A stretch of 29,562 nt of DNA from a virus. The translations under genes and the position numbers were made by a program. Under the pieces are notes generated by a model. The model made no database searches. It worked only from the letters and a program-made list of their open reading frames with translations, and was not told where the DNA came from. How positions within the stretch are numbered: position 1 is the stretch's first letter; the number at the start of each line of letters is the position of its first letter. Where the stretch lies: IMG/VR virus record IMGVR_UViG_3300045993_000710, positions 1 to 29,562 of that record. The stretch is one strand, 5' to 3'. Below are positions 1 through 29,562 of this stretch, one piece after another.

Positions 1-2
1 GG

Positions 3-563
3 AATATTTCATTTTACGGTCGCGGATGCTCTTTCCGCATACCAGGACGCGCAGGCACCACCGGGCAAAACTTATTTGCCTTACATAATGCAACCGCCTC
101 GCCGATATTTGTTGATCTGGAAAGATTAACGATTGATATGGTACAGACCGTGATTAAAGCGGTGACGGTCCTGCCTCCACACATCCGCCTATACCGTTTT
201 ACTGCCCTGCCAACCGGGGGCGCCGCAATTGCCAAAGCCGCTCGTGATAATTTGCTCACCTCCAATGCGGCGACAACACTTTGGCAAGACGCGAGCGCAG
301 ACGGCACAATCGCTGCTACAGCCCTTGCCGTAACTACCGCCGGGGGAGTACTCACCCAGGCTTTTGCGCCCCGGCTCATCACAGCAGCTGGCTACGAAAT
401 TATTGACACACTTCCGTTTCTATCCGGCGTAAACGAGCTGGTTACGCTTGGGCCGCTGGAAGGGGTAGTTTGCCGATTAGAATATACGCTGGCCACACAA
501 AATCCCGTCACGGATATGTGGACGGTTGATTGCAAGTGGACGGAGTACACAAAGAACCTATAA
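3..563 (+). CDS. Phage structural protein, 5' end outside window
   Basis: The reading frame is open from the first bases, so the gene begins upstream. An internal ATG at 138 would give 141 residues but has no good ribosome-binding site, and the upstream residues look coding (contains IPGRAGTTGQNLFALHN). The product is rich in Ala, Thr and Val with alternating hydrophobic strands and ends in TEYTKNL. It lies between the expected capsid gene, outside the window, and the head-tail connector genes. It is therefore probably a virion protein such as a decoration or head-fibre component. I do not recognise a named family and the function is inferred from position only. Confidence 0.7.
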   Translation, partial: NISFYGRGCSFRIPGRAGTTGQNLFALHNATASPIFVDLERLTIDMVQTVIKAVTVLPPHIRLYRFTALPTGGAAIAKAARDNLLTSNAATTLWQDASADGTIAATALAVTTAGGVLTQAFAPRLITAAGYEIIDTLPFLSGVNELVTLGPLEGVVCRLEYTLATQNPVTDMWTVDCKWTEYTKNL

Positions 564-566
564 TCC

Positions 567-1703
567 ATGTCGCTGCTATTATTATTAAGGGCAGCAAGCG
601 GCGGCACAGGTATCAGCGCCACAATCGCGGCAACCGATGCCGCTGATGTCAGCGCACTCACCGCAACCGTTTCAAGCGTTACCAGTGCCAGTATCGCCGC
701 AACTGATAGCGCGGATTTAACAGCACTCGCAGCAACTGCCTCAAGCATCACCAGTGCCAGCATTTCCGCAACGGATAGCGCAGATTTAACTACAGCCACA
801 GCAGCTAACTGGACCAAAGCTCAAATCGCCGCGGCTGACGGCACAGATTTAAGCGCACTCGCAGCAACCGCCTCAAGCATTACCAGTGCCAGCATCGCCG
901 CAACGGATAGCCCCGACCTGACGGCACTGTCGGCTGCCGTTTGGACGTCTGCACAGCTTGCCGCCACCGATGGCGCAGATATTGCGACTGCTACAGCAAG
1001 CGCCACCACCGGCGCAGCAATCGCAGCTACCGACACAGCCGATAGCACGGCTTTAACCGCAGCCAACTGGACCAAGGCTCAAATCGCCGGGGTCGATAGC
1101 GCCGATTTAACAGCACTTTCCGCAACAGCAGGATCAGTTACCACTGCCAGCATCACCGCAACCGAAGGCGCAGATAGTACAGCGACTACGGCAGCGAACT
1201 GGCTTACCGTACAAATCGCGGCGACAGACACGCCGGACGCGGCATTAACCGCATCTTCAATCACTACAGGCGCAAGTGTTGCAACCGTTGACGGCTTTGA
1301 TTTAACCGCCCTTGCCGGGGCGTTTGGCTCGATTACTACCGCCAGTATTGCCGCCCTTGACGGCAAAGATGCAGCCGCACTATTCGCGGCAAATTGGGCA
1401 ACGGCAACGCTGGCCGCCATTGATGCAGCTGATCAGGCGAGTTTGGCCACACGCATTACCACCAGCGCGGCTATTTTTGGTACAGACAGCGCAGACCGCA
1501 GCGCCTTAACCACCTCGGGCGCAGTCATCGCCTCGATAGCGTGGATGCGCTTCAGTCAGACCAAGCGCAGTATGAGTTTTACCCAAAGCAAGCGCAGTAT
1601 GAGCTTTGCAACAGGCAAACGAGCAATGAGTTTCAGCCAGGCCAAACGCAACATGAGTTTTAGCCAGACAAAACGCTACATGAATTTTTTGAGGATTGAT
1701 TAA
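567..1703 (+). CDS. Repeat-built phage structural protein with Ala/Thr/Asp repeats and a KRxMSF tail
   Basis: This 378-residue protein starts 3 bp after the previous stop. After a short hydrophobic start, residues about 20-324 are roughly fourteen imperfect copies of a 20-23 residue unit whose consensus is close to AATDSADLTALAA followed by SITxASI. Residues 327-371 are five tandem 9-residue copies of the type MSFSQTKRS, and the protein ends MNFLRID. The regular spacing suggests a beta-solenoid or fibrous fold with a basic C-terminal anchor. No enzyme motif is visible. Its place among connector genes suggests a virion decoration or head-fibre protein. The family is unknown to me. Confidence 0.75.
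   Translation: MSLLLLLRAASGGTGISATIAATDAADVSALTATVSSVTSASIAATDSADLTALAATASSITSASISATDSADLTTATAANWTKAQIAAADGTDLSALAATASSITSASIAATDSPDLTALSAAVWTSAQLAATDGADIATATASATTGAAIAATDTADSTALTAANWTKAQIAGVDSADLTALSATAGSVTTASITATEGADSTATTAANWLTVQIAATDTPDAALTASSITTGASVATVDGFDLTALAGAFGSITTASIAALDGKDAAALFAANWATATLAAIDAADQASLATRITTSAAIFGTDSADRSALTTSGAVIASIAWMRFSQTKRSMSFTQSKRSMSFATGKRAMSFSQAKRNMSFSQTKRYMNFLRID
624..1538 (+). repeat. About 14 imperfect 60-69 bp coding repeats (Ala/Thr/Asp units)
   Basis: Each unit encodes an A-A-T-D-x-A-D-L-T-A-L core, followed by either S-I-T-x-A-S-I or a variant with A-N-W-T-K-A-Q-I. Several neighbouring units are nearly identical at DNA level, as in the stretches around 660-790 and 840-910. 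This indicates expansion by recombination or slippage. Confidence 0.8.
1545..1679 (+). repeat. Five tandem 27-bp coding repeats (9-residue MSFSQTKRS-type units)
   Basis: The five units read MRFSQTKRS, MSFTQSKRS, MSFATGKRA, MSFSQAKRN and MSFSQTKRY. Met, Phe and Lys-Arg are invariant. A sixth partial copy, MNF, precedes the stop codon. The block is sharply different in composition from the acidic and neutral repeats before it. Confidence 0.9.
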
Positions 1704-2015
1704 ATGGATGTCGTGAACGAAAAAAGCTCTTCCGATATCACCGTCTCATTTTTTGACAAAACAGGCACACCCGCCGTCCCGGTATCAATCACCTATAGCA
1801 CCAAATGTATGACCACCGGCACGGCAATCAAAACCGCCATTGCCGTCACCCCGGCAGCGGTTATCACGATCAGCCTCGACGCACTGGATTCAGCCATTCA
1901 AAACAGTATGAATTCAGTCGAAAACAAATTGCTCACCGTGCAAGCAACCTATGGCATATATGATCAGTGCAACGACGATTACACCTGGCAAGTACGCAAC
2001 ATGGCGAGCGCGTAA
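1704..2015 (+). CDS. Small phage virion-associated protein, unknown family
   Basis: The 103-residue product begins on the base after the previous stop, with GAGG 9 bp upstream of the ATG. It shows alternating beta-strand-like segments (DITVSFFD, AVPVSITYST, AVITISLDAL) consistent with a small beta-sandwich. No transmembrane segment or catalytic motif is seen. The gene sits directly before the head-closure gene and overlaps its start codon (TAATG at 2013-2017), so it is probably translated with the connector set. A head-tail connector or decoration role is inferred from position. Confidence 0.7.
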   Translation: MDVVNEKSSSDITVSFFDKTGTPAVPVSITYSTKCMTTGTAIKTAIAVTPAAVITISLDALDSAIQNSMNSVENKLLTVQATYGIYDQCNDDYTWQVRNMASA

Positions 2016-2341
2016 TGGCACAAAACATTGGAGATTTTTGCTACCGGGTACAGCTACAGCAAAAAACAGTCAGCAGCGATGCCGTCGGCGGCGTTATCGA
2101 AACATGGAAAACGATTGACACCGTTTGGGCCGCTGAAGCCGATTCAACCGCACGCGAGCAATTTATGGCACAAGCACCCGGCTATCACCTCACTCGCGTT
2201 GTGCGCATTCGCTTTCGCAGCGATGTGAACGAGTCCTGGCAGGTGATATGCCATGACGGGCGTATCGGGCGCATCGGATCGTTAAGTTTAGTTGGTAGGC
2301 GTGAGGCCATTGATTTGCTATGCGAGGTCGTCAATCAATGA
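2015..2341 (+). CDS. Head-tail adaptor / head closure protein
   Basis: The 108-residue product starts MAQNIGDFCYRV and includes VIETWKTIDTVWAAEA, matching the Phage_H_T_join (SPP1 gp16-like head closure) pattern. Family members share an N-terminal strand, a Trp-rich central strand, and a C-terminal stretch such as RIGRIGSLSLVGRREAID. The protein forms the ring that seals the portal-connector channel after DNA packaging and receives the tail. The start at 2015 was chosen because it overlaps the upstream stop and has the family length. The downstream gene overlaps by an ATGA junction, as expected for the closure, gp10, terminator gene order. Confidence 0.82.
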   Translation: MAQNIGDFCYRVQLQQKTVSSDAVGGVIETWKTIDTVWAAEADSTAREQFMAQAPGYHLTRVVRIRFRSDVNESWQVICHDGRIGRIGSLSLVGRREAIDLLCEVVNQ

Positions 2342-2838
2342 ACGATATTCATATTACCGGGCTATCCGAATTAAATGAGGCCCTGCAAACCCTGCCCGCA
2401 AAGATTGAAGCCAATATTTTGCGCGGGGCCCTCAGGTTCGGACAAAACGTGATTAAAAATGTAGCCAAGGCGCGCTGCCCGGTAGGTGAACCCAGCGCAC
2501 AGGCCAAAAAATACGGCGCTTACCCCGGCGCATTGCGCGACTCGATCCGCGTGAGCGCACGCAGCAGCAAAGGCACGGTAACAGTCAAAGTCACAGCCGG
2601 AAATAAAATTGCCTACTATGCGCACATGGCAGAATTTGGCACGCGCCCGCATGCCGAACTACCCAGCGGAGCCAAAGCATTATTTGTCGCAGGCCGCTTT
2701 AAAATGCAAGTGCAACACCCCGGCGCAATCGCCAAACCTTTCATGCGTCCCGCTTTCGATAACCACGCCCACGCCGCCATACAAGCCGCTGCTGATTACA
2801 TGGCGGAACGCATCCCGATCGAGCTGGCAAAAAAATGA
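2338..2838 (+). CDS. HK97 gp10-like head-tail connector protein
   Basis: The 166-residue protein starts with an ATGA overlap of the previous gene. It carries the HK97_gp10 hallmarks: an N-terminal ITGLSELNEALQTLP, then GALRDSIRV, YYAHMAEFGTRPH in the middle and KPFMRPAFD near the end. The family acts at the neck, between head closure and tail terminator, as a completion or connector component. The ATG at 2338 was preferred over an upstream alternative because it gives the family N-terminus and couples to the stop codon of the closure gene. Confidence 0.88.
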   Translation: MNDIHITGLSELNEALQTLPAKIEANILRGALRFGQNVIKNVAKARCPVGEPSAQAKKYGAYPGALRDSIRVSARSSKGTVTVKVTAGNKIAYYAHMAEFGTRPHAELPSGAKALFVAGRFKMQVQHPGAIAKPFMRPAFDNHAHAAIQAAADYMAERIPIELAKK

Positions 2839-3236
2839 GCGCCCCCGGAAAAGTTATTAATTACCTGCTCGACAACGATGCAGGCGTAAGCGCACTGGTG
2901 GCCTCGCGCATCTACGCACTCAGAGCGCCGGAAGCCGTTTTAAAACCGTACCTCATCATTGCAAAAATCAGCGATGTGCGTGATTTACCCATTGATGCCA
3001 CCAGCGGACTCATTCCCTGCCAGGCGCGTATGCAAGTGAGCTGCTTCGATGCCAGCGCCAATGGCGCAAAAGTGCTGGCTGATGCCGTGCGCCATGCGTG
3101 CGATTTAAAGAGCGGCACCATCAACACCGTACCTGTTTCCAGCGTGCTTTGGGACGGTGATTCGCCCGACGCTTACGATTTCGATGTCAATCTGTACCAT
3201 CAGCCGGTGGATTTTTTAATTCATTATTATAAGTAG
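2835..3236 (+). CDS. DUF3168-type tail terminator / tail completion protein
   Basis: This 133-residue protein overlaps the preceding gene by ATGA. Its layout matches DUF3168 tail terminators: an N-terminal helix (VINYLLDNDAGVSALVASRIYAL), a LKPYLIIAKI strand, the QARMQVSCFD segment, a helix (AKVLADAVRHACD) and a YDFDVNLYHQPVDFLIHY C-terminus. These proteins cap the tail tube and bind the head neck. Position between gp10 and the tube protein agrees. Confidence 0.85.
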   Translation: MSAPGKVINYLLDNDAGVSALVASRIYALRAPEAVLKPYLIIAKISDVRDLPIDATSGLIPCQARMQVSCFDASANGAKVLADAVRHACDLKSGTINTVPVSSVLWDGDSPDAYDFDVNLYHQPVDFLIHYYK

Positions 3237-3245
3237 GAGATAGCC

Positions 3246-4472
3246 ATGGGTTTAGCAACAGCAATTTTTAAAACGGTAGCCTATAAACTGGAAACCGTCT
3301 TTGGTACTGCCGCCGGGGCCGTTGGTGCGCAGCTTTTACGCCGTACAGAATCCAGCCTCACCACCAAGCGCGACCAGTTCAAATCGAACGAAATTCGCAC
3401 CGACTGGCAGATTGGTGATATTCGCCTGGGCATCCGCCGCGTCGACGGCAATATCAAGGGCGATTTATCACCCGGCACCTACAAAGATTTATTTGCCGCC
3501 GCCTTGCGCCGTTTATTTGTCGCAGATGCCGCCGCTACAGGGTTGACGATTACCATCGCCGCCGGATCAGGCGTAACCTACAGCCTCACGCGCACCGCCG
3601 GATCGTGGATTACCGACGGCCTCAACACCGGCGATATCGGGCGCTTCACCGCAGGCGCTTTCAACGCCGCCAATCTGAATAAAAATTTGCTGGTCGTGGG
3701 TGTTTCGGCGCTGGCACTCAACGTGATCGTGCTCAACGGCACCACGCTCACCGCAGAAGGCCCCATCGCCACGGCAACCTTTACCCCGACCGGTAAAAAG
3801 ACCTTCATGCCGTCCACCGGGCACACCGACTCAAGCTTCACCATCGAACACTTCTTTTCCGATATTTCGCAATCTGAATTGTTCATGGGGTGCAAGCTGA
3901 GCAACTTTGATATTGCCATTCCCGCCTCGGGCCTAGCCACCGTGCAATTCGGCGTTATCGGGCAAGACATGCAATCCGGCGCCGTGCAGTATTACACCGC
4001 ACCCAGCGCGGTGACATCGAGCGGGTTCGTAGCTGGCGTGAATGGCGTTTTATTGGCCGGTACCGGAGCCACTACCCCCATGGCAATCTGCACCGGAGTC
4101 AATATCAAGTGCGCACTGAATTTGTCCGGGGATCCCGTCGTGGGCTCGCAACACGTCGCCTCACTTTTTCCTGGCATCATGACCGTCACCGGTTCATTCA
4201 CGGCTTATTTTCAAGATGCCATCATGCGTGATGCGTTCCTGGCCGAAACAGAGCAAAGCTTAACCATCGCCCTGACCACCAATTCGTCAGCTACAGCCGA
4301 CTTCCTGGCCTTCACCTTGCCGCGCATCAAAATGACCTCAGCCGACAAAGCAGATGCCGTCGGCAAAGGCATCGTGCAAACGTTTAATTATGAAGGCCTG
4401 ATGAATACCAACGGCGGCTTGAGCAACAACGGCGATATCACCACATTAATGATGCAAGACAGCTTAGCTTAA
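3246..4472 (+). CDS. Major tail tube protein
   Basis: The 408-residue product is preceded by a strong AGGAGA site. It has features of large siphophage tube proteins of the Phage_tube_2 type: an N-terminal region with RRTESSLTTKRDQFKSNEIRTD, then DIRLGIRRVDGNIKGDLSPGTY, an inserted Ig-like beta domain around residues 100-185, and FTIEHFFSDIS. A C-terminal segment contains LAFTLPRIKM and the final GIVQTFNYEGL. It polymerises into the tail tube around the tape measure. Its place after the terminator and before the G/T chaperone is canonical. Confidence 0.9.
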   Translation: MGLATAIFKTVAYKLETVFGTAAGAVGAQLLRRTESSLTTKRDQFKSNEIRTDWQIGDIRLGIRRVDGNIKGDLSPGTYKDLFAAALRRLFVADAAATGLTITIAAGSGVTYSLTRTAGSWITDGLNTGDIGRFTAGAFNAANLNKNLLVVGVSALALNVIVLNGTTLTAEGPIATATFTPTGKKTFMPSTGHTDSSFTIEHFFSDISQSELFMGCKLSNFDIAIPASGLATVQFGVIGQDMQSGAVQYYTAPSAVTSSGFVAGVNGVLLAGTGATTPMAICTGVNIKCALNLSGDPVVGSQHVASLFPGIMTVTGSFTAYFQDAIMRDAFLAETEQSLTIALTTNSSATADFLAFTLPRIKMTSADKADAVGKGIVQTFNYEGLMNTNGGLSNNGDITTLMMQDSLA

Positions 4473-4481
4473 GGACTCCCC

Positions 4482-4886
4482 ATGTTAGACGTAAAAACCA
4501 TACAAAGCGTGCGTACCGCCCGCATTGAAATCCTGCACCCCGTCACCGGCCAGCCGCTCGAAGCTTACGTGACGATGTTAAGTAGCGATGCACCGGCGCG
4601 GCGCACTGCCTTGCTGGATTATCAGCGCGCCTTACGCCGTATCGGCGAAGGCGACTCCGAAGATCAGCATGCGCAGCGCACCGCCGCACATTTGCAATAT
4701 ATTTCCACCTGCATTTCGGACTGGGAAGGCATTTCAGATGACGGCCAGCTGGTCGCGTTTACACCTAACGCCGCCGTGACGCTATTACAACGCCCCGAGC
4801 TGGACTGGTTACTGAATCAAATAACCATGCACCTGGTCGATTCAAAAAACTTCATCGCCGCCCAGCCGAAAGTCTCCTTGCCCTAG
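4482..4886 (+). CDS. Tail assembly chaperone, short form (gpG-like)
   Basis: The 134-residue product has AAGGA upstream of its ATG. It lies in the tail assembly chaperone slot between tube and tape measure genes. The sequence begins MLDVKTIQSVRTARIEILHPVTGQPLEAYV, like lambda gpG and related tail chaperones. The last codons contain a canonical slippery heptamer at 4844-4850. A fraction of ribosomes would shift to the -1 frame there and continue into the downstream frame. The short form probably coats the tape measure during tail tube polymerisation. The exact family could not be tested. Confidence 0.8.
   Translation: MLDVKTIQSVRTARIEILHPVTGQPLEAYVTMLSSDAPARRTALLDYQRALRRIGEGDSEDQHAQRTAAHLQYISTCISDWEGISDDGQLVAFTPNAAVTLLQRPELDWLLNQITMHLVDSKNFIAAQPKVSLP
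4844..4850 (+). promoter_or_regulatory. Programmed -1 ribosomal frameshift slippery site A AAA AAC
   Basis: In the reading frame of the gpG-like gene the bases fall as TCA AAA AAC, giving the X XXY YYZ heptamer A AAA AAC. The zero frame stops 36 bp later at 4884-4886, while the -1 frame stays open through 5194. This matches the G-GT expression strategy conserved in most siphophage tail chaperones. Confidence 0.82.
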
Positions 4887-5194
4887 TACGGCATCATTTC
4901 AGCCTGGCGCGGCGTATGCAGGACGGCGCTACCGTACGTGATCATCTGCTGCAAGTGGCAAAAATTACCGGATCCATCCCGCCCGAATTAATCGAGCCTG
5001 AATTATTACCCGGCTGCGATGTGGTATGGCAAATGTTCCTCTCGCTGCATAACGGTCGTGATGGCGAAAATAAACCCATATCGTGGCGCGATTTATACGC
5101 CTGGCAACAAATCCAGAATTTAAGTTTGGATGTGTTTGAAATAGACCTCTTGATTGCAATGGATCGAGCCGCTTTGGCGGCATTAAAGGAATAA
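4850..5194 (+). CDS. Tail assembly chaperone frameshift extension (gpT-like)
   Basis: This is the -1 frame continuation of the gpG-like gene. After the slip the codons read LHRRPAESLLALVRHH and run on to ALAALKE, about 114 residues. The fused product would be about 237 residues. An internal ATG at 4916 has no convincing ribosome-binding site, so expression by frameshifting is favoured. The T domain recruits tube subunits to the chaperone-coated tape measure. The tape measure gene follows 2 bp after the stop, as expected. Confidence 0.8.
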   Translation, partial: LHRRPAESLLALVRHHFSLARRMQDGATVRDHLLQVAKITGSIPPELIEPELLPGCDVVWQMFLSLHNGRDGENKPISWRDLYAWQQIQNLSLDVFEIDLLIAMDRAALAALKE

Positions 5195-5196
5195 CT

Positions 5197-7536
5197 ATGG
5201 CAACGGTAATCGGTAGCTTGATTGTCGAAATGAGCGCGAACGTGGCGCGGCTTCAGACGGACATGAATTCCGCCAAAGACCACGTAAAAACAGCGACTGA
5301 AGAAATCACCCGTGCCGCTGAAATGGCAAAGGGTGCACTGGCCGCTTTGGGCATCGGCTTGGGCTTGAACGAATTCAAAGAATTTATCACCCAATCTATC
5401 GAAGCCACGGCGCGTTTGAATGAACTCTCTGTGCGCTCGGGCGTTTCGATTCAAGATTTGAACGGCCTGCAATATGCAGCTACCCAAACCGGGGCCAATT
5501 TTGAAGATATGACCAAGGGTATTAAAAAACTCTCGTTATATTTAACCGAAGCCTCAATCAATGGCGGCAAACATGCCGATATGCTGGCAACGCTGGGCAT
5601 TACTGCCAAAGACCCCATGCAAGCCATGTACCAGCTGGCAGATGCGATGCAACGCATCCCCGATGCAGCCGAACGCACCTATGTCGCGCAACAGTTACTC
5701 GGCAAGGGCGGTGAAGCGATGGTCCCCGCCTTATTGGAGGGTAGCGACGCTTTTAAAGCGTTAGTTGATCGTGGCAACGAACTCAATCCAATTACAGTCG
5801 AATACGCAAAAAACTGTAATGAACTAGCCGACAAAATGGAAGCCCTTGCCTTTGCAGCCAAAGGCAACGCCACCATATTTGCACAGCAACTGGTTCCCGT
5901 TTTAACCCAAATATCTGATGAATTTCTAAAAGCAGGTAACAAGGCGGATGGATTTACGTTAGCGGGGCAGGGCATTGCGGAGGTCATCAAGACATTGGTA
6001 GTTTTAGGTGCGAACGTGGCTTATACCTTTGAACAGGTTGGCAAAGGTATCGGCGGCACAGTTGCCCAATTAACGCTACTGGCTCAGGGCGATTTTAAAG
6101 GCTTTTCAAAGTTACAAGACATGATGGTTGCTGAAGGTGAGGCGGCACGGATCGAAATAGATCGCTTTTCCCAAGCAATCCTGGAAAGCGCGCCCAAACA
6201 AGCAGAAGCACTTAAAAAACCCCAAGGCGAAATCATCAAGATTGCCGAAGAAACCAACACCCTCAACAAATCCATGCAAACGCTGGAACAGCGTATCCAG
6301 ACCCAAACTGATTTATATAAATTGAGTGCGGACGCGGCCAATAAAGTTTCAGCTACAGAGAAACTCAGAATCGACGTACAAAACATGGTCATCGCCGGTA
6401 CGCTGACCCTCTCCACAACCGAGCAGGCACACATTAATGTGATGCTCAAAAAAATGGCCGCCGCTGAAAAGCTGGCAGGGCAACATGCCGACGAAAGAGC
6501 CGCGCAAACCGAAGCACAAAAGATCATCGAAAAGGCCAATAGCTCAGCCGCCGAATCGATCCAGCAAATTGAGTTTGAGCGCGCCTTGCTGGGTAAAACA
6601 ACCGAAGAACGCACCCGCTTAACCGCTGCCCGCAATATTGATCTGGCGGTACAAAAACAAATTGTCGCCCTCAATGCTAATTCGGTATTAGCCAAAGAGC
6701 CCGCTTGGCTTGCCAGTTCTACCGCAGCACTTAAAGCCGAAGCCGCCGCCGCACTCTTAGCCAAAAACGCTTCACTGGATTTGCAAAAAGCACTTGCCGG
6801 GCAAAAGCTGGATAAAGTAGGCACCGAAAACGAACAATACAAAGCCAGATTAGATGCGCTTAAGGCTTATCATGTTGCCGCGCAAACAGACGATGCCGAT
6901 TACAAAGTGCAAGTCCAAAATGCCGAATTAGAGCATCAGAACACACTTACTCAGCTGGCACAAAGCGGGCAAATGTCGCGCAATCAATTTGAAAAAATGA
7001 GCACGATGTCTCAAATCTCGACCATTTCCGGCCTATTGCAAAACGCCACCTCACAAGCCGCGCAACACAATAAAATTGCCTTCGAGATTAACAAACAAGC
7101 CAGCGCGGCCAACGCCATTATTTCCACGCTGGCCGGCGCAACCAAAGCCCTCGAGCTTGGGCCAATCGTCGGCCCGATCATGGCCGGGGTCATTTATGCG
7201 GCCGGTATGATTAATGTGGCTGCCATTGAGTCATCAACTTTTGGCGGGAGTAACGCTTCCGGGTCCGCGCCGTCAGCGGGGGGTATTTCATCCACCTCAA
7301 TTCCCGGGCAAGTCGCCAATCCGCATGTGGTGCCGTCAACTGTGACGGCCACCACCGCACCCGCCGTGAACGCCCCCGCGATGCAGCCGGTGAACGTTTA
7401 CATCCAAGGCAACGTCATGACCGCTGATTTTGTGACGAATACAGTAATCCCTGAAATCAAAAACCAAATCACTAATGCAGACGTCACCATAATCGACCCG
7501 CGCAGCCGTCAGGCGCAGATGCTGGCGGGGGCTTAA
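5197..7536 (+). CDS. Tail tape measure protein
   Basis: The 779-residue protein starts MATVIGSLIVEMSANVARLQTDM, a classic tape measure N-terminus, with an AAGGA site 5 bp upstream. A region around residues 85-180 matches the tape measure domain seen in many prophages (SGVSIQDLNGLQYAATQTG and DAMQRIPDAAERTYVAQQLLG). Residues about 350-640 are largely coiled-coil helices, and residues 645-690 are Gly/Ala/Ile-rich and hydrophobic. At about 0.15 nm per residue, a rule of thumb for this family, the tail would be roughly 115-120 nm long. It sets tail length and helps DNA entry. Confidence 0.93.
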   Translation: MATVIGSLIVEMSANVARLQTDMNSAKDHVKTATEEITRAAEMAKGALAALGIGLGLNEFKEFITQSIEATARLNELSVRSGVSIQDLNGLQYAATQTGANFEDMTKGIKKLSLYLTEASINGGKHADMLATLGITAKDPMQAMYQLADAMQRIPDAAERTYVAQQLLGKGGEAMVPALLEGSDAFKALVDRGNELNPITVEYAKNCNELADKMEALAFAAKGNATIFAQQLVPVLTQISDEFLKAGNKADGFTLAGQGIAEVIKTLVVLGANVAYTFEQVGKGIGGTVAQLTLLAQGDFKGFSKLQDMMVAEGEAARIEIDRFSQAILESAPKQAEALKKPQGEIIKIAEETNTLNKSMQTLEQRIQTQTDLYKLSADAANKVSATEKLRIDVQNMVIAGTLTLSTTEQAHINVMLKKMAAAEKLAGQHADERAAQTEAQKIIEKANSSAAESIQQIEFERALLGKTTEERTRLTAARNIDLAVQKQIVALNANSVLAKEPAWLASSTAALKAEAAAALLAKNASLDLQKALAGQKLDKVGTENEQYKARLDALKAYHVAAQTDDADYKVQVQNAELEHQNTLTQLAQSGQMSRNQFEKMSTMSQISTISGLLQNATSQAAQHNKIAFEINKQASAANAIISTLAGATKALELGPIVGPIMAGVIYAAGMINVAAIESSTFGGSNASGSAPSAGGISSTSIPGQVANPHVVPSTVTATTAPAVNAPAMQPVNVYIQGNVMTADFVTNTVIPEIKNQITNADVTIIDPRSRQAQMLAGA

Positions 7537-8058
7537 ATGCCAGGTCGCATCACTTACACCACCACGATTGCAAATACGACCATGCAATCGCCGTTGACCG
7601 TGGCGAATGTTTTCGCGCTGAATGATGTATTCGCCATGACCCTGCCGGTCGGATCGGTGCAGGATATAAATTTATATTGGGGCTATACAGCTAATGACCC
7701 GTATTACACCGATGTGCGCAACGTCTCCCGATCCGCGTCGGGCGTAGTCGAAGTATCAAACTTTGGCTCAACCACCGGCTTCACTTTTTCCTTGGCGAAT
7801 GTAGTTCAGGACCGAAATGCACAAGTGAATGAATTTGCCGTGCTGAATGCGCTGAATACTGAGTTGATGGCAGGTACCTTAATGACCTGGTATCCCGATT
7901 ACGACAATTTCCCAGCTGAATATTATAGCTGTGTCGCCAATCAGCGCCTGAATGCCAAGCGCATCGGCACCACCTCGCGCTGGCAGTTTGATTTTGATTT
8001 GATGGTATTGGCCACCGTGCAATTTCCGTCCACCGTACCCACTTTCGCGCTGGCTTGA
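7537..8058 (+). CDS. Probable distal tail / tail tip protein
   Basis: This 173-residue product begins on the base after the tape measure stop. It contains beta-strand-rich segments (FTFSLANVVQDRNAQ, MTWYPDYDNFPAEYYSC) and ends near LMVLATVQFPS, a style of C-terminus seen in small distal-tail proteins. No enzymatic motif is visible. In siphophages the gene between tape measure and hub usually encodes a distal tail or tip-chaperone protein, which is the main basis for this call. Confidence 0.68.
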   Translation: MPGRITYTTTIANTTMQSPLTVANVFALNDVFAMTLPVGSVQDINLYWGYTANDPYYTDVRNVSRSASGVVEVSNFGSTTGFTFSLANVVQDRNAQVNEFAVLNALNTELMAGTLMTWYPDYDNFPAEYYSCVANQRLNAKRIGTTSRWQFDFDLMVLATVQFPSTVPTFALA

Positions 8059-8059
8059 T

Positions 8060-11000
8060 ATGCTCAATACCAACGCCAACTACCGCGCACAAAACAACGG
8101 CCTGACCAAATGGCCAGTATATGTTGCCAAGCTTTTTTTCAATGGCGGCAAAGACGGTACACCGGGCACGAATGATATTTATTTCGCTACCTGCGATGTG
8201 AATAACATTGCCAATTTCCCCTATCCGACACACTGGTTCCCGGTACTCAAATCCGATTCAATCAGCTCGATGTCGCAACAAGTCGACCCGATCAATGGCG
8301 TATCAACGATTGGCAATATCACCCTGACCGTGACCGATTATCAGGGCTCTGTCTCAGCCATTATTGCCGCCGCCAATAATGCCGGTCACGGCCTGCGTCG
8401 GCAGCGCTTGAGCATTTACAAAATGTTCCAGGGTATGGATTGGGCTGATCGCGTGTTGGTGCGCACCATGCAGATTCAAGACTTAAAACTTTCAGCCCTG
8501 AATGAATACACCATCACCGCAGCAGACGTGCAAAAGCGTTTGCAAAAAACCATCTTTAACCCGGCGGCAACGGTCACGAGTGCCACTATTGCAGCCTCTG
8601 GCGCAGTCACTTTTGCAGTGGACAATGCGCGCAAATTTTTACTCTCAACCTCAGTTACGTATGGAACAAGCGGATTTATACAGATAGACAGTGAGATTAT
8701 GCGCTGGACTGTTGCATCTATCAGTAGCTTCACTGTTGCCGCAGTTGATCGCGGGATACTCGGAACCACAGCCGCCGCGCACGCCGTAAATGCCAACGTA
8801 ACCGAAGTGATTTATCTGAACGAAAACCCGATCACCATGGCGCTGAAGCTCATGGAATCTTCCGGTACCGCCCTGGCGAATGGCGCTTATGATGCCTACC
8901 CGGCGCACTGGGGTTGCGGTATGGATAGCACCAATGACGTAATGGAAGCGGATTGGCTGCAAGTCGGCCAGCTGCTTACCGGGCTATCAGCCGTTACCCC
9001 GCTGCCTGCGAATGGCCTACAATTCGAGTTTGTGATTAACAAAGGCATTGTCGCGAAAAAGTTCATCGAGGACTCAATACTAAAAATATTAGGGGCTTTT
9101 GGCTTTGTGCGCGGCGATGGCAAATATTCGATTCGCGCCTACAACGATATTTCAAACGCCATTAAAGAAAATTGTGCCATTCAGCTCACCCGCGATAACG
9201 TCACGCTCTGGGGTGATTTGAATTACAACTATCCTTCCCTGGCAAACCAGCTCCAAATTAATTATGACGAAGAACCAAAATTGTCGGGTAAATATATCCG
9301 CTCAACACTTTTTATTGATGCCGCCTCAGTTAAAAAATGGGGCGATGCACCGCAATTAAGCTACAACGCGCAGGGCGTACCGCCTACCTCAGTTTTTATC
9401 AAGCAGCTATACCAGCGGTTCCAGCGTGTGCTGGCGCGCTATTCGCGTCCACCTATGCAAATATCGCTTACGTTAATGCCCAAGCTGAATACACTGGAAA
9501 TTGGCGACATGGTGCGTGTCACGTTGCCGATCCGTGATTTAGTCACCGGCCTGACACTGGATCGTGCGTTTGAAGTGCTCTCGACCCAGCTCACACCCAT
9601 GACCGGTGAAATTGTCATTCAATGTATTGCGCAGCCAGAAAAAGCCAATTTCTGGTTTCAAGGGGTTGGCAATGTTGCATCCTTGGCGATTTCTCCAGCT
9701 GCCTCTAGCATACCAACGGGCGGCACCTTGCAATTTACCGCACGCGGCTTTGATGCCAACGGCACACAACTGCCTATTTTATCGTTGTCTTGGGTAGCGA
9801 CGGGTAATTTAACCGTCAGCAGCACCGGCCTTGTTACCGCAGGCTCAGTCGGCACAGGCACGATAATCGCGATTGTGGGCAGCATTCAATCCAATGTCGC
9901 AACCGTGACGGTTACCGCAGCCGCCTTTACTGGCACCGTGGCCTCTGTGGTCATTTCACCTTCTATTGTCAATATCGCGGCCACAAAAACGCAACAACTA
10001 GCGGCCATCGCTTACGATATTTCCAGCAATCAAATTAACAATAAAGTGTTTAATTGGGCCTCTAGCAATACCGGTGTTGCAACAGTACCCGCCGGACCCA
10101 GTGCAGCCGCTATCGTAACCGGCATCGCAAACGGCACAGCCAATATCACTGCAACCGAAACTGTTTCCAGTATTGCTTCCCCGGCTTGCGCGGTCACGAT
10201 TGGTGATGCAGAAATACCCACTTATACACCCCCTTTTTTGGCAGATTCGGCCTATCAGATTGGTACAAAAATAACCAGCATGGGGGGCACAGGCGGGCCG
10301 CATACCATTCCAAATGGCTACAATTTTGTCAGCGGTGACTATTGGTTTGATGGCAACGTGACTTTGCCACTCGGCAGCACCTGCACAATTAACGGAACCG
10401 TCAGAATATTTTCCCTGGGAAATATCACGATCAACGGACTAATTGACGGGGCAGGGCGCGGTATTAACCCTAACGCAACAGCAATTCAAGCCAGTTCAAA
10501 TAGCATCACCTGGGTGGGCGCGAATGCGACAACAGCAGGCTTTATCGGCAGCGGTGGCAATGGCGGCACCGCAAACATCACCTCGGTTGGTAATGCGCAA
10601 GTCAAGGCAGACGCTAATAATATGAGCGGTTTTACTCAAAAATACGCCATGGATTTATATGTTCTAGTACAGCAACTTTCAGGCATAAAAAACGGCTATA
10701 ACCTCAGCCAGTCTACAATTTGCACAGGCAACAATGGCCTTGGTAGTCAATCGATTTATCAAGCCAAGCCAGAATTATCAATCATTGGTACCACAACAAG
10801 CGGCGGCTCCTGGACCGCAGTATCTGGCCTGCCAGCAATACTTTACGGCTCTCAATCAGCAAATGGCACCTATTCCCACGTAAGCCGATTCGACAATATG
10901 AATTCCCCTGATGGAATTGGATATATCTGGAATATTCAACAAGGTGACGGTTACTCACCCGGATATGAAGGCCTCGGCGGAAAATCAGGTGCAGGGCTAT

Positions 11001-11386
11001 TGTTAATGGGCAGAGGCTTGTATGTCACAACCGGAAGAATAAATCTAAACGGAAATAACGGCACCGATGGCGTACTCGTGGGGAATGCCGGGTTTTCAGG
11101 TGGAGGCGGCGGTGGCGGTGGTGGCTCTTTTATTGGATTAGCCGAACGCGACATCAACGGATTGCCGTCAATGGCTGTTTGGCAGACTCAGATCAATGTT
11201 TCAGGCGGTTCAGCGGGATTAGCCTCTATCAGATCCAGCGCGCTCGTATCCTGGGCTTTCACTTTTATATCAGCCGCATGGGATTGGACTGTGTTAGGTA
11301 CAGCAACAGTCACCAATACCACCAATTCAGCTATAGATGCCACCCCTGGCGGCTCCGGCGCAATCATCACCCAAGTAATCGGCTAA
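8060..11386 (+). CDS. Large tail tip hub / adhesin with Ig-like domains and a glycine-rich tip
   Basis: The 1108-residue protein follows the distal-tail gene by 1 bp. Residues 1-530 resemble a tail hub: strands, DRVLVRTMQIQDLKLS, and ALNEYTITAADVQKRLQK. Two bacterial Ig-like (BIG2-type) domains follow at about 535-625 (VASLAISPAASSIPTGG) and 632-720 (VASVVISPSIVNI, with VFNWASSNTGVATV). The C-terminal ~390 residues hold a carbohydrate-binding-like or beta-helical region and end with a run of nine glycines, GGSFIG and a hydrophobic cap. The layout suggests a baseplate hub fused to a host-contact tip. The fibre gene that follows is the DGR target. Confidence 0.8.
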   Translation: MLNTNANYRAQNNGLTKWPVYVAKLFFNGGKDGTPGTNDIYFATCDVNNIANFPYPTHWFPVLKSDSISSMSQQVDPINGVSTIGNITLTVTDYQGSVSAIIAAANNAGHGLRRQRLSIYKMFQGMDWADRVLVRTMQIQDLKLSALNEYTITAADVQKRLQKTIFNPAATVTSATIAASGAVTFAVDNARKFLLSTSVTYGTSGFIQIDSEIMRWTVASISSFTVAAVDRGILGTTAAAHAVNANVTEVIYLNENPITMALKLMESSGTALANGAYDAYPAHWGCGMDSTNDVMEADWLQVGQLLTGLSAVTPLPANGLQFEFVINKGIVAKKFIEDSILKILGAFGFVRGDGKYSIRAYNDISNAIKENCAIQLTRDNVTLWGDLNYNYPSLANQLQINYDEEPKLSGKYIRSTLFIDAASVKKWGDAPQLSYNAQGVPPTSVFIKQLYQRFQRVLARYSRPPMQISLTLMPKLNTLEIGDMVRVTLPIRDLVTGLTLDRAFEVLSTQLTPMTGEIVIQCIAQPEKANFWFQGVGNVASLAISPAASSIPTGGTLQFTARGFDANGTQLPILSLSWVATGNLTVSSTGLVTAGSVGTGTIIAIVGSIQSNVATVTVTAAAFTGTVASVVISPSIVNIAATKTQQLAAIAYDISSNQINNKVFNWASSNTGVATVPAGPSAAAIVTGIANGTANITATETVSSIASPACAVTIGDAEIPTYTPPFLADSAYQIGTKITSMGGTGGPHTIPNGYNFVSGDYWFDGNVTLPLGSTCTINGTVRIFSLGNITINGLIDGAGRGINPNATAIQASSNSITWVGANATTAGFIGSGGNGGTANITSVGNAQVKADANNMSGFTQKYAMDLYVLVQQLSGIKNGYNLSQSTICTGNNGLGSQSIYQAKPELSIIGTTTSGGSWTAVSGLPAILYGSQSANGTYSHVSRFDNMNSPDGIGYIWNIQQGDGYSPGYEGLGGKSGAGLLLMGRGLYVTTGRINLNGNNGTDGVLVGNAGFSGGGGGGGGGSFIGLAERDINGLPSMAVWQTQINVSGGSAGLASIRSSALVSWAFTFISAAWDWTVLGTATVTNTTNSAIDATPGGSGAIITQVIG

Positions 11387-11400
11387 CAAAAAGGAAAATC

Positions 11401-13065
11401 ATGTCAATCATCTCGCAACTCAAATCCCTCGCAACAGTCCTGTCAGGCGTTAATCTGCGCTCAGTATTAATCAGCGACGCGCAAACCTTCGAAACAGAAA
11501 TAAATCGCTTAGGCGCAGTAGTCGACCCGGTAATTAGTAATAGCAACGTTACCGCGACAAACGTTACCGCGACAAGTATTTCCATCGGCGGCGTTGTTCG
11601 CACATCATGGCCCGCAGCGGGTGGCACAGCCTCAGCACTAAATGATGTAATACAAAATGGTTCAACTGCCAACCTCCCAGCCGCTGCCACCGATTTTACA
11701 ATCAACGATTCATTAGGATCACCGTTGCTTTCAATCAACAAAGCCACCGGGCTACTGTTGGTTTTAGGTAATTCCGCGCTCGATCCCTCGTTGTTTTACA
11801 AACCCTCATCACTTGCGCATGCGTTCACCAAAACAGGCGCAGGCACAATAAGCATTAATGCGGGCACATCCATCATGGTATTCGGAAAAAAAGTAACCTT
11901 TGCCGCGCTGACGGCAATCAGCATGCCAACCCTTGTTGCGGGTACGGATTACGCAATCTATGTATGCACGGACGGCACGATCAGAGCGGATTCAAGTTTT
12001 AGCGCACCCACCGGCTATACCATCGCAAACTCTCGCATGATCGGCGGCTTCCATTACGGGCTGATCGCAGCGGGAACTACAGCTACAGTTGCCAACGGCT
12101 TCAACCCGATTGCATCCACCACACATAACGGCACTACCGCCAGCGCCAGCGCCATCATTACCGGTATCGCTACAACGGCGGATTTAATAGCGGGAATGAA
12201 TGTCAGCGGAACGGGCATTCCACTTTCCGCAACAGGGCAGGGTAACTATATCTTGTCGGTAGACTCTGGCACGCAGATTACTATTTCCACCGCTGCAACC
12301 GCCGCCGGATCGCCGATGTTGACCTTTACCAATACCGGCATGGTGTGGACTCAAACGCTGGTTGACGACATTGCAGGCATTAATAAATATTCAATTTGGG
12401 ATCTACGCTTTCGTCCGAAATCAGATCCGCGCGGCATGGTATTGGTGGACGGGCAGCTCTGGGTTGACATTTATTTATGTTCGTCAGACACCGCTACGAA
12501 CGGAACCAGCAAATACAACACCAATATTGCCTCGGGCACGGTATTGCCAAAAATCCCGGCTGCATTCGGCGGCAATGGAACAGTGACTTATCCAACGTTG
12601 AATTGGTGGGTCGCCAACGAACTGGCCCGCGCCAATCAAAAACGCTTGCTATGGGAAAGTGAGTTTGTTACAGCCATGTTCGGAGTGGCTGAAAATCGCT
12701 CAATTGATGCCGTTGGCACAACATACCCAACTGCCCTGCACATCGGCGGATTAACTAGCAAATATGGCATTGAACAGGCCTCTGGCACACAGTGGATATG
12801 GGGTCAGGATTCTAATTTCTATGCAGAAGTTGCCAGCCCGGCAGGATCATGGAAGGACATCAATAGCAATACTAGTGCCGCAACTTCTGGGCGCGGACAA
12901 ATTTACACGTTTGGTGTTAACGGAATTTCCCGAGTACTCCTGGGCGGCCTCCGCACGGGCGGCTCGATCTCCGGGTCGCGGGCTTCCAACTGGAGCGCCT
13001 ATCCGTGGAGCTCGGGCTGGAACATTGGTTTGCGGGCTGCCTGTGACCACCTGATTTCTGCATAA
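11401..13065 (+). CDS. Tail fibre / receptor-binding protein, DGR target with C-terminal C-type-lectin-like variable domain
   Basis: The 554-residue protein starts at the ATG 14 bp after the hub stop, preceded by AAAGGAAA. A longer frame from 11179 overlaps the hub in a shadow frame and was not used. The N-terminal part (SIISQLKSLATVLSG) resembles fibre attachment regions. The middle has beta-rich repeats. Residues from about 445 (GIEQASGTQWIWGQD) to the end form a C-type lectin/FGE-like fold with the DGR signature GSRASNW followed by PW, ending LRAACDHLISA. The last ~42 codons contain the variable repeat at 12940-13047. The DGR diversifies this domain, which probably binds the host receptor. 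Confidence 0.9.
   Translation: MSIISQLKSLATVLSGVNLRSVLISDAQTFETEINRLGAVVDPVISNSNVTATNVTATSISIGGVVRTSWPAAGGTASALNDVIQNGSTANLPAAATDFTINDSLGSPLLSINKATGLLLVLGNSALDPSLFYKPSSLAHAFTKTGAGTISINAGTSIMVFGKKVTFAALTAISMPTLVAGTDYAIYVCTDGTIRADSSFSAPTGYTIANSRMIGGFHYGLIAAGTTATVANGFNPIASTTHNGTTASASAIITGIATTADLIAGMNVSGTGIPLSATGQGNYILSVDSGTQITISTAATAAGSPMLTFTNTGMVWTQTLVDDIAGINKYSIWDLRFRPKSDPRGMVLVDGQLWVDIYLCSSDTATNGTSKYNTNIASGTVLPKIPAAFGGNGTVTYPTLNWWVANELARANQKRLLWESEFVTAMFGVAENRSIDAVGTTYPTALHIGGLTSKYGIEQASGTQWIWGQDSNFYAEVASPAGSWKDINSNTSAATSGRGQIYTFGVNGISRVLLGGLRTGGSISGSRASNWSAYPWSSGWNIGLRAACDHLISA
12940..13047 (+). repeat. DGR variable repeat (VR)
   Basis: This 108-bp segment aligns without gaps to the template repeat 528 bp downstream. 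Fifteen positions differ and every one corresponds to an adenine in the template; none of the 82 non-adenine positions differ. The substituted codons replace template Asn (AAC) with Leu, Gly, Ser, Ala and others at the lectin surface. The match ends 15 bp before the fibre stop codon. Confidence 0.95.
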
Positions 13066-13085
13066 CGAGCGCAAGCGAGCGCAAG
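13066..13085 (+). repeat. Tandem 10-bp direct repeat just after the target gene
   Basis: Two exact copies of CGAGCGCAAG follow the fibre stop codon immediately, and a third partial copy (CGAG) runs into the avd start. Their place 18 bp after the VR end is where BPP-1-type DGRs carry a hairpin, but here the repeat is direct rather than inverted. Confidence 0.8.
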
Positions 13086-13088
13086 CGA

Positions 13089-13469
13089 GTGGAGACGATA
13101 AGTGACGAATATGCCAGTCAAAAACAACTGGCAATTATAGAAAGGTTTGAAGGATTCATAAATTATATGTATCCGATTGCTCTGAATATTCGACGCACAC
13201 ATTACATCGCGAGAGATCGCCTGATCGCGTCGATGTTCGAGCAAGTCAGTATGTTTTCTCAAGCGGGTAAATCAGGACAAGTCTCTAAGCTGTATCTGGC
13301 TGATGCTGGTTTGTCTGACTTGAGATACATGGTGCGTTTTTTGGCAGATGGCAAGCGCAAATTAATCAGCCGGCATCAATCAGAAGTGAGCAGTATTCAC
13401 CTGGCTGAAACCGGCAAGATGCTAGGCGCTTGGATTAAATCAAAAAACGCAAAGGGTGAACGTGGATAA
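13089..13469 (+). CDS. avd: DGR accessory variability determinant (Avd)
   Basis: The 126-residue protein is read from GTG at 13089. It has the helical pattern of Avd/four-helix-bundle proteins: RFEGFINYMYPIALNIRR, then RDRLIASMFEQVSMF, KLYLADAGLSDLRYMVRFLAD, and the C-terminal HLAETGKMLGAWIKSK. Avd proteins form pentamers that bind the reverse transcriptase and the template RNA and are required for mutagenic retrohoming. The gene lies between VR and TR, and its stop codon overlaps the first two bases of the TR. The start is uncertain because no strong ribosome-binding site precedes the GTG. Confidence 0.88.
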   Translation: METISDEYASQKQLAIIERFEGFINYMYPIALNIRRTHYIARDRLIASMFEQVSMFSQAGKSGQVSKLYLADAGLSDLRYMVRFLADGKRKLISRHQSEVSSIHLAETGKMLGAWIKSKNAKGERG

Positions 13470-13575
13470 AAGCGGCAACCGCACGAACGGCTCGATCTCC
13501 GGGTCGCGGGCTTCCAACTGGAACAACTATCCGTGGAACTCGAACTGGAACATTAGTTTGCGGGCTGCCTGTGAC
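13468..13575 (+). repeat. DGR template repeat (TR)
   Basis: This 108-bp copy of the VR starts inside the avd stop codon and contains 26 adenines. Eight codons are AAC in the frame of the target, the usual DGR design for hypervariable positions. Fifteen adenines differ from the current VR (10 to G, 3 to C, 2 to T). Its order after target and avd and before the reverse transcriptase is the canonical phage DGR layout. Confidence 0.95.
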
Positions 13576-13738
13576 GATAAGTTTTACCCGCACTGAATAG
13601 TTAAGGCTACCAGTGCCGATCATGAGTTTTTATGGTCAGCCACGCCACCCTGCTTCGGCAAATACATGACGGGGTCAAGGGAACGTCGAGTAAGCATTTT
13701 TGAAAGACGCACTTGCAACAGAATTTATAAAGGCAGCA
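13576..13738 (+). ncRNA. Template RNA 3' spacer between TR and reverse transcriptase
   Basis: About 160 bp without an open gene separate TR from the reverse transcriptase start. In the characterised Bordetella phage DGR, the spacer downstream of TR is part of the template RNA and is needed for priming and Avd binding. The same role is inferred here from position. I see no promoter or terminator in it, so TR and reverse transcriptase are probably on one transcript. Confidence 0.5.
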
Positions 13739-14707
13739 ATGGGAAAGAAACATAAAAACTTGATTACGGAAATCGCCAGCATGCCGAACCTATATCGCGC
13801 TTACGAACGCGCGGCAAAGGGCAAACGCTACAGCTGCGGGCATCTGCAATTTAAGCAACACCTGGGCGCGAATCTGCGCATGTTATCGGCCGCACTAAGT
13901 GATGGGTCTTATAAGCCGTCACCCTCTAAGGTATTCTTTGTGCACGAACCCAAAAAACGCCAGATTTCAGCACTACCTTTTGCTGATCGGGTCGTCCAAC
14001 ATGCCCTTTGCGCCGTTATAGAACCAATCTTTGATCGCACCTTCTTGCCAAACAGTTTTGCGTGTCGTAAAGGCCGTGGCACGCACGTTGCCGTGATCGA
14101 GGCACAGGCCACTATGCGCCGGGGTTTTACTCATTGGTTAAAACTGGATTTCTCTAAATATTTTGCCAGCATTGATCGGGTCGTTTTGCACGGTGAAATC
14201 CAACGTAAAATCAGTTGCACGCCAACACTGGCTTTGATTGCGGCTTTTCTGCCAGAAACAGGCAAAGGCTTGCCGATTGGCAACTTAACCAGCCAACTCT
14301 TTGCAAATGTTTACGGGCATATTCTGGATCGCTATTTGACGCACACGCTGCACATCAAAGCATGGCTGCGCTATATGGACGACACAATCATCTTTGCGCA
14401 TAGTCGTGAGGTATTGTCTATCCTACAGGCCGGACTAAAGTGGTTTTGTGAGGCCTCGCTTAGTCTGAAATTTTCTAAATGGAGTATTGGCAAGGTAAGC
14501 CAGGGGCTGGACTGGCTCGGGTATCGTATCTGGCCAACGCATAAATTATTACGCAAACAGTCCGTCATTGCAGCCAAACGCAAGATTTTCAAATACCGGA
14601 CTCATGGCGATGAACTTGCCTTGAGCCGATTCATTGCTTCATGGAAAGGCCATGCGCAGTGGGCGAATTCGTTCAACCTTCTCAACAAACTAGGAATTCC
14701 ATCATGA
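13739..14707 (+). CDS. DGR reverse transcriptase
   Basis: The 322-residue product starts at ATG 13739, with AAAGG 5 bp upstream; a TTG at 13700 would add 13 residues with a weaker site. Reverse transcriptase motifs appear in order: LPFADRVVQHAL (about 79-90), LKLDFSKYFASID with catalytic Asp137, GLPIGNLTSQLFAN (177-190, the IGNLTSQ type characteristic of DGR and retroelement RTs), RYMDDTIIF with Asp214-Asp215, and LDWLGYRIWP. The enzyme copies the TR transcript with adenine-specific errors, and the cDNA replaces the VR. It is compact, with no maturase or endonuclease domain, as is usual for DGRs. Confidence 0.95.
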   Translation: MGKKHKNLITEIASMPNLYRAYERAAKGKRYSCGHLQFKQHLGANLRMLSAALSDGSYKPSPSKVFFVHEPKKRQISALPFADRVVQHALCAVIEPIFDRTFLPNSFACRKGRGTHVAVIEAQATMRRGFTHWLKLDFSKYFASIDRVVLHGEIQRKISCTPTLALIAAFLPETGKGLPIGNLTSQLFANVYGHILDRYLTHTLHIKAWLRYMDDTIIFAHSREVLSILQAGLKWFCEASLSLKFSKWSIGKVSQGLDWLGYRIWPTHKLLRKQSVIAAKRKIFKYRTHGDELALSRFIASWKGHAQWANSFNLLNKLGIPS

Positions 14708-15018
14708 AATATGCCTACAGCCCGCATACGGGCGAATACATCAATACTGAAAATATTGCCGATTGGATGCTAACCACGGACCTCACGCCACCCTCATTCA
14801 ATCCACAAGTGGGTGGGTGTTTTTTTAAAGACGGTGACTGGGTTATTGTTGATGCTGAAACACACCCCACACTCAAAGAAATCGCACTGCAAAAGATTGC
14901 AATGCTTGAGCAATCCGTTACGCAACGGCGTTTGCGTGAAGCAACGCTTTTAACCGATAGCGGCTGGCTGGCAAAGGTGGATAGCCAAATCGCTGAATTG
15001 CGGGGGCAGCTGATATGA
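14704..15018 (+). CDS. Tail fibre assembly / chaperone-like protein
   Basis: The gene overlaps the RT stop (ATGA) and encodes 104 residues. It starts MKYAYSPHTGEYINTENIADWM, like N-termini of tail fibre assembly (Tfa-like) and small fibre-associated proteins, and contains GGCFFKDGDWVIVDAE. A C-terminal helix (about 60-104) is charged and likely coiled. Fibre chaperones usually follow the fibre gene. Here it follows the DGR cassette, so it may have been pushed downstream by the retroelement. The family call is moderate. Confidence 0.65.
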   Translation: MKYAYSPHTGEYINTENIADWMLTTDLTPPSFNPQVGGCFFKDGDWVIVDAETHPTLKEIALQKIAMLEQSVTQRRLREATLLTDSGWLAKVDSQIAELRGQLI

Positions 15019-15554
15019 GATATTTTTTGATGATTTTTTCGGTCCCCGTATTCGCGATTGAATGGTTGATCGGAATTCCAATAGCAATTATTGCAATTTT
15101 TGGCGCGGAAATTATTTGTATTTTCGGGCTGAAAAAAGACGGCAATTTGAGGCAGCCGCTGCGGGCTGTTTTTCAACCACGGGACAACCCTGCAATCGGC
15201 GATGATCTCTGGAAAAAAGATAATCCAACTTATTCGGATTTCGATCTGGCCAGCTCATATATTCGCAGGAATGCAGCCTATGGATATCAATCTTTAGTCG
15301 CAATGCCAGTTGGTGACGATATAAAAATATTTGGCAATCCTAAAATTCACGATGGCAAAAACGGTATTGCCGGATGGTATTTCGCGATAGACGAATTCGG
15401 AGTCTGGCAGTGGGTCTGGATTAGAGACAACGGCGACGGTACATGCTGGCGCGGGGAATACGGTTGGTCGGTGATTAATTATTCCTTGATTTTAAAGGGG
15501 TCGCTGAATCTAGTTTTTATTGCACGTAAATTTAATTTCAAGGTGACAACATGA
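15015..15554 (+). CDS. Phage membrane protein, unknown function
   Basis: The 179-residue product overlaps the previous gene by ATGA. Residues about 2-40 are strongly hydrophobic and could form one or two transmembrane segments. The rest is soluble-looking, with Trp-rich segments (GWYFAIDEFGVWQWVWIRDNG and GTCWRGEYGW). It is the first gene of the coupled set leading to the lysis genes, so a role at the inner membrane is plausible, but I do not recognise a family. Confidence 0.68.
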   Translation: MRYFLMIFSVPVFAIEWLIGIPIAIIAIFGAEIICIFGLKKDGNLRQPLRAVFQPRDNPAIGDDLWKKDNPTYSDFDLASSYIRRNAAYGYQSLVAMPVGDDIKIFGNPKIHDGKNGIAGWYFAIDEFGVWQWVWIRDNGDGTCWRGEYGWSVINYSLILKGSLNLVFIARKFNFKVTT

Positions 15555-15829
15555 GCATAGAAAACGAACGCCGTGATGGAAAGGGAGACTGGCATCTGGA
15601 TAAAACATTTTCAATCTCGCATTTAATTACAACGGGATTGGCTATTTTATCGTTGGTGACCTGGTTGACGACGATGGAAAAACGACAAGCGGTCCTCGAA
15701 TCTGAGATTAGCCATTTAACCATGTCAGATCTACACCTCGAATCCCAAATGCGCGAAGCCCTGACAAAAATAGACAACGCCCTGGAGCGTATCGAAAACA
15801 AACTAGACCAAAAGCAGGACAAAAGGTGA
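15551..15829 (+). CDS. Small membrane-anchored coiled-coil protein (lysis cassette)
   Basis: The 92-residue protein overlaps the previous gene by ATGA. It has one transmembrane segment at about 24-42 (ISHLITTGLAILSLVTWL), followed by a heptad-like helix (LESEISHLTMSDLHLESQMREALTKID) to the end. The topology resembles inner-membrane subunits found beside holins, or an i-spanin-like protein. No o-spanin lipobox gene is seen nearby. Function is inferred from context only. Confidence 0.62.
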   Translation: MSIENERRDGKGDWHLDKTFSISHLITTGLAILSLVTWLTTMEKRQAVLESEISHLTMSDLHLESQMREALTKIDNALERIENKLDQKQDKR

Positions 15830-15830
15830 A

Positions 15831-16073
15831 ATGAATGCCAAAGACCGCTCTTTTCTCGCCCGAGCTTCGTCCGTTGTTGGAACATTTCTTTTTGCTTGGG
15901 TTTGTGCCGCGGCTATACATACTAAGCTGGATGGCTGTCTTGATGGTTTGGTACTGGGCTGGATAGGCGGCTGCGTGTTCACAACATTTTTTTACATGAT
16001 TTTATTCCTGGCTATGAAAAGCGACGGTGAAGATGCACGTCGAATCAAGCCAGGTCGTCGCAAAGAAGATTAA
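15831..16073 (+). CDS. Putative two-transmembrane holin-like protein
   Basis: The 80-residue product has two hydrophobic helices, about 13-30 and 40-62, and a short basic C-terminal tail rich in Arg and Lys (RRIKPGRRKED). This is the usual layout of class II holins. It starts one base after the previous stop. Its place before the 3TM-holin candidate and endolysin supports a lysis role. With a second holin candidate following, one may be a regulator or antiholin. Confidence 0.58.
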   Translation: MNAKDRSFLARASSVVGTFLFAWVCAAAIHTKLDGCLDGLVLGWIGGCVFTTFFYMILFLAMKSDGEDARRIKPGRRKED

Positions 16074-16093
16074 TTTTTTAAAAAGGAAATAAC

Positions 16094-16561
16094 ATGATCG
16101 GTGCATTATTAAGTTTTTTAGGCGGTTCGGCTTTCCGTATGGTCTTCGGTGAAATTTCAGCCTATTTCACCAAAAAACAGGACCACTCTTATGAGGTTGA
16201 GCGCATGAAATTGCAGGGTGATTTGGAAGCCTCGCAACATGCCCGCAATCTTGAGGCAATACGCGTACAGGCCGAACTGGGTGTTAAAACCATCCAGGTG
16301 CAAGCCGAGGCTGATCTGGCCAAGCTCGATGCCAGCGCGTGGGCTACCGCCGTCGCAGACGTGGGCAAATCCACCGGCATTCTGTTCCTGGATGTGTGGA
16401 ATGGTTCCATCCGTCCGCTGCTGGCCACCGTCGCTATTGCCGTCGTTTTGTTCGAGGTCTTTAAAAACGGCTTTGCCTTGAGTGACTGGGATCGCGAACT
16501 GGTCGGCGCTATATTGGGCATCTATGTTGCCGATCGCCAGCTAGCCAAGCGCGGCAAATGA
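16094..16561 (+). CDS. Holin of the 3TM / GTA type
   Basis: This 155-residue protein is preceded by AAAAGGAAAT. The central helical segment (about 25-85) is rich in Ala, Glu and Gln (LEASQHARNLEAIRVQAEL), followed by a hydrophobic segment near 112-130 (IRPLLATVAIAVVLFEVF) and another around 136-150. The family holin_3TM (GTA-type) has this long helix then RPLL pattern before the membrane helices. The gene ends with ATGA overlap to the endolysin, so the two are coupled. Confidence 0.7.
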   Translation: MIGALLSFLGGSAFRMVFGEISAYFTKKQDHSYEVERMKLQGDLEASQHARNLEAIRVQAELGVKTIQVQAEADLAKLDASAWATAVADVGKSTGILFLDVWNGSIRPLLATVAIAVVLFEVFKNGFALSDWDRELVGAILGIYVADRQLAKRGK

Positions 16562-17007
16562 ATATCAGCCTGGCGGTACAAATCGCACAGCAATTATGCA
16601 TGAGGTTCGAAGGATGCTACCTGACTCCCTATTTGTGCCCTGCTGGCATTCCCACCATCGGGTTCGGCGCGACCTATTACCAGGATGGCACCGCTGTCAC
16701 GTTGCTGGATGCGCCTATCACGAAAGACGAGGCCATTGCCCTTTTGGTATGGATGGTCGAAACAGTCTACCTGCCCGCAGTGAGGAAACTATGCCCGAAT
16801 ATCAATCTCCCCGAACGGCTGGCGGCGATCATTGATTTTTGCTTCAACCTGGGGGCTAAAAAACTGGCCGTCAGCACATTGCGCAAGCGCATTAATAGTG
16901 AGCATTGGGTCGACGTGCCCGATGAATTGCTAAAGTGGAACAAGGCAGGAGGGCGGGTTTTGAGCGGGTTGACGGCGCGCAGGAAAACAGAAGGGGCGCT
17001 GTGTTAG
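16558..17007 (+). CDS. Endolysin, GH24 lysozyme (T4/lambdoid R type)
   Basis: The 149-residue enzyme cleaves peptidoglycan. The active-site signature FEGCYLTPYLC-PAGIPTIGFG is present: Glu18, then eight residues, then Cys27, five residues, then Thr33. GH24 members use Glu-8-Asp/Cys-5-Thr, so the Cys variant is one of the two accepted forms. The downstream helix LPERLAAIIDFCFNLGAK and AGGRVLSGLTARRKTEGALC are typical. There is no signal-anchor sequence at the N-terminus, so export would depend on the holin. The stop lies 7 bp from the end of the convergent integrase gene. Confidence 0.93.
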   Translation: MNISLAVQIAQQLCMRFEGCYLTPYLCPAGIPTIGFGATYYQDGTAVTLLDAPITKDEAIALLVWMVETVYLPAVRKLCPNINLPERLAAIIDFCFNLGAKKLAVSTLRKRINSEHWVDVPDELLKWNKAGGRVLSGLTARRKTEGALC

Positions 17008-17014
17008 GCGTTGA

Positions 17015-18010
17015 TCACAGTTTTTTAGCCGTATCCTCAGCTGTCTCCCGGTAATAAACCTGCAACTGCTTTAAATCTTTGTGCCCAAGCATTCTGGCCA
17101 ACGAAAGAATATCGATTTTCTTGGCCAGCTGGGTGCAGGCGTTTGCGCGGGTGTCGTGAAAATGCAAATCTTCGGTATCTGCCTTCTCTTTCGCCTTCCT
17201 GAAATTCGAATCCACCTGACTAGCTTTAAGATTAAACACACTGCTGGTGTCAGTCCCTAGCTGCTTCAGCAGCCGAATCGCCTCGGGCGATAGCGGCACA
17301 TCACGCCGGGCTGAAACGGTTTTACCTGCACCAATCTCATCACCTATTACTCTGCAATGCAGTTTGTCCAGGAATACATCCCCCCAGGTTAATGCGCATA
17401 TTTCACCCACGCGCATTCCCGTTTCGATTGCGAATAACATCGCCGTGGCTATTTTTGCGTTTATCGTCACCGGCGTAGTTTCCAGATCGTACCCCAGCAC
17501 AAACTTGAGCTTTTCAATTTCCTCCGGCAACAGCAGCCGGTCCCGTGCCCGATTCGACTTGGGCATCTTTACACCCTGCAGCGGGTTGTCATGCAGCCAT
17601 TTCAATTCGTCCACCGCAATCGTAAGCACATTAGACAATAGATTGCGCTCACGCTTCACCGACGATCCCGCCAGTGTCTGCAAAGATCGATCCCGCCAAC
17701 TCGCAAAATCAGCCGCACTCAGATCCGCCAACTTTACTTTCGCAATTGGATCGCGCTTAAATTTATTGATGCGCACTACCTCCCAGCGCTCACCCTTTTT
17801 CTTGATCGATACATTTTCAGCATAATAGGTCAGTAAGTCGCCAAACGTTTTATCAGGTATCGCCCCGGCCTTTCCTGCTAAAATGCCCGCCTCGGTTTTG
17901 GTAGCCCAGATTTTGGCCTCGGCTTTGGTGGCGAACACTTTTGTTTTACGGATACCCTTGAGATAAATAAAAACCCGAAATTTGTCCGTGTGTGATTTTA
18001 TGCTGGCCAT
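17015..18010 (-). CDS. int: Tyrosine recombinase integrase
   Basis: The 331-residue product starts at ATG 18010, preceded on the minus strand by AGGAATCACAC; an upstream in-frame start at 18052 adds 14 residues and was rejected. An Arm-binding/SAM-like N-terminal part (1-160) is followed by the catalytic domain. That domain has Arg200 in TGMRVGEICAL, Lys230, His285-Asp-Thr-Arg288, His310 in LGHKDL, and the nucleophile Tyr319 or Tyr320. This set defines a tyrosine recombinase for site-specific integration. The putative attP lies just upstream, and the excisionase gene beyond it. Copies of TGTGTGA upstream may be arm sites. Confidence 0.95.
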   Translation of the reverse strand: MASIKSHTDKFRVFIYLKGIRKTKVFATKAEAKIWATKTEAGILAGKAGAIPDKTFGDLLTYYAENVSIKKKGERWEVVRINKFKRDPIAKVKLADLSAADFASWRDRSLQTLAGSSVKRERNLLSNVLTIAVDELKWLHDNPLQGVKMPKSNRARDRLLLPEEIEKLKFVLGYDLETTPVTINAKIATAMLFAIETGMRVGEICALTWGDVFLDKLHCRVIGDEIGAGKTVSARRDVPLSPEAIRLLKQLGTDTSSVFNLKASQVDSNFRKAKEKADTEDLHFHDTRANACTQLAKKIDILSLARMLGHKDLKQLQVYYRETAEDTAKKL

Positions 18011-18092
18011 GTGTGATTCCTGTGTGAAACGTGAGAGTACCACAACGTGCAATGACGGGAAAGCCCGTTAAATGAGGGGGTCAAATGTGTGA
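17989..18092. repeat. Four direct TGTGTGA repeats, possible integrase arm sites
   Basis: TGTGTGA occurs at 17989-17995, 18010-18016, 18021-18027 and 18086-18092, all in the same orientation, between the start of int and the attP core. Direct repeats spaced like this are typical of integrase arm-binding sites. Binding is an inference. Confidence 0.45.
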
Positions 18093-18104
18093 ATTTTGGA
18101 CAAG

Positions 18105-18138
18105 AAAAAAGCCCGTAACGCTGATTGCTACGGGCTTT
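18105..18138 (-). terminator. Rho-independent terminator for leftward transcripts
   Basis: On the minus strand, AAAGCCCGTA pairs with TACGGGCTTT around an 11-base loop and is followed by a run of T residues (A-run 18105-18110 on the plus strand). It would stop leftward transcripts of the early operon before the integrase gene, separating their regulation. Confidence 0.82.
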
Positions 18139-18152
18139 AGGGGCTATATTGG

Positions 18153-18173
18153 TGGTGCCCGAAAGAGGACTCG
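18153..18173. other. attP: Putative attP core matching a tRNA 3' end
   Basis: The minus strand reads in order a T-loop end CGAGT, T-stem strand CCTCT, acceptor strand TTCGGGC, discriminator A and CCA. This is the 3' end of a tRNA, of the tRNA-Leu kind. The rest of a tRNA is absent: the plus-strand match ends after ACTCG and continues with CTCTATTC. Tyrosine recombinases often use a tRNA 3' end as the crossover core. The segment lies between int and the excisionase gene. Confidence 0.72.
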
Positions 18174-18231
18174 CTCTATTCTATAAAACAATCAGTTATC
18201 TAGTTCGTGAGTGATTTGTGAGAGATTTATT

Positions 18232-18453
18232 TTATACCGCCCGCCTCATCCCCGCCAAAAACCGCACCACCTCCGATTCCATCCAGCGCATCGCCGGGCG
18301 CATCCCGGTGGCTGAATTGATAGCCAGCGGCCTTGGAAATTCCGGCAGGAACATAAATTTATCGTAAACATGCCGATACGATAATTTCAAATCCTGAGAT
18401 ACTAAGTCGGCAACCTCTTTTTTCGTCAGCAAGGGATCCAGTTTTGTATTCAT
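18232..18453 (-). CDS. Excisionase / AlpA-like HTH regulator
   Basis: This 73-residue protein has an AlpA-type winged helix-turn-helix: LLTKKEVADLVSQDLKLSYRHVYDKF, followed by FPRPLAIN and RWMESEVVRFLAGM. AlpA/Xis proteins bind near att sites and direct integrase toward excision, and may also regulate transcription. It is the last gene of the leftward operon, overlaps the previous gene by ATGA, and ends about 60 bp from the attP core, as expected for Xis. Confidence 0.8.
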   Translation of the reverse strand: MNTKLDPLLTKKEVADLVSQDLKLSYRHVYDKFMFLPEFPRPLAINSATGMRPAMRWMESEVVRFLAGMRRAV

Positions 18454-18716
18454 AATATTTCGTCCTGAAATTTATTTTGGATTCGAAGCGCATCGCGCGG
18501 CGCATAGCTGCAAGCCTTGCACTGGCAATGCAAGCCGTCACTGGTGCCGCCGGACGCACAAAAAAACTCGGTATCCGCTGGCCAATACTCTTTGCATTTG
18601 GAACAAAGCTTTTCAAGCTGGCCATCTTCATTGAATCGGCAAATACCATTCGATAGCCGCTTTTTAAGCAGCGTCTCGGAGAGTGTTGCAACTTTGTGCG
18701 TGGCGAGGTGGGTCAT
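18450..18716 (-). CDS. Small zinc-ribbon phage protein
   Basis: The 88-residue product is read from ATG 18716; a TTG at 18722 adds two residues. It has a four-cysteine metal-site pattern: LCSKCKEYWPADTEFF followed by LHCQCKAC. Such CxxC-x(n)-CxxC ribbons with a Trp-Pro segment occur in small phage proteins of unknown role that may bind nucleic acid. It lies between ParB-like and Xis genes and is translated with them. No further function can be assigned. Confidence 0.7.
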   Translation of the reverse strand: MTHLATHKVATLSETLLKKRLSNGICRFNEDGQLEKLCSKCKEYWPADTEFFCASGGTSDGLHCQCKACSYAPRDALRIQNKFQDEIL

Positions 18717-18725
18717 AATCAAATA

Positions 18726-20501
18726 CTAAGCCGCGACAGCGGCTTTCCTTTTTGCTTTTGCCTTGGGTTTGGCGTTAGCATCCGCAGCGCCTTCTTCTTG
18801 CGCTTGCGCAGCGGGGATTGCCTTCTGCGGTTTTGAGGCGGATTTTTTGATTTTCCCGGCATCGATGTTGAGCGCTTTAGCGATTTTGATCATCATTTCC
18901 GGTTCACTAGCCATATCCCAGCGATCAGTTTCCGATTCGCCGATCATCAGGCAATCTATAATCAGCATCAAATGCTGCTGGGGTGTCATGCCCGGAATAG
19001 AATCAAAAAAATCAGTTCTCAAACCATCTTCATCAATATCATTCATCTCGGCATCCGGAATATCCACTTTTAAATATTGCTTGGACAGAGAAATAATTCC
19101 GTACCACTCATCTAGTTCATCAATCATATGTTCGGCCAAGATCCGGAAAAGTTCCACGGTAAAAACCGGCTCACCTTGAGTAATGTCAGTTTCGATTTCG
19201 CCGTGCAAAGCTTTGTACAATTGCATGCGATAAGCATTGGCTTCATCAAGCTGCGCCTGAATCTTTGCCGGGTCTTCTTTGACTCTTTTGACTTCAGTAA
19301 AAGAGCTACCGGCTGGTCTGATCTCGAATCCGGCCTCGCGCAGGGCCTTGGTAGCCTGTTCGATATTGACGGTGGGAATGAGTTCATGATTGCGGTTGAC
19401 GTTTTCAACAATCACTTTTTGCACGGGCGGTTTACCGTCAGCTGCGGGTTCAAATAATTTCTTGCTCAAAACTTCTTCCCAAGTGCGGTTCTCCGGATCA
19501 TGGCGGCAAACTGAATCCAGTCGAACCAGTCCGCTTTCGGATTTCGGCGATTGATCATATTGGCCAAATATTTTTTTGGCCTCTTTGCCAATCAAAACAG
19601 CATGGCCCTTTTCTTCAGCCTCTTTTTGGATACGTAAAATATGTGCGGTGCGTTTCATGGCAAAACATACAGTATCGGTGCAGACGTCTTTGCTGTTTAC
19701 ATCGTCAAATAACTCGGGCTGGTTACCGGTGCGTTTCAAGCAGCTTGAACATGCGCCCGCTTTTACTAATAAAGTAGCATCGTCGACCGGGAACGTGGCT
19801 GTGCTCAAGTCGGTCATGTATTCGTTTTGTAAAATTTCGCGTGCAGCACGATAAGAATAAATCTTGTCACCCTTGCGACTGCGCATGCCATCGTATTCTG
19901 ATTTTTCGGTAATTTTCTTCACCGCCTGAATTTGTAATTTTTGCACCGGAATGCGCGCGATCAGCAGCGCGGTCGAAGCATCCAGTTCGTTACTAAAAAA
20001 GGCAGTGCGCGCTTCGGTGCATAGGTCGCACAGTTTGAGCCTGGCATAAATATAAGCTTTCGATTTACCGATTTCAGCCGCCAAGCTATCTGCGGTTGCG
20101 CCGTGCTCTTTCATCAGCTTTTCATAACCCTCGGCTTCTTCAAGCGGGTGCAGATCATCGCGTTGCAGGTTTTCAATCACCTGGGCATGCAGCACTTGCA
20201 GATCAGTTAGTTCGCGCACAAAGCAGGGCACTTCGATTAAATCGGTTAATTTTGCAGCGCGGTACCGGCGCTCACCGGCGACGATTTCGTAATGGTTAAA
20301 AAACTTTTCAGCGTCAGGATGCTGCGCATCAAAGGGCATCCTACGCACCAATAGCGGCTGCAAAACACCTTGCGTTTTAATCGAGGCCGCCAGCTCGTTG
20401 AGCTTGTCTTCGTTAAAGCGTTTACGCGGATTTGTTTTTGAGGGGTGCAGCAATTCTAAATCGATGTTGCGGCTCATGACAGTGAGTTCGGGGGCGTTCA
20501 T
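18726..20501 (-). CDS. ParB/RepB/Spo0J-family protein, large phage type
   Basis: The 591-residue protein starts after a strong AAGGAGATACC site. The ParB N-terminal (CTPase) domain shows LHPSKTNPRKRF (19-29), GERRYRAA (76-83) and ENLQRDDLHPLEEAEGY (110-126). An HTH region follows (about 140-190; TADSLAAEIGKSKAYIYARLKL). The remainder, around residues 250-280, has several cysteines (ACSSCLKRTG, CTDTVCF) and may bind metal; the C-terminus is Lys/Ala-rich. The length resembles PRTRC-type ParB proteins. No ParA gene is visible. The protein may act in DNA condensation, partition of an episomal form, or regulation. Confidence 0.87.
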   Translation of the reverse strand: MNAPELTVMSRNIDLELLHPSKTNPRKRFNEDKLNELAASIKTQGVLQPLLVRRMPFDAQHPDAEKFFNHYEIVAGERRYRAAKLTDLIEVPCFVRELTDLQVLHAQVIENLQRDDLHPLEEAEGYEKLMKEHGATADSLAAEIGKSKAYIYARLKLCDLCTEARTAFFSNELDASTALLIARIPVQKLQIQAVKKITEKSEYDGMRSRKGDKIYSYRAAREILQNEYMTDLSTATFPVDDATLLVKAGACSSCLKRTGNQPELFDDVNSKDVCTDTVCFAMKRTAHILRIQKEAEEKGHAVLIGKEAKKIFGQYDQSPKSESGLVRLDSVCRHDPENRTWEEVLSKKLFEPAADGKPPVQKVIVENVNRNHELIPTVNIEQATKALREAGFEIRPAGSSFTEVKRVKEDPAKIQAQLDEANAYRMQLYKALHGEIETDITQGEPVFTVELFRILAEHMIDELDEWYGIISLSKQYLKVDIPDAEMNDIDEDGLRTDFFDSIPGMTPQQHLMLIIDCLMIGESETDRWDMASEPEMMIKIAKALNIDAGKIKKSASKPQKAIPAAQAQEEGAADANAKPKAKAKRKAAVAA

Positions 20502-20510
20502 GGTATCTCC

Positions 20511-21344
20511 TTAAATAAAGTTTTTAACAAGCAAAGTTTCGGCTGGGGTGAGGATGATTTGATTTCCGTCTTTTGAGATTAAAATACTGCCGTCATTTTT
20601 TCGACCGAAAGCAAAATTAAAATCATCAAACGTATTTTTAACGGTAGCAGCGGGGCGCTTGTTTGGTGCGGTATCGGCTGCAATTTTTTGTGCTTCTACG
20701 CCGACGATTAATTTTTCGGCGGGTTTTTTGGCTATCTTTATTTTGTCCGGCCGATGGGTTTTATTGACCATATGGTAGGTAGCATCAGCCCCTTTCCCTT
20801 CCATATAAATACGCTTGGAATTGCTAACTAAATTCCAAATGGTCTTGGTGATTTTTTTCAAATTAGACTCTGGAAATTCAGCCAAGGCGAAGGCTTTCAG
20901 TTTTGTACCGCTGATACCCGGCGACAAAACCACTTGATTAAAAATTGCTTTAGTTAATTCACTTGCCTGTTTTTTTACAATAACAGGGGCAATATTTGCT
21001 GGTGTAGTATTCACTTTGACTTGGTCCTCTAAAATAAAATTAAAATTTGCAGTATTTGGCTGCACTTCTGCGCGCTGTACAATCTGAGATCGAGGTGGAA
21101 ATTGGGCGCCGGTGATTGAAAACGGCAGGGCCGGGGAAATTTGTCCAGTCAGCCAATACAGTAAAAAATTTTTGCCTTCCTTGTAGCAGGACGCCCGGTT
21201 GATAATGTGCGCACTAAAAAGCGACTCTATCTCCTCATAAACGTGTTGCGTATCATCGGGTGAGAGGCTTTTAAGGTCCTCTAAACTCACTGGATGCTGC
21301 GCAGTACTGCCCGCAAGTTTTTTGATTATTTTTTCGCGCATCAT
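20511..21344 (-). CDS. Possible double winged-helix protein, unknown
   Basis: The 277-residue product is read from the ATG that overlaps the previous stop (ATGATGA at 21341-21344 on the minus strand), with GAGG upstream. Two segments look like winged helices: residues about 3-70 (KKLAGSTAQHPVSLEDLK) and 127-195 (TKAIFNQVVLSPGISGTKLKAFALAEFPESNL). Between and after them are low-complexity linkers. The C-terminus has FNFAFGRKNDGSILISKDG. DNA binding is suggested but I do not recognise the family. It is expressed with parB and the small upstream genes. Confidence 0.62.
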   Translation of the reverse strand: MMREKIIKKLAGSTAQHPVSLEDLKSLSPDDTQHVYEEIESLFSAHIINRASCYKEGKNFLLYWLTGQISPALPFSITGAQFPPRSQIVQRAEVQPNTANFNFILEDQVKVNTTPANIAPVIVKKQASELTKAIFNQVVLSPGISGTKLKAFALAEFPESNLKKITKTIWNLVSNSKRIYMEGKGADATYHMVNKTHRPDKIKIAKKPAEKLIVGVEAQKIAADTAPNKRPAATVKNTFDDFNFAFGRKNDGSILISKDGNQIILTPAETLLVKNFI

Positions 21345-21604
21345 GAAGACCTCTTGAGCAATTTGGCCAGCCGTGGGTGCGCCCACATTGATGCCGTGAT
21401 GCCGAATGGCCCGCCAAGCAAAAAAGCGGCAATTTCTGTCCAGCTGGCATTGGGTGCCAATTTAAAAAGTACCATTTTCCCTGAGCCGATCACGAAGCAG
21501 GTGAAAGCTGCGGCGACGTAATGGCCATAATTTACATTGAGTGATAGCGCGCCTAGCGCGAATACCAGGACGAAGGTGCTGGCGAATAAGGTGATTTCGG
21601 TCAT
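21341..21604 (-). CDS. Small phage membrane protein
   Basis: The 87-residue product begins directly after the previous stop. Three hydrophobic segments (about 5-22, 29-46 and 58-72) suggest an integral membrane protein with a short basic tail (RLAKLLKRSS). It may act as an early membrane protein, for example in superinfection exclusion. Function is unknown. Confidence 0.65.
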   Translation of the reverse strand: MTEITLFASTFVLVFALGALSLNVNYGHYVAAAFTCFVIGSGKMVLFKLAPNASWTEIAAFLLGGPFGITASMWAHPRLAKLLKRSS

Positions 21605-21835
21605 TTAATGTCCCGTCGCAATTTTAGTTGTAAAGCTTTGCGGCTTGCCAATTAGGGTCAGAGCAGCTTCAGAAAGTTTTTGTGCATCATCACCCGGGCA
21701 TGCAAGGCAATTAACTCGGTTGAACATAAAGCTAACGATAATATTTAGTTTATTGGCAATTGCGACGGCATCTTTTGCGCAATCGTCCAAATCTGCTCCA
21801 CCCATGGCATTAAGCTCTAATAAAAAATTACTCAT
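21605..21835 (-). CDS. Small hypothetical phage protein
   Basis: This 76-residue product is coupled by ATGA to the upstream gene and abuts the next. It has a hydrophobic helix near 25-42 (VAIANKLNIIVSFMFNRV), a CLACPGDD segment and a LSEAALTLIGKP helix. No family was recognised. The stop-start chain supports it as a real gene. Confidence 0.62.
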   Translation of the reverse strand: MSNFLLELNAMGGADLDDCAKDAVAIANKLNIIVSFMFNRVNCLACPGDDAQKLSEAALTLIGKPQSFTTKIATGH

Positions 21836-22257
21836 GCTGCCAACCTTTCTTCTTCCATTTGTTTAATCTTGAGCATCTGCATCGATTTATAAAGCGTCAT
21901 CACGTCGAGCGTTGGCAGCACTTCTTCGGCTTTTCTAACCCCGGCGCTCACTGCGGCACGATCGTATAGATTCAACGTCCATACACCCATGCGATCACCC
22001 CGCTTGCCGCATTCATTCATGGCACGCATCGCGCCTTCGATCACAGCTTTGATAGAGGCATCCTTGGGCGGCTTCAAATCTAGTGCGCCGTAAATGCAAT
22101 TCAGGCAACCGCCGATCTTGTCAAACGTGGCCTTGCTAAAACTGCCCAGTTCGGCAGTCATTAGGGCAAAATGCAGTTCCTGTCCGAACTCATTCAGCAG
22201 CTGGCGCGTGATGGGTATATGCACTTCTCGCACGTTGCGTTTACAAGACTTTCTCAT
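21832..22257 (-). CDS. Hypothetical phage protein
   Basis: The 141-residue product overlaps both neighbours by ATGA. It is mostly helical, with GAMRAMNECGKRGDRMGVWTL in the middle and a basic N-terminus (MRKSCKRNVREVHIP). No recognised motif; cytoplasmic. The Cys-containing GGCLNCIYGAL might bind metal but is incomplete. Confidence 0.65.
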   Translation of the reverse strand: MRKSCKRNVREVHIPITRQLLNEFGQELHFALMTAELGSFSKATFDKIGGCLNCIYGALDLKPPKDASIKAVIEGAMRAMNECGKRGDRMGVWTLNLYDRAAVSAGVRKAEEVLPTLDVMTLYKSMQMLKIKQMEEERLAA

Positions 22258-22445
22258 TTGTGCTTTCCCTTCTTTTCAACCCAACTCCAGTCGGGCTTGC
22301 TTCTCAAAACTAAATGGCACGTGCCTTCGTCGATATCGATCTGCAACGTACAGGGTGCGCCCAAGCGTTCATCACTCCACGGCGCGGGCACTTCCGGCGT
22401 GGCATCAAAAGTAACAAATGCCAGGAGCAAAATTAGATATTTCAA
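22254..22445 (-). CDS. Small secreted phage protein read from TTG
   Basis: A TTG at 22445 overlaps the stop of the 31-residue upstream gene (TTGA). From it the product is 63 residues: MKYLILLLAFVTFDATPEVPAPW, then WSDERLGAPCTLQIDIDEGTC. The first 16 residues look like a signal peptide, so the mature protein would be exported. A longer frame from 22553 has a poor N-terminus and cuts into the preceding gene, so it was not used. The unusual start and stop-start overlap are consistent with translational coupling. Confidence 0.62.
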   Translation of the reverse strand: MKYLILLLAFVTFDATPEVPAPWSDERLGAPCTLQIDIDEGTCHLVLRSKPDWSWVEKKGKHK

Positions 22446-22537
22446 GACCGTCTGCCCGACATGTGCCAGGCGGCGCGGTAGTTGTAGCCGTACACGATGT
22501 ACCTGCGCCAGCGGGCGAGGCGTTGAATGAGATTCAT
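22442..22537 (-). CDS. 31-residue phage microprotein
   Basis: The ATG at 22537 has an excellent GGAGGA site at the correct distance and overlaps the previous gene's stop (ATGA). The product starts MNLIQRLARWRR and ends with MSGRRS; it is basic and rich in Tyr and Trp (YIVYGYNYRAAW). It would be below most gene finders' length cut-off. The strong site and overlaps on both sides support it. Confidence 0.65.
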   Translation of the reverse strand: MNLIQRLARWRRYIVYGYNYRAAWHMSGRRS

Positions 22538-22713
22538 ACTTCCTCCAATTCAATTTTTGTTCTGATTTTGAACAATTTGAGCGAGGTAATTTCAGCGAGA
22601 TAAAGCTCGGCTACTTGTTCCTGCTCATTTAAATGCTGGCAGACTCTAAGCGCATCCTCCTGGGTGGCAAACATGTCCGATTTAAAAATCACGGCAAATT
22701 TAGGGGCGCTCAT
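22534..22713 (-). CDS. Small hypothetical phage protein
   Basis: The 59-residue product starts at MSAPKFAVIFKSDMF with GGAG upstream and overlaps its neighbour by ATGA at both ends. It has a QEDALRVCQHLNEQEQ helix and a beta-strand C-terminus (LKLFKIRTKIELEEV). The long frame extending to 23022 is not coding upstream of this start. No known family. Confidence 0.7.
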   Translation of the reverse strand: MSAPKFAVIFKSDMFATQEDALRVCQHLNEQEQVAELYLAEITSLKLFKIRTKIELEEV

Positions 22714-22868
22714 AATGACTCCGCCGGTTTGCAGATAATGGCTAACGGTGCAGACGTATGCGGCATCATTGATATGCCTATTCGGGTAGCAGCGAGTGAG
22801 CTGGCGGCAATCACGTTGCGGATCGTGCGCACGTCGCCGTGAATGAGGGTGATTAGATAATGTTTCAT
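22710..22868 (-). CDS. Small hypothetical phage protein
   Basis: This 52-residue product has a strong GGAGG site and stop-start overlaps with both neighbours. It begins MKHYLITLIHGDVRTIRN and ends LAIICKPAESL, and is helix-rich and hydrophobic in part. It resembles small phage proteins of no assigned role. It is too short for many gene finders but the coupling supports it. Confidence 0.7.
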   Translation of the reverse strand: MKHYLITLIHGDVRTIRNVIAASSLAATRIGISMMPHTSAPLAIICKPAESL

Positions 22869-23131
22869 GCTGCCTCCGGAGCCATGGCACGCGCGATTTG
22901 CAGGGTGTCAACGTCGGCTGCGTGATCGAGCAGCTTTGCGGCGAGGCGGCGGGCTTCGTCAGGAGTGATGTTGACCTGAATATTGCATGCGCCCGTATGC
23001 ATAGTGATAACCGATGAAACATTATTTCGATCTTGTTGGGCCCAATGCGATATCCGAATAGACATGCATTCAGGGAAGCTGGGGTCCAGTGTGATTGATT
23101 GCGTGACAGGTTTGTAATATTTAATATCCAT
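22865..23131 (-). CDS. Hypothetical phage protein
   Basis: The 88-residue product has GGGAGA upstream. Segments NIQVNITPDEARRLAAKLLDH and MSIRISHWAQQDRNN are seen; the rest is unremarkable. It is the first member of the tightly coupled part of the leftward operon. No recognised family. Confidence 0.68.
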   Translation of the reverse strand: MDIKYYKPVTQSITLDPSFPECMSIRISHWAQQDRNNVSSVITMHTGACNIQVNITPDEARRLAAKLLDHAADVDTLQIARAMAPEAA

Positions 23132-23212
23132 TTCTATTTTCTCCCTCTAAAAAGTGCCGGACTGACGCACCAGCGATTCGGTCTGACCCCGTTATTACAA
23201 TTCCAAGGAGGA

Positions 23213-23416
23213 TCACGTATCAGACTGACGCTGTTTCATCCCACCTGCGCCTGGGGCTGTAGCGGTTGTTGCTCTTTGTATCGCCCGCGCCGTAGCGCGC
23301 AACGAAATTGAGATTGCCGGGGTTTCGATGGCCTTTTGCAAACCAATGCCAAGACGACGCAAGCCTGATTTTCCATAGGCTTGGAGTAAGTAATCGTTGG
23401 CTAAATTGGCTTGCAT
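23213..23416 (-). CDS. First gene of leftward early operon, hypothetical
   Basis: The 67-residue product begins MQANLANDYLLQAYGKSGLRRLG with GGGAGG upstream, about 35 bp downstream of the strong leftward promoter. The Arg/Ala-rich helix (LRATARAIQRATT) is likely to bind DNA or RNA. It may be an early regulatory protein. No named family was recognised. Confidence 0.68.
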   Translation of the reverse strand: MQANLANDYLLQAYGKSGLRRLGIGLQKAIETPAISISLRATARAIQRATTATAPGAGGMKQRQSDT

Positions 23417-23457
23417 AGTGCCTCCCGTTTTTGAGTGCAGACGTTTGCGACGGGAGA

Positions 23458-23498
23458 AGTATAGATTTACTTAACATTAATTGTCAAGCAAATCTAAA
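23458..23498 (-). promoter_or_regulatory. Leftward early promoter with operator (OL-like)
   Basis: On the minus strand: -35 TTGACA (plus 23482-23487), 18-bp spacer, -10 TATACT (plus 23458-23463). An inverted repeat overlies it: arms 23460-23472 and 23486-23498, each 13 bp, separated by 13 bp, with half-site TTTAGATTTGCTT. The same architecture recurs at 24837-24877. It drives the leftward early operon. Confidence 0.85.
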
Positions 23499-23511
23499 CT
23501 TTATGTATAAT
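23481..23511 (+). promoter_or_regulatory. Weaker rightward promoter candidate
   Basis: TTGTCA (23481-23486) and TATAAT (23506-23511, preceded by TG) are spaced by 19 bp, in front of a gene with an AAAGGAAA site. The -35 overlaps the leftward promoter and operator, so the two would compete. The 19-bp spacing is not ideal. Confidence 0.5.
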
Positions 23512-23557
23512 AATTATTGCAGGGACGTCCTGCGGTTTAATTTACAAAGGAAATGTA

Positions 23558-23782
23558 ATGGAAATTGTGGACAAAGATGAGCTTATTAGCCTGATGCGAA
23601 ACAGATACGGCGATCTTACACGGGAGGAATTTAATTCGTTGCGCACAAAATGGCGAATTGAGTTTTTAGAAAACAAAAAAGAAGATGACGGCTGCGGGCA
23701 CGGCTTAATTCGCTTTCTATACGATAGTGAATTTACTCCCTGCCATTGCGGGCTTTTGTCTCCAGCACCAAATCATAAATAG
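23558..23782 (+). CDS. Small hypothetical phage protein
   Basis: The 74-residue product has a good AAAGGAAATGTA site. It is acidic and helical with DKDELISLMRNRYGDLTREEFNSLRTKW, and ends with a Cys-containing segment (CGHGLIRF, TPCHCGLL). It is oriented opposite to its right neighbour, and its 3' end overlaps that gene by 50 bp. Function unknown; a small immunity-region regulator is possible. Confidence 0.55.
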   Translation: MEIVDKDELISLMRNRYGDLTREEFNSLRTKWRIEFLENKKEDDGCGHGLIRFLYDSEFTPCHCGLLSPAPNHK

Positions 23783-23942
23783 CAATAGCAATTTCCGGTG
23801 TGGCACGCTCCTCGAATATGGCTTGGGCCATATCCCAGCTAAGTTCGAGCGTGCCTGCTGTTTGTGTAAGCGCACCTCTGATTTCATCGGGAATATCATT
23901 AGTGATTTTTAGCTTCTTATCGAACGGATTATTTGTTTTCAT
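23733..23942 (-). CDS. Small hypothetical phage protein (convergent overlap)
   Basis: The 69-residue product looks coding: MKTNNPFDKKLKITNDIPDEIRGAL, then LSWDMAQAIFEERATPEIAIAIYDLVL. Its last 50 bp overlap the 3' end of the gene at 23558-23782 in the opposite direction. The ribosome-binding site is weak. It could be a small antitoxin-like or regulatory protein, but no family is certain. Confidence 0.55.
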   Translation of the reverse strand: MKTNNPFDKKLKITNDIPDEIRGALTQTAGTLELSWDMAQAIFEERATPEIAIAIYDLVLETKARNGRE

Positions 23943-23954
23943 GTTTGAGTGAAA

Positions 23955-24434
23955 TTACCAGTTATCATATATTTTTTGTTTTATAACAGAGTCGGAAAGC
24001 GAATCAGAAAGGGCAATTAATGCTGGTTTTATAACTTCCATTTCATCTTCCTTTACGGGGTATTTGGCAGCAGGATAGCCAGCTGAAGGGGGCCATGATT
24101 TATTTAAATTAAAAAAAGTAATGCGCAGCTTTTGTTCTTTGGTATCTATTTTCATGGTGAACTCTAATTTCCAGTCCCCTTTGGACATGCAAGAAAATAC
24201 ACCATCGCAGGGGTATTTTATGTTTGCATTTCCAATGATGGTACCAGCCTCTTTATCTTCATTTTCAATTACGGATTTAGCTGATTTAAAGTTTTCAGCA
24301 ATCCATATTTTAGTTGCTGAAAATATTTGATTTTTTGATTTTCCTGTAATATCACTAATATTTTGAACTGTTAATTCTTCAGAAAAACAATTAGTTGAGC
24401 ATGTCAGCAGTGCAATTATTAATAATTTTTTCAT
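23955..24434 (-). CDS. Exported DUF4468-like (TBP-like fold) protein
   Basis: The 159-residue product starts at MKKLLIIALLTC, preceded by AAGGAATGAT, and has a clear signal peptide of about 20 residues. The mature part contains AENFKSAKSVIENEDKEAGTI followed by NIKYPC, and a LEFTMKIDTKEQKLRITF strand. This matches the DUF4468/TBP-like fold. The gene is visibly more A+T-rich than its neighbours and lies in the immunity region next to the repressor, so it may be an acquired lysogenic conversion (moron) gene expressed in the lysogen. Confidence 0.62.
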   Translation of the reverse strand: MKKLLIIALLTCSTNCFSEELTVQNISDITGKSKNQIFSATKIWIAENFKSAKSVIENEDKEAGTIIGNANIKYPCDGVFSCMSKGDWKLEFTMKIDTKEQKLRITFFNLNKSWPPSAGYPAAKYPVKEDEMEVIKPALIALSDSLSDSVIKQKIYDNW

Positions 24435-24484
24435 ATCATTCCTTGTCAAAGTTAAATTTCAGTTGAATTTGTAACTGGATCACG

Positions 24485-24802
24485 TTATTGGTTACCGTTT
24501 GTTCCATCGTCTGATTCAGAAAGCGAATTCCCGATTCTGTACCATTGAGCTCTTTCCTTAACGCCCAAACTTTGCGCAATCATATCTGCTTTGGAAATTT
24601 CACCGGTGTAAATCCAATTTAAAGAAATATCAGAAAATTTCTTATGCGTTTTCAATAATAACAACTTGTCTATTGGAGGGGTTTGAGTGTCATTTTCCCA
24701 TTGTGATACCGCCCCTTTTGAAACGCCACAAAGCTCTCCGAATTTTTCACCGGAAAGATTATGTGATTCTCTTAATTGCCTCACTCGCACTCCAATACTC
24801 AT
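24485..24802 (-). CDS. CI-like HTH repressor (short, no peptidase domain)
   Basis: The 105-residue product starts at MSIGVRVRQLRESHNLSGEKFGEL and contains the HTH_3 DNA-binding domain (GVSKGAVSQWENDTQTP, about 27-43). The C-terminal half (LLLKTHKKFSDISLNWIYTG and later) has no LexA/CI-type Ser-Lys peptidase residues, so it would not be RecA-cleaved by the usual route. It is divergent to the Cro-like gene, with operator/promoter sequence between. Earlier in-frame ATGs upstream to 25084 are unlikely because they run through that region. Probably maintains lysogeny. Confidence 0.85.
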   Translation of the reverse strand: MSIGVRVRQLRESHNLSGEKFGELCGVSKGAVSQWENDTQTPPIDKLLLLKTHKKFSDISLNWIYTGEISKADMIAQSLGVKERAQWYRIGNSLSESDDGTNGNQ

Positions 24803-24829
24803 GCTGGGATTGTATAGCGCCCCCAAGCA

Positions 24830-24858
24830 ATTATAGTTTAGATGCGCTTGACTTTTAA
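24830..24858 (-). promoter_or_regulatory. Repressor maintenance promoter candidate (PRM-like)
   Basis: On the minus strand, TTAAAA (-35) and TATAAT (-10, plus 24830-24835) are spaced by 17 bp and lie about 28 bp upstream of the repressor start. The -35 element overlaps the central spacer of the operator, so repressor or Cro could regulate it. Confidence 0.55.
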
Positions 24859-24877
24859 TGTTAAGCCGATTTAAACT
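24837..24877 (+). promoter_or_regulatory. Rightward early promoter with operator (OR-like)
   Basis: TTGACT (24848-24853), 18-bp spacer, TAAACT (24872-24877). An imperfect inverted repeat overlies it with 13-bp arms at 24837-24849 and 24863-24875 and a 13-bp spacer of GACTTTTAATGTT type. The spacer and arm layout match the leftward module at 23460-23498, so one repressor probably binds both. Confidence 0.82.
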
Positions 24878-24884
24878 GTTTAGC

Positions 24885-25103
24885 ATGAAAACTCCAATTG
24901 AAATAATAATCGAGGCGGGGGGCGGTGTAAGCCAACTCGCATATAAACTCAAGATTAGTAAAGGTGCTGTTAGCCAATGGCATCGTGTACCTATAGCGCG
25001 CGCACTTGATGTGGAACGCATTACCGGTATTCCGCGTTCCAAATTGCGGCCCGATATTTTTGGTAAAAATCCAGAACCAACCAAACAACAGGAGCCCGCT
25101 TGA
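24885..25103 (+). CDS. Cro / YdaS-like HTH regulator
   Basis: The 72-residue protein begins MKTPIEIIIEAGGGVSQLAYKL and has a helix-turn-helix (KISKGAVSQWHRVPIARALDV). It ends with ERITGIPRSKLRPDIFGK, a C-terminus typical of YdaS/Cro-like phage proteins. The ATG lies about 8 bp after the -10 box of the rightward promoter with no Shine-Dalgarno, so the mRNA is probably leaderless. It would antagonise the divergent repressor and start lytic growth. Confidence 0.85.
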   Translation: MKTPIEIIIEAGGGVSQLAYKLKISKGAVSQWHRVPIARALDVERITGIPRSKLRPDIFGKNPEPTKQQEPA

Positions 25104-25289
25104 TGCGCCCCTCAATTCTTCTCTCCTCCCTGGAAGAAGCCCGCGCTGCTGCGGTTGGTCCCGTCCGGCTTCCCCTTTCCGGGCGGGATTTTTTTTGTTT
25201 GGCTTTAAGGGGTAAGGAATCGTATTTTTCATCAGGGCAGTCTAGAGCGGTTAATAAAACCGCGTAACCACAAGTAAAAAGGGGTTTCT
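25104..25289. other. Intergenic stretch between cro-like and ymfL-like genes
   Basis: Apart from the terminator at 25159-25196, I see no convincing gene here. A 54-codon frame from 25103 reads through the terminator and is probably not used. A GGGG site ends the region before the GTG of the next gene. This may hold antitermination (nut-like) sites, but none was identified. Confidence 0.5.
25159..25196 (+). terminator. Rho-independent terminator
   Basis: TCCCGTCCGG (25159-25168) pairs imperfectly with CCGGGCGGGA (25179-25188) across a 10-base loop and is followed by eight T residues (25189-25196). It lies between the Cro-like and YmfL-like genes, like tR1 in lambda, so entry into the replication operon would be attenuated. 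Confidence 0.85.
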
Positions 25290-25742
25290 GTGGCAAATCG
25301 AAATGATTATCTGGCAATGATCCGCGCTTATCCGGGCGGCTGGGAGGCGATGGCTGCGGCGTGCGGTTTGTCGAAAATGGGGTTAGAAAATCGTGTCTAC
25401 GAACGTAAAGGGCAGTGTATCTCGGTGCACCTGGCCGAACAGATACAGGCATTTTCTGTCACCACATTATTTGCCGAAGGTGTGGCGCGTGATGCGGGAG
25501 GTTTTTTCATTGCGCTGCCCGAGGGTAACGAGGTAGGCAACGATGAGCTGCTGGATGAGTTTAATTTGTTGTATCAGGAAATAGGCGAGCTGTCCGGTAA
25601 GTTTCGCGAGTACATCAAAGACCGCGAAATCGATAAAGTCGAACGCGCCGCTCTGGATCGTATCGGGCAAGATATTCATCGCACGGTGCACGAGCTGCTG
25701 GCGTTGACGTATCGCGTGTATTGCAGGCCGGAAAAATTATGA
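25290..25742 (+). CDS. YmfL-like / CII-position phage regulatory protein
   Basis: The 150-residue product uses a GTG start. It begins MANRNDYLAMIRAYPGGWEAMAAACGL, where the HTH-like part continues SKMGLENRVYERKGQ; this matches the YmfL family of putative phage regulators. The C-terminal half is helical (LDEFNLLYQEIGELSGKF). It is the first gene after the terminator, in the position of lambda cII, so transcription activation is the likely role. It overlaps the next gene by ATGA. Confidence 0.8.
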   Translation: MANRNDYLAMIRAYPGGWEAMAAACGLSKMGLENRVYERKGQCISVHLAEQIQAFSVTTLFAEGVARDAGGFFIALPEGNEVGNDELLDEFNLLYQEIGELSGKFREYIKDREIDKVERAALDRIGQDIHRTVHELLALTYRVYCRPEKL

Positions 25743-25990
25743 TAGATGACAGCATTGTAAGTTTCCCTTTGCCCTATGATTTTCCCGAGGGTAAAGCGTG
25801 GGCCGCGATTCGCCAGGGCGTGGTGATGAATATGATTTATATGCAGGTGCCCGACGGTATCAGCTTCCCGGTGCACCGCAATCGTTCGCGTGCCAGTCTG
25901 GCCAAAGATGGCGAAGTGTGGACCGGCTCAATCATTCGCAATCGCTTTTTCCCCGCGTTTTCTTCAACCGATATCCGGTGCGAAAAATGA
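25739..25990 (+). CDS. Small hypothetical phage protein
   Basis: The 83-residue product starts at the ATG that overlaps the previous stop. It begins MIDDSIVSFPLPYDFPEGKAW and includes GISFPVHRNRSRASLAKDGEVWTG. No clear family. It is coupled to both neighbours in the replication operon. Confidence 0.65.
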   Translation: MIDDSIVSFPLPYDFPEGKAWAAIRQGVVMNMIYMQVPDGISFPVHRNRSRASLAKDGEVWTGSIIRNRFFPAFSSTDIRCEK

Positions 25991-26214
25991 CCACAGGCAT
26001 TGACGCATGCGCTTTGTGTGTTGCCGATTCTGGCGTGCATGATTTTTCAAGGGTGTGCTGTACAGCGCGCTATATCGTGAGCATTCCGCTCAAACAAAAC
26101 CGCGTGGGTTGGCTAGAGCGAATCAAGGCGCGCAAGCCTGCTGATTTTCACGCCTCGCTGTTATTGCAAGTTAAAGCACGTTGGGCACTGAAACGGGGGG
26201 GGGCTAATGGATAA
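25987..26214 (+). CDS. Small Cys-containing hypothetical phage protein
   Basis: The 75-residue protein overlaps the previous gene (ATGA). It has CALCVADSGVHDF and CCTARY near the N-terminus, possibly a small metal site, then a basic helix (RIKARKPADFHASLLLQVKARWAL). Its last codons run through a nine-G tract that also serves as the ribosome-binding region of the next gene. The start of that gene overlaps by 8 bp. Confidence 0.6.
   Translation: MTTGIDACALCVADSGVHDFSRVCCTARYIVSIPLKQNRVGWLERIKARKPADFHASLLLQVKARWALKRGGANG
26195..26203 (+). repeat. Nine-base G homopolymer tract
   Basis: Nine consecutive G residues sit at the end of the 75-residue gene and just upstream of the vapE-like start. 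The tract is part of the vapE ribosome-binding region. Slippage or sequencing error would change the last residues of the upstream protein and the spacing to the start codon. Confidence 0.85.
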
Positions 26215-28258
26215 GCCGCGCGCTGTCTGGTCGCCGATTACCCCCGTCCCCGCAGATGCGCCAGCCGCCCGCTTGCGGCATAACACGCGCGGGGAGCCGC
26301 TGCGTGCGTTTATCTATTATGATCAACAAAATCAGTTATTGGGCTATACGGCGCGCTTTTTAACTTCAAGCGGCGAAGCGGTGCACATGCCAATGACCTG
26401 GTGCGCCGATCAGGACGGTATGCACGGTTGGCGCTGGATTCAATTTGCGCGCTATAGGCCGCTATACGGCCTTGAGCAGCTGAGCGAAAGCATCGAAGAT
26501 AATTCAAGCTGGGTAGTGATTGTCTTTGATGAAAACGAAGCTGAAGCGGGCAAGAAGTTAATTCCTTGGGCACGCTTTGTATCATGGCCGGGCGGTATTC
26601 GCAAAATAGATGAGGTCGATTGGTCAGTATTGCGTGAGCAAAATATTGTTATCTGGCCAACTCTGTCGCGGGATCGCGCCAAGGTGCGGCGTGACGATGA
26701 AACAGGTGGCGCGATTCTGCCACGCGAAAAGCAATCGAACTGGGTCGCTGCACTTAAGCTTGAAAAAATCCTATTGGGTTTTAATTGCAAAATATTGGGG
26801 ATCGTGAATCCGTTTGATCAGCCTGATTTGCCAGAAAACTTCGGCCCAGCCATTGCCGAATTGCATCATTGGGACGAAAAGCGCGTCACAGATTATGTGT
26901 TTGCCAATGCCGGCAAAGGCATTGGGACAGAGCAAGAGCAAAAGGTACGCAAAGGGCGTGGTGAGCGTATCGAGGCCGATCCACCAGTTGAGCCTGTAGT
27001 GCCTGAATTCAAGCCGGAAGACGGCTGGGAATTTCACCTGATCCGCAAAAATGGCGAACTGGTGAACTGCCTGGCAAACGTGCACGATTGTTTAGCCAAT
27101 TCGCCCGAGTGGCAGGGCGTGATCAAATTTAACGATTTCACCATGGCGGTGGATAAATGCGCATTGCCCCCCTATGCGCACGCAGAAATTGGCGAATGGA
27201 CTACAACCGACGATTCCCGCACCGCCATGGAATTGAGCCGCAAATTCAGGTTTACGCCGTCCTCGGTGTTGATTAAAGAGGCAATCGAAGTCATTGCGAG
27301 AGAAAACAGTTATCACCCCGTGCGCGATTGGTTGCGCAGCCTGAAATGGGATGGCATTAGCCGTGTGGATGATTGGTTATCAGATTATCTGGGTGTACCC
27401 AAAACAGAATACTCCTGGCGTGTGGCGCGCTGGTTTTTAATGGGTATGGTGGCGCGCGTGATGCGTCCGGGTGAAAAGTTTGACTATTGCCTAGTGCTGG
27501 AAGGTTCGCAAGGCCGCTTGAAAAGCACTACGCTCAGTATTCTGGGTGGTGCGTACTTTGGTGATACGGACATCAACCTTGATAACAAAGATTCCATGAC
27601 TGCGATTCGCGGCAAATGGCTGTATGAGTTTCAGGAATTGGGCAGTTTGGCCAAACACGAATCATCTAAACAAAAGAGTTTTATTTCGCGCCGGATTGAT
27701 GAGTTTCGACCCGTCTACGGGACGCGCGAAATTAAATGCCCGCGCCAGGTGGTGTTTGCTGGCACGACTAACGAGGAACTGGGTTGGAATAAAGACCCAA
27801 CAGGCGGTCGTCGTTTTTGGCCAATTCAGATTTTGAGTGAGATTAATATTCAGGGCTTAAAAGATGCGCGTGAGCAGCTCTTTGCCGAGGCTTTGGCATT
27901 GTTTGATAGCGGTGAACGTTTTCATCCGATCAGCGATGAGCAGCGCGTTATTTTCGATCCTGAGCAGCTAAAACGCGAACAACAGGATTCACTGGTCGAC
28001 ATCTTGCACGACTGGGTAGATGACCAATACCGTGATTTCTCCCTGGCCACTGCCGCCATTGATGGTTTAAAAGTAGATGCATCCAAATTGACAAAGGATT
28101 TGCAAACCCGGGTGGGTTATGCGCTCAAGAAACTCGGCTGCAAGAGAGTCGAAAAACGTAACGGCATGATTCGCTATTGGTACAGTCCGCCACAGAAACC
28201 GGACAAAAAGCTGAGTGACCTGCCTGTTAAAAAGGAGGATGACAATGAGCCATTTTAG
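26207..28258 (+). CDS. VapE-type phage replication helicase with degenerate Toprim-like N-terminus
   Basis: The 683-residue protein has a P-loop ATPase of the virulence-associated E (VapE, PF05272) type. Walker A is GSQGRLKST (433-441), a Walker B-like segment is WLYEFQEL (471-478), and there are later motifs FAGTTNEELGW and TGGRRFWPI (532-540). The N-terminal half (about 35-170) resembles a Toprim primase domain (GWRWIQFARYRPLYGLEQL, VSWPGGI), but the expected Glu and Asp-x-Asp residues look altered (VIVFDENEA and IWPTLSRD). It probably drives phage DNA unwinding and loading at the origin, likely the palindrome just downstream. Confidence 0.87.
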   Translation: MDKPRAVWSPITPVPADAPAARLRHNTRGEPLRAFIYYDQQNQLLGYTARFLTSSGEAVHMPMTWCADQDGMHGWRWIQFARYRPLYGLEQLSESIEDNSSWVVIVFDENEAEAGKKLIPWARFVSWPGGIRKIDEVDWSVLREQNIVIWPTLSRDRAKVRRDDETGGAILPREKQSNWVAALKLEKILLGFNCKILGIVNPFDQPDLPENFGPAIAELHHWDEKRVTDYVFANAGKGIGTEQEQKVRKGRGERIEADPPVEPVVPEFKPEDGWEFHLIRKNGELVNCLANVHDCLANSPEWQGVIKFNDFTMAVDKCALPPYAHAEIGEWTTTDDSRTAMELSRKFRFTPSSVLIKEAIEVIARENSYHPVRDWLRSLKWDGISRVDDWLSDYLGVPKTEYSWRVARWFLMGMVARVMRPGEKFDYCLVLEGSQGRLKSTTLSILGGAYFGDTDINLDNKDSMTAIRGKWLYEFQELGSLAKHESSKQKSFISRRIDEFRPVYGTREIKCPRQVVFAGTTNEELGWNKDPTGGRRFWPIQILSEINIQGLKDAREQLFAEALALFDSGERFHPISDEQRVIFDPEQLKREQQDSLVDILHDWVDDQYRDFSLATAAIDGLKVDASKLTKDLQTRVGYALKKLGCKRVEKRNGMIRYWYSPPQKPDKKLSDLPVKKEDDNEPF

Positions 28259-28281
28259 CCCAAAGGTGGGGAACGTAGGGC

Positions 28282-28488
28282 AAGGTGGGGAAGGCTGTAA
28301 CCCGCGCCAACGCTCAGGGTTCCTAACCTTCCTAACCTTCCTAACCTTTTTTCCTCCCGCGTACACACGAGCGCAGGCACGCACACCCGCGCATATACGC
28401 GCGTGCGCGCATGACCTCATTTACGTTAGGAAGGTTAGGAAGGTTAGGAACCCTGGCGTATTTATTGGCTTACAGCCTTCCGCACCTT
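28282..28488. repeat. Large iteron-bearing palindrome, candidate phage replication origin
   Basis: An exact 31-bp inverted repeat is at 28315-28345 and 28425-28455. It is extended by outer arms of 19 bp with one mismatch (28282-28300 and 28470-28488). Each inner arm consists of tandem 9-bp units: CCTAACCTT three times on the left, the complement AAGGTTAGG about 2.7 times on the right. The central loop includes 26 bp of strict pyrimidine/purine alternation (28388-28413). It starts 23 bp after the vapE-like stop. Iterons next to a replication helicase suggest an origin; an RNA structure is the alternative. Confidence 0.7.
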
Positions 28489-28519
28489 TTGAAAAGGTGG
28501 GGAAGGTGAGGAACCTCTC

Positions 28520-28696
28520 ATGAGTGCCGATTTGCCAAAAATGTTTTATGGCGATCCGGCCAATTGTATTGATGCACTTAGGCGCTTGCGGGAAAAGGAA
28601 AAGCGCAAAGCTGAAATCGCCCGAAAACATAAACGGCGCAGAATTCAATGGTTAGTTAAAAAAGTTTTGGGAAAGGGCAAACATCTTGGCATTTAA
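28520..28696 (+). CDS. Small basic phage protein
   Basis: The 58-residue product starts MSADLPKMFYGDPANCIDAL and continues with a long basic helix (REKEKRKAEIARKHKRRRI). The basic patch suggests RNA or DNA binding. GAGG occurs about 10 bp before the ATG. Its stop overlaps the TTG start of the next gene, so it is probably coupled to the antiterminator gene. It is short for usual gene finders. Real coding is likely but not certain. Confidence 0.6.
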   Translation: MSADLPKMFYGDPANCIDALRRLREKEKRKAEIARKHKRRRIQWLVKKVLGKGKHLGI

Positions 28697-29051
28697 CACG
28701 TACATTAATAATCGGCTCAATCATTGGGCCACATGGTCATTGCAACGCATGCAAGGCGGCTTAGGCTACCCTCGGGAATGTTCCTATACTCGTTTGATCG
28801 AACGCTCTGGCAACGGCTTTCATTCACCCAATTTTGATGAGGATGCCTGGCTAGTCGAAAAAGCAATCCAGTCGCTACCAGACTCTTTAAAAGATACTGT
28901 TCAAGTGTTTTATTTGCGCGTTGGCACAATAGAACAAATGGCAAAAGAATTACATTGCCACCGCGTTACCATCTATGCGCGAATAGATGTGGCGCATAGC
29001 AAAATCATGGATTGGCTGAACGACGAAGCATGTGGCGTAAGGTTGTTATGA
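28686..29051 (+). CDS. Late antiterminator (Q-like / sigma-region-4-like)
   Basis: The 121-residue product uses a TTG start inside the end of the previous gene. It begins MAFNTYINNRLNHWATW and has a YPRECSYTRLIERSGNGFHSP segment, followed by a helix-turn-helix-like C-terminus (TIEQMAKELHCHRVTIYARIDVAHSKI). This matches phage antitermination Q-type and related DUF1133-like regulators. The promoter and terminator just downstream support a role as the late regulator acting on the first late transcript. Confidence 0.75.
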   Translation: MAFNTYINNRLNHWATWSLQRMQGGLGYPRECSYTRLIERSGNGFHSPNFDEDAWLVEKAIQSLPDSLKDTVQVFYLRVGTIEQMAKELHCHRVTIYARIDVAHSKIMDWLNDEACGVRLL

Positions 29052-29060
29052 AAATAGTAT

Positions 29061-29090
29061 TTGACAGCACACTACAAAATAGGGTTAAAT
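29061..29090 (+). promoter_or_regulatory. Late promoter candidate (PR'-like)
   Basis: TTGACA (29061-29066) is followed after 18 bp by TTAAAT (29085-29090). It is right after the Q-like gene and about 30 bp before a terminator. The expected start of RNA is near 29097. Confidence 0.68.
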
Positions 29091-29121
29091 CTGCGAAAAT
29101 GTGTTTCAGTGTCACTTCAAT

Positions 29122-29153
29122 AAACCCGCAGCCCGAAAGGATGCGGGTTTTTT
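29122..29153 (+). terminator. Leader terminator (tR'-like)
   Basis: AAACCCGCA (29122-29130) pairs with TGCGGGTTT (29142-29150) around an 11-base loop and is followed by T residues. It would stop transcription from the late promoter after about 55 bases unless Q modifies the polymerase. Confidence 0.88.
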
Positions 29154-29154
29154 A

Positions 29155-29544
29155 ATGCCAATAGCAGCAGCCAAGCCCTGTAGACATTACGGTTGTAGTG
29201 CACTTGTGCGTGATGCTGGTGGCTATTGCCTCGCACATAAGCGAGCCGTTCAACAGAAGGTCGAGCAACAACGAGAAACATCTAACCAACGCGGCTATGG
29301 TTACAAGTGGCAGCAAGCACGCGCACAGTACCTGCGAGAAAACCCGCTTTGTATGTGCACAGAGTGCCAGGCAGGCTTACTGCGTGTTGTGCCAGCGACT
29401 GATGTTGATCACATCATCCCGCACAAGGGCAACATGAAGTTGTTCTGGGATAGAAACAACTGGCAAGCACTAAGTAAAAGTTGTCACAGCAAGAAGACAG
29501 CTAAAGAAGATGGTCGCTGGGGGGTAGGGGGTAAAAATCTCTAG
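29155..29544 (+). CDS. HNH endonuclease (packaging-associated)
   Basis: The 129-residue product starts at ATG 29155, within the last bases of the terminator tail; the frame upstream to 29101 runs through the hairpin and was not used. HNH core: DVDHIIPHKGN followed by FWDRNNWQALSKSCHSKKTAKED. Zinc-binding Cys residues are found in CRHYGCSALV and in LCMCTEC. In HK97-like phages such an HNH nuclease sits by the terminase and the cos end and stimulates cleavage during packaging. Terminase genes should therefore follow just outside the window. Confidence 0.9.
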   Translation: MPIAAAKPCRHYGCSALVRDAGGYCLAHKRAVQQKVEQQRETSNQRGYGYKWQQARAQYLRENPLCMCTECQAGLLRVVPATDVDHIIPHKGNMKLFWDRNNWQALSKSCHSKKTAKEDGRWGVGGKNL

Positions 29545-29562
29545 CGAGTCAAAACCCTAGAC

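Follow-up and report, generated by a model that had tools for sequence, protein, structure and literature searches.

The analyzed window, which spans the 29,562 bases of a virus record, contains a diversity-generating retroelement (DGR), and we are highly confident that it is a complete and most likely functional cassette of the BPP-1 type in a temperate tailed phage. This reading rests on the restriction of the differences between the repeats VR and TR to TR adenines, the identity of all other repeat positions, the matches of the proteins to Avd, RT (reverse transcriptase) and Mtd, the presence of the RNA RF03022, the BPP-1 gene order, and the VR variation observed in relatives. The cassette itself is ordinary as a DGR, and its specialist interest lies in the hairpin behind VR. 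Comparison of related cassettes indicates that a second hairpin architecture, comprising a GNNA loop, two base pairs, tandem A.G/G.A pairs, and one or two covarying base pairs, recurs across DGRs.

The order in the window is target gene with VR, avd, TR, and RT gene, all on the + strand, as in BPP-1. The original prediction of a complete DGR in this canonical order was confirmed by the repeats, Avd, RT, the Mtd-type target, and RF03022. The two repeats, direct and offset by 528 bp, occupy 12940–13047 and 13468–13575. They differ at 15 of 108 bp, with all 15 differences at TR adenines and 82 of 82 non-A positions identical, which reproduces the predicted counts; the probability that all 15 fall on A by chance is 8.8e-12. 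The first four differences, AAAA in TR and CTGG in VR (12940–12943), were rejected as products of mutagenesis, because CTGG is part of a Leu-Gly-Gly coding stretch in the target, of which G515 and G516 are invariant and L514 is nearly so in 14 aligned target proteins. Judged from this alignment, these four positions are probably a conserved flank outside of the rewritten segment. The safest extent of the repeats is a core of 104 bp, with VR at 12944–13047 and TR at 13472–13575 (13468 if the AAAA run is included), in which 11 of 11 differences are at TR adenines (chance 3.2e-9). An ordinary duplication whose differences cluster on A by chance is practically out of the question as the origin of the repeats: no point was found in its favor, and it is refuted both by the chance values of 3e-9 to 9e-12 and by the RT, Avd, and DGR RNA that adjoin the repeats. 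At the 3′-end, VR and TR are identical up to 13047 (TTTGCGGGCTGCCTGTGAC), and beyond this position VR continues with CACCTGATTTCTGCA and TR with GATAAGTTTTACCCG. At the sequence level, this IMH-like end (13028–13062, + strand) and its IMH*-like counterpart show the IMH/IMH* asymmetry, and a divergence point after a CTGTGAC-like end was also found in relatives. A search of both strands of the window revealed no second VR.

The avd gene (accessory variability determinant; 13089–13469, + strand) has a GTG start and encodes 126 aa that matched PF22296 (8e-26), phrog_3206, BPP-1 Bbp7 (4dwl, 1.5e-29), and Avd (8ub7, 4.2e-28). The DGR spacer RNA (Rfam RF03022, Phage_DGR) was detected in full length at 13590–13716 on the + strand with 75.5 bits (gathering 50, E 1.4e-12); BPP-1 and eight relatives carry it in the corresponding position. 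The RT of 322 aa (13739–14707, + strand) carries both of the DGR-type motifs that had been claimed, IGNLTSQ (xGxxxSQ) and YMDD (YxDD), in a frame uninterrupted by stops; it matched 8ub7 (2.4e-101) and is 49.8% identical to BPP-1 brt. Its start is the ATG at 13739, and the resulting N-terminus MGKKHKNL aligns with MGKRHRNL of BPP-1 Brt. A start at the TTG at 13700 was rejected, as it lies upstream of this conserved start. The RNA (13590–13716) and the post-VR hairpin (13066–13090) are two parts of the cassette that the original prediction had not mentioned.

The target gene (11401–13065, + strand) encodes 554 aa and matched PF21916 (3.2e-22), the tail protein family phrog_11262 (4.3e-87), and the Mtd structure 1yu4 (1.2e-64). 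The solved Mtd structures match in two pieces, residues 91–235 and 324–552, and an inserted module of about 65–80 residues, which is also present in L029, lies between them. The layout thus comprises an own N-terminus (about 1–130), Mtd domain 2 (141–225), the inserted module (about 237–320), and the Mtd C-terminal C-type-lectin domain with VR (324–552). The phmmer match to Mtd likewise begins at residue 91, and residues 1–90, the N-terminal beta-prism region, have no match; in another relative (L038) the N-terminus of the target reads like that of Mtd. An AlphaFold model of the target had a mean pLDDT of 41 and was discarded as too poor, so that the homology to Mtd is derived from sequence. 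On this basis, the target is identified as a genuine homologue of Mtd that differs from it in the N-terminus and in an inserted module. The proposed domain plan different from that of Mtd therefore holds for the N-terminal 90–130 residues and the insert, but not for Mtd domain 2 and the C-terminal domain, which are kept. Upstream of the target and outside of the cassette, a tail-associated protein of 1108 aa (8060–11386, + strand) contains a Big_2 domain (PF02368, 3.8e-08); it is the protein that had been called a multidomain hub, a label for which the domain match argues only weakly. The view that the DGR rewrites a tail receptor-binding protein was strongly supported by the bAvd Pfam match (8e-26), the 50% identity of the RT to Brt, the Mtd match (1e-64), RF03022, and the BPP-1 gene order. 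The cassette also shows that Mtd-type targets are modular.

Relatives were gathered by scans of IMG/VR, by a scan of the GTDB genomes, and by genome searches; together with BPP-1, the window, and the window's sub-locus L001, the set comprised 388 records, of which 316 contained a VR/TR pair. The 250 distinct pairs differed at 3348 of 6477 TR adenines versus 140 of 22386 non-A positions. In two groups of near-identical contigs among the relatives the TR is shared while the VRs differ exclusively at TR adenines, at 6–15 sites in L031/L032/L034/L036 and at 7–11 sites in L006/L007/L009, with no difference over the roughly 415 bp (414 bp in the first group) from VR to TR. The RTs of L006, L032, L034, and L036 are 79–81% identical to that of the window. 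Thus, VR diversification occurs naturally in close kin of the window. A near-identical sister of the window phage was not found in an IMG/VR scan with the TR pattern in which A was replaced by N. The only sign of activity within the window itself is that none of the 82 non-A positions has drifted between VR and TR, which points to recent homing. Activity of the window cassette is therefore inferred, and the claimed active switching of the host range is backed by proxy, through the diversification in close relatives, but not for this contig, for which the sister search gave none.

The post-VR hairpin (13066–13090, + strand) consists of the 10-bp unit CGAGCGCAAG in tandem (13066–13085) followed by CGAG, and it overlaps the GTG start codon of avd. 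Two overlapping hairpins with GCAA loops can be drawn (13066–13079 and 13075–13090), each with two inner Watson-Crick pairs, tandem A*G/G*A, and an outer C-G pair, to which the second adds a G.T pair; the 14-mer of the G.A hairpin is CGAGCGCAAGCGAG. The loop is of the GNNA type, and the hairpin does not match the usual phage form of a 4-nt GRNA loop on a GC-rich Watson-Crick stem of 7–10 bp, which is common among DGRs but does not define all of them. An element of that usual form is required for homing, whereby the stem sequence is free and the structure is required (Guo et al. 2011, PMC3240598). In BPP-1, activity is lost when mutation shortens the stem (PMC3240598), an observation that counts against a functional reading of the weak hairpin in the window. 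According to standard DNA energy rules, the window hairpin is weak and no better than shuffles (z -0.11). In DNA, sheared G.A pairs in tandem and mini-hairpins with GNNA loops have unusual stability. Because the standard parameters were taken to score a tandem G.A step as an internal loop, covariation was used instead of folding energy.

Hairpins were chosen by a GNNA loop and two Watson-Crick pairs at least 12 nt after VR, blind to pairs 3 and 4. In 200 distinct post-VR regions, pairs 3 and 4 were Watson-Crick in 128 cases, A*G followed by G*A in 57 cases, and different in the remaining 15, and the A*G/G*A combination made up 1.3% of 6025 such sites over the whole loci, the true ones included. 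The G.A pattern persisted although pairs 3 and 4 had been left out of the choice, so that an artefact of hairpin scoring was rejected. Within the 57 hairpins of the G.A class, pair 5 was Watson-Crick in 41 and T.G in 11 more, and pair 6 was Watson-Crick in 54, with several pair types. This outer-pair covariation was reached by none of 2000 shuffles, which ignore the kinship of the related rows. Descent of the G.A pattern from one lineage was also rejected, as the hairpin classes need 10 changes on an RT tree of 68 rows, at least 8 of which are forced by supported branches; L046 and L051 have nearly the same RT and different hairpin classes. Because the stem type is common to 57 of 200 distinct hairpins, the unusual stem of the window is interpreted as a variant form that does not speak against DGR membership. 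Moreover, in about nine groups of near-identical contigs with G.A-class hairpins, VR variation was located almost wholly at TR adenines, showing that the loci of this class work in nature. G.A stems were not mentioned in the DGR papers that could be searched, and the descriptions in them give only Watson-Crick stems of 7–10 bp. Provisionally, the G.A class, found in over a quarter of the related cassettes, is thus regarded as new to described DGRs.

The gene after the cassette (14704–15018, + strand; MKYAYSPHTGEY...) directly follows the target in DGR-less relatives. Four relatives (L035, L039, L049, and L050) are without a cassette and have this arrangement, whereas L043 has kept only the 3′-end of the RT gene, as a remnant between the target and the MKYAYSPHTGEY gene. 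L061, from a Sideroxydans MAG, has lost TR and shows an in-frame deletion fusion that joins avd to the C-terminus of the RT. These arrangements suggest that the cassette is gained or lost as one discrete unit and that phages can freeze the tail protein. The window cassette might itself be a recent relic, with intact parts but lost homing, for example due to a degenerate hairpin, and with an effectively fixed tail protein. Such a relic would be compatible with the poor folding of the hairpin by standard parameters and with the cassette losses in the clade, but all ORFs are open, the missing drift at the non-A positions implies recent homing, and the VRs of the groups with G.A hairpins vary almost wholly at TR adenines. 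A relic is therefore very improbable, and a functional DGR is the favored reading.

The stem pairs 3–6 of the 200 hairpins also carry strand information. On the sense strand, 26 G.T versus 6 A.C and 129 A.G versus no C.T were counted, whereby 114 of the 129 A.G are the class-defining pairs; the opposite strand would read A.C and C.T at the G.T and A.G sites. The excess of G.T over A.C and the absence of C.T indicate that the conserved form is a sense-strand hairpin. In summary, we lean toward the view that two discrete stem types exist, that the type of the window, present twice, swaps two Watson-Crick pairs for tandem G.A, and that the working form is a sense-strand hairpin and not a symmetric cruciform. 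In the BPP-1 phage, both orientations of the target are reported to work, and hairpin versus cruciform was left open (Guo et al. 2011, PMC3240598); a 2026 study argues for cDNA annealing to a target strand that is single-stranded for a short time (PMC12875486). By homology to BPP-1, avd-TR-spacer would be transcribed, and the RT-Avd complex would make cDNA from TR using the RF03022 spacer RNA, with random bases opposite adenines. This cDNA, being antisense to TR RNA, could anneal to the sense strand at VR, with the IMH-like 3′-end and the sense-strand hairpin just past the target stop codon as guides, and would then replace VR. Trimers of the Mtd-like tail-tip protein would display the new loop residues, and receptor specificity would change.

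Alternatively, the conserved hairpin might act in the mRNA and set avd translation, so that the sense-strand bias would arise from folding of the RNA instead of a target site in the DNA. The positions of the hairpins would fit this explanation, as all 57 G.A hairpins lie at most 40 nt from the next ORF start, with a median of 3 nt versus 20 nt for the Watson-Crick hairpins, and the window hairpin overlaps the avd GTG; an excess of G.T over A.C is expected from RNA too. However, in BPP-1 the target DNA must contain the hairpin when avd-TR-brt is supplied in trans, the hairpin remains functional after transfer to a heterologous gene (PMC3240598), and Watson-Crick hairpins persist in differently laid-out cassettes, e.g., L060 and L062. 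A role in avd translation is thus judged to be unlikely, and a hairpin in the target DNA is preferred. A natural class of hairpins that can pair well only on the sense strand makes the question of hairpin versus cruciform of Guo et al. (2011) directly testable. If true, it would change the recognition of DGR target sites in genomes and their design in laboratory systems for protein evolution.

The contig encodes tail genes, a lysozyme, a phage integrase (17015–18052, - strand; PF00589, 1.3e-22), a ParB-like protein, and VapE-like and HNH genes, and this gene content points to a temperate tailed phage. Capsid and terminase genes were not found among the window proteins examined, and the contig is therefore probably an incomplete phage, a fragment as sampled. 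A megablast of 22.5 kb against phage records yielded no match. Searches within the family to which the L061-carrying Sideroxydans MAG belongs gave one partial RT match of 69%, which was L061 itself, further RT matches of 41–50%, and tape-measure matches of 28–37%; in view of these low values, no host was assigned.

Taken together, the cassette shares with the BPP-1 DGR (mtd-avd/bbp7-TR-brt; AY029185) the gene order, an Mtd-type target, bAvd, an RT with 50% identity, RF03022 between TR and RT, a VR at the 3′-end of the target, a hairpin just past the stop codon, and A-specific differences. In contrast to BPP-1, the repeat has 104 bp versus the 134 bp annotated there, an integrase is located downstream of the cassette, the N-terminus of the target differs and a module of about 65–80 residues is inserted, and the hairpin is duplicated and has tandem G.A where BPP-1 has an 8-bp Watson-Crick stem. 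Nanoarchaeal DGRs (PMC4372165) resemble the window in that their post-VR hairpin departs from the BPP-1 form, but their loop is a GRA trinucleotide located within the target gene, whereas the window has a GNNA loop past the stop codon and a tandem G.A stem. Metagenomic DGRs have been catalogued in bulk (Roux et al. 2021, PMC8144416). The IMG/VR metagenomic phage DGRs L003, L004, L005, and L032 have RTs that are 81–87% identical to that of the window and share its layout and hairpin class, but their hairpin is single and their targets have other N-terminal modules.

In related loci of the window, the second domain of the Mtd-type target, upstream of the variable repeat (VR), had diverged between L006, L008 and L010 on one side and L009 and L011 on the other, although avd, the template repeat and the reverse transcriptase (RT) were identical. 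Because of this combination, the sequences suggest that a module was exchanged immediately 5′ of the diversified domain. In the window, the 10-bp hairpin unit CGAGCGCAAG is present as a tandem duplicate at 13066-13089, and this duplication was not seen among the relatives whose post-VR sequence was inspected.

Some related loci contain Mtd-type targets with an absent or decayed retroelement cassette. In L035, L039, L049 and L050 the cassette is absent, and the target stop codon is followed by a clean junction with the next gene. An RT 3′ remnant persists in L043 (988-1062), and an in-frame deletion has fused avd and RT in the Sideroxydans MAG locus L061 (5743-6480).

Past the window integrase, the stretch 18102-18173 matches the related locus L003 (6665-6749) beside a tRNA-Leu (CAG) gene; this is a likely attachment site. 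Near the window start, a repeat protein of 378 aa (567-1703) consists of ADLTALAATASSITSASI-like units followed by MSFSQAKRNMSF-like repeats at its end, and had no PHROG match at a threshold of 0.01. The related phage contig L004 carries an RT-15 RNA (Rfam RF03018; 12353-12544, minus strand, 169.7 bits), possibly representing a second reverse-transcriptase system.
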